From: Paracoccus marinaquae
GTDB lineage: Bacteria; Pseudomonadota; Alphaproteobacteria; Rhodobacterales; Rhodobacteraceae
DNA: 64,000 bases
Reading direction: 5' to 3'
Assembly: GCF_018860165.1 (NCBI RefSeq)
Contig: NZ_JAHKNG010000001.1
Coordinates: 186,001 to 250,000 of the forward strand
Part shown: positions 1 to 64,000 of the stretch, piece after piece
How the letters are laid out: each line of letters opens with the position of its first letter
Position numbering within the stretch: the first letter of the stretch is position 1
Notes under the pieces: model-generated
Told to the model about the DNA's origin: nothing
Database searches by the model: none
The model's input: the letters and a program-made list of their open reading frames with translations, nothing else
Translations under genes and position numbers: made by a program

Positions 1-441
1 TTCCTCGTCCATGGCCTCGCGCAGCGCCTCGCGCACGGTCATGGTCTTCATCTTGGTGCCTTCGGGCCAGTCGGGGCTGGCATTGGCGGCGGGCGTCGCC
101 GGTCCGGCCTCGGCGGCAGCGGCCGGAGCTTCTGCCCTGGCCTCGGCCGGGACAGCGGCGGCGGCAGGTGCGGGCGCCTTGATGTCGTCGGCGCTTTCGC
201 CTTCCTCGACCAGCACGGCGATCGGGGTGTTCACCTTCACGCCCTCGCTGCCCTCGGCCACGAGGATCTTGCCGAGGATGCCTTCATCCACGGCCTCGAA
301 TTCCATCGTTGCCTTGTCGGTCTCGATCTCGGCGATGATGTCGCCGGACTTGACCGCGTCGCCTTCCTTTTTCAGCCATTTCGCCAGCGTGCCTTCCTCC
401 ATGGTCGGGGACAGGGCGGGCATCAGAATCTCGGTTGCCAT
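1..441 (-). CDS. pdhB: Pyruvate dehydrogenase E1 beta subunit, N-terminal part (runs off the window)
   Basis: Only the first 147 codons are present; the gene continues beyond base 1. The protein starts [17 protein letters not shown] and carries a complete lipoyl domain with the lysine context [10 protein letters not shown] around residues 41-50. An Ala/Pro/Glu-rich flexible linker follows, and then the beginning of the transketolase-like E1 beta domain ([16 protein letters not shown]). A lipoyl domain fused to E1 beta is typical of alphaproteobacterial PdhB. The gene lies 16 bases behind pdhA on the same strand, with GGGAGGGA as ribosome site. It belongs to the cytoplasmic pyruvate dehydrogenase complex, which makes acetyl-CoA. 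Confidence 0.95.
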
Positions 442-457
442 TCTTGTGGTCCCTCCC

Positions 458-1468
458 TCAGGCGTCCGTCTCGGCGTAGATATCGGTCCACAGTTCCTCG
501 AGGGCCGGTTCAGGGCTTTCCTTCGAGAATTCAGCGGCCTCGTTCACGATGTCCTTGATTTCCTTGTCCACCGCCTTCAACTCGTCCTCGGTGGCGTGAT
601 TGCCCTGCAGCAGCAATTCGCGGACATGTTCGATGGCGTCGCGCTCGTCGCGCATCTTCTGCACCTCCTCGCGGGTGCGGTATTTCGCCGGGTCCGACAT
701 CGAGTGGCCGCGATAGCGATAGGTCATCACCTCGAGGATGTAGGGGCCCTTGCCGGCGCGGCAATGCGCCACCGCCTTCTCGGAGGCGGCCTTCACGGCC
801 AGCACGTCCATGCCGTCGACCTGCTCGCCCGGGATGCCGAAGGATTCGCCGCGGCCGTAAAGCGTCGTCGACTTGGTCGAGCGCTTCATCGAGGTGCCCA
901 TGGCATACTGGTTGTTCTCGATCACGAAGATGACCGGCAGATCCCACAGTTCGGCCATGTTGTAGGTTTCGTAGACCTGGCCCTGGTTCGAGGCGCCGTC
1001 ACCGAAATAGGCGAAGGTGACATTGTCATTGCCCAGATACTTGTCGGCGAAGGCAAGGCCCGCGCCCAGCGGCACCTGCGCGCCGACGATGCCGTGGCCG
1101 CCGTAGAAATGTTTTTCGCGGCTGAACATGTGCATGCTGCCGCCCTTGCCCTTGGAATATCCGCCCTCGCGGCCGGTCAGCTCGGCCATGACGCCCTTGG
1201 GGTCCATGCCGCAGGCCAGCATGTGGCCGTGGTCGCGATAGGAGGTGATGCGCTTGTCGCCTTCCTTGGCGGCGGCCTCGAGGCCGACGACGACCGCTTC
1301 CTGACCGATATAGAGATGGCAGAAGCCACCGATCAGGCCCATGCCGTAAAGCTGGCCGGCCTTCTCCTCGAATCGGCGGATCAGCAGCATGTCGCGATAG
1401 TATTTCAGCAATTCGTCCTTCGACGTATTGGACGCAGCCGGCTTGCTGGCGGCGGGTCTCCTGGCCAT
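458..1468 (-). CDS. pdhA: Pyruvate dehydrogenase E1 alpha subunit
   Basis: This 336-residue protein is the thiamine-diphosphate-binding alpha chain of pyruvate dehydrogenase E1, which decarboxylates pyruvate and reductively acetylates the lipoyl group. The TPP motif runs from GDGASNQG to IENNQ (about residues 163-193), and the phosphorylation-loop-like segment YRGHSMSDP is present near residue 256. An Ala/Pro/Lys-rich start ([13 protein letters not shown]) precedes the conserved [12 protein letters not shown]. The start is fixed by AGGAGGA just upstream. pdhB follows after 16 bases. An inverted repeat 29 bases before the start suggests operator control. Confidence 0.97.
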
Positions 1469-1496
1469 GCGGGCATTCCTCCTAGATGCGGTTTCG

Positions 1497-1520
1497 GGAT
1501 AGTTCAGCGTTAAACTATCC
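1497..1520. promoter_or_regulatory. Perfect inverted repeat in the pdhA promoter region, putative operator
   Basis: GGATAGTT and AACTATCC form a perfect 8-bp inverted repeat with an 8-base spacer, 29-52 bases upstream of pdhA. Upstream of it on the minus strand, TTGCAC (1546-1541) and TACGGA (1523-1518) are spaced 17 bases and could be -35 and -10. The repeat would then cover the transcription start, the position of a repressor site. The surroundings are noticeably more AT-rich than the genes. The regulator is unknown and the -10 match is weak. Confidence 0.5.
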
Positions 1521-1589
1521 GTAACCTATTGCTCGGAAGGGTGCAATGCGGGAAACCGGATCGGCGCCCGGCGCGGCGGCAGGCTGCCG

Positions 1590-1883
1590 TCAGCGCAGGA
1601 TAATTTCGTCGGCACGGACCACGCCCAGCACCTCGCGGGCCTGTTCGTCCAGCAGATCCAGATCGAGGAAATCGTCCGACAGGCGGCGGGTCAGGTTCTG
1701 CATCCGGTCCACCTCGGCACGCAGCCTGTCGCGTTCGGCGGCAAGTTCGGCGGTCTCGGCCTCGACCTGGATCCGGCGCAGAATGCCGGAGGGGCCCTGC
1801 ACGGCGGCGAAGGCGAAATAGAGGCCAAGCGAGAGGGTCAGCACGAAGAAGATGGTGGCGCTGATCGAGAGACGTTGTGACAT
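1590..1883 (-). CDS. ftsB: Cell division protein FtsB (septum formation initiator, DivIC family)
   Basis: This 97-residue bitopic membrane protein has a short cytoplasmic N-terminus (MSQRLSIS), one membrane segment at about residues 9-28, and a coiled coil with heptad-like Glu/Arg/Leu spacing at about 38-72 (EAETAELAAERDRLRAEVDR). A short conserved C-terminal segment ends in RADEIILR. In the family FtsB pairs with FtsL through the coiled coil and bridges to FtsQ; ftsL itself is in this window at 7101. The longer reading frame upstream is not used because the membrane segment follows directly on this ATG. It precedes pdhA on the same strand, an arrangement I recall from other alphaproteobacteria. 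Confidence 0.88.
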   Translation of the reverse strand: MSQRLSISATIFFVLTLSLGLYFAFAAVQGPSGILRRIQVEAETAELAAERDRLRAEVDRMQNLTRRLSDDFLDLDLLDEQAREVLGVVRADEIILR

Positions 1884-1963
1884 GAGGCGGGCCGGCGATT
1901 GTTTTGCGGGTTTGCCGCCGATCATGCCACAGGCGCGTGGGCAGGGGAATCCCCCGGCCGAGT

Positions 1964-2743
1964 TCAAAGCCGCTGCCGGAAGATCGTCTCGATCCGGGCG
2001 GCCTCGTCGCGCAGGCCGAAGGGCGGGTTGAGAATCCACATGCCGGAGCCGATCATCGAATGCCCCGCCCGGGCCGGGGGAAAGCCGACCTCCGAGCGCA
2101 GCGCGTCGGGATGGGCGCCCGCCAGTGCATCGAGCATCGGCAGGTGCCGATCGTCGGTCAGGAGCGGATACCAGAGCGCAATCACCCCGACATTCCACTT
2201 GCGGGCCAGCAGCCCGATCTGGCGGGGGATGGCGGTGTAATCGGCCTTGATCTCATAGCTGGGGTCGATCAGCAAAAGCCCGCGCCGCGGCGTCGGCGGG
2301 CAGATTGCCTGGGCCATCTGGAACCCGTCCTGACGGTAGGGCGTCGCAAATGCCGCCACCTCGGACAGGGCCGCATGCTCGGCCGGATGCAGCTCGGCCA
2401 GATGGGCCGAATCCGTCGGTCGCAGGAAGTGCCCGGCGATCAGGGGGGAGCCCGGATAGGCGGTGGCGCCCCGGGTCGCGCGAATGGCGGCCAGTGCCTG
2501 TCGCAGCGGGTGCCCTTGCGGCAGCCAGCCCTCGGCCTCGGCGCGCAGGATGCCGGCCTCGGCCTCGCCGGTCTTGCGGGCCTCGGGGGCGTCCAGCCGA
2601 TAGAGGCCGCGCCCGGCATGGGTTTCGAGATAGGAGAGCGGCTTGTCCTTGCGCGTCATATAGGCGAGCGCCGAGGCCAGCAGCGCGTGCTTGTGCAGAT
2701 CGGCGAGGTTTCCGGCGTGATAGGCGTGCTGATAGCTGAGCAT
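1964..2743 (-). CDS. rlmJ: 23S rRNA (adenine2030-N6)-methyltransferase RlmJ
   Basis: The 259-residue protein begins MLSYQHAYHAGNLADLHKHA, the conserved RlmJ opening that forms part of the SAM pocket. It carries the family catalytic motif as DPSYE (LLIDPSYEIKADY, about residue 164). RlmJ of E. coli has DPPYE, and the serine form is common in alphaproteobacteria to my knowledge. The C-terminus has GSGMWILNPPFG. The enzyme methylates A2030 of 23S rRNA in the cytoplasm. The start is the ATG of MLSYQ; the longer frame upstream has no family similarity. Confidence 0.93.
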   Translation of the reverse strand: MLSYQHAYHAGNLADLHKHALLASALAYMTRKDKPLSYLETHAGRGLYRLDAPEARKTGEAEAGILRAEAEGWLPQGHPLRQALAAIRATRGATAYPGSPLIAGHFLRPTDSAHLAELHPAEHAALSEVAAFATPYRQDGFQMAQAICPPTPRRGLLLIDPSYEIKADYTAIPRQIGLLARKWNVGVIALWYPLLTDDRHLPMLDALAGAHPDALRSEVGFPPARAGHSMIGSGMWILNPPFGLRDEAARIETIFRQRL

Positions 2744-2832
2744 GGCCTGCCATAGCGCCGATCGAAGCGCGCCGGAAGGGGGGATGGGTCGGGCGGCGCG
2801 GAACCCGGGGGGCCTCGCCGGCCCCCTCTTGG

Positions 2833-2870
2833 CCTGCGGCCAATTCACCCCCGCAGGTATTTGGAAAGAG
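2833..2870. repeat. Small palindromic intergenic element
   Basis: CCTGCGG (2833-2839) and CCGCAGG (2851-2857) form a 7-bp hairpin followed by TATTTGGAAAGAG. Read on the minus strand this is CTTTCCAAATACCTGCGG plus GGGTGAATTGG, a type of short intergenic sequence I recall as widespread in Rhodobacterales. It lies between the end of the hairpin array and rlmJ and could act as a transcript end for the array. A looser relative (AAATATCCGGGCGAATCCCC) occurs at 13627-13646 before murD. Confidence 0.4.
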
Positions 2871-2887
2871 TGCGATGGAGGGGGGTT

Positions 2888-2923
2888 GCGGCGGCACCTA
2901 GGGAGGAGGAGGGGTGCCGCCGC
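2888..2923 (-). ncRNA. CcsR-like unit 10 (last)
   Basis: An 11-bp perfect stem (2888-2898 with 2913-2923). The loop motif is at 2901-2909. Confidence 0.85.
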
Positions 2924-2930
2924 TCAACGC

Positions 2931-2955
2931 TGGCCCAGGGAGGAGGGTCGGGCCG
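2931..2955 (-). ncRNA. CcsR-like unit 9 (weakest stem)
   Basis: Only GGCCC/GGGCC (2932-2936 with 2950-2954) pairs clearly. The motif GGGAGGAGG is at 2938-2946. This may be a decayed unit. Confidence 0.6.
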
Positions 2956-2965
2956 CGTATGGGGT

Positions 2966-3002
2966 GCGGTGCGGGCCAGGGAGGAGGAGAGGCCAACACC
3001 GC
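2966..3002 (-). ncRNA. CcsR-like unit 8
   Basis: GCGGTG/CACCGC (2966-2971 with 2997-3002) and GGCC/GGCC (2974-2977 with 2991-2994) flank a 2x2 internal loop. The motif is at 2979-2987. Confidence 0.75.
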
Positions 3003-3005
3003 CAG

Positions 3006-3046
3006 CGATGCGGGCTCAAGGGGGGAGGAGAGAGCCCGTCGCATCG
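3006..3046 (-). ncRNA. CcsR-like unit 7
   Basis: CGATGC/GCATCG (3006-3011 with 3041-3046) and GGGCT/AGCCC (3012-3016 with 3033-3037) pair with a 3-base bulge. The motif is shortened to GGGAGGAG at 3023-3030. Confidence 0.72.
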
Positions 3047-3074
3047 GTTTGCCGCGAACAGGGCGGCTATGGGT

Positions 3075-3110
3075 GCGGCGCGGCCCCGGGGAGGAGGAGG
3101 GGCTTGCCGC
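3075..3110 (-). ncRNA. CcsR-like unit 6
   Basis: GCGGC/GCCGC (3075-3079 with 3106-3110) and GCCCC/GGGGC (3083-3087 with 3099-3103) form two stem segments with a small internal loop. The motif is at 3089-3097. Confidence 0.75.
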
Positions 3111-3112
3111 TG

Positions 3113-3150
3113 ACGTCCGGCCAGGGAGGAGGGAGGAGAAGGCCGGTCGT
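3113..3150 (-). ncRNA. CcsR-like unit 5 with doubled loop motif
   Basis: CCGGCC (3117-3122) pairs with GGCCGG (3141-3146), extended by ACG/CGT across one unpaired base on each side. The loop contains GGGAGGAGGGAGGAG, so the C-rich motif appears one and a half times. Confidence 0.78.
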
Positions 3151-3187
3151 GTTCGGGTGCCGCGAAACAGCGCGGCCATGTTCTTTT

Positions 3188-3223
3188 GCGGCGACCCCTT
3201 GGGAGGAGGAGCGGGGTCGCCGC
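3188..3223 (-). ncRNA. CcsR-like unit 4
   Basis: An 11-bp perfect stem (3188-3198 with 3213-3223). The loop motif is at 3201-3209. Confidence 0.85.
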
Positions 3224-3228
3224 GGCGA

Positions 3229-3262
3229 TGCTGGACCCCAGGGAGGAGGAGGGGGTCCGGCA
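3229..3262 (-). ncRNA. CcsR-like unit 3
   Basis: An 11-bp stem (3229-3239 with 3252-3262), one pair of which is G-T (wobble or mismatch depending on strand). The loop motif is at 3241-3249. Confidence 0.82.
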
Positions 3263-3271
3263 CGGTCTTTG

Positions 3272-3310
3272 GGCGGCATCCTCCGGGGAGGAGGAGAGGA
3301 GGATGCCGCC
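3272..3310 (-). ncRNA. CcsR-like unit 2
   Basis: A 13-bp perfect stem (3272-3284 with 3298-3310), the longest in the array. The loop motif is at 3286-3294. Confidence 0.85.
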
Positions 3311-3312
3311 GG

Positions 3313-3341
3313 TCCCGGCCCCGGGAGGAGGTGGGGCGGGA
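3313..3341 (-). ncRNA. CcsR-like unit 1 (closest to DUF1127)
   Basis: The outer stem TCCC/GGGA and inner stem GCCCC/GGGGC (plus-strand letters) pair with one bulged G. The loop holds GGGAGGAGG at 3323-3331, which reads CCTCCTCCC in the transcript. Confidence 0.75.
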
Positions 3342-3351
3342 AGGCTATGGC

Positions 3352-3579
3352 TTACTTCGACGTCCCCCAGGCGGCCTCATGGGCCAGACGGGTGATCATC
3401 GAGCGGCTGATTCCCAGATCGTCGAGATCGCGAGTGGTCAGCGCATTCAATTCGCGCACGGTCTGGCGATAGACGGCATTGCGGGCGCGGTTTTCCTGGA
3501 AGCGCTGAACCGCAGCCATCAGCCGGCCACGCAGGCCGGGTGCGGCCGTGCTGTTCTGGGCCTGGACGATAACGGTCAT
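3352..3579 (-). CDS. Small DUF1127 protein, CcaF1-like
   Basis: A 75-residue basic protein starting MTVIVQAQNSTAAPG with the DUF1127 core in its C-terminal half (RELNALTTRDLDDLGISRSM, about residues 42-61), ending HEAAWGTSK. AAGGAA lies upstream of this ATG, and the longer upstream frame is not needed. In Rhodobacter the homologous gene ccaF1 is cotranscribed with the CcsR sRNAs and its Arg-rich protein binds RNA and affects sRNA maturation. Here the array starts 10 bases after the stop, so one transcript for both is expected. The gene is divergent from mrp. Confidence 0.88.
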   Translation of the reverse strand: MTVIVQAQNSTAAPGLRGRLMAAVQRFQENRARNAVYRQTVRELNALTTRDLDDLGISRSMITRLAHEAAWGTSK

Positions 3580-3911
3580 TGCTCTGTTCCTTTCTGTCTT
3601 GCGCCTTGCCCAGATGGCCCGGCGCCTTCGATGGGTTAAAGATGGCGCTAATGCTGCAGATGCACAATGGATGGATCCAAAATGCTGCCATGCAGCAATT
3701 GCATGGCTCATTCTCAGGATTGGCCGGGTTGATACTGAATCGAAAAAACAATTTTACCTTGAGGCAAATGTTTGCGATCACGTTCCGGCCCGGTCAAAGC
3801 CCTGATTTGAAAGCGCTTGGCGGGGTTTCCGGCCAAACGTCGCAAGGGGGTGGCGGTGGCTGGCGCAGCCGTGCATCATGCCGCCCGCCACAGTCGACAC
3901 GAGGTGATAAC
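3580..3911. other. Divergent intergenic region between DUF1127 and mrp
   Basis: 332 bases without a credible gene. The stretch 3650-3780 is AT-rich and contains short palindromes (TGCTGCCATGCAGCA at 3682-3696). The part next to mrp is GC-rich and ends with GAGGTGA, the ribosome site of mrp. Apart from the candidate promoter at 3751-3780, I see nothing definite. Confidence 0.6.
3751..3780 (-). promoter_or_regulatory. Candidate promoter of the DUF1127-sRNA transcript
   Basis: On the minus strand TGATCG (3780-3775) and TAAAAT (3756-3751) are 18 bases apart. They sit in an AT-rich stretch inside an otherwise GC-rich region. TGATC with an 18-base spacer resembles the sigma-E-type -35 of Rhodobacter rather than a clear RpoH promoter, so the sigma factor is uncertain. 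The expected start near 3744 gives a leader of about 165 bases. Confidence 0.25.
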
Positions 3912-4988
3912 ATGTCCGTCAGCCGGGAAGTTGCCCTAGCGGAAATCGCAGACATCCGTCTTCCGGACGGCCGGACGCTTGCCGAGGCGGATATCGTCCG
4001 CGCCCTGAGCGTCGATGGCGGCACGATCCGATTCGTCATCGAGGCGGCCGATGCGGCGGCCGCCAGCAGCCTGTCGCAGGTGGAGGCCGAGGCGCAGCGC
4101 CGCCTGGAGGCCCTGCCGGGGATCGAGCGGGTGCAGATCGTGGTGACGGCCCCCGCGGCCCGCCCGGCCGCGGCGGGGGCGGCGCCGTCGCTGAAGATCG
4201 GGCGCCATGCGACCGGGCAGGCCGGCCCGCAGCCGATTCCGGGTGTGCGCAGCATTGTCGCCATCGGATCGGGCAAGGGCGGGGTCGGGAAATCGACGCT
4301 GACCTCCAATCTGGCGGTGGCCCTGGCCCGGGCCGGCCGGCGGGTCGGTCTGCTGGATGCCGATATATATGGTCCGTCGCAGCCGCGGATGATGGGCGTT
4401 TCGGACCGTCCCGCGAGCCCCGATGGCAAGCGGATCGAGCCGCTGCACGCCCATGGCGTCACCATCATGTCGATCGGGCTGATGCTGAAGGAGGGCGAGG
4501 CCGTGGTCTGGCGCGGCCCGATGCTGATGGGGGCATTGCAGCAGCTGCTGCAGCAGGTGAACTGGGGCGAGCTGGACGTGCTGCTGATCGACCTGCCGCC
4601 CGGCACCGGCGATGTGCAGTTGTCGCTGTGCCAGAAGGCGGCGGTGACCGGGGCGATCATCGTCTCGACCCCGCAGGATGTGGCACTGCTGGATGCGCGT
4701 CGTGCCATCGACATGTTCAACAAGCTCAAGGCGCCGGTTCTGGGGCTGATCGAGAACATGTCCAGCTATATCTGTCCGAACTGCGGTCATGAGGCGCATC
4801 TGTTCGGCCATGGCGGCGTCGCCGCCGAGGCGATGGATCTGGGGCTGCCTTTCCTGGGCGAGATCCCCCTGCAACTCGAGGTGCGGCTGGCCGGTGATTC
4901 GGGCCGGCCCGTCGCCCTGGGCGAGGGTGAGATCGCGCAGGCCTATGCGCGGCTGGCCGCGCGGCTGATCGAACAGGGGGTCGCCTGA
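3912..4988 (+). CDS. Mrp/ApbC-type iron-sulfur cluster carrier ATPase
   Basis: 358 residues. The N-terminal domain (1-80) is of the MIP18/DUF59 kind. A linker follows, then a P-loop ATPase with the deviant Walker A GKGGVGKST at 121-129, the switch region DADIYGPSQPRM at 150-160 and DLPPGTGD at 227-234. Near the C-terminus is the cluster-binding pair C288-P-N-C291. In the family this protein binds and passes on Fe-S clusters in the cytoplasm. The start is the ATG preceded by GAGGTGATAAC; a longer frame upstream has no family similarity. Confidence 0.95.
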   Translation: MSVSREVALAEIADIRLPDGRTLAEADIVRALSVDGGTIRFVIEAADAAAASSLSQVEAEAQRRLEALPGIERVQIVVTAPAARPAAAGAAPSLKIGRHATGQAGPQPIPGVRSIVAIGSGKGGVGKSTLTSNLAVALARAGRRVGLLDADIYGPSQPRMMGVSDRPASPDGKRIEPLHAHGVTIMSIGLMLKEGEAVVWRGPMLMGALQQLLQQVNWGELDVLLIDLPPGTGDVQLSLCQKAAVTGAIIVSTPQDVALLDARRAIDMFNKLKAPVLGLIENMSSYICPNCGHEAHLFGHGGVAAEAMDLGLPFLGEIPLQLEVRLAGDSGRPVALGEGEIAQAYARLAARLIEQGVA

Positions 4989-5327
4989 CGGCGCGCCCTG
5001 TCATGGGGTGGGTGTCGGGTGGGAATTTCCGGGGCGGCTGGGAATTCAGGGCACTGACTGGGCGCCGGCGATCCCGGATACGTGATTCGGCGTGATTCCA
5101 GCGGGATTCCACGTGAATTCTGAGCTGAGGTCTGTTATCGCGGTATTTCTGCGGGCACTTTCTGGGACAGCGCGGATTGCGCGGGAAAAACCGCACATTT
5201 CTATATGTGTGGTGTATGTGTTATGCGTACACAACATGTGGCGTGTTCTTGCGCCGCGAGCCTGCCGTTTGTTATGAACGTCTCGGTTTTATCAAGGTAA
5301 TTTCACCCTAAGTGGCGTAGAAATCCA
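4989..5327. other. Intergenic region upstream of the dcw leader RNA
   Basis: No coding region is credible between mrp and the dcw leader. Bases 5080-5340 are clearly richer in A and T than the rest of the window, which fits a promoter zone for the dcw cluster. Bases 5004-5063 contain several scattered TGGG words but not in the regular 10-base spacing of known MraZ boxes. Confidence 0.6.
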
Positions 5328-5356
5328 TTGCTTCCCGCAAATTCCCATGTCACAAC
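5328..5356 (+). promoter_or_regulatory. Candidate promoter of the dcw leader RNA
   Basis: TTGCTT (5328-5333) and CACAAC (5351-5356) are 17 bases apart; each matches the consensus at three or four positions. A start near 5363 would give a transcript of about 213 bases up to the terminator at 5533-5575. That is close to the roughly 206 bases I recall for UpsM in R. sphaeroides. Confidence 0.28.
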
Positions 5357-5362
5357 TTGATC

Positions 5363-5575
5363 ACGGAGACGGGGAGTGAAGGGGCAACAAGACCCCGCAA
5401 GGCGACGCAGGTTTCATGCAGGCACCCGTTTTCCAATATTGATCCGCCCGCGCGTGCGAGCAGCACCTCCCCCAGGTGGCGCGTGACAGGGTGGACGACC
5501 CCGAAAGGGGCCCAGGCAATGGGAACGAGGGCGGCGGATCGGGCAGTGGCAGCGGCCCGGTCCGCCTTTCTCTTT
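5363..5575 (+). ncRNA. UpsM-like leader sRNA of the dcw cluster
   Basis: In Rhodobacter sphaeroides the dcw cluster is preceded by UpsM, an abundant sRNA made from the 5' leader of mraZ by partial termination. Here the same place holds a structured, non-coding stretch. It includes GGGG/CCCC at 5381-5396, a hairpin with loop CCCCC (CACCT/AGGTG, 5464-5478), a CCCC-GAAA-GGGG tetraloop hairpin at 5499-5510, and finally a strong terminator hairpin. The call rests on position, structure and terminator, not on sequence alignment. The 5' end is inferred. Confidence 0.5.
5533..5575 (+). terminator. Rho-independent terminator inside the mraZ leader
   Basis: GGCGGATCGGGC (5533-5544) pairs with GCCCGGTCCGCC (5555-5566) as a 12-bp stem with one wobble and a 10-base loop. 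TTTCTCTTT follows. It lies 38 bases before mraZ, so full termination would silence the operon; partial termination or processing must let transcription through, as reported for UpsM. Confidence 0.75.
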
Positions 5576-5613
5576 CGGGCGACCGGAAGAGTGAGCAGTG
5601 AGGGCGGGCCGGC

Positions 5614-6132
5614 GTGGCGCGGAAGTTCAGAGGCACCGAGACCGTCAAGGTCGATGGAAAGGGCCGCATGTCGGTCCCCGCCCGGCTGCGCAAGACCTTC
5701 GACGCCGGCGATCCTGCCTTCTCGACCTCGAATACCGGGCGCACGCAGCTGGTGGCGGTCTATGGCCCCGACACATGGAACTGGCTCGAACTTTACACCA
5801 TGGAAGCCATCGAAGAGATCGATGCGCAGATCGACCGGCTGACCCGCGGCACCGAAGAGCGCCTCAGCCTCGAGCTGCTGATGAACGGCCAGTCGGTCGA
5901 TCTGGAAATCGACCGCGAGGGCCGTCTGGTCCTGCCGCAGAAGCTGCGCGAGAAGCTGGGCTTCGGCAACGGGATCGAGACGATCTTTGCCGCAAGCGGT
6001 GACTATGTGAAGGTCTATCTGCCCGATTCCCCGCCGAAGGATGTCGAGAAACTGGAGAAGTTCATCGCCTCGAAAGGGCCGGGCTTCGATCCGCGCTCGT
6101 TTCTTGGCCAGGCCAGCAGCGGCGAGGGCTAG
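5614..6132 (+). CDS. mraZ: Transcriptional regulator MraZ
   Basis: 172 residues with two SpoVT-AbrB-like MraZ domains: the first contains VKVDGKGRMSVPARLRKTF (12-30), the second LEIDREGRLVLPQKLREKLG. MraZ binds TGGG-type repeats in front of dcw operons and represses its own operon in E. coli. The start is GTG (GTG-GCG-CGG), the only start codon that leaves the conserved first domain intact; GAGGGCGGG lies upstream. rsmH follows after 3 bases. Confidence 0.93.
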   Translation: MARKFRGTETVKVDGKGRMSVPARLRKTFDAGDPAFSTSNTGRTQLVAVYGPDTWNWLELYTMEAIEEIDAQIDRLTRGTEERLSLELLMNGQSVDLEIDREGRLVLPQKLREKLGFGNGIETIFAASGDYVKVYLPDSPPKDVEKLEKFIASKGPGFDPRSFLGQASSGEG

Positions 6133-6135
6133 GGC

Positions 6136-7104
6136 ATGGACCAGCCGCATATCCCTGTCCTGCTGAAGCCGCTTCTCAGGGCGGTCGAACCCGTGTCGGG
6201 CATCTGGCTGGACGGCACGTTCGGTGCCGGCGGCTATGCGCGCGGGCTTCTGGAGGCGGGTGCGAAGACCGTCATCGGCGTGGACCGCGATCCGGCGGTG
6301 TTTCAGATGGCGCAGGACTGGGCCGGGCAGTATGGCGACCGGCTGCGGCTGGTGCCGGGCACGTTTTCCGATCTGGACGAACTGGCCGGCCAGCCGCTGG
6401 ACGGCGTGGTGCTGGATCTGGGGGTCAGTTCGATGCAACTGGATCAGGCCGAGCGTGGCTTTTCATTCCTGCGCGACGGTCCTCTGGACATGCGGATGGG
6501 GCAGGACGGGCCGTCGGCGGCCGATCTGCTGAACGAGGTCGATGAGGCGGTGATCGCCGATGTCCTCTATCACTATGGCGAGGAACGCGCCGCCCGTCGC
6601 ATCGCCCGCGCCATCGTCGCCGCGCGGCCGCTGAGCCGGACCGCGCAACTGGCCGAGATCGTGGCCGGCTGCCTGCCGCGCCCGAAACCGGGGCAGAGCC
6701 ATCCGGCCACCCGCAGCTTTCAGGCGATCCGCATCTGGGTGAATGACGAATTCCGGCAGCTGGTGGACGGGCTGTCCGCGGCCGAGCGCGCGTTGAAGCC
6801 GGGCGGCAGGCTGGCCGTCGTCAGCTTCCATTCGCTGGAGGACCGGATCGTCAAGCGCTTCATGCAGGCCCGCGCGAACAGCGCCGGCGGCGGCAGCCGC
6901 TATGCGCCGGTGCAGGACACGGCGCCGGCGGCCTTCACCCTGCCGTTCCGCCGCGCCATCGGCCCCGACCCGGACGAGATGGAGGGCAATCCGCGCGCGC
7001 GCTCGGCCCTTCTGCGGGTGGCGATCCGCACCGATGCACCGGCGGGGGCAGCCGACGAATCCGCGCTGGCGATGCCCCGCCTTCCCGCGAAGGGAGGTGC
7101 ATGA
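6136..7104 (+). CDS. rsmH: 16S rRNA (cytosine1402-N4)-methyltransferase RsmH (MraW)
   Basis: 322 residues, near the usual 310-330. It opens [14 protein letters not shown] with the SAM-binding [12 protein letters not shown] at about 24-35, then [12 protein letters not shown] and the conserved [15 protein letters not shown] and [13 protein letters not shown] segments. The enzyme methylates C1402 in the P site of 16S rRNA. Its TGA overlaps the ATG of ftsL (ATGA), the first of several such joints that indicate translational coupling through the operon. Confidence 0.97.
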
Positions 7105-7454
7105 TGCGCCCGCTGACCTATCTGGGTGTGACGCTGCTGGTGCTGGCGCTGGCCTTCTGGGCTTATCGCGAAAACTATCGCACCCAGGCCGCGATGAGCG
7201 AAATGGGCCAGATCCAGCGCGAGATCGCCGGCCTGCGCGAGGACCTGGGGGTTCTGCGGGCCGAATGGGCCTATCTGAACCGCCCCGAGCGCCTGCGCGA
7301 ACTGGTCAACCTGAATTTCGAGCGCCTGCAACTGGTCCCGCTGGAATCGGGCCAGTATCTCGATATCGGCAATGTCGATTACCCGAAACCGCCTGCGCCG
7401 CCCGAGGCGGAGGACGCCGGCGATACCGCCCCGTCTCAGGAGCAACAGCCATGA
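7101..7454 (+). CDS. ftsL: Cell division protein FtsL
   Basis: 117-residue bitopic membrane protein. A short N-terminus precedes a membrane helix at about residues 6-22 ([15 protein letters not shown]). A coiled coil at about 30-62 ([19 protein letters not shown]) leads into [20 protein letters not shown] and a Pro/Glu-rich tail. This matches the alphaproteobacterial FtsL pattern. FtsL pairs with FtsB (1590-1883) in the divisome. Both ends overlap neighbouring genes by 4 bases. Confidence 0.9.
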
Positions 7455-9280
7455 TCCGCACCCCCCTGCGCCCGCTGGCCCGTATCCTTCGCGCCCGCGA
7501 ACACGGCGAGAACCCCGACGAGATCGAGGCCGAGAACCGCCGCTTGCGCCACGAGGCGATCCAGCACAAGGCGCGCCGCCGCGCCGAGGGGCGGCTGGTG
7601 CTGATGGCCGGCTTCTTCCTGCTCGCCTTCGGAACCGTCGGAGTGCGGATGGGGGTGCTGGCCTCCAGCAACCCCAGCGAGCCGCGCAGTCAGGTCCTGT
7701 CGGCGCAGATCATCTCGCAGCGGGCCGATATCACCGACCGGCGTGGGCGGGTGCTGGCCACCAACCTGCTGACGCATTCGGTCTATGCCCATCCCCAGCA
7801 GATGGTCGATCCGATCGGCGCGGCACAGGGGCTGGCGCGGATTTTCCCCGATCTCAGCGAGGAAAAGCTGATCCGCGACTTTACCGGCAACCGCAAGTTC
7901 ATGTGGATCAAGCGCAAGATCAGCCCCGAACAGATGCAGGCCGTCCATGACATCGGCGAGCCGGGCCTGCTGTTCGGCCCGCGCGAGATGCGCATCTATC
8001 CCAATGGCGATCTGGCCAGCCATATCCTCGGCGGCTCGGGCTTCGGCAATGAAGGCGTCAGCAGCGCCGAGGTTCTGGGCGTGGCCGGCGTCGAGAAGGC
8101 TTTCGACAACTGGTTGCGCGACCCCTCGAATGACGGGGCGCCGCTGGCGCTGTCGATCGACCTGTCGGCGCAGGCCGCCATGGAGGAGGTTCTGGCCTCG
8201 GGCATGGCATTGATGAGTGCCAAGGGCGCGGCCGGCATCCTGATGGAGGTCGAGACGGGCGAGATTCTGGCCATGGCCAGCCTGCCGGATTTCGATCCGA
8301 ACAACCGGCCGCGGCCGCTGTTGAAGGGCGATGCGTCGGACAGCCCGCTGTTCAACCGTGCCGTGCAGGGGCAATACGAACTGGGCTCGACCTTCAAGAT
8401 CTTTCCGGTCGCGCAGGCGCTGGACCTGAAGCTGATCAACCCCAATTCGGGCATCAACTCGAAAAGCCCGATGAAGATCGGCAAGTATCTGATCAATGAT
8501 TTCAACAATTATGGCCCCCAACTCAGCGCCACGGACGTGATCGTGAAATCCTCGAACGTCGGCACCGTCCGCATCGCCCAGATGCTGGGGGTCGAGCGGC
8601 AGAAGGACTTCCTGCAGAAGCTGGGCCTGTTCGAGCCGACCTCGATCGAGATGGTCGAGGCCCCGACCGGGCGTCCGCTGGTGCCGCCGCGCTGGCCCGC
8701 GGTGACGGCGGCCACGGTGGCCTTCGGCCATGGCCTTGCCGCCAGCCCGCTGCATCTGGCCGCGGCCTATGCCACCATCGCCAATCGCGGCAAGCGCGTC
8801 GAGCCGACGCTGATCCACGGCCGCAAGCGCCCCGAGGGCGAGCAGGTCCTGTCGCCGCGTGCGGCCGAACTGGCCATCAGCATGCTGCGCCAGGTGGTGA
8901 CGCGCGGCACCGCCAAGCAGGCCGAGGTCGAGGGCTACGAGATCGCCGGCAAGACCGGCACCGCCGACAAGCCGCGGCCCAGCGGCGGCTATTACAAGAA
9001 CAAGGTGATCTCGACCTTCGCCTCGATGTTCCCGGCCAGCGATCCGAAATATGTGCTGATCGTGACGCTGGACGAACCTTCGGTCGGCAGCGGCGGCGGC
9101 GAAAGCCGGACGGCGGGCGCCACCGCCGTCCCGGTTGCCGCCGAACTGGTCCGCCGCCTCGCGCCGATGATCGGGCTCGAGGCGAAAACCGACGAATCCC
9201 TGCCCAGCATCGCCGCGCGCTTTCAGCCGCATGTTGAACCCGGCCCGCACGATGAGATAAAGCTCGTCGCGAACCAATGA
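7451..9280 (+). CDS. ftsI: Septal peptidoglycan transpeptidase FtsI (PBP3)
   Basis: 609 residues. The cytoplasmic N-terminus of about 48 residues is rich in charge. A membrane segment spans about 49-70, the PBP dimer/pedestal domain begins at the ITDRRGRVLA motif (94-103), and the transpeptidase domain has S313-T-F-K316, S367-S-N369 and K501-T-G-T504. It crosslinks septal peptidoglycan in the periplasm and is a beta-lactam target. The start ATG overlaps the ftsL stop; the longer upstream frame lies inside ftsL and rsmH. Its stop overlaps the murE start (ATGA). Confidence 0.97.
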   Translation: MIRTPLRPLARILRAREHGENPDEIEAENRRLRHEAIQHKARRRAEGRLVLMAGFFLLAFGTVGVRMGVLASSNPSEPRSQVLSAQIISQRADITDRRGRVLATNLLTHSVYAHPQQMVDPIGAAQGLARIFPDLSEEKLIRDFTGNRKFMWIKRKISPEQMQAVHDIGEPGLLFGPREMRIYPNGDLASHILGGSGFGNEGVSSAEVLGVAGVEKAFDNWLRDPSNDGAPLALSIDLSAQAAMEEVLASGMALMSAKGAAGILMEVETGEILAMASLPDFDPNNRPRPLLKGDASDSPLFNRAVQGQYELGSTFKIFPVAQALDLKLINPNSGINSKSPMKIGKYLINDFNNYGPQLSATDVIVKSSNVGTVRIAQMLGVERQKDFLQKLGLFEPTSIEMVEAPTGRPLVPPRWPAVTAATVAFGHGLAASPLHLAAAYATIANRGKRVEPTLIHGRKRPEGEQVLSPRAAELAISMLRQVVTRGTAKQAEVEGYEIAGKTGTADKPRPSGGYYKNKVISTFASMFPASDPKYVLIVTLDEPSVGSGGGESRTAGATAVPVAAELVRRLAPMIGLEAKTDESLPSIAARFQPHVEPGPHDEIKLVANQ

Positions 9281-10776
9281 CAGGTGACTGGGTGAGGCAG
9301 GCGACGAAGACGCTGGCGCAGCTGGGGCTGCGGGCAAGGGACGGGCGCGACCCGGCCATTTCCGGAATTTCCGTTGACAGCCGGACGGTGAAGCCGGGGC
9401 ATCTGTTTGCCGCGCTGCCGGGCACGGCGATCCACGGGGCAGAGTTCGTGCCCTATGCGCTGCGCATGGATGCCGCCGCCGTGCTGACCGACAGGGCCGG
9501 CGCCGAACTGACGGCTGAGGCGCTGGCGGGCTGGAATGGCGCGCTGGTCGTGGCCGAGGATCCGCGCGCCGCACTGGCCGGCGCGGCGGCGCTGTGGTTC
9601 GAGGTCCAGCCCGAACATGTGGTCGCCGTCACCGGCACCTCGGGCAAGACCTCGGTGGCGCATTTCACCCGCCAGATCTGGCAGGCCCTGGGGCACAGGG
9701 CGATCAGCCTTGGCACGATGGGCGTCGAGGGCGATTACGAGGCGCGGCTGGCCCATACCACCCCCGAGCCCCTGACCCTGCACCGGGTTCTGGCCGAGGC
9801 GGCCGAGGCCGGCGTCACCCATGCGGCGATGGAGGCGTCGAGCCATGGCCTCGACCAGCGGCGGCTGGACGGGGTGCGCGTCGAGGCCGGCGCCTTCACC
9901 AATTTCAGCCAGGATCACCTGGATTATCATGCCGGGTTCGATGACTATTTCGCGGCCAAGGCGCTGCTGTTCAACCGCATCCTCGAGGATGGCGAAGCCG
10001 CCGTCATCAATGTCGACAGCGAGCGTGGCCGCCAGATGGCCGACATTGCCACCGATCGCGGGCTGGCCCTGACCTCGGTCGGACGGGGCGAAAATGCGAT
10101 GCTGCGGATCCTCGGCCAGCGCTTTGACGCAACCGGGCAGGATCTGCGCTTTTCGGTGATGGGGCAGGCGCAGATGGTGCGCCTGCCGCTGATCGGCGGC
10201 TTTCAGGCCGAGAACGTGCTGGCCGCGATGGGGCTGGCGCTGGCCGTGGGCGATTCGGCCGAGGCGATCCTGCGGGTGTTGCCGGACCTGCAGACGGTGC
10301 GCGGGCGGATGCAGCTTGTCGCGCAGCGCGACAACGGTGCGGCGGTCTTTGTCGATTACGCGCACAAGCCCGGCGCGGTGCTGGCCGCGCTGCAATCGCT
10401 GCGGCCGCATGTGATGGGCCGCATCGTCGTCGTGATCGGTGCGGGCGGCGACCGCGATCAGGGCAAGCGCCCGCTGATGGGCGAGGCGGCCCGCGCGCAT
10501 GCGGATGTGGTGATCGTGACCGACGATAATCCGCGCAGCGAGGATCCGGCCGCGATCCGTGCCGCCGTGATGGCGGGTGCCGGCCCGGAGGCGACCGAGG
10601 TCGGCGACCGGGCCGAGGCGATCCTGCGCGGCGTCGATGCGCTGCAGCCGGGCGATGCGCTGCTGATTGCCGGCAAGGGGCACGAGACCGGCCAGATCGT
10701 CGGTCAGGATGTCTATCCCTTCGACGATGCCGAACAGGCTTCGGTCGCCGTCGCGGCACTGGACGGCAAGATATGA
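9277..10776 (+). CDS. murE: UDP-MurNAc-tripeptide synthetase MurE (meso-diaminopimelate adding)
   Basis: 499-residue Mur ligase with the ATP-binding loop G120-T-S-G-K-T125, the conserved HTTPEPLTLH segment and DNPR at 417-420. DNPR is the specificity motif of enzymes that add meso-diaminopimelate rather than lysine, so the peptidoglycan is of the Gram-negative A1-gamma type. It acts in the cytoplasm on UDP-MurNAc-L-Ala-D-Glu. The start and stop overlap ftsI and murF by 4 bases each. Confidence 0.97.
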   Translation: MTGDWVRQATKTLAQLGLRARDGRDPAISGISVDSRTVKPGHLFAALPGTAIHGAEFVPYALRMDAAAVLTDRAGAELTAEALAGWNGALVVAEDPRAALAGAAALWFEVQPEHVVAVTGTSGKTSVAHFTRQIWQALGHRAISLGTMGVEGDYEARLAHTTPEPLTLHRVLAEAAEAGVTHAAMEASSHGLDQRRLDGVRVEAGAFTNFSQDHLDYHAGFDDYFAAKALLFNRILEDGEAAVINVDSERGRQMADIATDRGLALTSVGRGENAMLRILGQRFDATGQDLRFSVMGQAQMVRLPLIGGFQAENVLAAMGLALAVGDSAEAILRVLPDLQTVRGRMQLVAQRDNGAAVFVDYAHKPGAVLAALQSLRPHVMGRIVVVIGAGGDRDQGKRPLMGEAARAHADVVIVTDDNPRSEDPAAIRAAVMAGAGPEATEVGDRAEAILRGVDALQPGDALLIAGKGHETGQIVGQDVYPFDDAEQASVAVAALDGKI

Positions 10777-12158
10777 GCCTGTGGACCGCAGCGGATGCCG
10801 CCGCCGCGACCGGGGGTCGGGCGCAGGGCGACTGGCTTGCCTCGGGCGTGTCGATCGACACCCGCACGATCCGGCCGGGCGATCTGTTCGTGGCGCTGAC
10901 CGATCTCCGCGACGGCCATGACTTCGTGGCCCAGGCCCTGCAGAAGGGCGCGGCCGCCGCGCTGGTCAGCCGCATCCCCGAGGGGGTGACCCCGGATGCG
11001 CCGCTGCTGATCGTGCCCGAGGTGCTGCCGGCGCTGGAGGCGCTTGGCCGGGCCGGACGGGCGCGGATGGGGGGCAAGATCGTCGCCATCACCGGCTCTG
11101 TCGGCAAGACCTCGACCAAGGACATGGCGCGGATCGCGCTGGCCGGGCAGGGCCGCATCCATGCCGCCGAGGCCAGCTATAACAACCATTGGGGGGTGCC
11201 GCTGACGCTGGCGCGGATGCCCGCCGACACCGATTTCGCCATTGTCGAGATCGGCATGAACCATCCGGGCGAGATCGCGCCGCTGTCGCGCCTCGCGCGG
11301 CCGCATGTGGCGATGATCACCACGGTTGCGGCGGCGCATCTGGAAGCCTTCGGCGCGATCGAGGGCATCGCCCGCGAAAAGGGCGCGATCTTCGAGGGGC
11401 TGGAGGCCATCGGCACCGCGATCATCCCCGAGGATCTGCCGGTGACCCAGATCCTGCGCGACGGCGCCGATGCGGCGGGCGCCATCGTCCTGGGCTTCGG
11501 CCAGCATGGCATGGCGAGGCTGGTGCAGGCGAAACCCGAAGGCGCCGCCCTGAAATGCCGCGCGAGGATTGCCGGAGAGACCGTTGATTTCACGCTGCAG
11601 ACCACCGGCGCCCATTTCGCGATGAATGCGATCGGCGTCTTGGCGGCGCTGGCGGCAGCAGGGGCCGATGTCAGCGAGGCGGGCCGGTGCCTGTCGGACT
11701 GGCAGCCGCCGAAAGGTCGCGGCGCGGTCGAGGAACTGGGCGGCATCCGGCTGATCGACGACGCCTTCAACGCCAACCCGGCCTCGCTGGCGGCGGGGCT
11801 GGCGACGCTGGCCGGGCTGCGAGGCGGTCGGCGGGTGGCCATTCTGGGCGACATGCTGGAACTGGGCGCGGACGAGGCAGACCTGCATCGCGCCGTGGCC
11901 GATGACCCGTCCATGGCCTCGGTCGATCTGGTCCATGCGGCGGGGCCGCTGATGCGGCATCTTTTTGACGCGCTGCCGGCGGGCAAGCGCGGTGAATGGG
12001 CCGGGAACGCCGCCGAACTGGCGGCCAGGGCCGGATCGCTGGTCGCCGCGGGTGACATCGTATTGGTGAAGGGCTCGAAATCCTCGAAGATTTCCTCGGT
12101 GGTCGAGGCCCTGCGTAACTGCCTCAAACGAGAGGAAGACGAATGCTCTATTGGCTGA
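10773..12158 (+). CDS. murF: UDP-MurNAc-pentapeptide synthetase MurF
   Basis: 461 residues, the normal MurF size. The ATP loop is G108-S-V-G-K-T-S-T115, followed by [12 protein letters not shown] and [13 protein letters not shown], both typical of MurF. The C-terminal domain has [15 protein letters not shown] and LGDMLELG. MurF adds D-Ala-D-Ala to the UDP-MurNAc-tripeptide. It overlaps murE by 4 bases and mraY by 16 bases. Confidence 0.97.
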
Positions 12159-13225
12159 GCAGCCTGTCCGAAGGGGGCGACCTCTTCAACCTGTTTCGAT
12201 ATATCACATTCCGGGCGGGCGCGGCCTTTTTCACGGCGCTGATCTTCGGCTTCATCTTCGGCCGCCCGCTGATCAATTACCTGCGGCGCACGCAGAAGAA
12301 GGGTCAGCCGATCCGAGACGACGGCCCCGAGGGGCATTTCGTCAAGGCCGGCACCCCGACCATGGGCGGGCTTCTGATCCTCTCGGCGCTGTTCGTCTCG
12401 ACCCTGCTCTGGGCACGGCTGGACAACGGCTATGTCTGGGTGGTGTTGAGCGTGACCGCCGGCTATGCTGCGATCGGCTTTGCCGATGATTACGCCAAGG
12501 TCAGCAAGCACAATACCAAGGGCGTGCCGGGGCGAGTGCGCATGGCGCTTGGGCTGGCGCTGGCCTTCATCGCCTCGGCCTGGGCCATGTGGCTGCATCC
12601 GGCCGGGCTGACCGGACAACTGGCGCTGCCGGTGTTCAAGAACGTGCTGATCGATCTGGGCCTGTTCTTCATCCCCTTCGCCATGCTGGTGATCGTCGGC
12701 GCGGCCAATGCGGTGAACCTGACCGACGGGCTGGACGGGCTGGCGATCATGCCGGTGATGATCGCGGCCGGCACGCTGGGGGTCATCGCCTATACGGTGG
12801 GCCGGGTGGACTTCACCGAATATCTTGGTGTCCACCACGTTCCGGGCACCGGCGAGATCCTGATCTTCGTCGCCGCGCTGATCGGCGGGGGCCTGGGCTT
12901 TCTGTGGTACAACGCGCCCCCGGCCGCCGTCTTCATGGGCGATACCGGCAGCCTTGCCCTGGGCGGCGCGCTGGGCGCCATCGCCGTGGTCACCAAGCAC
13001 GAGATCGTGCTGGCCATCGTCGGCGGCCTGTTCGTGGTCGAGGCGCTGAGCGTGATCATCCAGGTCCTCTATTTCAAGCGCACCGGCAAGCGGGTCTTCC
13101 TGATGGCGCCGATCCACCACCATTTCGAGAAACTGGGCTGGAAGGAGCCGCAGATCGTCATCCGTTTCTGGATCATTTCGCTGATCCTGGCGCTGATCGG
13201 GCTGGCGACGCTGAAGCTGCGGTGA
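12143..13225 (+). CDS. mraY: Phospho-MurNAc-pentapeptide translocase MraY
   Basis: 360-residue polytopic membrane enzyme (about ten helices) that makes lipid I from UDP-MurNAc-pentapeptide and undecaprenyl phosphate. Family motifs include [14 protein letters not shown] with the catalytic acidic pair, [10 protein letters not shown], and the histidine-rich [12 protein letters not shown] near the C-terminus. The start is ATG in the context LYWLSSLSE, 16 bases inside murF, preceded by GAGAGGAAGA. Confidence 0.98.
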
Positions 13226-13229
13226 CGCG

Positions 13230-13589
13230 ATGGCCCTGCCGCTGACCGTCACCGCCAACCTGCCCAGCCGCGCCTTCGACGCGACCGAGGATTTTTACGC
13301 CCGGCTGGGCTTTGCCCGCGCCTACCGGGACGACAACTGGATGATCCTGAAGCGCGGCGAGGCGCAGCTCGAGTTTTTTCCTCATCCCGACCTCGATCCG
13401 GGCGGCAGCTGGTTCAGCGCCTGTTTCCGCACCGAAGACCTTGAAGGACTGGCCGCCGAGTTCGCCGAACTGAACCTGCCCGCGCGGGGCAGGCCCTGCC
13501 TGACCGGCATCAGCCGGGTGACCGACGATCTGCGCATGTTCGCGCTGATCGACCCGGATGGCAGCCTGATCCGCTGCCTCGGCCCCTGA
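13230..13589 (+). CDS. Small VOC-fold protein (bleomycin-resistance/glyoxalase type)
   Basis: 119 residues. The order of elements (TANLPSRAFDATEDFYARLG, then WMILKRGEAQLEFF, then MFALIDPDGSLIRC) matches bleomycin-binding-like members of the vicinal oxygen chelate superfamily. Such proteins either sequester bleomycin as dimers or bind metal and small molecules; the substrate cannot be told from the sequence. It sits 4 bases behind mraY and before murD on the same strand, so it is cotranscribed with peptidoglycan genes, an unusual place for a resistance protein. Confidence 0.8.
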   Translation: MALPLTVTANLPSRAFDATEDFYARLGFARAYRDDNWMILKRGEAQLEFFPHPDLDPGGSWFSACFRTEDLEGLAAEFAELNLPARGRPCLTGISRVTDDLRMFALIDPDGSLIRCLGP

Positions 13590-13681
13590 GCCGGGCGCCG
13601 GCTTGCACCGCGCTGCGGTTTGGCTGAAATATCCGGGCGAATCCCCGGGGTTGATCCCGGCAACAGGAAAGGGTGCGACCG

Positions 13682-15085
13682 ATGATCCCGGTTCAAGGCG
13701 TCGAAGATCAGACCATTGCCGTTCTGGGACTTGGCCGGTCGGGCAAGGCCACCGCTGCCGCGCTGGCGGCAGGCGGCGCGCATGTGATCGCCTGGGATGA
13801 CGGCAACGACACCCGCGCCAGCGCCGAGGCCGAGGGCATGCGCATCGTCGATCTGACCCGTGACGGCGCCTGGGAGGGGGTCACCGCCCTGATCACCTCG
13901 CCCGGCATCCCGCATCTTTACCCCAGGCCGCATCCGGTGATCGCCAGGGCCTATGCCCTCGGCGTGCCGGTCGACAACGATATCGGGCTGTTCTTCCGCA
14001 GCTATGCGACCGCCGACTGGGAGGGGTTCGACCGCATGCCGCGGGTGATCGCGGTGACCGGATCGAACGGCAAGTCCACCACCACGGCGCTGATCCATCA
14101 CATCCTGCGGGAATGCGGACGGCCGACGCAGATGGGCGGAAATATCGGCACCGGCGTTCTGTCGCTGGAGCCCGCGCATGACGGCGAGGTGGTGGTGCTG
14201 GAACTGTCCAGCTATCAGACCGATCTGGCCCGCGCGCTGACCCCCGATGTCGCCGTCTTCACCAATCTGTCGCCCGATCATCTGGACCGGCATGGCGGGT
14301 TGGGCGGCTATTTCGCGGCCAAGCGGCGGCTGTTTGCGGAAGGCGGGCCGGATCGCGCCGTGATCGGCGTCGACGAGGCCGAGGGGCTATATCTGGCCGG
14401 GCAGATGTCCATGGCGCCCGCCGACGACCGGGTGATCCGCGTCTCGGCCGGACAGAAGCTGGACGGGCCGGGCTGGTCGGTCTTTGCCCGCAAGGGCTTT
14501 CTGGCCGAGTACCGCAAGGGGCGGCAGGCGGCCTCGATCGACCTGCGCGGGGTCAAGGGTCTGCCCGGCGCGCATAACCACCAGAACGCCTGCGCGGCCT
14601 ATGCCGCCTGTCGCGCCGTCGGGCTGGCCCCGCGCGAGATCGAGGCGGCGTTTCACAGCTTTGCCGGCCTGCCGCATCGCAGCCAGTTGGTGGCCGAGAT
14701 CGGCGGCGTCCGCTTCGTCAACGATTCCAAGGCCACCAATGTCGACGCCGCGGCCAAGGCGCTGCAGGCGTTCCCCCGGATCCGCTGGATCGCCGGCGGG
14801 CTGGCCAAGGAGGGCGGGATCGCCGGGCTGCTGCCGCATCTGGGGCAGGTGAGCAAGGCCTATCTGATCGGCCATTCCGCGCGCGATTTCGCGCTGGAGA
14901 TCGGCCAGATCCCCCATGAGATCTCCGAGACCATGGAACAGGCGGTGACGCGGGCCGCGGCCGAGGCCGAGGCGGGCGATACCGTCCTGCTGGCCCCGGC
15001 CGCCGCCAGCTTCGACCAGTATCCCAATTTCGAGAAGCGCGGCGAGCATTTCACCGCGCTGGTCGAGGCCCTGCAGGGGCGTTGA
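13682..15085 (+). CDS. murD: UDP-MurNAc-L-Ala:D-Glu ligase MurD
   Basis: 467 residues. The N-terminal Rossmann segment [17 protein letters not shown] (12-28) binds the UDP substrate. The ATP loop is G127-S-N-G-K-S-T133, followed by [10 protein letters not shown] and [22 protein letters not shown]. The start is the ATG 8 bases after AGGAAAGGG; a GTG three codons upstream would sit inside that ribosome site. It is the last dcw gene here: a convergent gbcB ends 6 bases later, so ftsW, murG and murC are not downstream. Confidence 0.97.
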
Positions 15086-15091
15086 GCCGGC

Positions 15092-16168
15092 TCAGATGTC
15101 GATCTCAACCCGGCCCAACGGGTTCGAGCAGCAGGCGAGGATCCAGCCCTCCTCGATGTCCTCATCGGTGATGCCGCCGTTATGGACCATATGCACCTCG
15201 CCCGACAGCTTCCTGACCTTGCAGGTGCCGCACAGGCCGAAGGTGCAGCCGGAGGGGATGTTCAGCCCCGCGCGCTTGGCGACGGCCAGCACGGTGTCGG
15301 TCTCGGCGCAGCCGGCCACGACATCGCTGCCGACAAAGCGGATCTGGGCCTTCGCCTCCTCGTCGGGGATGACATCCTCGATCACCGGCGCCTCGGCCTC
15401 GTTCGCCACCGGCGCACCGAAGCTTTCCTGATGATAGCGGTCCATGTCGTAGCCGAGCGAGATCAGCATGTCGCGGACCGATTGCATGAAGGGCTCGGGG
15501 CCGCAGCAGAACACCTCGCGCTCGAGGTAGTCGGGTGCCATCAGACCCAGCATGATCTGGCTGAGCCGGCCCTGATAGCCCGCCCAGGCCTTGAACGGCT
15601 CGGGCTCCTCGACTGTCAGGCGCAGCTGCAGACCGGGCAGGCGGCTGGCCATCTGCTGCATCCGTTCGCGGAAGATGATGTCCGAGGGGCGGCGGGCGGC
15701 ATGGACGAAGATGATGTCCGGCATTTTGCCCGAATCCCAGGCCCATGTCGTCATCGACATCATCGGCGTGATCCCCGAGCCGGCCGAGATGAACAGGTAT
15801 TTCTTCGCCGGATGGCGGTGGAAGCTGAAGATCCCCGACGGTCCATAGGCCCGGATCCGCATCCCCGGCTTCAGGTGATCCATCATCCAGCGCGTGGCGA
15901 CCGAGGTCGATTGCGCCTTGGCCGTGACCGAGATCGACAGCGGCCGCGAGGACGAGGAGGACAGCGTATAGGTCCGCTGCACGTTGCCGCCCGGCACCGG
16001 CAGGTCCAGCGTGACGAACTGCCCCGGCTCATAGTCGAACCACGCGCCCGAGGGCGCGCGGAAGGTGAAGGTCCAGGTATCGGCGGTCTCGGGCACGATC
16101 TGGGTGCATTCCAGCATCTCGGAATCGTCCCAGGGCTCGGCGTTCCAGTTCAGTCGCTGCTTCTTCAT
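15092..16168 (-). CDS. gbcB: Glycine betaine demethylase reductase subunit GbcB
   Basis: 358-residue flavin/iron-sulfur reductase. The FAD-binding ferredoxin-reductase domain has RTYTLSSSSSR, the NAD domain has FISAGSGITPMMSM and FCCGPEPFM, and a C-terminal plant-type 2Fe-2S domain has C308-x4-C313-x2-C316 with the last cysteine at 346 or 347. In the family it passes electrons from NADH to the Rieske oxygenase GbcA. It lies 7 bases behind gbcA on the same strand and ends tail to tail with murD. Confidence 0.9.
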   Translation of the reverse strand: MKKQRLNWNAEPWDDSEMLECTQIVPETADTWTFTFRAPSGAWFDYEPGQFVTLDLPVPGGNVQRTYTLSSSSSRPLSISVTAKAQSTSVATRWMMDHLKPGMRIRAYGPSGIFSFHRHPAKKYLFISAGSGITPMMSMTTWAWDSGKMPDIIFVHAARRPSDIIFRERMQQMASRLPGLQLRLTVEEPEPFKAWAGYQGRLSQIMLGLMAPDYLEREVFCCGPEPFMQSVRDMLISLGYDMDRYHQESFGAPVANEAEAPVIEDVIPDEEAKAQIRFVGSDVVAGCAETDTVLAVAKRAGLNIPSGCTFGLCGTCKVRKLSGEVHMVHNGGITDEDIEEGWILACCSNPLGRVEIDI

Positions 16169-16175
16169 CGCCGTG

Positions 16176-17411
16176 CTACTCCGCCGCGCTTTGCAGTCCC
16201 AGCCGGCTGGCCATGGTGGCGCAGTACCAGTCGACCAGATGGATCACCCCGGCCTCCTGCCGCGGCGAATAGGGGCCGGGCTCATAGGCGGGCGACAGGA
16301 TGCCGGCCTGATTTTCCTCGACCACGCGGCGATCCTCGTCATTGGTGGCCAGCCAGACCTCGGTCAGCTTGGCCAGATCGTAGTCGCGGCCCTCGACCGC
16401 GTCCTTGTGGACCAGCCATTTCGTGGTGACCTCGGTCTCGGTGGGGCTGATCGGCAGAATGCGGAAGACGATCGCGTGATCGGGCAGGAAATGGTTCCAG
16501 CTTGACGGGAAGTGGTAGAACATCAGGCTGCCGGCGTCGTTCCACGGGATCGAGCCCATGCGCTGCATCACCGCCGCCTTGCCCGACATGGTAAAGCTTT
16601 CCTGATTGTCCATCAGCGGCGCACGCGCCATCCGCCACTGCATGTCGGGGGCGTTCACGAACCGCGCCGGCAGGCCCGCCGCGTCGCAGCGGTCCCAATG
16701 GGTCAGGATCTCGTTGCTGGCGGAATGCGGTCCTTCCATCACCGTCATCAGCGGATCGTCGGAATAGGTCCGGCACAGTTCGGGATGCGCACCGCCGCAG
16801 TGATAGCATTCGCGGTTGTTCTCCATCACCAGCTTCCAGTTGCCCTTCTCGACGATGGTCGAGCTGTGGGCGATCTTCGCGTCGCTCAGCCCGCTGGGGG
16901 CGAGATAGCGCATCAGGTTCTGGGCAAGCTCGTTGACCGCGGGCGGCACCTTGGCGACGCAGATGAAGACCATCCCGCCCAGGTCGATGCAATGGACCGG
17001 CTTCAGCCCGTATTTCGAGGCGTCGAACCCTTCGCCCATGTCGCGCGCATAAAGCAGCCTGCCGTCCAGATCGTAGGTCCACTGGTGGTAGGGGCAGACC
17101 AGCTTAGGGTTGCTGCCCGAGGCCTTGGCGCACAGCCGCTGGCCGCGATGGCGGCAGACATTGTGGAAGGCGCGGATGCGGCCATCGCCGCCCCGCACGA
17201 TGATGACCGGAAAGGCGCCCAGTTGCAGGGTGGCGAAATTGCCGGCCTTGGGGATCTCGCAGGCCGGGACCGCGAAGACCCATTCCCGGTACCAGATCTG
17301 TTCCAGATCGTCGTGCAGGGTCTGCTGGTTGCAATAGAGATCGCGGGGCAGCGAATGGCCGGGCTGGCGTTGGGCGATCAGTTCGGCGGTCGAAAGGCTC
17401 ATCTGGGTCAT
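16176..17411 (-). CDS. gbcA: Glycine betaine monooxygenase (Rieske oxygenase) GbcA
   Basis: 411 residues. The Rieske cluster ligands are C86-R-H88 and C106-P-Y-H109, in a ring-hydroxylating-oxygenase fold with a C-terminal mononuclear-iron domain (ENNRECYHCGGAHPELCRTY contains the His pair). With GbcB it oxidatively demethylates glycine betaine to dimethylglycine and formaldehyde. The start MTQMSLSTAEL has AGGTG 7 bases upstream; the much longer upstream frame runs through the promoter region. It feeds betaine into C1 and glycine metabolism. Confidence 0.92.
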   Translation of the reverse strand: MTQMSLSTAELIAQRQPGHSLPRDLYCNQQTLHDDLEQIWYREWVFAVPACEIPKAGNFATLQLGAFPVIIVRGGDGRIRAFHNVCRHRGQRLCAKASGSNPKLVCPYHQWTYDLDGRLLYARDMGEGFDASKYGLKPVHCIDLGGMVFICVAKVPPAVNELAQNLMRYLAPSGLSDAKIAHSSTIVEKGNWKLVMENNRECYHCGGAHPELCRTYSDDPLMTVMEGPHSASNEILTHWDRCDAAGLPARFVNAPDMQWRMARAPLMDNQESFTMSGKAAVMQRMGSIPWNDAGSLMFYHFPSSWNHFLPDHAIVFRILPISPTETEVTTKWLVHKDAVEGRDYDLAKLTEVWLATNDEDRRVVEENQAGILSPAYEPGPYSPRQEAGVIHLVDWYCATMASRLGLQSAAE

Positions 17412-17604
17412 CTGGCACCTGTAATCGTTGGCGCGGGTTGGGGTTCCCGGCCAGCCTACCCGTGCCGCCGCGCCGAAACGGATGAATTGCGACCTCGCAT
17501 CCTCGGTTTCAGACATCCGCCACCGTGCCATGAGCAAAACCGCAGGGACTGGCATTGCTGCCACAGCTATCTGTCCTGTGCCGGTCCCCGGCGGCGGGGC
17601 CGAA

Positions 17605-18276
17605 TCAGCCCAGCGGAACGCGCGCGATCTGATGAAAGCTGCCAGCCTCATCCTCGCCGGCCAGCGTGATCGCATCGACCGGATGCGGGTCGGGCAGCAG
17701 CGGCGCCAGTTCCGGCGCCAGCGTCGCCAGAAGAATCTCGGCCTCGGGGGCGGTCATCCGGTCGCCCAGCGTCATGTGAAAGCGGAACTGGTCCATCACC
17801 CAAGGATAGCCCCAGCGATCCAGCAGCGCGCGCTGTGCCGCGGTCAGCCGTTCAGGGGCGCGGCGGGCGCGTTCCTCGGGCGTCGGGGGCGCGCGATGCT
17901 GGTCCAGATCGCGGACGATCCGCGCCGCGAGGTCGTGCAGGCCGGGGGCGGGCGCGGATGGAACCAGGGCCGGAAAGCCGTCCAGCAGGGCCAGTTGCAG
18001 TCCGCCCTGCAGCGAGACGGGTTCAAGAGCCGCGGCCAGATCACGCAGATCCGCCAGAAGGGCGGCTTCGCTGCTGTCCGGGGCCAGCCGGAACGGCGGC
18101 TTCAGCGTGGCGTGAAAGCCGTAGCGACGCGGCGACCGCGTCAGCGCCTCGATCCGCGCCGGCCTGACCTCGAAAGCCCTAGACCTGGCGATGTCCCAGC
18201 CCAGCCAGACCGCACCGAATTCGGCCAGCGGCCCGGTCGCGGTGTAGTAGATCGCGTAGCGGCGCCATTCGCCCAT
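17605..18276 (-). CDS. DUF1045 protein, 2H-phosphoesterase fold
   Basis: 223 residues with two H-x-T motifs, FHATLKPPF near residue 56 and FHMTLGDR near residue 174, the pattern of the 2H phosphoesterase (LigT-like) superfamily. DUF1045 proteins are often found in phosphonate (phn) operons, but here no phn lyase genes are adjacent. The start MGEWRRYAIYY is the family start; the longer frame is not similar to the family. It is oriented like gbcA, 193 bases upstream of it. The substrate is unknown. Confidence 0.82.
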   Translation of the reverse strand: MGEWRRYAIYYTATGPLAEFGAVWLGWDIARSRAFEVRPARIEALTRSPRRYGFHATLKPPFRLAPDSSEAALLADLRDLAAALEPVSLQGGLQLALLDGFPALVPSAPAPGLHDLAARIVRDLDQHRAPPTPEERARRAPERLTAAQRALLDRWGYPWVMDQFRFHMTLGDRMTAPEAEILLATLAPELAPLLPDPHPVDAITLAGEDEAGSFHQIARVPLG

Positions 18277-18493
18277 GTCTGACCTCGCTGGGGGGGTACA
18301 CCGGAGGGACTTCGCGCCGGGTCCGGTCCTGCCCGTTTGCGGCCGATCCTGCCCGATCGCCCGGGCGATGGCCATATCCCGTCAAAGGGGCTTGATCCGA
18401 TCGCATCGCCCACGGCAGGGCGGTGCCAGCCCGGCCTTGCTGACGTGACCCTGCCGTCCTATCAGGGTGCAGTCCAACGAAAGGCTTTAACCG

Positions 18494-19564
18494 ATGCGCT
18501 CGACCGCCTCCTACTTTCGATGGCCGCTGATCGTGACGGTTCTGGGCGTCGCCCTGGCTGGCGCCCTGGGGTGGAGGTTCTCGGGGACGAGTGCGGGCGC
18601 GATCTCGTTTCTGGTGATCGCGGCGGTGCTGGCGGTGCTGGAAATCTCGCTCAGCTTCGACAATGCCATCGTCAATGCCAACAAGCTGAAAGAGATGTCG
18701 CCCGTCTGGCAGCGGCGCTTTCTGACCTGGGGCATCCTGATCGCGGTCTTCGGGATGCGGGTTATCTTTCCCCTGCTGATCGTCGTCATCGCCGCCCGGA
18801 TCGGGCCGTGGCAGGCGATCGAACTGGCCGCGACCCGCCCGGCCGAATATGCCGAACTGATCCGGGGGGCGCATCTGCCCATCGCGGCTTTCGGTGGCTC
18901 GTTCCTGATGCTGGTCGCGCTGACCTTCTTCTTCGACCAGTCGAAGGAGGTGCATTGGATCGGCCGGCTGGAACGCGCATTGCGGTCCTGCGGATCGGTC
19001 CGGGGAATGGAGGTCGGGTTCGTTCTGGTCCTGATCCTCGTCTTCGTCTGGCTGCTGCCGGTGCGCGACGAAAAGCTGTTCATGTTCAGCGGCATGTGGG
19101 GGATCGTCACCTTCCTTGCGGTCGATGCCCTGGGGCATGTGCTGGACCGCTGGGGCGAGAGGCAGGGCAGCGCCGCCCGGGGCACGGCACAGGCCGGGCT
19201 GGGGGCGTTCCTGTATCTCGAGGTTCTGGACGCCTCGTTCAGCTTTGACGGGGTGATCGGGGCCTTCGCGCTGACCCAGAACCTGTTCCTGATCGCCATC
19301 GGCCTTGGCATCGGCGCGATGTATGTGCGCGCCATGACCGTGATGCTGGTCGAGCGCGGCACGCTGGCCGAGTTCCGTTATCTGGAGCATGGTGCCTTCT
19401 GGTCGATCCTCGTGCTGTCGATCATCATGTTCGGCCAGACCATGTGGCATCTGCCCGAGGTGGTGACCGGGCTTCTGGGGGCCTGCTTCATCGCCACGGC
19501 CTTTGTCAGTTCGGTGCTGTGGAACCGCCGCCATCACGGGCAGGGCGGCGAACACGGGTCCTGA
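18494..19564 (+). CDS. DUF475 integral membrane protein, TerC-like
   Basis: 356 residues with about nine membrane segments. The two repeated signature segments EISLSFDNAIVNANKL (about 51-66) and LDASFSFDGVIGAFAL (about 247-262) hold acidic residues within the membrane, as in DUF475/TerC proteins implicated in metal-ion handling. Function is not established for this subfamily. It is preceded by AAAGG and followed after 91 bases by the TDT-family gene in the same direction. Confidence 0.85.
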   Translation: MRSTASYFRWPLIVTVLGVALAGALGWRFSGTSAGAISFLVIAAVLAVLEISLSFDNAIVNANKLKEMSPVWQRRFLTWGILIAVFGMRVIFPLLIVVIAARIGPWQAIELAATRPAEYAELIRGAHLPIAAFGGSFLMLVALTFFFDQSKEVHWIGRLERALRSCGSVRGMEVGFVLVLILVFVWLLPVRDEKLFMFSGMWGIVTFLAVDALGHVLDRWGERQGSAARGTAQAGLGAFLYLEVLDASFSFDGVIGAFALTQNLFLIAIGLGIGAMYVRAMTVMLVERGTLAEFRYLEHGAFWSILVLSIIMFGQTMWHLPEVVTGLLGACFIATAFVSSVLWNRRHHGQGGEHGS

Positions 19565-19655
19565 TCCCGACGAGACGCCGGCCAGAGACTGCTTGCGGCG
19601 GCCTCCTTGGCCGGCCCATAAAGGCCCATCAGCGGCAGAACTGGAACATTGGCCC

Positions 19656-20729
19656 ATGCCCGGCGCCGACACGCCAACCCGGGACTCCCTCAGCGGCAGG
19701 CTGCTGCGCCCCGATGTCAGCCGGCTGTCCCCGGCCTATTTCGCGATGGTCATGGCAACCGGGATCGTTTCGCTGGCGGCCGACCAGATCGGGCTGCGGG
19801 GCGTCGCGGTGGCGTTGTTCGCCGTTGCGGGCATTGCCTATGTCGTGCTGTGGGGGCTGACGCTCATGCGCCTTCTGCGGCATCGCGCGCGGCTGCTGGC
19901 GGATATGTTCGATCATCTCCGCGGACCCGGCTTCTTCACCATGGTCGCGGCCTCCAGCGTGCTGGGCAGCGAGTTCGTGCTGCTGGCGGACCGCCCGGCC
20001 GCCGCTTTCGTTTTGTGGGGCGTTGCCGCCTTTCTGTGGTTCGGCCTGACCTACACGATCTTCACCGCCCTCACGATCAAGCAGGTCAAGCCGCCGCTGG
20101 ATCAGGGAATCAGCGGGGCCTGGTTGCTGGCGGTGGTGGCGACGCAATCCATTGCCGTGCTGTCCACGCTGCTGGCCGTTCAGCTGCCGCAACCCTATCG
20201 GCTGGACCTGAACTTTCTGGCGCTGTCGATGTGGTTGTGGGGCGGCATGCTCTACATCTGGTTGATGTCGCTGATCTTCTATCGCTATGCGTTTTTCCGG
20301 TTCTCGCCGGGCGATCTGTCACCGCCCTACTGGATCAACATGGGGGCGATGGCGATTTCGACCCTGGCCGGGGCGCTGCTGATCCGGAATTCGCAGGACG
20401 CCCCGTTCCTGCATTCGATCGTTCCCTTCATGAAGGGCTTCACGGTGTTCTACTGGGCGACCGGAACCTGGTGGATCCCGATGCTGCTGATCCTCGGGGT
20501 CTGGCGGCATGTCTATATGCGCTTTCCGCTGCGCTATGATCCGCTGTACTGGGGGGCGGTCTTTCCGCTTGGCATGTATGCGGTCTCGACCCATCAGATG
20601 GCCCTCGCGCTGGAGTTCCATTTTCTCGACCCGCTGACCCGGACCTTTTCCGTCATCGCGCTGATCGTCTGGACGGTCGCGTTCCTAGCCTATCTCGTGA
20701 ACCTGTTGCGGCCGCAAGGCGCGGCCTGA
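19656..20729 (+). CDS. TDT-family (tellurite/C4-dicarboxylate, SLAC1-like) membrane transporter
   Basis: 357 residues with about ten membrane helices. The opening LSPAYFAMVMATGIVSLAAD and the FFTMVAASSVLGSEF segment are typical of the TDT family, which includes TehA, Mae1 and plant SLAC1 anion channels. The substrate (C4-dicarboxylate, sulfite, nitrate or another anion) cannot be deduced. The start is the ATG of MPGADTPTRDSLSG; a GTG start 51 codons earlier would add a segment unlike the family. It ends 35 bases from the convergent nirX. Confidence 0.82.
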   Translation: MPGADTPTRDSLSGRLLRPDVSRLSPAYFAMVMATGIVSLAADQIGLRGVAVALFAVAGIAYVVLWGLTLMRLLRHRARLLADMFDHLRGPGFFTMVAASSVLGSEFVLLADRPAAAFVLWGVAAFLWFGLTYTIFTALTIKQVKPPLDQGISGAWLLAVVATQSIAVLSTLLAVQLPQPYRLDLNFLALSMWLWGGMLYIWLMSLIFYRYAFFRFSPGDLSPPYWINMGAMAISTLAGALLIRNSQDAPFLHSIVPFMKGFTVFYWATGTWWIPMLLILGVWRHVYMRFPLRYDPLYWGAVFPLGMYAVSTHQMALALEFHFLDPLTRTFSVIALIVWTVAFLAYLVNLLRPQGAA

Positions 20730-20764
20730 AAAGTGCCGGGCAGCCCTTGCCCGTTCGGGTAAGA

Positions 20765-21643
20765 TCAGCCGGGCACGCCCGCAGGGATTTGCAGCTCGAT
20801 CCGGCATTCCGGCAATTGTGCCATGGCCCGCACGGCTTCTTCCGGCGTCATCAGGCACAGCGCCGTGGACAGGCCGTCGGCCAGTGCGGCCTGCGGCGCG
20901 CTGACCGAGATCGTGTCCCACAGGGGCGGGCGGTCGTCGTGGGCCATGATATGCGGCATCTGCCGCGGGCCGATCCGGGTGGCGGAAGGCGAGGAGGTCG
21001 CCAGCGCCCGCGCGGACAGGATCAGGCGCTGGTGGACGCGCCCGCGGGCATCGGCGAGTTCCGCCCGCCAGCCATGGCTGCCAAGGGCGCGAACCTCGCC
21101 GGTGTCGATCAGCAGGTCGGTCAGGTCGTGGCGCGCGGCGGCGGCGGCCAGCTGGTCCGCGGCCCATCCCTGGGCGATGCCGTTGAAGGTCAGTGCCATG
21201 CCCGGACGCGCCAGCGAAACCTCGCGGTCCGACCAGCTCACGCCCTGCCAGCCGGTCACGGCGCGGCTTTCATCCGTTCCCCCGGCGCGTGCCAGCCAGA
21301 GCGGCTGGATGGTCGGATCGAACACGCCGCCGGTGATCCGGTGCAGCCGATCCGACAGCGCCAGAAGTTCGATCATCCCGTCTGCGGGAAAGCGCAGCCC
21401 GCCGATCCGGTTCAGCCGCTGGAGGTCGGAGGCGCGATGCAGCGAGAACAGGCTTTCGACATGGGCCAGCACACGCGCCGCCTCGGCGAAGAAGGCCCGG
21501 GCCTGCACCGCCGAGGCGCCTTGCAGGCGCAGGGTCACATCCGCGCCCATGGCCCGGCTGCGCCATTCATCCGTCGCCGCCAGTCCCGCGCGCGGCAGGG
21601 CGGCGGCGCAGGCGGTCAGGATCAGGAAGCGGCGGCGGTTCAT
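20765..21643 (-). CDS. nirX: NirX, periplasmic ApbE-type FMN transferase
   Basis: 292 residues, homologous to NosX and ApbE. A twin-arginine signal (MNRRRFLILTACAAALPRAG) leads to the ApbE domain with SLFSLHRASDLQRLNR and the conserved GIAQGWAADQL and DTGEVRALG segments. ApbE proteins attach FMN covalently to threonine in NosR/NirI/RnfG-type domains. The partner NirI is directly upstream and overlaps by 4 bases (ATGA), so NirX most likely flavinylates NirI. Confidence 0.9.
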   Translation of the reverse strand: MNRRRFLILTACAAALPRAGLAATDEWRSRAMGADVTLRLQGASAVQARAFFAEAARVLAHVESLFSLHRASDLQRLNRIGGLRFPADGMIELLALSDRLHRITGGVFDPTIQPLWLARAGGTDESRAVTGWQGVSWSDREVSLARPGMALTFNGIAQGWAADQLAAAAARHDLTDLLIDTGEVRALGSHGWRAELADARGRVHQRLILSARALATSSPSATRIGPRQMPHIMAHDDRPPLWDTISVSAPQAALADGLSTALCLMTPEEAVRAMAQLPECRIELQIPAGVPG

Positions 21644-23694
21644 GTGACCTCCGGTTGCGCCGGGGCGCTTCGGGCCCGGCGTTTCAGCACCGGGCAGGTC
21701 TGCGGATCGTTCATCACCACCTGGCAGCGCAGGCAGAGAACGCATTCATTCGGGTTGATCCGGCCAAGCGGGTCGATGGCGCCGACGGTGCATTTCGTCT
21801 CGCACAACCGGCATTCGCGGCCGCATTGCGGGCGACGCTTCAGCCAGTCGAAGATCTTCAGCTTGGCCGGGATCGCGAGCCCCGCCCCCAGCGGGCAGAG
21901 ATAGCGGCAATAGAACCGCTCGATGAACAGTCCCGCCCCAAGCACCGCCACGACGAACAGAACGAAGGGCCAGGCGCGCATGAAGCGCATGGAGATCGCC
22001 GTCTTGAAGGGCTCGACCTCGGCCAGGATCAGCGCCTGCTCCATGCTGTAGAAGCTCAGCGCGACGATGGCCACGAACAGCGTGTACTTGATCACCCACA
22101 GCCGTTCATGCAGCGCCTGCGGCACCGCGATCTGCCGCACGCCCAGGCGTTGCGCGGCGATGTTCATCAGCTCCTGCAAGGCGCCGAAAGGACAGAGCCA
22201 GCCGCAGAACACGCCGCGCCCCCAGAACAGCAGGCCCAGGGCCACGGTGGACCAGATCAGGAAGATGATCGGCTCGATCAGGAAGGTTTCCCAGCGGAAT
22301 CCCGACAACAGCGAATTCAGGAAGGCCACCACCTGCACCACCGAAAGCTGGCCGTTCAACCCCCAGCCCAGAACGAGCAGCGTGGTCAGCAGGAAGCCCA
22401 GCCGGACGCGGAACCACAGCTTGGGCCTGCGGACCAGTGCCTCCTGCCCGAACAGGATCAGGGCCAGAACGAACAGCATCAGCCCGACGATGACGATGCC
22501 GGGGATCTTGCGCATCCAGAATTCCTGCCACAGCGGAACCGGTGCCGTGTCGGCGAGGATATAGGTTTCGGGCAGCGAGATGGTGGTCCGAACGGGCAGT
22601 GACGCCTCGCCGCCATTCGTGGCCGCGCGGGTCGCGGTGACGATCAGGTCGAAGGGCCTTTGCGGGTCGATGCCGCCGGTGGCCGGGTCGGTGCTGATCC
22701 GGAACAGACTGATTTCCTTGAACTCCGGCACATCCGGCAGCGCAAGCTTTTCGACCATGGTGAAATCGTCGGTGGCTGGCCGGATCAGGCTGGTATCCTG
22801 CTGAAAGCCGATCCGCTCGAACTGCCCCGAGCGGCGCCATTCGGTTCCGCGCGGGCTCTGGACGCCGCGCGACATGACCGCGACCAGCGCCTCATCGGGT
22901 TGCAGCGCCCCGGTCACCGTGGTGAACAGCTGCGCCCCCAGCAGGTTGCGGCCGATCGTCGGCGGGTCGATCAGCCCGGCATAGATGTCCAGAAACGGCG
23001 CCTCCGAGGGTTGGATCGGAACCTTGGCGTCGGCAAGTGCACGGGCGGCATCCGCCATGGTGATCGTGCTGTGGCCAAAGGCGCCCTGCGCCAGCAACTC
23101 GCCCCAGGTCGCGGGCTGATAGCCGACCCGGTCGATGCCGCCGCCGCCAAGCCCCTGCGCCTGCGCCAGCACCCGCCCGCTGCGCAGGATGCCGTCACGG
23201 ATGACCCCGGTCGACACGGTGGCGCGCGAGATCACGTCGGGCAGGTCGGGATCGGCGCCAAGCGCCGCATAATCGCGCATCAGGTCGGTGCCCCGGAACG
23301 CCTCGACATAGGCGGCGATATCGGCCTCGGATATCCCGAGGCTCAGCACTGGCTCGGTCTGCTGCACCAGTTTGGCGCCGGCGATGACCCCCTCGGGCGT
23401 CACCGCGACCAGCACGTCCAGCGGCTTGCCGGAATAGCCCGTCGTGGTCCCGATTTCCCAGGTCGAGCCGACCAACCCCAGCGGCTGCCCGGCTTGCGTG
23501 GCCCGCCAGCCGGGCACCGGTGTCTCGACGCGTTCCAGGGCAACGGGGCCGTCCTCGGCAAACAGTGCCTGCGCGGTTGCCGGATCGGGGGGCAGTGGGG
23601 CGGCCAGGGTGCTTGCGGCAAGACAAACCCAAACAAGCGGCAGGACAAGCCAACCAAGCAGCCGGTGCCGCGCTTCTGGGATATCGCTGGGCAT
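21640..23694 (-). CDS. nirI: NirI, NosR-type membrane iron-sulfur flavoprotein
   Basis: 684 residues. A signal/anchor (about 11-33) is followed by a periplasmic FMN-binding domain with SRATVSTGVIRDGI (likely flavinylated Thr), then about five membrane helices with FCGWLCPFGALQE and YCRYLCPLGA, and a C-terminal ferredoxin part (CGRECRLCETKC and CVLCLRC). NirI is needed for nirS expression in P. denitrificans. The chosen ATG (MPSDIPEARH) lies downstream of the start site expected from the FNR box; ATG at 23727 would lie upstream of it. Confidence 0.92.
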   Translation of the reverse strand: MPSDIPEARHRLLGWLVLPLVWVCLAASTLAAPLPPDPATAQALFAEDGPVALERVETPVPGWRATQAGQPLGLVGSTWEIGTTTGYSGKPLDVLVAVTPEGVIAGAKLVQQTEPVLSLGISEADIAAYVEAFRGTDLMRDYAALGADPDLPDVISRATVSTGVIRDGILRSGRVLAQAQGLGGGGIDRVGYQPATWGELLAQGAFGHSTITMADAARALADAKVPIQPSEAPFLDIYAGLIDPPTIGRNLLGAQLFTTVTGALQPDEALVAVMSRGVQSPRGTEWRRSGQFERIGFQQDTSLIRPATDDFTMVEKLALPDVPEFKEISLFRISTDPATGGIDPQRPFDLIVTATRAATNGGEASLPVRTTISLPETYILADTAPVPLWQEFWMRKIPGIVIVGLMLFVLALILFGQEALVRRPKLWFRVRLGFLLTTLLVLGWGLNGQLSVVQVVAFLNSLLSGFRWETFLIEPIIFLIWSTVALGLLFWGRGVFCGWLCPFGALQELMNIAAQRLGVRQIAVPQALHERLWVIKYTLFVAIVALSFYSMEQALILAEVEPFKTAISMRFMRAWPFVLFVVAVLGAGLFIERFYCRYLCPLGAGLAIPAKLKIFDWLKRRPQCGRECRLCETKCTVGAIDPLGRINPNECVLCLRCQVVMNDPQTCPVLKRRARSAPAQPEVT

Positions 23695-23750
23695 CGTGAT
23701 CCGATTCCATGTGTGCCCTATGCTCATCTCGCAAACAATGCGGGACATCT

Positions 23751-23764
23751 TTGATCAAAGTCAA
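23751..23764. promoter_or_regulatory. FNR/NNR box between nirI and nirS
   Basis: TTGATCAAAGTCAA matches TTGAT-N4-ATCAA with one mismatch. Its centre is 29.5 bases before CAATAA (23787-23792), a plausible -10 for nirS, giving the class II position of -41.5 and a start near 23799. The same site can serve nirI on the other strand (start near 23716). NNR is the Crp/FNR-family activator of nir and nor genes by nitric oxide in Paracoccus. Confidence 0.87.
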
Positions 23765-23819
23765 AGTCAGCGGCGCGAATCTTGTTCAATAAGGGTACGG
23801 GACGCGATCTAGCCGATAG

Positions 23820-25619
<1,800 letters not shown>

Positions 25620-25631
25620 TGCAGATGCCAC

Positions 25632-25658
25632 GGGGCGGGCGACCATCATGCCCGCCCC
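25632..25658 (+). other. Intercistronic hairpin between nirS and nirC
   Basis: GGGGCGGGC (25632-25640) and GCCCGCCCC (25650-25658) form a perfect 9-bp stem with a 9-base loop, 12 bases after the nirS stop. There is no T-run, so it is more likely an mRNA-stabilising or partial-termination structure that gives more NirS than downstream proteins. An ATG at 25648 lies in its loop/stem boundary, which argues against that start for nirC. Confidence 0.6.
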
Positions 25659-25674
25659 GAGGCGCAGCTTGCAC

Positions 25675-26016
25675 ATGGAATTGTCCCTGATCCGAACAGT
25701 CTTGCGGGCCGGAAGGGCCGTGGCCCTGCTTCTGCTGGTGGCAGGTGCGGCCGATGCCGGATCGCCATTGCCCGAGCGTCAGGCCGAACTGCGCCACATG
25801 GTCAGGCAGGATTGCGGGTCATGCCATGGGCTGAGACTGACCGGCGGCCTTGGCCGCGCGATCACCTCGGAGGCGCTGGCCGGGCGCGATCCGGTTGACC
25901 TCATGGATGTGATTCTTGACGGAATGCCCGGCACCGCGATGCCCGGCTGGCGGCCTCTGCTGACCGAGGAAGAGGCGCGCTGGATTGCCGATTATCTGCT
26001 GACGGAGAGCGAATGA
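25675..26016 (+). CDS. nirC: NirC, small periplasmic c-type cytochrome (c55x)
   Basis: 113 residues: a signal peptide (MELSLIRTVLRAGRAVALLL, cut near residue 28) and one heme site C47-G-S-C50-H51, with a methionine-rich likely sixth ligand region GMPGTAMPGW. NirC can donate electrons to NirS and is implicated in d1 maturation. The ATG at 25675 with GAGGCG upstream is preferred over the one at 25648. It overlaps nirF by 4 bases. nirE, which normally separates nirS and nirC in Paracoccus, is not here. Confidence 0.88.
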   Translation: MELSLIRTVLRAGRAVALLLLVAGAADAGSPLPERQAELRHMVRQDCGSCHGLRLTGGLGRAITSEALAGRDPVDLMDVILDGMPGTAMPGWRPLLTEEEARWIADYLLTESE

Positions 26017-27167
26017 TGCTGAAGGTTCTCGCCCTGACCGTTCTGGCCGCCCTTCCCGCCGCGGCCGCCGAGGATCTGCGCGGCACCGGCGACCTGGGTC
26101 TGATCGTCGAGCGCGAGGCCGGATCGCTGCTGGTCGTGGACCGCAGCGAACGCGCCGCCATCGGCCGGATCGAAGGCCTGGGTGACCTGTCCCACGCAAG
26201 CCTCGTCTATTCCCCCGACGAACGCTTCGCCTATGTCTTCGGCCGCGACGGCGGGCTGACCAAGGTCGATATCCTGACCCGGGCCATCGTCAGGCGCGTC
26301 GTGCAGGGCGGCAATTCCATCGGCGGCGCGATCTCGGATGACGGCCGCCTGATCGCGGTGGCCAATTACGAGCCCGGCGGGGTCAAGGTCTTCGACGCGG
26401 AGACGCTGGACCTGGTCGCGGATGTGCCGATGGGTTCGAAGACCGTGGGCATCGCCGATGTGCCGGGCAGCCGTTTCGCGGTGGCCACATGGGACACGGG
26501 CGAGGTCTGGATCCTCGACCATTCGCAGGACCCGGCGCAGCCCGTCATCACCCGGCTGGAAGGGATCGGCGCCAATCCCTATGACGCGCTGCTGACCGGC
26601 GACGGGCGCACCTATATCGTCGGGTTGTTCGGCGAGAAGGGGCTGACCGCCATTGATCTGTGGCAGGACCCGCCGCAGGTGACCCGCTTCCTGCCGGATT
26701 ACGGCAAGAACCAGCCCGACCTGCCGGTCTACAAGATGCCGCATCTGCAGGGCTGGACACTGGCGGATGGCGTTTTCGCGCTGCCGGCGGTGGGACTGCA
26801 CCAGCTTCTGTGGGTCGATGCCGAGGGCCTGACCGAGATCGCCCGCACCGATCTGGCGGGCCAGCCGGTCTTTGCGCTGGCCCGGCCCGACAAGCGCGAG
26901 GTCTGGGTGAATTTCGCCCCGCCCGACAACGACAAGGTGCAGGTGGTGGACGTGCTGACCCAGCAGGTCACCGACACACTGACCCCCGGCAAGGGTGTGC
27001 TGCACATGGAGTTCGCGCCCCGCGGGCGCGAGGTCTGGCTGTCGGTCCGCGACGAGAACCGGGTCGAGATCCGCGATACCCGCAGCCGCGAGGTTCTGGG
27101 TGAGATCGAGGCGCGCGCGCCCTCGGGCATCTTCTTCACCGACCGCGCGCACAGGACAGGGTTGTAG
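26013..27167 (+). CDS. nirF: NirF, heme d1 biosynthesis protein
   Basis: 384 residues with a signal peptide (MMLKVLALTVLAALPAAAAE) and an eight-bladed propeller related to the d1 domain of NirS but without a heme c domain. NirF binds late d1 precursors and is needed for the heme d1 pathway. Repeated blades are visible as HASLVYSPDERFAYVFGRDG and SIGGAISDDGRLIAVANYEP. The start codon overlaps the nirC stop; nirDL follows after 2 bases. Confidence 0.93.
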   Translation: MMLKVLALTVLAALPAAAAEDLRGTGDLGLIVEREAGSLLVVDRSERAAIGRIEGLGDLSHASLVYSPDERFAYVFGRDGGLTKVDILTRAIVRRVVQGGNSIGGAISDDGRLIAVANYEPGGVKVFDAETLDLVADVPMGSKTVGIADVPGSRFAVATWDTGEVWILDHSQDPAQPVITRLEGIGANPYDALLTGDGRTYIVGLFGEKGLTAIDLWQDPPQVTRFLPDYGKNQPDLPVYKMPHLQGWTLADGVFALPAVGLHQLLWVDAEGLTEIARTDLAGQPVFALARPDKREVWVNFAPPDNDKVQVVDVLTQQVTDTLTPGKGVLHMEFAPRGREVWLSVRDENRVEIRDTRSREVLGEIEARAPSGIFFTDRAHRTGL

Positions 27168-27169
27168 CC

Positions 27170-28165
27170 ATGCCGAAGGACGAATTGGACCTCCGCCTTC
27201 TGGACGATTTTCAGCGCGACCTGCCGCTGGAACCGCGTCCCTTCGCCGCCATGGCCGAACGGCTGGACAGCGGCGAGGCCGAGGTGATCGCCCGGCTGCG
27301 CCGGCTGCGCGATGCCGGCCGCATCACCCGGGTCGGTGCCACCTGCCGGCCGAATACGGCAGGGGCCTCGACGCTGGCGGCATTGCAGGTGCCAACGGAC
27401 CGCATCGACGAGGTTGCAGCCCTCGTCGGCGCCGAGCCGGGCGTCAACCATTCCTATCTGCGCGAGGATGACTGGAACCTGTGGCTGGTGGCGACCGCAC
27501 CCGATGCCGCCGCGCTGGCCGATTGTCTCGCCCGGATCGAGGCGGCCAGCGGGCTTCGGGTGCTGTCCCTGCCGCTGGTTCGCGCCTTCAATATCGACCT
27601 GGGCTTTCCGCTGGAGGGGCCGCGGCGCTGCATGGCGCTGGACCGGCCCGCCGATATGGCGGCGCTCAGGCCCGGCGACCGCGCCCTGATGCAGGCCCTG
27701 TCCGAGGGGCTGGCGCTGGAGCCGCGCCCCTTCGCTGCGCTGGCCCGCGACCTGCGCCGCGACGAGGCCGAGGTGATTGCACGCATCGCGGCGCTGGCCG
27801 AGGCGCGGCTGCTGACCCGCGTCGGCGTGATCGTGCGTCACCGCGCCCTTGGCTGGCGCGAGAATGCCATGGTCGTCTGGCGTCTGCCCGAGGATCGGAT
27901 CGAAGCTGCCGGAACGGCCCTCGCCGGCCTGCCCGGCGTGACACTGTGCTATCAGCGCCGCATCGTGCCGGGGGTCTGGGACTGGCCGCTGTTCTGCATG
28001 ATCCACGCCCGTTCGCGCGACGAGGCGATGGCGGTCCTGGATCGCGCCCGCGACTTGCCCGAACTGGCCGGGACCGCGCACAAGATCCTGTTCTCGACCC
28101 GTTGTTTCCGCCAGCGTGGTGCGATCATCACCGAGACAGCGACGCGAAAGGAAAAGGCCGCATGA
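27170..28165 (+). CDS. nirDL: NirDL fusion, siroheme decarboxylase subunits
   Basis: 331 residues, two AsnC/Lrp-like repeats in tandem. The first has PLEPRPFAAMAERLDSGEAE (about 17-36), the second ALEPRPFAALARDLRRDEAE (about 182-201), each with a winged helix and an Lrp-type alpha-beta domain. Together with NirG and NirH this makes siroheme decarboxylase, which turns siroheme into didecarboxysiroheme. Fusion of D and L is known in some denitrifiers. It overlaps nirG by 4 bases. Confidence 0.93.
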   Translation: MPKDELDLRLLDDFQRDLPLEPRPFAAMAERLDSGEAEVIARLRRLRDAGRITRVGATCRPNTAGASTLAALQVPTDRIDEVAALVGAEPGVNHSYLREDDWNLWLVATAPDAAALADCLARIEAASGLRVLSLPLVRAFNIDLGFPLEGPRRCMALDRPADMAALRPGDRALMQALSEGLALEPRPFAALARDLRRDEAEVIARIAALAEARLLTRVGVIVRHRALGWRENAMVVWRLPEDRIEAAGTALAGLPGVTLCYQRRIVPGVWDWPLFCMIHARSRDEAMAVLDRARDLPELAGTAHKILFSTRCFRQRGAIITETATRKEKAA

Positions 28166-28635
28166 GACGCAAGACCCTGCCGCCCGAGGCGCTGGACGCC
28201 ACCGACCGCGCCATCCTGAATGCCCTGCAAGAGGGCTTTCCGCTGTCGCCGAGGCCCTATGACGAGGCGGGCGTGGCGCTTGGGCTGGACGGCGCGGACC
28301 TGATCGACCGGCTGGCCCGGCTGCGCGAGATCGGCGCCATCACCCGCTTTGGCCCTTTCTTCGATGCCGCGGCGATGGGCGGGGCGTTCTGCCTCTGCGC
28401 GCTGTCGGCCCCCGAGGCCGATTTCGACCGCATCGCCGATCTGGTCAATGCCCATCCCGAGGTCGCCCATAACTACCAGCGCGACCATGCGCTGAACATG
28501 TGGTTCGTGCTGGCGACCGAGACGCAGGCGGGGATTGCCGAGACCTGCGCCCGGATCGAGGCCGAAACCGGGCTGAGCGTCTGGCAATTCCCGAAACTGG
28601 AAGAATTCTTCATCGGCTTCCGGGTGGCGGCATGA
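28162..28635 (+). CDS. nirG: NirG, siroheme decarboxylase subunit
   Basis: 157 residues, one AsnC/Lrp-like unit: winged helix PLSPRPYDEAGVALGLDGAD, then the ligand domain with HPEVAHNYQRDHALNMWFVL. The conserved His and Tyr of this segment are the ones implicated in decarboxylation. It shares start/stop overlaps with nirDL and nirH (4 bases each), consistent with equimolar synthesis. Confidence 0.92.
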   Translation: MRRKTLPPEALDATDRAILNALQEGFPLSPRPYDEAGVALGLDGADLIDRLARLREIGAITRFGPFFDAAAMGGAFCLCALSAPEADFDRIADLVNAHPEVAHNYQRDHALNMWFVLATETQAGIAETCARIEAETGLSVWQFPKLEEFFIGFRVAA

Positions 28636-29117
28636 GCGGGCTCGATGCCATCGACCGCCGCCTGATCGCCGCCACCCAGGCCGGGTTGCCGCTGGTCGAG
28701 GCGCCTTACGCCCGGATCGCCGATGATCTGGGGCTCGGCGAGGCACAGGTGATCGACCGTCTTGCCGCGATGCAGGACAGCGGCGTGATCCGTCGCATCG
28801 CCATCGCGCCCAATCACTATGCCTTGGGAATGACCGCCAACGGCATGAGCGTCTGGGATGTCGATGACGCGCAGGCTTCCGCGCTTGGCCGGCAGGTCGG
28901 CGCGCTGGATTTCGTGACCCATTGCTATCTGCGGCCGCGCGCGCCGGTCTGGCGCTATAACCTGTTTGCCATGCTGCACGGCGCCTCGCGCGACGAGGTC
29001 GAGGCCAAGCGGGCCGAGCTTCGCGGCCTGCTGGGGGCTGCCTGTCGCGCCGATGATATCCTCTACTCCACCCGGATCCTGAAAAAGACCGGCCTGCGCC
29101 TGCGCGGCGACGGCTGA
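28632..29117 (+). CDS. nirH: NirH, siroheme decarboxylase subunit
   Basis: 161 residues, AsnC/Lrp-like: [20 protein letters not shown] and a ligand-binding half with [20 protein letters not shown], ending in [16 protein letters not shown]. It closes the set of three siroheme decarboxylase genes. nirJ follows after 11 bases with its own strong ribosome site, AAAGGAGG. Confidence 0.92.
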
Positions 29118-29128
29118 AAGGAGGCCCG

Positions 29129-30352
29129 ATGTTTCGCCTGACCCAATATATGCACCAGCTTCGCGAACCGACGCCGCCGCGGCGGCGCGCACGACCGGGC
29201 GCGGTGAAGCCGGTGGTGATCTGGAACCTCACCCGCAGCTGCAACCTGAAATGCCGGCATTGCTATACCGTCTCGGCCGACCGGGAGTTTCCGGGCGAGC
29301 TGACGCATGAGCAGGCCATGGGCGTGCTGCACGACCTTTCGGATTTCCGCATTCCCGCGCTGATCCTGTCGGGCGGCGAGCCGATGTCGCGCTTTGATTT
29401 CTGGGAACTGGCGGCCGAGGCGCGCAGGCTGGATTTCCGCCACCTGTCGCTGTCCACGAACGGCACCAGGATCAATGCCGAAAACGTCGACCGGCTGGCC
29501 GATCTGGGCTTCGATTACGTCGGCATCTCGCTGGACGGGATCGGCGCGGTCAATGACTGGTTCCGCGGCGTCGAGGGGGCCTTCGATCAGGCGCTGGCCG
29601 GCGTCCGGGCCTGCAAGGCGCGCGGCATCAAGGTGGGCCTGCGCTTTACCATCACCGAAGGGAACAGCGATCACCTGCCGGCCATGCTGGACCTGTGCCG
29701 CGACGAAGGGGTGGACAAGTTCTACCTGTCGCATCTGGTCTATGCGGGCCGCGGCGACAAGCACCGGGGCGAGGACGCCGAGCATTCGCATACCCGCCGC
29801 GCCATGGATCTGCTGATCGAACGCGCCTGGGCCGCCGTCGAGGCCGGCGAGGCGCTGGAGGTCGTGACCGGCAACAACGACGCGGATGCGGTCTATTTCC
29901 TGCGTTGGGCCGAGGATCGGTTCGCCCCCGACCGGATCGCCAATCTGCGCGCCCATCTTGAAACCTGGGGCGGCAATTCCTCGGGTCTTGGTGTCGGCAA
30001 TATCGACCCGCAGGGCAAGGTCCATCCCGATACCTACTGGTCGGACTATACTGTGGGTTCGGTCAAGGAACGGCCGTTCTCGGAGATCTGGACCGGCGAT
30101 GACCCGATCCTCGCCACCCTGCGCACCCGGCCGCGCCCGTTGAAGGGGCGCTGTGGCGCCTGTGCCTATCAGCAGGTCTGCGGCGGCAATACCCGTATCC
30201 GGGCGCTGCAACTGACCGGCGATCCATGGGCCGAGGATCCGGCCTGCTATCTCTCGGGGGCCGAGATCGGCGCGACCGGGGCCGATCTGGAACGCCTGAC
30301 CGTCACTCCCTTCCGCGGAAAGAGCCATGATCCGGCGCATCGTTTTATCTAG
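29129..30352 (+). CDS. nirJ: NirJ, radical SAM enzyme of heme d1 synthesis
   Basis: 407 residues. The radical SAM cluster motif is C38-N-L-K-C42-R-H-C45. The GGE-type motif is LSGGEP, and a C-terminal SPASM-like region has [12 protein letters not shown] and a late DPACYLSG. NirJ removes two propionates from didecarboxysiroheme to set up the oxo groups of heme d1. The 3' end overlaps nirN by 26 bases. Confidence 0.96.
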
Positions 30353-31868
30353 CCTGCTGGCCGCAGCGCCACTGTTTGCCCAGGCCGATCCCGCCGCCGA
30401 TTACGCCGAGAACTGCGCCACCTGCCACGGCGCGGATCGTCTGGGCGGGACCGGCCCGGCGCTGATCCCCGAAACGCTGGGGCGGGTGAAGGGGATCGAC
30501 CGGGTGATCGCCGAGGGCCGCGTCTCGACCCAGATGGCGGGCTTTGCCGACACGCTGGATGGCACGCGGATCGCGGCGCTGGTCGATTACGTCACCGCGC
30601 CGCTGGCGCAGAGCCCGGACTGGCGCCCGGATGACGTTGCCGCCAGCCGCGAGATGAATGCCGATTACCAGCCCGCCGAGGCGCCGGTCTTCGACGCCGA
30701 TCCGATGAACATCACGCTGGTCGTGGAAACCGGCGATCACCATGTCAGCGTGCTGGATGGCGACACATTCGAGGTGCTGGACCGCTTTGCCACGCCGTTC
30801 GCCGTGCATGGCGGGCCGAAATTCAGCCCCGACGGGCGTTTCGTCTTCATCATGTCGCGGGACGGCTGGGTGCAGAAATACGATATCTGGTCCCTGCAGG
30901 AGGTCGGCCGCATCCGCGCCGGGCTGAACAGCCGCAACATCGCCATCAGCCGGGACGGCAAATGGCTGGCCGTGGCCAATTACCTGCCGGCCAGCCTGAC
31001 CATCCTCGACAGCAGCGATCTGAGCCCGGCGAAGGTTATCGACGTGCTGGCCCGCGACAAGACCCCCAGCCGGGTCAGCGCCGTCTATCAGGCGCCCAGC
31101 CGCGACAGCTTCATCCTGGCGCTGAAGGACGCCCCCGAGATCTGGGAGGTGGCGACCAGCCCGGATGCCGGCCCCTTCCATGACGGCTTCGTTCACAGCT
31201 ATGAGGTCGGCATGAAAGAGGCGCTTGGCGCCGAGCAGGGCCTTTTCGCCCGCCGCCGCATCGTCATCGACGAGCCGGTGGACGATTTCTTCTTCTCGCC
31301 CGACTACAGCGAGCTGATCGGCGCGAACCGCGACGGCAACAAGGGCGTGGTGGTCAATCTGGATGTCGGCCGGATCATCGCCGAATTGCCGTTGCCCGGT
31401 CTGCCGCATCTGGGAAGCGGCATCACCTGGGAACGCGACGGCCGCCGGGTCATGGCCTCGCCGCATCTGGGCGAAGGCGTGCTGTCGGTGATCGACATGC
31501 AGGACTGGACGCTGGTCAAGCAGATCAAGACCGACGGGCCGGGGTTCTTTTTGCGCAGCCACGATGCCAGCCCCTATCTCTGGGCGGATGTGTTCTTCGG
31601 TCCGAACAGGGACAGGATGCATGTCATCGACAAGGAGACGCTCGAGATCGTCAGGACGCTGGCACCGTTCCCCGGCCAGACCTTCGCCCATGCCGAGTTC
31701 ACCCGCGACGGCAGCCATGTTCTGGTCTCGCTGTGGGAAGATGATGGCGCCGTGGTCGTCTATGACGCCAGGACGCTGGAAGAGGTGAAGCGCCTGCCGA
31801 TGCGCAAGCCCTCGGGGAAATACAATGTCTGGAACAAGATCACCTTCGAGGATGGCACCAGCCACTGA
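30327..31868 (+). CDS. nirN: NirN, c-type cytochrome/d1-domain dihydro-heme d1 dehydrogenase
   Basis: 513 residues: a signal peptide ([20 protein letters not shown]), a heme c site C30-A-T-C33-H34, and an eight-bladed d1-type propeller like NirS. NirN oxidises dihydro-heme d1 in the last step and can hand d1 to NirS. The conserved [20 protein letters not shown] blade mirrors the NirS d1 pocket. It is the last gene of the nir run and ends 57 bases from the convergent marR-type gene. Confidence 0.94.
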
Positions 31869-31925
31869 CCGGGTCGGCGGCGGGGCAGGTGGCCCGCCCG
31901 ACGCGGCGGGAACAGGGGAAGGGTG

Positions 31926-32426
31926 TCAGGCGTCCTGCGCGGACAGGCTGTCGCGCAGGCGGCGGAAGACGTCGCGCAAAGCGTCCAGATCCTCGTCGCC
32001 AAGCTCGGCGAACAGCCGGTCGATCAACTCGCGATGCCGGGCGGCGAGGATCTCGAACCGGGCGATCCCTTCGGCGGTCAGCGTGACGGTGATGCGCCGG
32101 CGATCCTCTTCGGAATAGAGCCGCCTCACCAGCCCGTCCTGAACCAGCCGGCTGACCACCGTCGTCGTGTTGCCGTTGGAGATCAGCAGGGTGCGTGACA
32201 GGTCGGTCATCGTCAGACCCTCGCGGCGGCGATACAACGCAGCCATGACATCAAAGCGCGGCAGCGTCGTGTCGAAATCCACCCGCAGGAATTCCCGCAA
32301 CTGGTTTTCGACCTGACGGGTCACGCCCAGCATCCGTATCCACAGCTTCAGCCGCCGCGTCGCCAGCGCGCTGCTTTCCGAGGGAACTGCCATCCGCTGC
32401 TTGTCCTGCACATTCGTCCCCTTCAC
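31926..32426 (-). CDS. MarR-family transcriptional regulator
   Basis: 166 residues with the MarR winged helix: LPRFDVMAALYRRREGLTMT, then the recognition helix ISNGNTTTVVSRLVQDGLV and the wing YSEEDRRRITVTLT. The GTG start at 32426 gives the full frame; a second GTG at 32411, five codons on, has the better ribosome site (AAGGGGA) and may be the real one. MarR proteins often respond to aromatic compounds or CoA thioesters. An AT-rich inverted repeat upstream could be its own operator. Its targets are unknown. Confidence 0.88.
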   Translation of the reverse strand: MKGTNVQDKQRMAVPSESSALATRRLKLWIRMLGVTRQVENQLREFLRVDFDTTLPRFDVMAALYRRREGLTMTDLSRTLLISNGNTTTVVSRLVQDGLVRRLYSEEDRRRITVTLTAEGIARFEILAARHRELIDRLFAELGDEDLDALRDVFRRLRDSLSAQDA

Positions 32427-32470
32427 GCCTTTGGTCAGGTTGCGTCTCGCGCGGTTTCCCCGTCCGGCCG

Positions 32471-32500
32471 ATATATTTCAAGAATGAATATTTTGAACTG
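32471..32500. promoter_or_regulatory. AT-rich inverted repeat upstream of the MarR gene, putative operator
   Basis: TTCAA (32477-32481) and TTGAA (32493-32497) form an inverted repeat with an 11-base spacer inside a 30-base stretch that is strongly A/T in a GC-rich genome, with TATATT and TATTTT words that could be -10 elements on either strand. It lies 45-75 bases before the regulator gene, the usual place for MarR autoregulation. Confidence 0.4.
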
Positions 32501-32581
32501 CATTGTCCTGAATGGCAAGGCGACCGGTCGGGGGCTGTCACCCTGTCGCAAGGCTGCCGATCCGGCACCGCAGAGACGAGG

Positions 32582-33751
32582 TCAGCCGCGACGGCCCGCC
32601 ACACGCTCGCTTGCGCGGAAGCGGATCAGCCAGGCCGTGGCATCGAAGCCGGCCGCCGGGTTGGCGGCATAGAGTTGCCGGTCCAGTTCGGCGACCGCGT
32701 CGGACCAGCGACCGGACCAGCGCAGATGCCGGTCGACGGCGGCCCGCAATGCGGGCAGATCCTGCCGGTCCGCGGCCTCGCGCATCGCGTGGCGCGCGGG
32801 TGAAGGGCCGAGGCGGCGCAGGCTGCGCATAGTCGGGCCAGGTGCCCTGGGCGCGCGCGTCCATGCCAGCGCCGCCAGCCCGGCAAGAAAGGCGGCCAGA
32901 AACAGTACCACCGACAGCACCGCGCTGCCTGCCCCGGTATCGGAGGCGGCATCGAAGTTCGAGCCGAAGCCGGCAAAACCGAAGGGGATCGGCTGCAGTG
33001 GCGCGATCTCGATATGGCGCGTATCAGTGTCGAACCATGGAAAGCCGGTTCCCGGCAGGATCGCCGGCTCGCCGGTATGGGGGCGCATCTGCCATTCCCA
33101 GGTGACGCGGGCGACCGGCCCGGCATCGGTCAGCACCGTCTCGCGTTCCTCGGGTGCGGTGAAGCTGATCATCCAGGGCTGGCGCATCTCGGGGCGCGGC
33201 GGCAGGTAATGGGCCAGCGTGCCCAGGGCCTCGATGGTGACGCGGCGGGTCAGCACCTCGTCCTGTTTCAGTTGCCCCGGTTCGGCCGAAAGCTGGTCGG
33301 TCAGGGTCAGCTGGCTGGCGGCCAGCGGGCTGTAGCCGCCGGGAAAGGGCGTCACGTTCAGCGTGACGGCCGGGGCGGTCACGGTCATTTCGGCCCGTCC
33401 GCCGGCGGGCGTGACATAGGTCAGGCGATGGGTCAGGGGGCCGATGCCGACGGCCCCGTCGCGGCGCGGGAACACCGCCACCACCCGTTCGAAGATCTGC
33501 AGAAGCCGGCCGTTCACCCGTTCCTTGTGCCAGTCGTCGCGGGCGATCTGCATCCAGTCGTAATCGGGCGAATTCGGGAACTGCATGTCCTCCAGCGAAA
33601 CCGTCAGGTCGTATTCGCCGCGAATGCGCAGCTTGACCATCTCGCCCACCACCGGGTTGCCGTGATCATAGAGGATCATCAGCTTCACATCCTGGGCCGC
33701 CGCCCGGCTGGCCAGCGCCAGAAGCAGGATCAGGGCAAGCCGGATCACCAT
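32582..33751 (-). CDS. BatD-like membrane-anchored protein of the MoxR/VWA operon
   Basis: 389 residues: a signal peptide (MVIRLALILLLALASRAAAQ), a long periplasmic beta-rich part with DLTVSLEDMQFPNSPDYDW, a membrane helix at about 275-295 (AVLSVVLFLAAFLAGLAALA) and an Arg-rich cytoplasmic tail. The architecture resembles the BatD/aerotolerance type that accompanies MoxR ATPases, though similarity is recognisable only in outline. It is the last gene of the operon and overlaps the TPR gene by 7 bases. Confidence 0.65.
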   Translation of the reverse strand: MVIRLALILLLALASRAAAQDVKLMILYDHGNPVVGEMVKLRIRGEYDLTVSLEDMQFPNSPDYDWMQIARDDWHKERVNGRLLQIFERVVAVFPRRDGAVGIGPLTHRLTYVTPAGGRAEMTVTAPAVTLNVTPFPGGYSPLAASQLTLTDQLSAEPGQLKQDEVLTRRVTIEALGTLAHYLPPRPEMRQPWMISFTAPEERETVLTDAGPVARVTWEWQMRPHTGEPAILPGTGFPWFDTDTRHIEIAPLQPIPFGFAGFGSNFDAASDTGAGSAVLSVVLFLAAFLAGLAALAWTRAPRAPGPTMRSLRRLGPSPARHAMREAADRQDLPALRAAVDRHLRWSGRWSDAVAELDRQLYAANPAAGFDATAWLIRFRASERVAGRRG

Positions 33752-34362
33752 GGCCTGCCCTCGGTCGGGCGGATCAGGCCCAGTTGTGCGCGGCGGTCGA
33801 ACTCGGCCTCAAGCCGCAGCCGCAGGAATTCGCCCGGATCGTCACCGATCGTCTCCAGCCAGGCGTCGCTGGCGGCGATCCCCTTGCGGTCCAGCTTGCG
33901 TTGCCATTCCGGCCCCGAGGAATTGGCCAGCAGATCCGAGATCAGCGGCTGTTCCGGCTGCAACCCGCCGGCACCGCGCAACCGGCCCGGCACGATCGAC
34001 TCGCCGCGCGGGGGCGGGTACATCGCCGCCACCAGATCGCGGTTGCGGCGGGCCTGCGCATCGGCGGGATTGGCGAACAGCATGGCGTCGAAATAGGCCA
34101 CCGACAGCGGATAATCCCCGGTCGCGGCAAGGCTGAGGCCGCGATTATAGGTCTGCGAGCGCCCGGCCTGCGCAAAGCTGGCATCCGCGGCGGCATGATC
34201 GCCGCGCCGGTATTGCGCCACGCCCCGCGCCGCCGGATCCGCCAGCAGGCGTAGCGCCAAGCCGTCCCAGCCGGCGCGCAGGGCGAGGCCGCCCAGGGCC
34301 TCGGGGCCGGCCGCGACCAGCGCGGCGAGGGCGAGTGCCAGCACGATCAGCGGTGCCCTCAT
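33745..34362 (-). CDS. TPR-containing protein of the MoxR/VWA operon (BatC-like)
   Basis: 205 residues: a signal or anchor (MRAPLIVLALALAALVAAG), then TPR-like helices (YRRGDHAAADASFAQAG and YNRGLSLAATGDYPLSVAYF), then an Arg/Pro-rich tail ending in RPTEGRPW. In comparable operons such proteins help a periplasmic assembly or chaperone function run by MoxR and VWA partners. The start ATG overlaps the stop of the second VWA gene (ATGA). Confidence 0.65.
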   Translation of the reverse strand: MRAPLIVLALALAALVAAGPEALGGLALRAGWDGLALRLLADPAARGVAQYRRGDHAAADASFAQAGRSQTYNRGLSLAATGDYPLSVAYFDAMLFANPADAQARRNRDLVAAMYPPPRGESIVPGRLRGAGGLQPEQPLISDLLANSSGPEWQRKLDRKGIAASDAWLETIGDDPGEFLRLRLEAEFDRRAQLGLIRPTEGRPW

Positions 34363-35261
34363 GCCTGCCGCCTCAGCATGACCAGCAGCGGCAGGATCGC
34401 CAGCGCGGCCAGAAACGGCCCGAGATCGCGGTATTGCAGCGCGCTCAGCACCGGGTCGCGCCGCAGCGCACCGGGCCGTTGCAGCCCTTTGGCCAGACGG
34501 ACGACCTGATCGGCGGGCAGCATCCGGCCGCCGGCGCGGGTCAGCCGGTCCAGCGCCTCGGCCGGCACGGGCGGGGCCTCGGGCGCCACGCCCGACAGTC
34601 GCAGGGCCGAGACACGGATGCCCTGGGCGGCCAGCCGGTCGGCCTCGGCCTCGGCGGCGGCGTCGATGCCGCCGCCATCCGAGATCAGGATCAGATCGGC
34701 GCGGCGCAGCCCGGCCAGCATCTCGCCCGCCATCGACAGCGCCGCGGCGGGGCGGCTGCCGGGGCCGGGCATGGTGTCGGTGGCCAGAACCGCGATCTGC
34801 GTCTCGAGCGTCGCCGGATCGTCGGTGGGCGCCGAGACGGCATAGGCCTCGCCGCTGAACAGGATCAGGCCCAGCGGGCGACCGGCCAGCCCCTGCAGCA
34901 GGCCAGCGGCGGCCATTTGCGCCTCGCCCAGACCCGGCCCCTCGGCGACCGAAGGTGACAGATCGACGGCGATGATCGCGGCATCGGTCTGCGCCAGAAC
35001 CGGCGCATCGCGGCGCGGCAGGGCCGGCCCGGCCAGTCCGATGACAAGCGCCGCCATCGCCAGCGGCGCCAGCAGACGCTGCCAGCCGGGCGGCCTGCCG
35101 CCAAGCGCGCCCAGACCCTGCATCGCGCGCAGCATGTCGCGCGGCATCACCCGTTGCCAGCCGCCCGCATCCGGCCCCCGCCAGGCGATCCACAGCAGCA
35201 TCAACGCCAGCGGCAGCAGCGCCGCCAGCCACCACGGGCGCAGCAGGATCAGCCCGCCCAT
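34359..35261 (-). CDS. VWA-domain membrane protein 2 (BatB-like)
   Basis: 300 residues. There are N-terminal membrane helices (about 10-27 and 64-80), a von Willebrand A domain with the metal site D100-L-S-P-S104 followed by DTMPG and ISDGGGIDAAAE, and a C-terminal helix near 283-296. The start MGGLILLRPWW is the family-like one, 13 bases inside the preceding VWA gene. The paired VWA proteins face the periplasm and probably bind each other and MoxR-regulated targets. Confidence 0.78.
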   Translation of the reverse strand: MGGLILLRPWWLAALLPLALMLLWIAWRGPDAGGWQRVMPRDMLRAMQGLGALGGRPPGWQRLLAPLAMAALVIGLAGPALPRRDAPVLAQTDAAIIAVDLSPSVAEGPGLGEAQMAAAGLLQGLAGRPLGLILFSGEAYAVSAPTDDPATLETQIAVLATDTMPGPGSRPAAALSMAGEMLAGLRRADLILISDGGGIDAAAEAEADRLAAQGIRVSALRLSGVAPEAPPVPAEALDRLTRAGGRMLPADQVVRLAKGLQRPGALRRDPVLSALQYRDLGPFLAALAILPLLVMLRRQA

Positions 35262-36199
35262 CCGCGCCTCCGGGCGGCGATCAGCGCCAGACAGGCCAGC
35301 GCCAGCGCCGCCGGCCAGTGCCACAGCGGGCGCCAATAGCGCATCGGCGGGCGGGCCGAGGGATTCGGCTCAAGCCGGTCCAGTGCCGTGGCCATGGCGT
35401 CCAGATCCTCGGTCCGGCGCACCCGGAAACTTTCGCCGCCGGCGGCCGCCGCGATCTCGCGCAGCGTCGCCACATCCACGGCATCGCGGGCGGCGGGCTG
35501 GCTTTCCAGATCCTCGGGGCCAAGCGCGATGGAATGGATACGGATGCCGTGATCCGCCGCCAGCCGCGCCGCCTCGACCGCCGGCACGCTGCCCGAGGTG
35601 TCGACCCCGTCCGACAGCAGCACGATCACCCGCGTCGGCGCATCGCTGTCGGACAACCGCTTGGTCGCCAGCCCCAGCCCGTCGGATATCGCCGTGCCGC
35701 GCCCGGAAATGCCCACTTGTGCCTCGTCGATCACGCGGGCGACGGCATTGACATCGAAGGTCAGCGGCTCGGCGAAATAGGCCCGTTCGCCAAAGATCAC
35801 GAGCCCGATCCGGTCGCCGCGCCGGGCCGCGACGAAGGCCGAGGCGGTGCGCTTGACCGCGTCCAGCCGGGTGACGGGCTGACCGTCCAGCCGGAAATCC
35901 TCTTTCAGCATGCTGCCCGACAGATCCAGCGCCAGCACGATGTCGCGCCCCGAGGCCGGAACGATATCGCTGATGGCCTCGGTCCGCGGCCCGGCAAGCG
36001 CCAGGACCAGGGCCACCCAGGCCAGCGCCGCCAGCCACGGCCCCTGCGCCGCCCGCGCCGCCCCGGTATCCTGCGCGGCGCGGGCCAGATGCGGCGGCAG
36101 GATCAGCGCCGGGCGCCGGATGGCGATGGGCGGCAGCAGGCGGCGAAGCAGCAGCGGCAACGGCAAGAGCGCGAGCAGCCATGGCAGGGCGAGGTTCAT
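35249..36199 (-). CDS. VWA-domain membrane protein 1 (BatA-like)
   Basis: 316 residues. The first helix is MNLALPWLLALLPLPLLLRR, the second is about 55-70, then the von Willebrand A domain with the perfect MIDAS D92-L-S-G-S96, SGRGTAISDGLGLA and LLSDGVDTSG, and a closing membrane helix. The MIDAS residues are intact, so metal-dependent ligand binding is likely. It overlaps the small DUF4381-like gene upstream by 4 bases. Confidence 0.85.
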   Translation of the reverse strand: MNLALPWLLALLPLPLLLRRLLPPIAIRRPALILPPHLARAAQDTGAARAAQGPWLAALAWVALVLALAGPRTEAISDIVPASGRDIVLALDLSGSMLKEDFRLDGQPVTRLDAVKRTASAFVAARRGDRIGLVIFGERAYFAEPLTFDVNAVARVIDEAQVGISGRGTAISDGLGLATKRLSDSDAPTRVIVLLSDGVDTSGSVPAVEAARLAADHGIRIHSIALGPEDLESQPAARDAVDVATLREIAAAAGGESFRVRRTEDLDAMATALDRLEPNPSARPPMRYWRPLWHWPAALALACLALIAARRRGWAG

Positions 36200-36534
36200 C
36201 GCCTGCGTCCGCTGCGGTTGGCGATGTGCTCGATCCGTTCATCCGTGGGGGCCGGGCCGGCGCCATAGGCCGCCGCGCGCAGGTCCGCGGGCAGATGGCC
36301 GAGGATGCGGGCGATGGCCAGAAGGCGTTCCCCGACCGGCAGGCCACGGGTGGCGCGAATCCGCGCCCGGTGCGAGGGGCGGCGGGTCAGCAGCGGCGCA
36401 AGCAGCAGAAAGACCAGCAGCGCGGCCAGAAGACCCAGCCCGATCAGGCCCAGAGCCTCGCGCCAATCCGGTTGCAGAACCCCGGCCGGCAGGCGCGGCG
36501 GCGCCAGCGCGGCCAGCAGTTCGTCCTGGGTCAT
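36196..36534 (-). CDS. Small membrane protein of the MoxR/VWA operon (DUF4381-like)
   Basis: 112 residues with an N-terminal amphipathic stretch (MTQDELLAALAPPRLPAG), one membrane helix at about 29-47 (LGLIGLGLLAALLVFLLLAP) and an Arg-rich cytoplasmic tail. The size, topology and position between DUF58 and the first VWA gene match DUF4381-type proteins. Start and stop overlap both neighbours (ATGA joints). Confidence 0.65.
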   Translation of the reverse strand: MTQDELLAALAPPRLPAGVLQPDWREALGLIGLGLLAALLVFLLLAPLLTRRPSHRARIRATRGLPVGERLLAIARILGHLPADLRAAAYGAGPAPTDERIEHIANRSGRRR

Positions 36535-37361
36535 GGTTGCACCTCGACCGGGGTGGCGCCCAGTGCCGCCAGCCGGGCGGTCTCGGCCGACAGGTCGGGC
36601 AGGGCCATGCGCGCCAGCCGGCTGGCATGGCCGTCGCTGATCGCCAGCACGCCGGCGGGCGGCGCGATCTCGGCCTCGTCCAGCATCAGCGCCACGGTCA
36701 GACGCCGCCGGCGCGCCAGGCGGGCCAGTGCCGCCTCGGCCATCTGCCATCCGCCCGGTGCGGTGGCAAGGATGACGCGTCCGCCCGGCGGCGCCAGCCG
36801 TGCGGCATGGGCCAGGGCCTCGGTCAGCGCCGGCAGGGCCGGATCGATCAGGGCGCGGTCGTGCTGCAGGGCCAGCATGCGCGCGATCTCGGCCATATGC
36901 GCGTCGCCGGTGCCGGCGGCCAGTTCGGCCAGCCCCGCGCCCGAGACGGTCAGCCCGGCGACCGAGCCGCCGCGCTGCACCGCCTGCCATCCGGCCCGCG
37001 CCAGATGGCGCGCGCCGCGAACCGAGCGCAGCGCCGCGCCGGTGCCCCACAGCATCGGCGTGCGGAAATCGGCGATCAGCAGGGTGGTGTCGTCGCGGTC
37101 CTCGTGCAGGCTGCGGATATGCGGCTGGCCGGTGCGGGCGGTGGCCGACGGATCCAGCCGCCGCGGATCGTCGCCGGGCACATAGGCGCGAATCTCGCGC
37201 AGATCCATGCCCGCGCCCGCCAGCCGGGCCGGCACCGCACCGGGGCGGCGGGTGGCGGGGCGATGCCGGGCGGGGGCAGCGATGTCGTCGCGCAGGGCCA
37301 GCAGTTCGGCCGCCCGCAGCCGGATCCCCGGCGCATCGGGCAGCGTCGCCGCGTCTACCAC
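36531..37361 (-). CDS. DUF58-domain protein of the MoxR/VWA operon
   Basis: 276 residues. The DUF58 signature is MDLREIRAYVPGDDPRRLDP followed by HIRSLHEDRDDTTLLIADF, in which the Arg/Asp pattern marks the domain. The start is GTG in GTG-GTA-GAC, overlapping the moxR stop by 7 bases; no ATG lies at the right place. DUF58 proteins always accompany MoxR ATPases; their molecular role is not settled. Confidence 0.82.
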   Translation of the reverse strand: MVDAATLPDAPGIRLRAAELLALRDDIAAPARHRPATRRPGAVPARLAGAGMDLREIRAYVPGDDPRRLDPSATARTGQPHIRSLHEDRDDTTLLIADFRTPMLWGTGAALRSVRGARHLARAGWQAVQRGGSVAGLTVSGAGLAELAAGTGDAHMAEIARMLALQHDRALIDPALPALTEALAHAARLAPPGGRVILATAPGGWQMAEAALARLARRRRLTVALMLDEAEIAPPAGVLAISDGHASRLARMALPDLSAETARLAALGATPVEVQP

Positions 37362-38314
37362 GGGCGCACCTCGCGCAGCGCATCGGCCACCAGCGAGCGG
37401 CCCGTGCGCCCCTCGCTCAGCGCCTGCCATGCCGGCACCATGCGGTGCGACAGCGCATCGGCGGCCAGGGCCTCGGCATCCTCGGGCAGGCCGTGATCGC
37501 GGCCATGCAGCCAGGCCCGCGCCCGCACCCCGGCCGCCAGCGCCAGCGAGCCGCGCGGCGAGACCGGATGTTCGACCCATTCGACGACCGCGCCGCCGGG
37601 GCGCGTCGCCATCACCAGCCGGACGATGAAATCCTTCAGCGCCGGCGCCAGATGCACCCGCGCCACCTCGGCCCGGGCCCGCGCCAGTTCCTCGGGCGTG
37701 ACCACGGTTCCGGCGGGCGCGGGTGCTGACAGTCCCTCGGCCTCGACCAGATCGAGGATCGCGCGTTCCGCCGCGGCATCGGGCAGATCCAGCCGCAGAT
37801 GCAGCAGGAACCGGTCAAGCTGCGCCTCGGGCAGGGGGAAGGTGCCCTCATGCTCGATCGGGTTCTGGGTCGCCACGACCATGAACGGGTCGGGCAGCGG
37901 GCGCGAGATCCCGCCGGTCGTCACCTGCCGCTCGGCCATGGCCTCCAGCAGCGCCGACTGCACCTTGGGGGGCGCGCGGTTGATCTCGTCCACCAGCACG
38001 AGGCTGTGGAAGATCGGGCCGGCGAGGAAATCGAAGCTGCCGGTCTCGGGGCGGAAGACCTGCGTGCCGGTCAGATCCGAGGGCAGCAGGTCGGGCGTGC
38101 ACTGGATGCGGGCGTGGCTGCCGGGCAGATGCGCGGCCAGTTGCTTGACCGCGCGGGTCTTGGCGATGCCCGGCGGGCCTTCGATCAGCACATGCCCGCC
38201 GGCCAGAAGTGCGATCAGCAGCCGCTCGACCAGAACCTCGTGCCCGATCAGCGCGGCGCCGACCTCGGCCCCCAGCCGGGCAACGGCGCGGGGGCTGTCT
38301 GTCATGTCGTTCAT
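37355..38314 (-). CDS. MoxR-family AAA+ ATPase
   Basis: 319 residues. Walker A is GPPGIAKT at about 45-52, Walker B is LVLVDEINRAPPK with the MoxR hallmark, sensor 1 is VVATQNPIEHEGTF, and LPEAQLDRFLL is the arginine-finger segment. MoxR ATPases act as chaperones for metalloenzyme or complex maturation together with VWA proteins. First gene of a six-gene minus-strand operon (moxR, DUF58, DUF4381-like, VWA, VWA, TPR, plus BatD-like at the end). A substrate is not evident nearby. Confidence 0.93.
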   Translation of the reverse strand: MNDMTDSPRAVARLGAEVGAALIGHEVLVERLLIALLAGGHVLIEGPPGIAKTRAVKQLAAHLPGSHARIQCTPDLLPSDLTGTQVFRPETGSFDFLAGPIFHSLVLVDEINRAPPKVQSALLEAMAERQVTTGGISRPLPDPFMVVATQNPIEHEGTFPLPEAQLDRFLLHLRLDLPDAAAERAILDLVEAEGLSAPAPAGTVVTPEELARARAEVARVHLAPALKDFIVRLVMATRPGGAVVEWVEHPVSPRGSLALAAGVRARAWLHGRDHGLPEDAEALAADALSHRMVPAWQALSEGRTGRSLVADALREVRPW

Positions 38315-38437
38315 GCTCCCCTCCCGGATGCGGCTCCTACGATACCGCCGTTTGCGGCAAGGTCGCCTCAGACTTTGGTCTGGAATGGCGGGCGGGTTGT
38401 CCGCGCGTTCGGCCTCTGCCGGCCGGTGCGGGTTGCG

Positions 38438-39964
38438 TCAGGTCCGCATGGCATCCGCAGACAGCGCCGATGTCCGCGCGCAGTCGCTGTCGCGCAGGCC
38501 GGCGATCTTCATCCGCTGCCGCAGCCGCAGCGAGATCGTGTCGATCAGCGCGCTGAGCAGGGCGATGACGATCAGGATCACCACCGCGCGGTCGGCGCGC
38601 AGTTCCGACAGGGCGCTGTCGATGAAGAAGCCAAGCGTGGCAATGCCCAGAATGCCCATCACCGCGCTTTCGCGCAGGATGATCTCCCACCGGTAGAGGC
38701 AGAGCGCGAGGAAACTGCCGAAAACCCGCGGCGCCAGTTCCCAGCCCCAGAGGTTGAGGCCGCGCGGCGCGTCGGGGCGCAGCCCGGGCACGAGGGAATC
38801 CGCCTCGCGGCCGACCAGATGGCCGATGATGGCGCCATTATGCAGCCCGAGGGCAAGGATCGCCGGCAGAAGCGAGGGGCCGAAGATCTGCAGGAACAGA
38901 TAGGCCAGCATGTATTCGGGCAGGCTGCGCAGGACCACGAGGAACAGGTGCCCCGCATACCGCCCCCACCGGCCCGTGACCGCGGGCACGGTCAGGCCGA
39001 AGGTCAGGAAGGCGACGATCCCGGTCAGGACCAGCGCGATCTGGGTCGCGATCACCGTGTTCCACAGGCCCGGCAGGATCTCGGTCAGGGTCAGATCGCC
39101 AAGCCAGTCCAGCAGCCCGGTCAGCCCTTCGCCCGATCTCAGCGGCCGAGGAATGATGTCCTCGGACAGGAACCGCCACAGTGCACCCTCGCCCATCGGC
39201 GGGGCCCTGAGCGCGGCCAGCAGGGCCAGCGAGCCGGCGATCCACAGCGGTGCCAGCCGTGGCCGCATCCACAGCCGCAGGCTGGCGATCAGCGCGATAT
39301 AGCAGATCAGGATCGCCGAGGTGGCGCCGTAATCCCCCTTGCGAAAGAAGCTGTCCAGTTGAAAGCCAAGCGTCGGCAGGCCGATGAAGCCGATCACCGC
39401 GCTGGCGCGCATGCCGCATTCCAGCCGGTAGAGGCAATAGGCCGTCATCGGCGCCCGGATCAGCGGCAGGCAGGCATAGGCAAAGCGCGAGATCGCGTCG
39501 GTTCCGGGCGGCAGGGCGTTGCGGGGGCGCGGGTCGGATTCCTCGATCTGTTCGGCGAAGATCTTGGCGAAAATCCCGGCATAGGGCAGGGCAAGCGCGA
39601 GGACGCCGGCGGGGGCGCCGATCCCGATGGCCTGGATCAGCAGCAGCGCCCAGAAGATCTCGTGGATCGACCGTAACCCGATGCACAGGATGCGCACCAG
39701 CCGGCGGTCATAGAAGGGGGCGAGGGCGAAGCCCGCCGCCGCGCCAAGGGCCACCCCCGCGACTGCGAAGGCGACGGTCAGCGCCAGCGAATGGGCCAAT
39801 GTCTCGATGGCGCCGAAATCCGGGCGTGCAAAGCCCGTCAGCATCCGGCCCAGCATGGCCCATGGATCATGCCCCGAGATCTCGAGATCGGCAAAGGGCA
39901 GCAGAATTGCTGCCAGCAGCGTGAAACATGCGACCACGGTCGCCGGGGCCAGCCGCTCAGGCAT
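38438..39964 (-). CDS. ABC transporter permease, two fused PhnE-like domains
   Basis: 508 residues with about twelve membrane helices. Two copies of the inner-membrane ABC permease fold are fused: the first has the EAA-like segment CGMRASAVIGFIGLPTLGFQ, the second has ILRESAVMGILGIATLGFFI. A single chain thus replaces a homodimer. The start (MPERLAPATVV) overlaps the ATPase gene by 8 bases. Moderately close to PhnE and to transporters proposed for selenate; the substrate is not proven. Confidence 0.85.
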   Translation of the reverse strand: MPERLAPATVVACFTLLAAILLPFADLEISGHDPWAMLGRMLTGFARPDFGAIETLAHSLALTVAFAVAGVALGAAAGFALAPFYDRRLVRILCIGLRSIHEIFWALLLIQAIGIGAPAGVLALALPYAGIFAKIFAEQIEESDPRPRNALPPGTDAISRFAYACLPLIRAPMTAYCLYRLECGMRASAVIGFIGLPTLGFQLDSFFRKGDYGATSAILICYIALIASLRLWMRPRLAPLWIAGSLALLAALRAPPMGEGALWRFLSEDIIPRPLRSGEGLTGLLDWLGDLTLTEILPGLWNTVIATQIALVLTGIVAFLTFGLTVPAVTGRWGRYAGHLFLVVLRSLPEYMLAYLFLQIFGPSLLPAILALGLHNGAIIGHLVGREADSLVPGLRPDAPRGLNLWGWELAPRVFGSFLALCLYRWEIILRESAVMGILGIATLGFFIDSALSELRADRAVVILIVIALLSALIDTISLRLRQRMKIAGLRDSDCARTSALSADAMRT

Positions 39965-40613
39965 AGAGGGCGTCGATCTGGCGGCGGTCGATCGCTTCGG
40001 CCGGCCCGTCAAAGCGGATCCGGCCGTCGCGCAGCCCGACGATCCTTGTGGCGAAGGCGCGGGCAAGATCGACATCATGCAGGGCCAGAAGCGCGGTGTC
40101 GAAGCGGTCGCGGATCATCTCGATGATCTGCCGCGCCTGAACGCCGTCCACGGCCGAGACAGGCTCGTCCGCGACGATGATGTCGCCGCCGCGATAGAAG
40201 GCGCGGCCGACCGCGGTGCGCTGGCGCTGGCCGCCCGACAGCGCCTCGACCGGGCGTCTGACATGATCCTGCAGCCCCAGCCGGGCAAGGATGGCGTCGA
40301 TCTCGTCGCGGATCGGGCGGCGCAGATAGATCAGCGCGCCCAGATTGCGGGCCGCCCCGTGATCATCCAGCCGGCCCATATAGACATTGCGGCGCACCGA
40401 CAGTTGCGGCACCAGCCCGCCATCCTGCGGCACCAGCGCGACCCGGCTGGCCCCCGCCAGCTGCGCGTGAATCGCCATCAGCAGGGTCGATTTGCCGGCG
40501 CCGGAAGGGCCCAGCAGCACGACCCGTTCGCCGCGCTGCTGGCTGAAATTCACCTCGCTGAGAACCGGCGCCTCGCCATATCCAAGCGTGGCCCCTTCCA
40601 GCCGGATCTTCAT
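39957..40613 (-). CDS. ABC transporter ATP-binding protein (PhnC-like)
   Basis: 218 residues with Walker A GPSGAGKST (about 34-42), the signature LSGGQRQR (about 129-136), Walker B DIIVADEPVSAVD and the switch histidine in ALHDVDLA. It energises uptake together with the fused permease downstream. It overlaps both neighbouring genes (ATGA at its start). Confidence 0.93.
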   Translation of the reverse strand: MKIRLEGATLGYGEAPVLSEVNFSQQRGERVVLLGPSGAGKSTLLMAIHAQLAGASRVALVPQDGGLVPQLSVRRNVYMGRLDDHGAARNLGALIYLRRPIRDEIDAILARLGLQDHVRRPVEALSGGQRQRTAVGRAFYRGGDIIVADEPVSAVDGVQARQIIEMIRDRFDTALLALHDVDLARAFATRIVGLRDGRIRFDGPAEAIDRRQIDALYA

Positions 40614-41467
40614 TCCAGCAGGCCCAGATCCTTCGCCACGGCCTCAATCGGGGCATATTCCTCGTTCGTGGCGGGGATGAAGGCCGAGCGCGGGAAGCTG
40701 GCCAGCAGGTCGGGATCGCTCATCTCGATCAGAACGGCCTGGACGCGATCGGTGAACCCTTCGCCGAACCTTTCGTCGACATCGCCGCGGATGGTCCAGT
40801 TGTAATCCGGGTAGGGGGGTGTCTTCCAGATGATCGGCGCCGTCTCGACCTCGGGCAGGCCCTCGGTCACCGCCTTGTCATAGACCGAAAAATTCAGCGC
40901 GCCGATGTCATAGGCGCCCGATGCGACCAGCCGCAGGGTCTGCGAATGATCGCCCGAGAACCCGACGCGGTCGAAAAACTGTTCCGGGGCGCCGCCGGTT
41001 TCCTTGCGGATGTAGAAATCCGGCATCAGGCGCCCCGAGGTCGAGGTCTTGGCCCCGAAGGTAAAGCTGCGGCCGCGCATCTCCTGCGGGAACTGGTCGG
41101 ATGCGGTCAGCCCGGTACCAGCATTGGCGATGAAATAGGTGACGAATTCCACGTCCTCGGCGCCCTGCGCGATGGCGCGCGCGCCCGGCGAGACCATCCG
41201 TGCCTGAACGCCGGTCAGGCCACCGAACCAGGCCAGCTGGATCTGGTCGTTGCGAAAGGCGGTGACCGAGGCGGCATAGCTCTTGACCGGGACGAATTCC
41301 ACATCGACGCCCAGCCTGCCTTCGAGGTAGTCGGCGATCTTGCCGAAGCGGGCCTGCAGGGCGGTGTCGTCCTCATCCGGAATGGCCGAGAAATAGAACG
41401 TGTCCGCCCCTGCGGTGGACAGGCTCGCCAACAACAGGGCGGCGGCGAATGAAAGAGGTCTGAGCAT
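40610..41467 (-). CDS. ABC transporter periplasmic binding protein (PhnD/selenate-type)
   Basis: 285 residues with signal peptide MLRPLSFAAALLLASLSTAG. The start of the mature part (TFYFSAIPDEDDTALQARFG) and WFGGLTGVQAR are the pattern I recall for the putative selenate-binding branch of the PhnD family (TIGR04553) rather than for phosphonate binders proper. No selD or selA lies in this window, so the substrate remains an inference. It is the first gene of the transporter operon and is divergent from the CYTH gene. Confidence 0.8.
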   Translation of the reverse strand: MLRPLSFAAALLLASLSTAGADTFYFSAIPDEDDTALQARFGKIADYLEGRLGVDVEFVPVKSYAASVTAFRNDQIQLAWFGGLTGVQARMVSPGARAIAQGAEDVEFVTYFIANAGTGLTASDQFPQEMRGRSFTFGAKTSTSGRLMPDFYIRKETGGAPEQFFDRVGFSGDHSQTLRLVASGAYDIGALNFSVYDKAVTEGLPEVETAPIIWKTPPYPDYNWTIRGDVDERFGEGFTDRVQAVLIEMSDPDLLASFPRSAFIPATNEEYAPIEAVAKDLGLLE

Positions 41468-41824
41468 GTGACGTGTCCGGTTATGGCGGGCTGGGGAATG
41501 ATTCGGCCGGCGGGGGTTTCCTCGCCTCGGGTCGGGCGAACCATGCCCGGAATCCTGCGCGGTCGCGCCGGATGGTGTCAAGGATATCCGGGCAAACCGG
41601 TTCACGGCGGATTGCCGCATCGTCTTGTTTATCCGGCCGGTCCGTTCCGATCCCGGCCGGGTGCGTCGCCCCTGGGCGCGGTGACTGCTTCGCGAAGGGG
41701 CTGGCATTCCGGCGCGTTCCGTGATCCATGCGGCGCGATAATCGGGTCTGAATGTACCACTCTTGGCGGGACGGTGTTGCCACCGCTAAAAGGGGACCGC
41801 GTTCACAGGCGGAAGGCGGTCGTT
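41468..41824. other. Divergent intergenic region between the ABC transporter and the CYTH gene
   Basis: 357 bases without a credible gene. Short palindromic pieces occur (for example CGCCCCTGGGCG at 41667-41678), but I see no riboswitch consensus, FNR box or clear promoter. Promoters for both directions should lie here. Confidence 0.5.
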
Positions 41825-42346
41825 TTGGCACAGGAAATCGAGCGGAAATTTCTGGTGGCCAATGATGGCTGGAAAAGCGGCGTCATCCGCCGTGAACGTC
41901 TGCGCGACGGTCTGATTTCGGCCACCGACGGCCGCAAGGTGCGGGTGCGGTTTCAGGACGACCGGGCCACGCTGACCGTCAAGGGGCAGCGACAGGGCCT
42001 CTTGCGGGACGAATACGAATATCCCATTCCCGCGACCGATGCCGAGGAAATGTTGGAAAAGCACTGTGCCGGCAACCTGTTCGAGAAGACGCGATACCAT
42101 GTTCCGGCGGCCGGATTGATCTGGACCGTCGATCTCTATCATGGAATCCTCGAAGGGATCACCATCGCCGAGGTCGAGCTGCCGACCCTGGCCTATCTGC
42201 TGGAGATTCCGGCCTGGGTGGGGCGCGAGGTCACCGGCCTGCAGGAATACCGCAAGATCAACATGCTCGCCGCACGGCAGAAGCAACGGGAACAGATACC
42301 GCTGTCCCTGCAGGCCGGCCCGGCCCGTGACCGGGATGCGTCGTGA
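41825..42346 (+). CDS. CYTH-domain protein (triphosphate tunnel metalloenzyme-like)
   Basis: 173 residues. The CYTH signature E-x-E-x-K is present as EIERKFLV (about 4-11), with alternating charged beta strands KVRVRFQDDRATLTVKG, DEYEYPIP, WTVDLYHGILEGITIAEVEL. Bacterial single-domain members hydrolyse inorganic triphosphate; adenylate cyclase CyaB is a relative. No ATG fits the N-terminus; TTG (TTG-GCA-CAG-GAA) behind GCGGAAGG is the likely start, with GTG or GTT codons upstream less convincing. It lies 34 bases before the decarboxylase gene. Confidence 0.75.
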   Translation: MAQEIERKFLVANDGWKSGVIRRERLRDGLISATDGRKVRVRFQDDRATLTVKGQRQGLLRDEYEYPIPATDAEEMLEKHCAGNLFEKTRYHVPAAGLIWTVDLYHGILEGITIAEVELPTLAYLLEIPAWVGREVTGLQEYRKINMLAARQKQREQIPLSLQAGPARDRDAS

Positions 42347-42380
42347 ACAAACCCCTCCTTATCTCCACGGGAGTCGCCTG

Positions 42381-44675
42381 ATGAAGTTCCGTTTCCCCAT
42401 CGTCATCATCGACGAGGATTTCCGCTCCGAGAACTCGTCGGGTCTGGGCATCCGCGCGCTGGCCCAGGCGATCGAGGCCGAGGGCTTCGACGTGCTTGGC
42501 GTCACCGGCTATGGCGATCTGTCGCAATTCGCCCAGCAGCAATCCCGCGCCAGCGCCTTCCTGCTGTCGATCGACGACGAGGAATTCAGCCCCGGACAGG
42601 ACGTGTCTCCGGCAGTCAAGGATCTGCGCGACTTCATCGAGGAGGTGCGCTGGAAGAACGCCGATGTGCCGATCTATCTTTACGGCGAGACCAAGACCTC
42701 GCGGCATATCCCGAACGACATCCTGCGCGAGCTGCACGGCTTCATCCACATGTTCGAGGACACGCCGGAATTCGTCGCCCGGCATATCATCCGCGAGGCG
42801 AAATCCTATCTCGAAGGGATACAGCCGCCCTTTTTCCGGGCGCTGCTGGACTATGCCGAGGACGGTTCCTACTCGTGGCATTGTCCGGGCCATTCGGGCG
42901 GCGTGGCCTTCCTGAAAAGCCCGATCGGGCAGATGTATCACCAGTTCTACGGCGAGAACATGCTGCGGGCCGATGTCTGCAATGCGGTCGAGGAACTTGG
43001 CCAGCTTCTGGACCATAACGGCGCCATCGGCGCGTCCGAACGGAGTGCCGCGCGGATCTTCAACGCCGATCACTGCTTTTTCGTCACCAACGGCACCTCG
43101 ACCTCGAACAAGATGGTCTGGCATCATACCGTCGCGCCGGGCGATGTGGTGGTGGTGGACCGCAACTGCCACAAGTCGATCCTGCATTCGATCATCATGA
43201 CCGGCGCGGTTCCGGTCTTCCTCAAGCCGACGCGCAATCACTGGGGCATCATCGGCCCGATCCCGCGATCCGAGTTCGAGATGGATTCGATCCGCGCCAA
43301 GATCCGCGCCAATCCGCTGTTGCAGGATGTCGATGCGGGGAACGTCAAGCCGCGGATCATGACGCTGACGCAATCGACCTATGACGGTGTGCTTTACAAT
43401 ACCGAGGTCATCAAGCGGCTTCTGGACGGCCAGATCGAGAACCTGCATTTCGACGAGGCCTGGCTGCCCCATGCCGCCTTCCACCCGTTCTATGGCCAGT
43501 ATCACGCCATGGGCCGCAAGCGCGGTCGCATGAAGCATTCGGTCACCTATGCCACGCAGTCGATCCACAAGCTGCTGGCCGGGATCAGTCAGGCCAGCCA
43601 CGTTCTGGTGCAGGACAGTCAGGAGACGCGGCTCGACCGGCATCTCTTCAATGAAGCCTACCTGATGCACACCTCGACCAGTCCGCAATATTCGATCATC
43701 GCCAGTTGCGATGTGGCCGCGGCGATGATGGAGCCGCCGGGCGGCGAGGCGCTGGTCGAAGAGAGCATCATGGAGGCGCTGGATTTCCGCCGGGCCATGC
43801 GCAAGATAGACGAGGAATACGGCGAGGGCGACTGGTGGTTCCAGGTCTGGGGACCCGGCGATCTGGACCATACCGGCGACGGCATCGGCCGGACCCGCGA
43901 CTGGGAGTTGAACAAGACCGATGCCGACGGCGTTCAGAGCGGGGGCGGCGACAGCTGGCACGGCTTCGGCGACATGGCGCCGGGCTTCAACATGCTGGAC
44001 CCGATCAAGACGACGATCATCACCCCGGGGCTCAATCTGGACGGGCGCTTTGATGACTGGGGCATCCCGGCCTCGATCGTTACCAAATACCTGGCCGAAC
44101 ATGGCGTCGTGGTCGAAAAGACGGGGCTTTACTCCTTCTTCATCATGTTCACCATCGGCATCACCAAGGGGCGCTGGAACACGCTTCTGTCGGCGCTGCA
44201 GCAGTTCAAGGACGATTTCGCCCGGAACCAGCCGATGTGGCGGATCATGCCGGAATTCTGCGCCAAGCATCCGCGCTATGAGCAGATGGGCCTGCGCGAC
44301 CTCTCGGCTCATGTCCATCGGCTCTATGCCAAATATGACGTGGCGGTGCTGTCGACCGAGATCTATCTCAGCGACCTGACGCCGGCGATGAAGCCTGCGG
44401 ACGCCTTCGCCCATATCGCCCGGCGGACGACCGAACGGGTGCGGATCGACGATCTTGAGGGGCGCATCACCACCAGCCTCGTGACCCCCTATCCGCCGGG
44501 GATCCCGCTGCTGATCCCGGGCGAGGTCTTCAACCGCAGGATCGTGGACTACCTGAAGTTCAACCGCGAATTCGCGCGCGAATGCCCGGGCTTCGAAACC
44601 GATATCCACGGCCTCGTGCGCGAGGCAGGCCCGGACGGCACCGAGGAATATTTCGCGGACTGCGTGGCCGGCTAG
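42381..44675 (+). CDS. PLP-dependent arginine/lysine/ornithine decarboxylase (AdiA-like)
   Basis: 764 residues, the size of biodegradative arginine decarboxylase (AdiA). It has an N-terminal wing (PIVIIDEDFRSENSSGLGIR), HCPGH at 167-171, FDEAW at 357-361 with the PLP aspartate, and the PLP lysine K397 in ATQSIHKLLAG. The C-terminal part has the conserved TPYPPGIPLLIPGE. Arginine to agmatine is most likely by length and pattern, but lysine or ornithine cannot be excluded. CGGGAG precedes the start. No antiporter gene is adjacent. Confidence 0.9.
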   Translation: MKFRFPIVIIDEDFRSENSSGLGIRALAQAIEAEGFDVLGVTGYGDLSQFAQQQSRASAFLLSIDDEEFSPGQDVSPAVKDLRDFIEEVRWKNADVPIYLYGETKTSRHIPNDILRELHGFIHMFEDTPEFVARHIIREAKSYLEGIQPPFFRALLDYAEDGSYSWHCPGHSGGVAFLKSPIGQMYHQFYGENMLRADVCNAVEELGQLLDHNGAIGASERSAARIFNADHCFFVTNGTSTSNKMVWHHTVAPGDVVVVDRNCHKSILHSIIMTGAVPVFLKPTRNHWGIIGPIPRSEFEMDSIRAKIRANPLLQDVDAGNVKPRIMTLTQSTYDGVLYNTEVIKRLLDGQIENLHFDEAWLPHAAFHPFYGQYHAMGRKRGRMKHSVTYATQSIHKLLAGISQASHVLVQDSQETRLDRHLFNEAYLMHTSTSPQYSIIASCDVAAAMMEPPGGEALVEESIMEALDFRRAMRKIDEEYGEGDWWFQVWGPGDLDHTGDGIGRTRDWELNKTDADGVQSGGGDSWHGFGDMAPGFNMLDPIKTTIITPGLNLDGRFDDWGIPASIVTKYLAEHGVVVEKTGLYSFFIMFTIGITKGRWNTLLSALQQFKDDFARNQPMWRIMPEFCAKHPRYEQMGLRDLSAHVHRLYAKYDVAVLSTEIYLSDLTPAMKPADAFAHIARRTTERVRIDDLEGRITTSLVTPYPPGIPLLIPGEVFNRRIVDYLKFNREFARECPGFETDIHGLVREAGPDGTEEYFADCVAG

Positions 44676-44871
44676 CGAAGCCTTGGGCCTTCTGCGTCGC
44701 GGTGTGCCGCCGCGCACAGCCCGCCGACCCCATGAAAGGTCTTGATACGGCTCGATTTGTTTGGCGCCGCAGCCATGATGCTTGGCGCCCGTGGCCGAGA
44801 CGCCGGCTTCGGGGCGCTGCTAGGATCGAGACAGCCTGCCGGCGGAGGGCCGGCACAGAGGGAGGAAGGTC

Positions 44872-46275
44872 ATGGACCACAGGATGCTCATCAACGGGCA
44901 GTTGGTATCGGGCGATCGGATGATCGAGGTCATCAACCCCGCCACCGAAGAGGTCTTCGCGCGGGTGCCGCATGCCACGGCGGAAGATCTGGATCGGGCC
45001 GTGGCCGCGGCGGCGGCGGCACAGCGGGACTGGGCGACCACCAGCATGGCCGAGCGCCGCGCCAAGGTCGAGGAGCTGGCGGCAGCGATCGGCGAAGCTG
45101 CCGACGATCTGGCCCGGACGATCACGCTGGAACAGGGCAAACCCCTGCCCGAGGCGATCGGCGAGGTCCAGTGGAGCCAGGGCTATCTGGCGCATACCGC
45201 GACGCTTGAACTGCCCGACCGGGTGATTCAGGACGACGAGCAGTTCCGCATCGAGACCCGGCACAAGCCGCTGGGGGTGGTGGGCGCGATCGTTGCCTGG
45301 AACTTTCCGCTGCTGCTGGCCTGCTGGAAGATCGGCCCGGCGCTGATGGCCGGCAATGCGATCATTCTGAAGCCCGCCCCGACCACGCCGGTTGCGACGC
45401 TGAAACTGGGCGAGATCTGCGCGCGGGTCTTTCCGGCCGGGCTGGTCAACATCCTGACCGACGACAACGATCTGGGACCGAAGATCACCGCCCATCCGGG
45501 GATCGCGAAGGTCGGCTTTACCGGATCCTCGGCAACCGGCAAGCGGATCATGGCCGCCGCCGCCGACACGATGAAGCGCGTCACCCTTGAGATGGGCGGC
45601 AATGATCCGGCCATCGTGCTGCCCGACGTGGATGTGCGCAAGACCGCCGAAAAGATTTACGGCGGCGCCTTCATGAACGCGGGTCAGGTGTGCCTGGCGG
45701 TGAAGCGCGCCTATGTCCATGACGCGATCTATGACGATTTCTGCGGCGCGCTGGCCGATATTGCCTCGCAGGCGGTGGTCGATGACGGGCTGAAACAGGG
45801 CACCACGGTCGGCCCGATCCAGAACCGTGCGCAATACGAGAAGGTGAAGGGCTATCTCGAGGATGCCCGCAGCAGCGGCAAGATCATCGCCGGCGGTGAG
45901 GTGCGCGACGGCAAAGGCTATTTCATCAGCCCGACCATCGTTCGTGACGTGACCGACGGGCACAAGATCGTTGATGAGGAACAGTTTGGCCCGATCCTGC
46001 CCGTCGTCCGCTTCAACGATGTCGACGAGGTCATCGCCCGCGCCAATGCCTCGGATTATGGGCTGGGCGGCTCGGTTCATTCCAGCGATGTCGAGAAGGC
46101 GACCGAGATTGCGGGGCGCATCGAATCGGGCACGATCTGGGTCAACCAGCAACTGAATATCGGTCCGCATATCCCGATGGCCGGCTTCAAGGGCTCGGGC
46201 CTCGGGGTCGAGCAATCGATCGAGGGGCTGGCCGAATACACCCAGATGCAGGTGATCAACGTCGCGCGGGGCTGA
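44872..46275 (+). CDS. NAD(P)-dependent aldehyde dehydrogenase
   Basis: 467 residues. Catalytic residues are E240 in TLEMGGNDP and C274 in NAGQVCLAV; the cofactor-binding [16 protein letters not shown] is at 143-158. GGGAGGAAGG precedes the start. The substrate is unknown. It sits between the decarboxylase and an acyl-CoA ligase on the same strand, and opposite the amine dehydrogenase operon that would release aldehydes, so oxidation of an amine-derived aldehyde is a reasonable guess. Confidence 0.92.
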
Positions 46276-46320
46276 GGCCCGACGCGCACAGCTTTCCTTA
46301 TGCACCGCAGGGGGAGCATG

Positions 46321-46347
46321 GTCGGGCCGGCGCATCGCCGGCCCGAC
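46321..46347 (+). other. Intercistronic hairpin between the aldehyde dehydrogenase and acyl-CoA ligase genes
   Basis: GTCGGGCCGGC (46321-46331) and GCCGGCCCGAC (46337-46347) form a perfect 11-bp stem with a 5-base loop. No T-run follows; the ribosome site of the next gene (AGGAGAAG) comes 8 bases later. It may stabilise or attenuate the message. Confidence 0.5.
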
Positions 46348-46367
46348 ATTCCGTCAGGAGAAGAAGC

Positions 46368-48080
46368 ATGTCGAACGAGAAACGGGAAGTCTCGGCGCCC
46401 CATGGTGGCCTGTCGCATGTGACGGGCGCGCTGTGGCCGCCGCTGAAATCGGTCACCATCCCGCAATTGCTGCGCGAGGCGGTGGTGGCCCATGGTGACC
46501 GCGAGGCGCTGGTGTTCTGCGATGCCGGGATCCGCCTGACCTATCGCGAATTCGACGCGGTGATCGACCGCCACGCTGCCGGGCTGCTGGAACTGGGCGT
46601 CGAAAAGGGCGACCGCGTGGGCATCTGGTCGCCGAACCGGTTTGAATGGGTGGTCACGCAATTTGCCAGCGCCCGGATCGGCGCGATCCTCGTCAATATC
46701 AACCCCGCCTACCGGTCGTCGGAACTGGAATATGCGCTGAACAAGGTCGGCTGCCGGGTCCTGATCGCGGCATCCTCTTTCAAGTCATCGGACTATGCCG
46801 GCATGATCCGCGCGCTGGTGCCGGAACTGGGTGGCATTGGCGAGGGGCGCCTGCATGCCGCGCGGGTGCCCGATCTGCGCCATGTCGTCCTCATGCAGGA
46901 CGATCCCGGCCCCGGCATGATCCCCTTCGCGCGCCTTCAACAGATGGCCAGCCCCGAGCGGCTGGCCGAACTGGACGCCATCGACGCGACGCTGGACCCG
47001 CAGGACCCGATCAACATCCAGTTCACCTCGGGCACCACGGGCATGCCCAAGGGGGCGACGCTCTCGCATTACAACATCGTCAACAATGCCCGCTTCGTGA
47101 CCGACCGCATCGCGCTGACCGAGGAGGACCGGCTGGTCATCCCGGTGCCGCTCTATCACTGTTTCGGCATGGTGATGGGGGTCCTGGGCGCGGTCAGCAA
47201 GGGCGCGCGGATGGTCTTTCCGGGCGAAGGTTTCGATCCCGTGCAGGTTCTGGACGCCATCGAGGCCGAGCGCGCCACGGCGCTTTATGGCGTCCCGACC
47301 ATGTTCGTCGCCATGCTGCAGGAAATGGACAATCGCGCCCGCGACCTTGGCAGCCTGCGCACCGGCATCATGGCCGGCGCGCTGTGCCCGATCGAGGTGA
47401 TGCGCCGCGTCAACCGCGACATGCACATGGAAGAGGTCACCATCTGCTATGGCATGACCGAAACCTCGCCGGTTTCCTTCCAGAGCTTCACCGACGACCC
47501 GACCGAGAAGCGCTGCGAGACGGTGGGCCGGATCCATCCGCATCTGGAGGTCAAGATCGCCGATTTCGACGGCAATACGGTCCCGGTGGGTGAGAAGGGC
47601 GAGATCTGGACCCGCGGCTATTCGGTCATGTCCGGCTATTGGGGCGACGAGGCCGCGACCCGCGCCAGCGTCAATGACGGATGGATGAAGACCGGCGATC
47701 TGGCGGTTCTGGACGAGGACGGTTTCTGCACCATCGTCGGGCGGGTCAAGGACATGATCATCCGCGGTGGCGAGAACATCTATCCGCGCGAGATCGAGGA
47801 ATTCCTGATCCGCCATCCGCAGGTCAGCGACGTGCAGGTCTTTGGCATTCCCGACGAGAAATTCGGCGAGGAGGTCTGCGCCTGGGCCGTCGCCCGTCCC
47901 GGTGCCGAACTGACGGCCGAGGCGCTGCGCGAGCATTGCCGGGGGCAGATCGCGCATTTCAAGGTCCCGCGCCATATCCGCATCGTCGAGGCTCTGCCGA
48001 TGACGGTGACGGGCAAACCGCAGAAATTCGTCATGCGCGACCGGATGCAGGAAATCCTGCGGGCCGATCCTGCACCTTGA
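46368..48080 (+). CDS. Acyl-CoA synthetase (AMP-forming, FadD/AcsA-type)
   Basis: 570 residues. The AMP-binding P-loop is T220-S-G-T-T-G-M-P-K-G229, then [19 protein letters not shown] and, near the end, the acylation-stage lysine in [11 protein letters not shown]. It activates a carboxylic acid (medium-chain fatty or aryl-alkanoic) to its CoA thioester. It follows the aldehyde dehydrogenase on the same strand and could activate the acid formed there. It ends convergent with the cytochrome gene at 48108. Confidence 0.92.
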
Positions 48081-48107
48081 TCCTGACCCTGCGGCTGCCC
48101 GGCGCGA

Positions 48108-48479
48108 TCAGAAATCGTGGTCGGGCAGGTGGCAGGCGGTGCAATTCCGCGTCGGCCCGGACGGGCGGGATGCGGCATGTTCGGTGACATGGCAGGACCG
48201 GCACAGGCCGTGAAACTGGTCCTCCAGCAGCGGCGCGACGCTGCGGTCGGTGACATGGCAGGTCATGCAGGGCGGACCGGCGGTGCCGTCGGTGAATTCG
48301 TGATGGCAGCTGGCGCAGGTCTGGCCGAAATGATCGCCATGCGAGAAGGTCATCGGCAGAACCGGGATGGTGCCGCCAAAGCGCGGCTCGCGCCGGCCGG
48401 CCCGGTCATCGGCGCCGGGCGGGCCGGTCACCACCAGCACCAGCCCGCAGAAGAACAGTGCGGCCAGCATGTATTTCAC
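48108..48479 (-). CDS. Small tetraheme c-type cytochrome (last gene of the aau operon)
   Basis: 123 residues. A signal or anchor (MKYMLAALFFCGLVLVVTG) precedes four heme sites: C55-A-S-C-H59, C71-M-T-C-H75, C93-R-S-C-H97 and C113-T-A-C-H117, with further histidines (H47, H50, H60) as possible distal ligands. The size and spacing resemble class III/c7-type cytochromes. The start is GTG, overlapping the stop of the upstream membrane-protein gene (GTGA). It is probably an electron relay for amine oxidation. Confidence 0.83.
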   Translation of the reverse strand: MKYMLAALFFCGLVLVVTGPPGADDRAGRREPRFGGTIPVLPMTFSHGDHFGQTCASCHHEFTDGTAGPPCMTCHVTDRSVAPLLEDQFHGLCRSCHVTEHAASRPSGPTRNCTACHLPDHDF

Positions 48480-49138
48480 GGCACCAGATTCCGGATCAGC
48501 ACGAACAGCGCCCCGGCGACGGCACCCGTCGCCAGATAGATCCCCGCCGACGCACGGGGCGGCGCCTGCAGCCGTGCCCAGACGCGCCTGCCAAGGCTGC
48601 AGGCCAGACAGATCAGCACCAGCAGCGCTGCCTGCGGCCAGCTGGGCAGGTAGAAGCCGCTCAGCAGCACATGCAGCCCCGCCCCGGCCAGCGCCGCCAG
48701 CCCCAGCCCGCGATGCAGGGTGCGAAAGACCCGATAGCGGCGATGAACGCGCATCCGGTCGGGCATCCGGGCCAGAACGCAGAGCAGCGCCAGCGCCAGC
48801 AGCCCGAACAGCCCCAGCCACATATGGGCGGGGGCGCCCGGTTGTAGATAGACCCGCAGGGTGGGATCGCCCGCGAGGAACCAGAAGGCGTGGGCGATGG
48901 CCGTGGCCAGGACCCAGTAGCCCAGCCGCTCATGCCGGCGCGCGGCGCCGCTGCGGGGATAGGGGATCATCTGGAACAGCAGCCCGGCCAGCGCCAGAAA
49001 GCCAAGCGCGTTGCCGGTTTCCCAGAACCAGCCGCCGCCCAGCCGGGGCAGCGCCAGAAAGGTCAGGGCGAAGACCACCGCGACAAGCGTGGCAAGCACC
49101 GCCCCCCGGTCGGCGACGGCATCGCGGGGGCCGCTCAC
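48476..49138 (-). CDS. b-type membrane protein of the aau operon (ferric-reductase-like helices)
   Basis: 220 residues with about six membrane helices. Histidines placed in helices (HERLGYWVLATAIAHAFWFL, HMWLGLFG and HRGLGLAALAGAGLHVLL) suggest two bis-His hemes, as in ferric-reductase-like or cytochrome b561-like proteins. It lies between a monoheme and a tetraheme cytochrome gene and overlaps both, so it likely passes electrons across or along the membrane. I know no named homologue. Confidence 0.7.
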   Translation of the reverse strand: MSGPRDAVADRGAVLATLVAVVFALTFLALPRLGGGWFWETGNALGFLALAGLLFQMIPYPRSGAARRHERLGYWVLATAIAHAFWFLAGDPTLRVYLQPGAPAHMWLGLFGLLALALLCVLARMPDRMRVHRRYRVFRTLHRGLGLAALAGAGLHVLLSGFYLPSWPQAALLVLICLACSLGRRVWARLQAPPRASAGIYLATGAVAGALFVLIRNLVP

Positions 49139-49590
49139 GGCCAGGGATATTCGGCGATCTCGGTTCCCGCCGCGCGCAGTTCGTCGACGACCTGGCGGCG
49201 ATAGATCACCACGTCGCCGATCGGCATGGCCCGCCGCCGGGTGACCTCGTCGGCGGTGAAGGGCGCGCCCTCGCCACCGCCCCAGGCATCGAGGATGAAG
49301 TTCAGCACCTCGGCCAGATCCGCATCGGACATGTCGGTGCTGATGACGCCGGGCACATGCAGAAGATAGGTCCGCCCGGTTTCGGTCGTCGCGATATGCC
49401 CGACCGAGTCGGGGAAGGGCGGGATCCCGCCCTCGATCGTGCCCAGCCCGGCCATGCCGTGGCAGCCCGAGCAGTGCAGGATGTAATCGGCCCGGGCCGA
49501 GCCCGCCGCAGCCGGTGTCACGGCCAGGGCGGAGAGCGCCGCCACCAACCAGAAAAGGGAAAGCTGGCGTCGTTTCATCCTGCGCCTCAT
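49135..49590 (-). CDS. Monoheme c-type cytochrome 2 of the aau operon
   Basis: 151 residues: a signal peptide (MRRRMKRRQLSLFWLVAALS), one heme site CSGCH at about residue 44, then GMAGLGTIEGGIPPFPDSVG and a methionine-bearing segment (STDMSDADLAEVLNFILDAW) that probably supplies the axial ligand. It overlaps both neighbours by 4 bases. A periplasmic electron carrier is likely. Confidence 0.82.
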   Translation of the reverse strand: MRRRMKRRQLSLFWLVAALSALAVTPAAAGSARADYILHCSGCHGMAGLGTIEGGIPPFPDSVGHIATTETGRTYLLHVPGVISTDMSDADLAEVLNFILDAWGGGEGAPFTADEVTRRRAMPIGDVVIYRRQVVDELRAAGTEIAEYPWP

Positions 49591-50024
49591 TCGGTTTCCG
49601 GCCGCATGGCCTTCAACTGGCTCTGATCCGGCCCGCCGTTGCGGGCCGCCGCGATGTCGCCTGCCGCGACAGCCTGATCCGTCTCGCCCAGATCGCCGGT
49701 GACCCAGCTGGCGATGGCCGCCAGTTCCTCGTCCGAGGCTCCGCTGACCGGCGGCATGGGCACCCCGGCATAGCGTTCCCCGCGCACCGTGATCGGCATG
49801 TTCAGCCCGCGCGTCACCACGCCGGCAATATAGACCGGCGCGTCGCTGCCAAGGGCCTGCCAGAAATCCGGCCGGTCCAGCGGTGGGGCCAGCCCCGGCG
49901 TACCGATGCCGCCGCTGTTGTGGCAGGCGGCGCAATAGGTCTCGAACAAGGCCGCGCCATCGGCCTGCGCCAGGGCTGGCAGCAGGGTGACCAATGCCGC
50001 AACCAGCCCCGCGCGGCGCGTCAT
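49587..50024 (-). CDS. Monoheme c-type cytochrome 1 of the aau operon
   Basis: 145 residues with signal peptide MTRRAGLVAALVTLLPALAQ and heme site CAACH at about residue 32, followed by GTPGLAPPLDRPDFWQALGS and a methionine-rich stretch GLNMPITVRG / YAGVPMPP typical of class I cytochromes. It starts on the aauA stop (ATGA overlap) and may be the direct acceptor for the amine dehydrogenase. Confidence 0.85.
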   Translation of the reverse strand: MTRRAGLVAALVTLLPALAQADGAALFETYCAACHNSGGIGTPGLAPPLDRPDFWQALGSDAPVYIAGVVTRGLNMPITVRGERYAGVPMPPVSGASDEELAAIASWVTGDLGETDQAVAAGDIAAARNGGPDQSQLKAMRPETE

Positions 50025-50545
50025 TCCGCCAGCCCGACCACGACCGAGACGGTGCAGTGATAGCCCTTGTCGGCATTGGCAGTGCACCAGTTCACGTCGT
50101 TGTAAAGGCCCATGCGATAGCCCGGACGCTCGCCCTTGTTGTTGTTGCAGAAGGTGGCGGTCGGCACGAAGGGCTTGCCGCAGCAGTCGTTGTAGCTGAC
50201 CAGATATTCCTTGCCGTCGCCGGGATTGCTGCAGGTCCCCACCCAGGACACCGCCGAGACGGTCGAGCCCGGCGGGCAGGTGGTCAGCGAGCCGCCCGAC
50301 TGATCGCAGAGGAAGCCGTCGATGGCGCAGTGCCGCCAGTAGGTGCAGGGATCGTCGGTGCCGCCCTCGGCGGCATGGGCGCGCCGGTCGAAGGGCAGGA
50401 CCGGGGCCGCGACGGCCGCGCCCAGCAGCGCCGAGCCGCCGCGGGCCAGAAAGGACCGGCGGCCGTTCCGGCGCGCCGCGCCGCGGATATTCGCCTCGGT
50501 CAGGCCATCCAGCCGCTTGAGAAATGCGTCGATGATACGGGTCAT
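50021..50545 (-). CDS. aauA: Aromatic-amine-dehydrogenase-type light chain with TTQ cofactor residues
   Basis: 174 residues. A long twin-arginine leader (NGRRSFLARGGSALLG, about 27-42) precedes the light chain. The tryptophans that form tryptophan tryptophylquinone are W101 (SWVGTC) and W153 (NDVNWC); the catalytic aspartates D76 and D120 are present. CAIDGF, GKEYLVSYNDCCGK and ERPGY are closer to AauA of Alcaligenes than to MauA. Only ten cysteines remain instead of the twelve of MauA: positions matching MauA Cys38 and Cys86 are Q82 and T131, which are disulfide partners there. The chain oxidises primary amines in the periplasm. Confidence 0.88.
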   Translation of the reverse strand: MTRIIDAFLKRLDGLTEANIRGAARRNGRRSFLARGGSALLGAAVAAPVLPFDRRAHAAEGGTDDPCTYWRHCAIDGFLCDQSGGSLTTCPPGSTVSAVSWVGTCSNPGDGKEYLVSYNDCCGKPFVPTATFCNNNKGERPGYRMGLYNDVNWCTANADKGYHCTVSVVVGLAE

Positions 50546-50574
50546 GTCGGTTTCCTTCTTGATGGTCGAAGATG

Positions 50575-51168
50575 TCAGGAATTCAGGCCGGCGACCGCCG
50601 CCTGATAGGACGGGATGCCGGTTTCCGAGGCGGCGAACAGGCTTTCAAGTTGCTCGCGGCTGTTGACGAGGCCCTTGGCGCGGACCTTGCCATGCTGGTC
50701 GATCAGCACCGCGAAGGGCAGTTTCGAGACCCGGAAGCTCATGCCCAGTTCCGATGACAGCACATAGGGGAAATCCTGCAGCGCCTCGGTCTCGATCAGG
50801 CGGCGGTGCAGCGCCTCGCGCCCGTCCGAGGCCAGCACCACGTCCAGCCAGCCGGCTTCGTCGGCGCGGATGGATTTCAGCGCCGGCAGCAGCGCCTTGC
50901 AGATCGGGCAGCTGGTCGAGAGGAAGAAGACCAGTTGCGACCGCCCCTTGTGTCCGGCCCCCAGCGTCAGTCCGGACCCGTTCAGATCGGGCAGCACCAG
51001 CGCCGGCACCTTGTCGCCAAGCGCCGGGCCGCTGTCCGAGATCATCGCGCCCACCGGCGAGACGCGCTCGAACAGGATGCCGATCTGGCGGGCCAGCGCG
51101 AAGATCACGCCGATCTGGATGATGACGACGATCCACAGCAGGATGCTGGAAAAGATCAGCAGATTCAT
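50575..51168 (-). CDS. aauD: MauD/AauD thioredoxin-like maturation protein
   Basis: 197 residues. A membrane anchor (about 2-25) precedes a thioredoxin fold with the redox motif C87-P-I-C90. MauD is needed for correct disulfide formation in the cysteine-rich light chain; here its client has five rather than six disulfides. It lies between aauE and aauA as in known mau/aau operons and starts 1 base after the aauE stop region. Confidence 0.93.
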   Translation of the reverse strand: MNLLIFSSILLWIVVIIQIGVIFALARQIGILFERVSPVGAMISDSGPALGDKVPALVLPDLNGSGLTLGAGHKGRSQLVFFLSTSCPICKALLPALKSIRADEAGWLDVVLASDGREALHRRLIETEALQDFPYVLSSELGMSFRVSKLPFAVLIDQHGKVRAKGLVNSREQLESLFAASETGIPSYQAAVAGLNS

Positions 51169-51169
51169 G

Positions 51170-51703
51170 TCAGTTTTCCTCCTGCTGGTGGATATGCGGC
51201 AGATGCGAGGCCAGTTTCTCGGTGACGGTCAGGATCGCGGCCAGGACCAGTGCCGCGGCGATGGCGGCCGCAGCCTCGAGCGGGCGGACGGTGGCGACGG
51301 GCAGGAAGGCCAGGGTCAGCCCCATCAGGGCCAGCAGGGCGTTGCGGGCCAGGGTGAATGCCGACACGATCTGCGGTGCCCCGCCGCAGCCGCATTCGAT
51401 CCGGCTGCGCCCCTGCATCAGCGCCGTGGCCATCAGCAGGCCATAGCCGGCGAAGAGCGCCGCCGCGGCCAGCCCGCCCAGAGGGCGCAGGGATGGCACC
51501 AGCAGCGCCAGCACGATGGCGACCTCGATCGCGGTCAGCGCCCGCACGATCGGTGCCGCCCAGGCGTCGGGCACCAGCCCATAGCCCTGCGCGAAGCCGA
51601 CCGTTTCCAGAAAGCCCTCGGCCTTGTGCCAGGCGGCGCGCACCAGCACCACCGCCAGAAAACTGGTGATCGTGACCGAGGCGAGGGAAGCCAGCGCCAC
51701 CAT
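51170..51703 (-). CDS. aauE: MauE/AauE membrane protein for amine dehydrogenase maturation
   Basis: 177 residues with about five membrane helices (MVALASLASVTITSFLAVVL and others) and a CGCGG cysteine pair in RIECGCGGAPQI, near residue 104. MauE works with MauD in making the light chain; DoxX/MauE-like fold. The ATG of MVALASL, 3 bases into the aauB stop region, is chosen over the longer frame. Confidence 0.88.
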   Translation of the reverse strand: MVALASLASVTITSFLAVVLVRAAWHKAEGFLETVGFAQGYGLVPDAWAAPIVRALTAIEVAIVLALLVPSLRPLGGLAAAALFAGYGLLMATALMQGRSRIECGCGGAPQIVSAFTLARNALLALMGLTLAFLPVATVRPLEAAAAIAAALVLAAILTVTEKLASHLPHIHQQEEN

Positions 51704-51704
51704 C

Positions 51705-52841
51705 TCAGTAATCGGTCGCCACGATGGTCGGGAAGAAGGCCACACCCTCACGCGAGACGGCCTTGGTGATGGTCACGCTGTCCCCCAGCGTCACCTCGTA
51801 GCGATGCACGCCGCCCAGATGGTCGATGCCGAAGATCGCCGGAGTTTCGCCGCCGCTGACGGCGATGCTGGATTCACCATTCGCCGCACCCCGGCCGGTG
51901 ACGTTCCCGCTTTCCATGTCGATGGCCCAGATTTCTTCGGCCGGCAGTTTGTGCGAGCCGTCGAAGGGGGTGCTGTTCATGGTAATGAACAGCGTTTTCG
52001 AAGGCTCGTGATAGCCCATCAGGTTATAGCCCGAGGGCGCCCAGCCCTCTTCGGCGAAATCGACGGTCCGCACCAGAACCGGCACCTCGCCGCTGTCGTC
52101 AACGACATGCAACGCGCCCGCGTAAGAGACATAGACCAGATTGCCGTCGACACGGACGGCGTTGCCGAACAGCGGGTTGGTGTCGGAATCGAAGATCTTC
52201 TCCGACTTGGCAGGCTCGCCGGCGCTGCCATCGGGGGCATAGCCGTATTTCGTCACCGTCCCGTCGCCGCAGAGCGTGCTGAAGGCGTGGCCCTCGATGG
52301 TCGGATAGGCAGTCCAGCAGCCCGGCGTCGGGATCTCGACCAGATCGGCCCCGGCGGTCAGATCGACGATATTGACCGAGGTCGCGGGTGTGGCGTTCTG
52401 CACCACCAGATAGGCGCCGTCGGCCGACAGGTTCAGCACCCCCTTCTGGCTCAGCGTTTGCGCCAGCTTGTCCGAGATGGTGAATTCGCGCCGCGCATTC
52501 AGCGTCGCCGCGTCCCATTCATGGACCACGGCCTCGATCTCGCCATAGGTGTAGCGGCGCTGATAGACCGACGAGGTATAAAGCGTCGAGCGATCCGGGC
52601 TCATCAGCATCTGGCTGAAATTGCCGGCGCCGATATTCCCCTCCATCGAGAGATCCTCGGCATTCAGCACCGAGACCTGACTGGGGCCGGAAATGCCCAT
52701 ATCCATGACATAGACATGTTCACCCTCGGAAATGCGTTCCTCGACGGTCAGGGTCTCGGGCTGGATATCGGCTTCCTGTCCGAAGGCATGACTGCCCGGC
52801 ACGGCCATGGCAGTAAGGGCGATGATGAGGTGATGTTTCAT
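51705..52841 (-). CDS. aauB: Aromatic-amine-dehydrogenase-type heavy chain (seven-bladed propeller)
   Basis: 378 residues with signal peptide MKHHLIIALTAMAVPGSHAF and a mature start EADIQPETLTVEERISEGEH that matches amine dehydrogenase beta-propellers (MauB/AauB). Blades contain YGEIEAVVHEWDAATL, GCWTAYPTIEG and GWAPSGYNLMGYHE. Alternatively an in-frame ATG at 52991 with a strong ribosome site (GGGAGGA) would add 50 residues without signal features; I prefer the ATG at 52841. First gene of the aau operon, 272 bases behind the AraC-type gene. Confidence 0.9.
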   Translation of the reverse strand: MKHHLIIALTAMAVPGSHAFGQEADIQPETLTVEERISEGEHVYVMDMGISGPSQVSVLNAEDLSMEGNIGAGNFSQMLMSPDRSTLYTSSVYQRRYTYGEIEAVVHEWDAATLNARREFTISDKLAQTLSQKGVLNLSADGAYLVVQNATPATSVNIVDLTAGADLVEIPTPGCWTAYPTIEGHAFSTLCGDGTVTKYGYAPDGSAGEPAKSEKIFDSDTNPLFGNAVRVDGNLVYVSYAGALHVVDDSGEVPVLVRTVDFAEEGWAPSGYNLMGYHEPSKTLFITMNSTPFDGSHKLPAEEIWAIDMESGNVTGRGAANGESSIAVSGGETPAIFGIDHLGGVHRYEVTLGDSVTITKAVSREGVAFFPTIVATDY

Positions 52842-53113
52842 TGGCAACCTGCTGGACTGTGTTGACGGGTTTGAGGAAAGCGAAGGCCGGCCCGCCACCC
52901 GCACCCGGTGCGAGACGCAGGCGGCATGAGGCCGCAAGGCAGTGCTGGCCACGCGAGGTCGCGCGGCCCGTGCCGGATCTGACGGGTCCATGACTGTCCT
53001 CCCACGATGCCGGTCCTCCTCCGGCTTCGTTTCAGAACATCACAAGGGGGTGGGCCGGTCTTGGCTTGCGGCGCCAGAGATGCTGTTCCATGCGCCAAAA
53101 AAAATGTTCATGA

Positions 53114-54028
53114 TCAATGGTTCGCGCGACGTCTGGCATGATCGGCGTGATAGCCGCCGGGCGACATGTCGTAACGCTGGCGGAAGCCGCGGTTGAAATG
53201 CGACAGGTCGTTGAAGCCGGCCCGATAGGCCAGATCCGAGATCGAGGGCTGCTGATCCAGTTGCGCCGCACGGCGCAGGTGGCTGGCCACCAGCTTCAGC
53301 CGCCGCTCGAACAGGAAGCGGGTGAAGGTGGTGCCATTATCGCAGAAATCCCGCTGCAACTGGCGGCGCGACATGCGCACCATCACGGCCAGTTGCTCGA
53401 CCGAGAAATCCGGGTCCGGCAGGTGCCGCTCGACCGTCTCGCAGATGAAGCGGAACCGGCCGTGCCGGTCGCGGAACCCTGCGGCACTGGTGGGCGAACG
53501 CTCGGCCCGGAACATCAGCCCGATGAAGTCGAACAGGTAGTCGGCCGGGGTCTCGTCCGCGCCGTTCTCGGCCAGCAGGGTCATCAGGCTGGAATGCAGT
53601 GGATGGCCGGGGCTGACCCGCCGCCCGATGGCCGGCGCGTCTGCGCGCCCCTCGAGGCATAGTTCGCGCGGAAGATGCACCGAACTGAACGAGGCATCGC
53701 GTCCCTCGAAACGAAGCTCGGCCGTGCGGGTCGAATCCATCAGCAGCCCGTCACCGGGGCGCAGGACCTCTTCGCGGCCGTTGTGGATCACCCCCATCTC
53801 GCCGGTTTTCTGCAGCAGCAGGAACAGATATTCGCTGTCGTCGCGGCGGATGCCGGCGCGCAGCCGCTCGATCCGGTCGATCTGGCAGTTCATTTCGGCG
53901 ATGTCGACGCCGTGGCGGTTGCGCAGGCGAAAGTCACCGATCCCGCCGCGGCCAGTTCTGACCGGCCGGCTGTAATAATGGCCGCAATTGGCCAGGACAC
54001 AATTGCTCCACTCGTCGAAACACATCAT
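53114..54028 (-). CDS. AraC-family regulator, FeaR-like
   Basis: 304 residues. The N-terminal AraC_binding_2-type half has LFLLLQKTGEMGVIHNGREE, the C-terminal half a double HTH (DFSVEQLAVMVRMSRRQLQR and SISDLAYRAGFNDLSHFNRG). FeaR of E. coli, of the same type, activates amine oxidase and phenylacetaldehyde dehydrogenase genes in response to aromatic amines. Its position directly upstream of aauB on the same strand suggests it is the activator of the aau operon. Confidence 0.85.
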   Translation of the reverse strand: MMCFDEWSNCVLANCGHYYSRPVRTGRGGIGDFRLRNRHGVDIAEMNCQIDRIERLRAGIRRDDSEYLFLLLQKTGEMGVIHNGREEVLRPGDGLLMDSTRTAELRFEGRDASFSSVHLPRELCLEGRADAPAIGRRVSPGHPLHSSLMTLLAENGADETPADYLFDFIGLMFRAERSPTSAAGFRDRHGRFRFICETVERHLPDPDFSVEQLAVMVRMSRRQLQRDFCDNGTTFTRFLFERRLKLVASHLRRAAQLDQQPSISDLAYRAGFNDLSHFNRGFRQRYDMSPGGYHADHARRRANH

Positions 54029-54149
54029 GGCCTTTCCCTCCCAAAAAAGGCTGCGTTCCCCATAATGCGCGGTTGCCCGACGGCGATCAATATGTCTTTC
54101 CGGGTGGCCGATGCGGCGGTTGCGGCATCGGCGCCGATGCGCCGGATCG

Positions 54150-54905
54150 CTATGGCGCGGTATAGCCTCCGTCGACCAGATGATAGCTGCCGGTGATGAA
54201 GCTGGCGCGGTCCGACAGCAGAAAGCAGGTCAGCGCCGAAACCTCTTCGGGCCGGCCGATCCGCCCGACGGGATGCAGGCCGGCCAGTGCCGCCAGCGTC
54301 GCGGCATCGAGGTTCTTCGACAGCAAGGGCGTGTCGATGAAGGCCGGTCCGACCGAGTTCACGCGGATCCCCTCGGGCGCGTATTCCATCGCCGCCGTGC
54401 GGGTCAGCCCAAGCAGCGCATGCTTGGCCGCGACATAGGCGCCGGCATTGGCAAAGCCGACGCTGCCGAGGATCGAGGCCATGTTGACGATGGCCCCGCC
54501 CCCGGCGGCCTGCATCGCCGGGATCTGATAGCGCATGCAGTAGAAGACCCCGTTCAGGTTGACATCGATCACCGTCCGCCAGCCGTCCAGCGGATAGTCC
54601 CCGACCCGCGCCGACGGCCCGCCGATGCCGGCATTGTTCACGGCCAGATCAAGCTTGCCGAAAGCCCCGACCGCGCGCGCGACCATCGCCTCGACCTGAT
54701 CGGCCTGCGCGACATCCGCCGCAAAAGCCTCGGCCGTGCCGCCGGTGTCGCGGATCTCGGCCGCCAGCGCACGCGCCGGGGCCTCGTCCAGATCGGCGAT
54801 CAGGACCGAGGCGCCGCGCAGGGCCAGTTCGCGGGCGATGGCCGCGCCGATGCCCGAACTGCCCCCGGTGACGAGGGCGGATTTCCCGTCGAAATCTCTG
54901 TCCAT
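54150..54905 (-). CDS. Short-chain dehydrogenase/reductase
   Basis: 251 residues, classical SDR. The cofactor loop TGGSSGIGAAIAREL is at about 13-27, NNAG near 90, the catalytic Ser in NMASILG, and YVAAKHALLG carries Tyr and Lys. The C-terminus LVDGGYTAP is usual. Cofactor choice (D39 in LIADLDE) favours NAD(H). AAGGAGG precedes the start. A perfect FNR box 60 bases upstream suggests expression at low oxygen. The substrate is unknown. Confidence 0.92.
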   Translation of the reverse strand: MDRDFDGKSALVTGGSSGIGAAIARELALRGASVLIADLDEAPARALAAEIRDTGGTAEAFAADVAQADQVEAMVARAVGAFGKLDLAVNNAGIGGPSARVGDYPLDGWRTVIDVNLNGVFYCMRYQIPAMQAAGGGAIVNMASILGSVGFANAGAYVAAKHALLGLTRTAAMEYAPEGIRVNSVGPAFIDTPLLSKNLDAATLAALAGLHPVGRIGRPEEVSALTCFLLSDRASFITGSYHLVDGGYTAP

Positions 54906-54958
54906 CGAAGCCTCCTTGATGACGCGATCATATCTGGCACGCCCGAAGGGAACAGGCG

Positions 54959-54972
54959 TTGATCCGGATCAA
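54959..54972. promoter_or_regulatory. Perfect FNR-type box upstream of the SDR gene
   Basis: TTGATCCGGATCAA is a full palindromic match to TTGAT-N4-ATCAA. Its centre is about 60 bases before the SDR start; on the minus strand CAGATA (54936-54931) has the exact class II distance of 29.5 and TATGAT (54933-54928) is a better -10 three bases further. It lies behind the octaheme cytochrome gene, so it can only serve the SDR and what follows. Confidence 0.85.
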
Positions 54973-55006
54973 GGCCCGCAGTGGGAGGCGATCGTCCCTG
55001 CGCCCC

Positions 55007-56977
55007 CTAATCGGCCGCCGGGGGAGGAGGGGGGGCAGCCATGCCGCCCTGTCCGTTCAGGTCGGCCAGGAAGGCATCGAGGCTGGCATCGCCCGGATTG
55101 ACCGCCCGTGCCCTGTCGATCACCGCGCGCGCGGCCCGTGGCCCCCCGGAGAGCGCGGCGAGCCGCGCCAGCATGATCCAGGCATCGACGCGCTGCGGGT
55201 CCATCTGCACGACCTCGTCGAAGGCCCCCGCGGCGGCGGGGAAGTTGCGCAGGGTCAGCGCCGTGCCCGCCAGTTGCAGATGGGTCTCGGGAAAGTCCAG
55301 CCTCTGCGACACCGCCTCGCGCCATTCGCCGAAGGCGGCCCGCATCGGTGCCTGCGCCGCTGCGGGCATCTGATCCGGTGGCATCATCAGCAGCTCACGC
55401 GCCGCCTCGATCCGGACCGTGCGGATCGGATCGTCCAGCAGACGGGCCAGACGCCCGGCCCGCTCGGCCGGCGGGGCCAGACGTTGCAGCCCGGCCGCCG
55501 CGGCGCGCACCACCGGGTCGGGATCATCAAGCAGCGGCACGAGGCGGGTGGCGGTCGTGGGGCTGTTGGAGGCCCGAAGCAGCCAAAGGGCAGTCGCGCG
55601 CACGATCCCCGGCTGGGCCTGGTCCTCGGCCAGGGCGGCCAGATCGGTGGCTGCCGCCACCGGATCCTGCCGTCCGCGGGCCAGCACCGTTCCGTAATGC
55701 GGGCGGCTTTGCGAACCGTCCGGGAACCGCTCTGCGATCGCGGCTGCGGCCCAGTCCGGCTTGCGGTCCCGGTGGCAGTCGGTGCAGGCGTCGCTGGCGC
55801 CGGTCTGATCGGCCAGATCCGGGCGCGGGATGCGGAAGGAATGGTCCCGCCGCCAGTCATTGCCCATGTAGACGCGCTGCGGCATGTGGCAGCTGGCGCA
55901 TTGCGCGCCCTCGCTGCCGGGTTCGTGAAAGTGATGCTCGGGGCTGTCGTATTCGGCGGGCTTCAGGGTCGGAAAGCGGGGATTGCCGGCGGGGTTGTGG
56001 CACTGGGTACACAGCGCATTGCCCTCGGCCAGCGTCTCGATCGCATGCGGGTTGTGGCAGTCGACGCAGCCGACCCCCTTGTCATACATCTTCGATTGCA
56101 GGAACGAGCCATAGACATAGACCTCGTCCTCGATCTGGCCGTCGGCCTGATACAGGCCCGGACGCAGCAGGGCGAGGTTATAGGCGTCATGGTAGGGCGT
56201 GCCGGGCAGCGGGTTGCCGTCCAGATGCGACTCGCGCCGGGAATGGCATGTCGCGCATTGCTGGATCGCGGCCTCGCGGTCCGAGAAATCGACCCGGAAA
56301 CCATAATTCGGCGGCGGGTCCTGCGTGGTCGCGGCCCGGGCCCAGTCCAGATGCTGTCGCGCCGGCCCGTGGCAGGCCTCGCAGCCGACGCCGATCTCGG
56401 CCTGGGTCGAGGCATAGGTTTTCGTCCTCGGGTCGAAGTTCTTTTCGTAGCCGGTGGCGTGACATTCGGCGCAGCGCGCGTTCCAGGTCTTGTAGGGGCC
56501 GGTCCAGTGCAGCCCGTCGTCGGGCGGCAGGTCCTGATCGGGATAGAGATGGAACCAGTCGCCCTTCTCGGTATCCCAGACCACGTCAAAGCTTTGCAGC
56601 CGGCCGGGTTCGGTTTCCAGCAGATATTGCTGCAGCGGCGCCACGCCGGCCACCGACTGCACCGGATAGCGCGTCGTCTTGCCGTCCTTCTCGTAGACGG
56701 TGATGACATGGGTGCCGTCCGGCTCGACACTGAACCGGGCGGTCATGCCGTCATGGACGAATTCGGTATCGTTGAAATCGGCAAGGATGTTCGCGGCCGT
56801 TGCCTCGGTCCAGGCGAGGGCGTGATCCGAGCCGGACCAGGCCTCGGCAGCCTCGGCATGGCAGGCGGTGCAGCTGGCCGAGCCGACATAATCCTGCGCG
56901 TCCTGGGCCCGTGCGGCCGGGGGCGCAGCGATCAGGGCGACCAGCATCGTGGTCGCAAACCAGGTCAGCACATGCAT
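55007..56977 (-). CDS. Octaheme c-type cytochrome with HEAT- and TPR-like C-terminal part
   Basis: 656 residues. A signal peptide (cut near residue 24) precedes eight heme sites CTACH (36-40), CAECH, CEACH, CATCH, CVDCH, CTQCH, CASCH, CTDCH within the first about 430 residues. HEAT-like repeats follow ([46 protein letters not shown]), then TPR-like helices with [13 protein letters not shown], and a Pro-rich end. [18 protein letters not shown] is a known opening of cytochrome c554-like families. The ATG at 56977, 6 bases behind GACGAGG, is preferred over the one at 56983. The substrate is unknown; adjacent to amine and nitrogen genes. Confidence 0.85.
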
Positions 56978-57102
56978 CTGCATCCTCGTCGGAGCGCGTT
57001 CCGGCGCCCCGACAGTTGCATTCACGAAACGGGTTGGCAACCCCGGCCCCTCGGGCGGCCGGCCTCAAGGCCGAGATCATGGACGGGCGTCTTGCGCCGG
57101 TC

Positions 57103-57621
57103 TCAGATCAGGCCGTCCAACAGCAGGAAACCGGGCAGCCAGCCGGTGAGTATCCCGGTCAGCAGCGTCACCCAGGCGGTCTGGCGCTGGATCGGGCGGC
57201 CAAGCGCCAGAAGCAGGAAATACATGAACCACAGCGCCCCCCAGACCAGCCAGTTGGCGGCCAGCCACAGCTCGGCCGCCGATCCGGCCGAGGCGACCGC
57301 GCGCAGAAAAACCGGAACCGTGGTGATCGCCACGAACAGGCTGAACCAGCCCAGCCCGCGGCCATCGACGGCAACCAGCCGGTTATGGGCGACCCACAGA
57401 TAGGTGGTGCTGAACATCAGGGTCAGGGCCGCGGCGCGGATCGTGGCCGGGTCCGCCCCCGACCCGAAGGCGTCGTTGATGACCACCCCCGCCGCGACCA
57501 GCCCGGACACGACATTGATGACCACGATCTCGCGATCCTCGATCCGGCCCATCAGCCACAGCCCGTTCAGGAACAGGACCGCGCCGACATAGAACAGAAG
57601 AAATCCCAGCAACATGAACAT
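57103..57621 (-). CDS. AmiS/UreI-family channel (amide/urea, possibly ammonium)
   Basis: 172 residues with six predicted membrane helices, the UreI/AmiS pattern: [25 protein letters not shown], then [44 protein letters not shown]. Members conduct urea or short amides, some gated by acid. No amidase or urease gene is near. It is first in a minus-strand run that continues with the octaheme cytochrome 125 bases downstream. Confidence 0.8.
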
Positions 57622-57996
57622 TCTCTCCCCGGTGCCCGTCCCGACGATCCGGGGCGGGTGCGGCTTATGCCTCGATCCGAGGTCGCCCTACCTCGGCAAC
57701 CGATGTTTCGGTCCGTCGGCATTCGGCCGGATCCCGCAATCGAAGATCCCGCCGGGGATTGCAAGGGGCGCGCAGAGGTCGGGCATGGCCAGGATGCTGC
57801 TGTCGCCCTGGCGTTTCTGTTCGCGGACCGGCGAATGGCATTCCTCAACAAGGAGGATGCGTGGCGAGGCAACCCGGACGTGCTCGAAAGCCGGGACTCC
57901 GGATCGGACTCTCTGTCCGTCCCTGATCATTGGACAATGGCTGGTGTTCGGCGGTATGCCAACGGGCAAGGCATCAGGATTCGGCGGACGGGAGAC
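57622..57996. other. Divergent intergenic region between the AmiS/UreI gene and glcB
   Basis: 375 bases. A small hairpin CCGAGGT/ACCTCGG lies at 57677-57696. AAGGAGG at 57850-57856 is followed at once by an ATG that opens a 47-codon frame ending on the glcB start (ATGA), but its composition and codons look random, so I do not call it a gene. No FNR box is present. Confidence 0.5.
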
Positions 57997-60171
57997 ATGA
58001 CCATGACCGAGACAGGATTTGGCGGCATCTGTGATCGGGAAGGAATGCGGGTTGATGCAGGCCTCGCCCGTTTCATCGAAGAGCGGGCATTGCCCGGAAC
58101 CGGGATCGACCCGGCGCAGTTCTGGTCGGGCCTCTCGGAACTGGCCCATGTCTTCGGCCCGCGCAATCGGGCGCTGCTGGCCCGGCGGCAGGATCTGCAG
58201 GACCGTATCGACGACTGGCACCGCCGTCATCGCAACCGCCCGCATGACCGCGAGGGGTACAAGGCCTTCCTGAAGGAGATCGGCTATATCGCGCCCGAAG
58301 GTGGCGATTTCACCATCGCGACGGCCAATGTCGACCCCGAAATCGCCCGCGTGCCGGGGCCGCAACTGGTCGTGCCCTCGACCAATGCGCGTTTCGTGCT
58401 GAACGCCGCCAATGCCCGCTGGGGCAGCCTTTACGATTGCCTTTATGGCACCGACGCCATGGGCCTGCCGCTGCCTTCGGGCGGGTTCGACAATGGCCGC
58501 GGCGCCCGCGTCGTGTCGCGCACGGCCGTCTTCCTCGATGAGACCTTCCCGCTGACCGCGACCAGCCACGGCAAGGCTGCGCGCTATGCCGTCCGCGACG
58601 GCGCGCTGGAGGTGGGTGGCTCGGCCCTGAAGGAGCCGGGCAAGTTCGTGGGCTTCACCGGCGCCGCCGACAATCCCGACTCGATCCTTCTGCGCAATCA
58701 CGGGCTGCATGTCGAACTGGTCTTCGACCGCAGCCATCCGATCGGCAGCCAGACCTCGTCGGGTCTGGCCGACGTGCGGCTGGAATCGGCCATGTCGGCG
58801 ATCATTGACTGCGAGGATTCGGTCGCCTGCGTCGATGCCGAGGACAAGGTTCTGGCCTATGGCAACTGGCTGGGCTTGATGCAGGGCGACCTGTCCGAAC
58901 GCTTTGAGAAGGGTGGCAGGACCATCACCCGCGCGCTGCATGGCGACCGCGCCTTCACCGCGCCCGACGGCACCCCGTTCAGCGTCAAGGGCCGCGCCCT
59001 TCTGCTGGTGCGCAATGTCGGCCATCTGATGACCAACCCGGCGATCCACGACCGCGACGGCAACGAGATCTTCGAGGGGCTGATGGACGCGATGGTGACC
59101 ACGCTGATCGCCATGCACGATCTGAGAAAGGACGGCGGCGACCGCAACTCGGTCACCGGCTCGGTCTATGTCGTCAAGCCCAAGATGCACGGCCCCGACG
59201 AGGTCGCCTTCGCCGACGAGATCTTCACCCATGTCGAGAAGGTGCTGGGCCTGCCGCAATACACGGTCAAGCTGGGCATCATGGACGAGGAGCGCCGCAC
59301 CAGCGTCAACCTGAAGGAATGCATCCGCGCCGGGCGGAACCGGGTCTGCTTTATCAATACCGGCTTCCTCGACCGCACCGGCGACGAGATCCACACCTCG
59401 ATGGAGGCCGGCGCGTTCAGCCGCAAGGATTTCATCAAGCGCAAGAGCTGGATCATCGCCTACGAGAACCAGAACGTCGATATCGGGCTGGAATGCGGGC
59501 TGGCGGGCAAGGCGCAGATCGGCAAGGGCATGTGGGCGGTACCCGACCGCATGGCCGCGATGCTGGAACAGAAGATCGAACATCCCCGCGCCGGTGCCAA
59601 TTGCGCCTGGGTGCCCAGCCCGACCGCGGCCACGCTGCACGCGCTGCATTACCACAAGGTCGATGTGCTGGCCGTGCAGCAGCAACTGGCCGCGGGCGGA
59701 CGGCGGGCCTATGTCGATGCGCTGCTGGACATTCCGCTGGCCGCCTATCAGCAATGGTCGCCGGCCCAGGTCCGGCGCGAGGTGGAAAACAACGCGCAGG
59801 GCATCCTTGGCTATGTCGTGCGCTGGATCGACCAGGGCGTCGGTTGTTCCAAGGTGCCCGATATCAACGATGTCGGCCTGATGGAGGATCGCGCGACCTG
59901 CCGTATCTCGGCCCAGCATATCGCCAACTGGATGCATCACGGCGTCGTCGGCCGCGACGAGGTGACGGCGATCATGCAGCGCATGGCCGAGGTGGTGGAC
60001 CGCCAGAACGCGGGCGACCCGCTGTATCGTCCGATGGCGCCGGGCTTTGACGGCATCGCCTTCCAGGCCGCCTGCGATCTGGTCTTCGAGGGCCGCGTGC
60101 AGCCTTCGGGCTATACCGAGCCGGTGCTGCATGCCCGGCGGCTGGAACTGAAGGCGCGGGCGCGCGGCTGA
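57997..60171 (+). CDS. glcB: Malate synthase G
   Basis: 724 residues (E. coli GlcB 723). It opens [20 protein letters not shown]. Active-site segments include TRALHGDR, the aspartate-bearing [33 protein letters not shown], and the C-terminal acidic base segment [15 protein letters not shown] with the conserved downstream helix. It condenses glyoxylate and acetyl-CoA to malate in glyoxylate/glycolate metabolism. The much longer upstream frame is a chance extension. Confidence 0.97.
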
Positions 60172-60179
60172 GACGCGGG

Positions 60180-60200
60180 GCCGGGGCGAACGGTCCCGGC
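60180..60200 (+). terminator. Hairpin after glcB, candidate terminator
   Basis: GCCGGG (60180-60185) pairs with CCCGGC (60195-60200) around a 9-base loop, 8 bases after the glcB stop, followed by GACCCTCTC rather than a T-run. It could mark the 3' end between convergent glcB and the Lrp gene. Confidence 0.3.
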
Positions 60201-60296
60201 TGACCCTCTCGCCCTTGCCGGCGGTGGGACGGGGCCGGCAGGCCCTTGAGACTGCCGGATCGGAAAGGGTAGGCCGCTTGTGGCGGGATGCGGCGT

Positions 60297-61945
<1,649 letters not shown>

Positions 61946-62255
61946 GCGGATCGTGGCGCCGCGCCGGGGCGGGATGAAAAAAACGTCTGGAATTGTCGCG
62001 CGGACGGCGAATGCCGGGACGGTGGCGGGGCAAAACCGGCCGCGCGGGAACCTGGGTTCGCTGCGCCGCGGCGAAAGCCATATAATTTCCCCGGACCGGG
62101 CCGGGCATTTCGGCCCGATCGCCCCGGATTCGGCCTTTTGCGCCCCGAGCCACGGTTGAATGTCCCAAATCACGGGTCTATGGGCGGGCCGACGACACGC
62201 GCCGCCAGCCGGCATAGGCCGCCGACCGATTCCCTGAGCAACCGAGCATTCGATC
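61946..62255. other. Region between trxB and sat/cysC with a leader of about 160 bases
   Basis: 310 bases without a gene. A perfect -10 (TATAAT) lies at 62081-62086; the transcript would have an unusually long GC-rich leader of about 160 bases with several small hairpins (for example CCGGGCCGGG / CCCGG pieces at 62095-62135). I recognise no riboswitch consensus. Confidence 0.5.
62081..62086 (+). promoter_or_regulatory. Probable -10 element of the sat/cysC promoter
   Basis: TATAAT, a full match in a very GC-rich stretch. The best -35 (TTCGCT at 62057-62062, 18-base spacer) matches the consensus at only three positions, so an activator may be needed. Confidence 0.4.
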
Positions 62256-63965
62256 ATGACCCATCACAACCAGACGCCGATCCCCGAACTCTATGTTTCC
62301 GAAGACGCTGCCGCGGCGCTGAAGCACGAGGCGGGCAACATGCCCAGCTGGGATCTGACCCCGCGCCAGCTTTGCGATCTGGAACTGCTGATGAATGGCG
62401 GCTTCAACCCGCTGAAAGGGTTTCTGACCGAAGCCGACTATGACGGCGTCGTCAACGAGATGCGGCTGCAATCCGGTGCGCTGTGGCCGATGCCGATCAC
62501 GCTGGATGTCAGCGAGAAATTCGCCGAAGGGCTGGAGCCGGGCACCGATATCGCGCTGCGCGATGCCGAAGGGGTGATCCTGGCGATCATGTCGGTCACC
62601 GACAAATGGGTGCCGAACAAGTCGCATGAGGCCGAGAAGGTCTTTGGTGCCGACGATCTGGCCCATCCGGCCGTCAACTACCTGCACAACACCGCCGGCC
62701 CGGTCTATCTGGGCGGTCCGGTGAAGGGCCTGCAGGCACCGACGCATTACGATTTCCGTGGCCGCCGCAACACCCCGAACGAATTGCGCGCGCAGTTCAA
62801 GAAACTGGGCTGGACCCGCGTCGTGGTGTTCCAGACCCGCAACCCGCTGCACCGCGCGCATCAGGAACTGACCTTCCGCGCCGCCCGCGAGGCGCAGGCC
62901 AACCTGATGATCCACCCGGTCGTCGGCATGACCAAGCCGGGCGATGTCGACCATTTCACCCGCGTCCGCTGCTATGAGGCGGTGCTGGACAAATATCCTT
63001 CGGCCACCACCACGCTGTCGCTGCTGAACCTGGCGATGCGCATGGGCGGCCCGCGCGAAGCCGTCTGGCACGGGCTGATCCGCAAGAACCACGGGGCCAC
63101 GCATTTCATCGTCGGCCGCGACCATGCCGGCCCCGGCAAGAACAGCGCCGGCGTGGATTTCTATGGCCCCTATGACGCGCAGGAACTGTTCCGCAAGCAC
63201 GAGGCCGAGATCGGCGTCGAACTGGTCGATTTCAAGCATATGGTCTATGTGCAGGAGCGTGCCCAGTACGAGCCCGCCGACGAGATCGAAGAGGGTGTGA
63301 CCGTCCTGAACATCAGCGGCACCGAGTTGCGCCGGCGCCTGCGCGAGGGGCTGGAGATCCCCGAATGGTTCAGCTTCCCCGAAGTCGTGACGCAGCTTCG
63401 CCGCACCTCGCCGCCGCGCGCGCGGCAGGGCTTCACGGTGTTCTTCACCGGGTTGTCGGGCAGCGGCAAATCGACCATTGCCAACGCGCTGATGGTCAAG
63501 CTGATGGAGATGGGCGGCCGGCCGGTCACGCTGCTTGACGGCGACGTGGTCCGCAAGCACCTGTCGAGCGAGCTGGGCTTCAGCAAGGAGCACCGCGACA
63601 TCAACATCAAGCGCATCGGCTATGTCGCCAGCGAGATCACCAAGAACGGCGGCATCGCCATCTGTGCGCCCATCGCGCCCTATACCGCGACCCGCCGCGC
63701 CGTGCGCGAGATGGTCGAACAATACGGCGCCTTCGTCGAGGTTCATGTGGCGACCGCGCTGGAGGAATGCGAACGCCGCGACCGCAAGGGCCTCTACAAG
63801 CTGGCGCGTGAGGGCAAGATCAAGGAATTCACCGGCATCTCGGACCCTTACGAAGAGCCGAAGCAGCCCGAATTGCGCGTCGACACGCAGGATGTGGACG
63901 TGGACAGCTGCGCCCATCAGGTGTTGCTGACACTGGAAAACATGGGGCTGATCGGCCTGAACTGA
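62256..63965 (+). CDS. sat: Bifunctional sulfate adenylyltransferase / adenylylsulfate kinase
   Basis: 569 residues. The N-terminal PUA-like and adenylyltransferase parts have Q193-T-R-N-P-L-H-R-A-H202 and G287-R-D-H-A-G-P-G294, the ATP-sulfurylase signatures. The C-terminal CysC-like kinase part starts near 392 with P-loop G399-L-S-G-S-G-K-S-T407, then [16 protein letters not shown]. Fusion of the two steps makes PAPS from sulfate and ATP for assimilation. The start [12 protein letters not shown] lies behind a long leader. Confidence 0.95.
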
Positions 63966-64000
63966 GCGCTCGCAAGCAGCCTTGAAACGACGAACGGCCC

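Follow-up and report, generated by a model that had tools for sequence, protein, structure and literature searches.

A ten-hairpin array behind a DUF1127 gene of Paracoccus marinaquae is built of five CcsR-type dyads

Introduction

How should a run of ten small hairpins with nearly identical loops, lying directly behind a gene for a DUF1127 protein, be counted? The run lies in Paracoccus marinaquae, on the minus strand of the 64,000-nt stretch analysed here (the window; contig NZ_JAHKNG010000001.1, positions 186,001 to 250,000). It recalls Rhodobacter sphaeroides, in which CcsR1-4 are reported to come from the 3′ UTR of ccaF1, to be transcribed together with that gene from an RpoHI/HII promoter, to be released by RNase E with CcaF1 being needed, and to be bound by Hfq. 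The CcsR RNAs are described as part of the singlet-oxygen response via RpoHI/HII, with flhR as a reported target and with effects on C1 metabolism, pyruvate dehydrogenase and glutathione. A first-pass annotation of the window had set ten units against these four and seen a large expansion. We asked what the unit of the array is, how large such arrays usually are, and what might drive the locus.

Results

Ten motif hairpins follow the DUF1127 gene

By sequence and predicted fold, the minus strand carries ten separate motif hairpins at 3341-2888, and the first starts 10 nt beyond the stop codon of the DUF1127 ORF. Exact CCUCCUCCC is present in nine of the ten loops, the other being a variant, and exact CCTCCTCCC likewise in nine, with the near version CTCTCCTCCCCCC in hairpin 7 (3046-3006); the ten consecutive hairpins of the first-pass annotation are thus there, with a variant loop in the seventh. 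The gene ahead of them (3352-3579, minus strand; start picked by eye) encodes a ccaF1-like protein of 75 aa that scores 47.3 bits against the PF06568 profile (cut-off 23.3), so that the array does follow a DUF1127 gene on the same strand, as had been proposed. This gene is presumably the first part of the transcript that carries the array. Its closest protein match, among the best 80 of 89 relatives, is from Paracoccus onchidii (88% identity). An Rfam search of the 64-kb window matched nothing at the gathering score.

Genome-wide (4.18 Mb, both strands) there are 28 CCTCCTCCC sites, nine of them in the array. The remaining 19 are scattered, 18 on other contigs and one in the window at 55022-55030 (minus strand). 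The latter was considered as a further unit and dropped, as it folds into no such hairpin and matches the covariance model R1 (described below) weakly (E 0.14). Arrays at the other two DUF1127 genes of the genome were also ruled out, their contigs (C68 and C155) being without any CCTCCTCCC site.

The predicted fold of 3345-2885 has an energy of -228.2 kcal/mol, compared with -174.8 ± 5.0 kcal/mol for 100 dinucleotide shuffles (z -10.7), none of which was as stable. All ten hairpins stand separate when the pairing span is limited and the motif cores are kept open, and likewise in an unrestricted fold of 512 nt, whereas in the unrestricted fold of 3345-2885 hairpins 5 and 6 are enclosed in a longer-range helix. 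When 3′ arms were exchanged among the ten hairpins, the mean energy changed from -19.3 to -10.6 kcal/mol and only 5 of 90 exchanges matched or exceeded the stability of the native hairpin, which argues that each arm mostly suits its own partner.

The hairpins are paired into five dyads

The linkers between successive hairpins measure 2, 8, 4, 37, 2, 28, 3, 4 and 1 nt, so that odd-numbered linkers span 1-4 nt and even-numbered ones 4-37 nt. On this alternation the ten hairpins form five dyads: hairpins 3341-3313 and 3310-3272 (dyad 1, 3272-3341), 3263-3228 and 3223-3188 (dyad 2, 3188-3263), 3150-3113 and 3110-3075 (dyad 3, 3075-3150), 3046-3006, with the variant loop, and 3002-2966 (dyad 4, 2966-3046), and 2961-2925 and 2923-2888 (dyad 5, 2888-2961), all on the minus strand. 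The fold lengthens hairpin 9 by a few bases, which explains why the last between-dyad linker is short. The 37-nt and 28-nt linkers each contain a motif-free spacer hairpin on the same strand, GCCGCGCTGTTTCGCGGC at 3159-3176 and GCCGCCCTGTTCGCGGC at 3051-3067, similar to spacers in relatives and perhaps a processing signal. By position, the candidate cleavage linkers are CAAAGACC between dyads 1 and 2 (3264-3271), AAAAGAACATG after dyad 2 (3177-3187), ACCCATA after dyad 3 (3068-3074) and ACCC between dyads 4 and 5 (2962-2965), all on the minus strand; ACCCCAT is the most frequent short between-dyad linker among relatives.

A covariance model built here (R1), used rather than the published cuckoo model, was derived from the terminal dyads of 35 loci, including dyad 5 of the window. 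Searching the 64 kb with R1 found the five dyads of the array (E ≤ 1.4e-4): dyad 5 at 83.9 bits, a match that was itself part of the training set, dyad 1 at 53.8 bits (3344-3273), dyad 2 at 53.8 bits, dyad 4 at 44.3 bits and dyad 3 at 38.1 bits (3152-3080). The other two of the seven matches listed, at 55045-54985 and on the opposite strand at the array end, have E 0.14. Ten independent CcsR units are ruled out by the dyad rule, by the five R1 matches and by the description, in one sentence of a paper, of the R. sphaeroides CcsR RNA RSs0680a as having two motif hairpins (PMC3927594). With two hairpins per CcsR RNA, ten hairpins correspond to about five such RNAs, and the comparison of ten with four does not apply.

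The same terminal dyads, from 35 loci (34 distinct) chosen by hand for diversity from 50, made up the covariation alignment A1. Compensatory change, with both sides altered, was seen at 18 of 21 pairs; 93.0% of cells were paired. All five observed values were higher than in every one of 500 shuffles, and pairing dropped to 35-56% when the partners were shifted by 1-3 columns. Among relatives the stems vary and the loops are nearly constant (37 of 42 arrays used).

Arrays of this size are usual among relatives

A DUF1127 protein search of named genomes gave 79 loci, from the best 80 of 89 relatives. The first 63 (L059-L121) come from Paracoccus and, judged by record titles, largely from other Rhodobacterales, and they include five MAG records whose titles give Alphaproteobacteria or Croceicoccus; the last 16 belong to the Rhizobiales (Devosia, Pelagibacterium, Methylobacterium and one Rhizobiales MAG). 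At least two motif hairpins in a run on the DUF1127 strand were found at 60 of the first 63 loci, compared with none of the last 16. We parsed 58 arrays, namely that of the window and those of 57 of the 63 loci, six loci without a run of four motif clusters being left out. Ten hairpins were present in 14 arrays, 12 in 13, eight in six, 14 in five and 20 in one, and 44 of the 58 arrays hold 8-14 hairpins. The large expansion first read from the array is not supported: hairpins had been compared with sRNAs, and the five CcsR-type units of the window lie in the usual range. A record array size is likewise ruled out, by the 20 hairpins of P. saliphilus and by the largest array examined, with 26 hairpins, in genome G291 of another genus (L241).

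The number of hairpins was even in 45 of the 58 parsed arrays and odd in 13. In the 45 even arrays, to which the test was restricted because odd ones lack a fixed pairing, linkers of at most 6 nt made up 228 of 231 within dyads and 47 of 186 between dyads. Cereibacter changlensis, a member of the genus that now includes R. sphaeroides, has 13 hairpins with the same alternation (1, 56, 1, 39, ...). A genome of the same family (G336) carries eight hairpins in four dyads, with linkers of 6, 26, 3, 29, 3, 27 and 1 nt, behind a DUF1127-like ORF of 72 aa, the layout expected of CcsR1-4. The G291 array, also behind an ORF of 72 aa that is DUF1127-like by eye, breaks the dyad rule, with linkers of 0-13 nt and repeating blocks of three hairpins.

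In many Paracoccus arrays two dyads about 7 nt apart are followed by about 33 nt that hold a spacer hairpin ATAGCCGCC..GCGGC, and this order repeats, giving tetrads. In P. saliphilus (L073:3439-4114) repeats spaced 188 nt apart are 99-100% identical and are, judged by that identity, the product of recent tandem amplification or gene conversion. Together, the tetrads and these near-identical repeats make it likely that arrays grow by entire modules.

With an exact triple pattern, which undercounts arrays with long linkers or altered loops, arrays were found in 118 of 125 genomes of the genus and, under the same undercount, in 118 of 394 genomes of the family, sampled at about one per genus. Hairpin counts from this pattern were abandoned because spacer hairpins interrupt it. 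A class-wide R1 search found matches in 4 of 289 genomes, this one included, and recovered four of the five dyads here at E 0.001; as the model is tuned to terminal dyads and the filters were strict, this number is no measure of spread. A DUF1127 relative is encoded on 3 of 72,556 plasmid records. Two are Paracoccus plasmids (NZ_CP041044.1 and NZ_CP025584.1; L227 and L228), with five and eight motif clusters, respectively, behind the DUF1127 gene, which suggests that a plasmid can carry a second copy of the locus; the third has a single motif cluster about 800 nt away.

A VtlR-like box precedes an RpoH-like promoter

We aligned the upstream regions of 30 relatives with that of the window (14 rows displayed) and found a conserved TGCATGGCAGCATT ahead of TTGTGC...CCATCTT upstream of the DUF1127 gene. 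In the window the latter element, a putative RpoH-like promoter, occupies 3639-3667 on the minus strand, and we take its TTG-N19-CCATCTT (3667-3639) to fit the RpoH consensus. The distal regulator box TGCATGGCAGCATT (3681-3694, minus strand) is VtlR/LsrB-like: it shares 13 of its 14 letters with the VtlR motif of Brucella (printed as CAATGCAGCCATGCA; PMC12595884) when that motif is read as its reverse complement. A proximal TGCA-N6-GCAT (3651-3664, minus strand) has the LsrB form, a site of the TGCA-N6-GCAT type having been described for LsrB at the promoter of NfeR1 (PMC10746234).

Promoter counts covered 61 of the first 63 loci, L105 and L106 being too short. A VtlR-like box (at most three mismatches in 15, within 400 nt upstream) was found at 54 of these 61 loci versus 1 of the 16 others. 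TTG-N17-21-CCATnWT was present at 45 of the 61, and in all 45 the distance from box to TTG was 27-28 nt; the distal box together with TGCA-N6-GCR in the spacer occurred at 38 of the 61. In the whole genome the promoter box is the only exact 14-letter match to TGCATGGCAGCATT, and 56 sites match with at most two mismatches, compared with five for the reversed pattern. The DUF1127 gene on C68 has an upstream box with three mismatches, a weak match that 7 of 300 random stretches of the window equalled (two exact).

A LysR gene adjoins trxB in one Devosia and one Pelagibacterium genome, and by synteny we take that of Pelagibacterium to be LsrB. No LysR gene adjoins trxB in the window, by eye among ORFs of at least 120 aa at 59500-64000. 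With the LsrB-like Pelagibacterium protein as query, the best match in the genome was C100:102884-103750 (L221), at 44% identity over nearly the full length and 265 bits (next match 118 bits), with a well conserved DNA-binding part. Judged by this similarity rather than by a tree, this gene encodes a VtlR/LsrB-like regulator. Such a gene, together with a VtlR-like box at a fixed distance from an RpoH-like promoter, is apparently new for this type of locus, and LsrB has been described as restricted to Rhizobiales (PMC11975290).

Ribosome sites and the transcript end

The first-pass annotation had pointed to complementarity between the loops and the ribosome sites of pdhA, nirJ and an SDR gene (its names, with which we agree by eye). 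AGGAGG does precede all three, giving 6 nt of complementarity each; it is also an ordinary strong ribosome site and no evidence of targeting, and we dropped the three genes as special targets, having found nothing beyond such sites. GGAGGAG 3-10 nt ahead of ATG occurs at 80 sites in the genome versus 17 for the reversed pattern (the sites include some non-genes, some double counts and two inside the array), an excess that is expected for strong ribosome sites anyway. CcsR RNAs are reported to affect pyruvate dehydrogenase in R. sphaeroides. The AGGAGG of pdhA (window 1469-1490) is the same in 31 (counted by eye) of the 36 loci, the window included, in which a start was found among 64 examined, and a common strong ribosome site would explain this without regulation.

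Directly past the last hairpin, TTTT is present in 27 of 47 relatives (a fixed-position count, L076 being left out for Ns), so that in those relatives the last hairpin may also terminate transcription. A fold-based count of T-runs (7 of 47 arrays, the window included) was discarded because the fold often overran the hairpin. In the window the last hairpin, at which a ccaF1-CcsR locus would have its Rho-independent terminator, is present without a T-run; past it (2887-2870) the sequence is AACCCCCC, and read-through from the array towards rlmJ is possible.

Elsewhere in the window, about 5240-5613 is the region ahead of mraZ, where R. sphaeroides is reported to make the UpsM sRNA.

Discussion

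By sequence, the locus is of the ccaF1-CcsR ("CIN1", cuckoo) type, as had been suggested at first: the DUF1127 partner, the loop motif, the order of parts, the RpoH-like promoter and the paired architecture all agree. We think it very probable that this is the Paracoccus form of that locus, one transcript with a DUF1127 protein and five dyads that are cut apart and whose loops act on ribosome sites. This reading builds on the sequence, predicted fold, dyads, covariation and conserved promoter elements observed here. Partly by analogy with R. sphaeroides, we infer transcription, cleavage, target pairing and effect. The transcript would begin at the RpoH-like promoter, with the LysR-type box upstream, encode the DUF1127 protein and end in a 3′ UTR made up of five units with two hairpins each. 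RNase E and the DUF1127 protein would cut the single-stranded linkers between dyads, as proposed from R. sphaeroides, and so free about five sRNAs, similar to one another and each roughly 70-80 nt long. Every sRNA would display two CCUCCUCCC-type loops that may pair with the purine-rich, GGAGG-type ribosome sites in many mRNAs, which would then be translated less under stress. Because the loops are constant and the stems variable, repeats would raise dosage without adding specificities. The odd hairpin number of 13 of the 58 arrays and the lack of alternation in G291 count against an explanation based on dyads, and the missing T-run of the window counts against this reading as well.

Constant loops on diverse stems and copy numbers that are high and vary from 4 to 26 hairpins would also fit an RNA that works mainly uncut and multivalent, titrating the DUF1127 protein, Hfq or many mRNAs at once, a design with a parallel in CsrB. 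The 26 hairpins of G291 fit such an RNA better than they fit a cut one. CcaF1 is reported to bind RNA, and more CcaF1 to shorten the half-life of CcsR1 in R. sphaeroides; by one account DUF1127 relatives act protein to protein, and RNA binding by CcaF1 is documented (PMC12501420). We nevertheless consider an uncut array unlikely: the dyad rule and the longer between-dyad linkers suggest release of units, mature CcsR RNAs of R. sphaeroides are reported to be cut by RNase E, and NfeR1, which presents the same loops on one RNA of three hairpins, is described as acting in trans.

It would be quite surprising if the hairpins merely protected or ended the DUF1127 mRNA, with loops that regulate nothing. 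Stable 3′ hairpins slow decay and the T-run seen in relatives is terminator-like, but a terminator needs one hairpin, protection alone leaves varying stems with near-constant loops unexplained, and both CcsR and NfeR1 are reported to regulate in trans. We give hardly any weight to a mobile or palindromic REP-like DNA repeat that accumulated here by chance: the units share one orientation, sit behind DUF1127 and covary, and the other CCTCCTCCC sites of the genome are scattered. The direct repeats of some relatives, such as P. saliphilus, and the second copies of gene and array, some plasmid-borne, are what such a repeat would explain.

For the cut, two-hairpin units that we prefer, counting by dyads makes what looked like a record an ordinary case among related genomes, and it provides a unit by which loci can be compared. 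The survey suggests a regulatory RNA that is dosed by whole modules, and thereby a natural system for asking what sRNA copy number buys.

The promoter leads to a wider proposal, which we put forward tentatively and lean slightly towards doubting: a VtlR/LsrB-like LysR regulator and RpoH would directly drive the ccaF1-CcsR operon across Rhodobacterales, which with the Rhizobiales circuit would form one old alphaproteobacterial module, cast in Rhodobacterales as one transcript with dosage set by duplicated hairpin modules (up to 26 hairpins). A paper of 2015 reportedly, by its title, finds VtlR highly conserved among alphaproteobacteria. In that Rhizobiales circuit VtlR/LsrB acts on DUF1127 genes and on sRNAs of the aSD type. 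VtlR/LsrB-type regulators have so far been studied in Rhizobiales for host interaction, and the conserved box offers a direct test of whether they run a DUF1127/aSD-sRNA circuit in free-living Rhodobacterales.

Comparison with known systems

Among the papers that our literature searches listed, no title or displayed abstract covers the Paracoccus arrays, their dyads or a VtlR-type box upstream of such a gene, parts of which Billenkamp 2015, Reinkensmeier and Giegerich 2015 and Gruetzner 2021 may cover. Reinkensmeier and Giegerich reportedly defined cuckoo RNAs as 2-4 adjacent hairpins with CCUCCUCCC. The array shares with that family adjacent hairpins, the constant CCUCCUCCC loop and variable stems; it differs in having ten adjacent hairpins in five dyads, so that 2-4 fits only if each dyad is one RNA.

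The closest counterpart is CcsR1-4 with ccaF1 (RSP_6037) of R. sphaeroides, reported to share the DUF1127 gene in first place, aSD units in the 3′ UTR, an RpoH-type promoter (putative here) and two hairpins per unit. There are four sRNAs there and five dyads here; the array of the window also has two spacer hairpins, and its expression, cleavage and targets are predicted.

In Sinorhizobium meliloti, NfeR1 (alpha-r14 family) as well as SmelA075 and SmelA099 are described as having CCUCCUCCC in each loop on variable stems. NfeR1 also has an LsrB (LysR-type) box at its promoter, and its three redundant motif loops are reported to pair with the translation start region of ntrB and silence it. Unlike the array here, these RNAs have three hairpins (four in SmelA099), and NfeR1 is a trans-sRNA with its own promoter, not a product of a DUF1127 3′ UTR. 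The analogues also differ in chaperone: NfeR1 is reported to act without Hfq, CcsR to depend on it.

In Rhizobiales, the system of AbcR1/AbcR2 and VtlR/LsrB brings together the same kinds of parts, VtlR being reported to control the aSD-type sRNA AbcR2 and three DUF1127 genes. As described, the genes of that system are separate, whereas in P. marinaquae the protein and the sRNA units lie in one presumed transcript.
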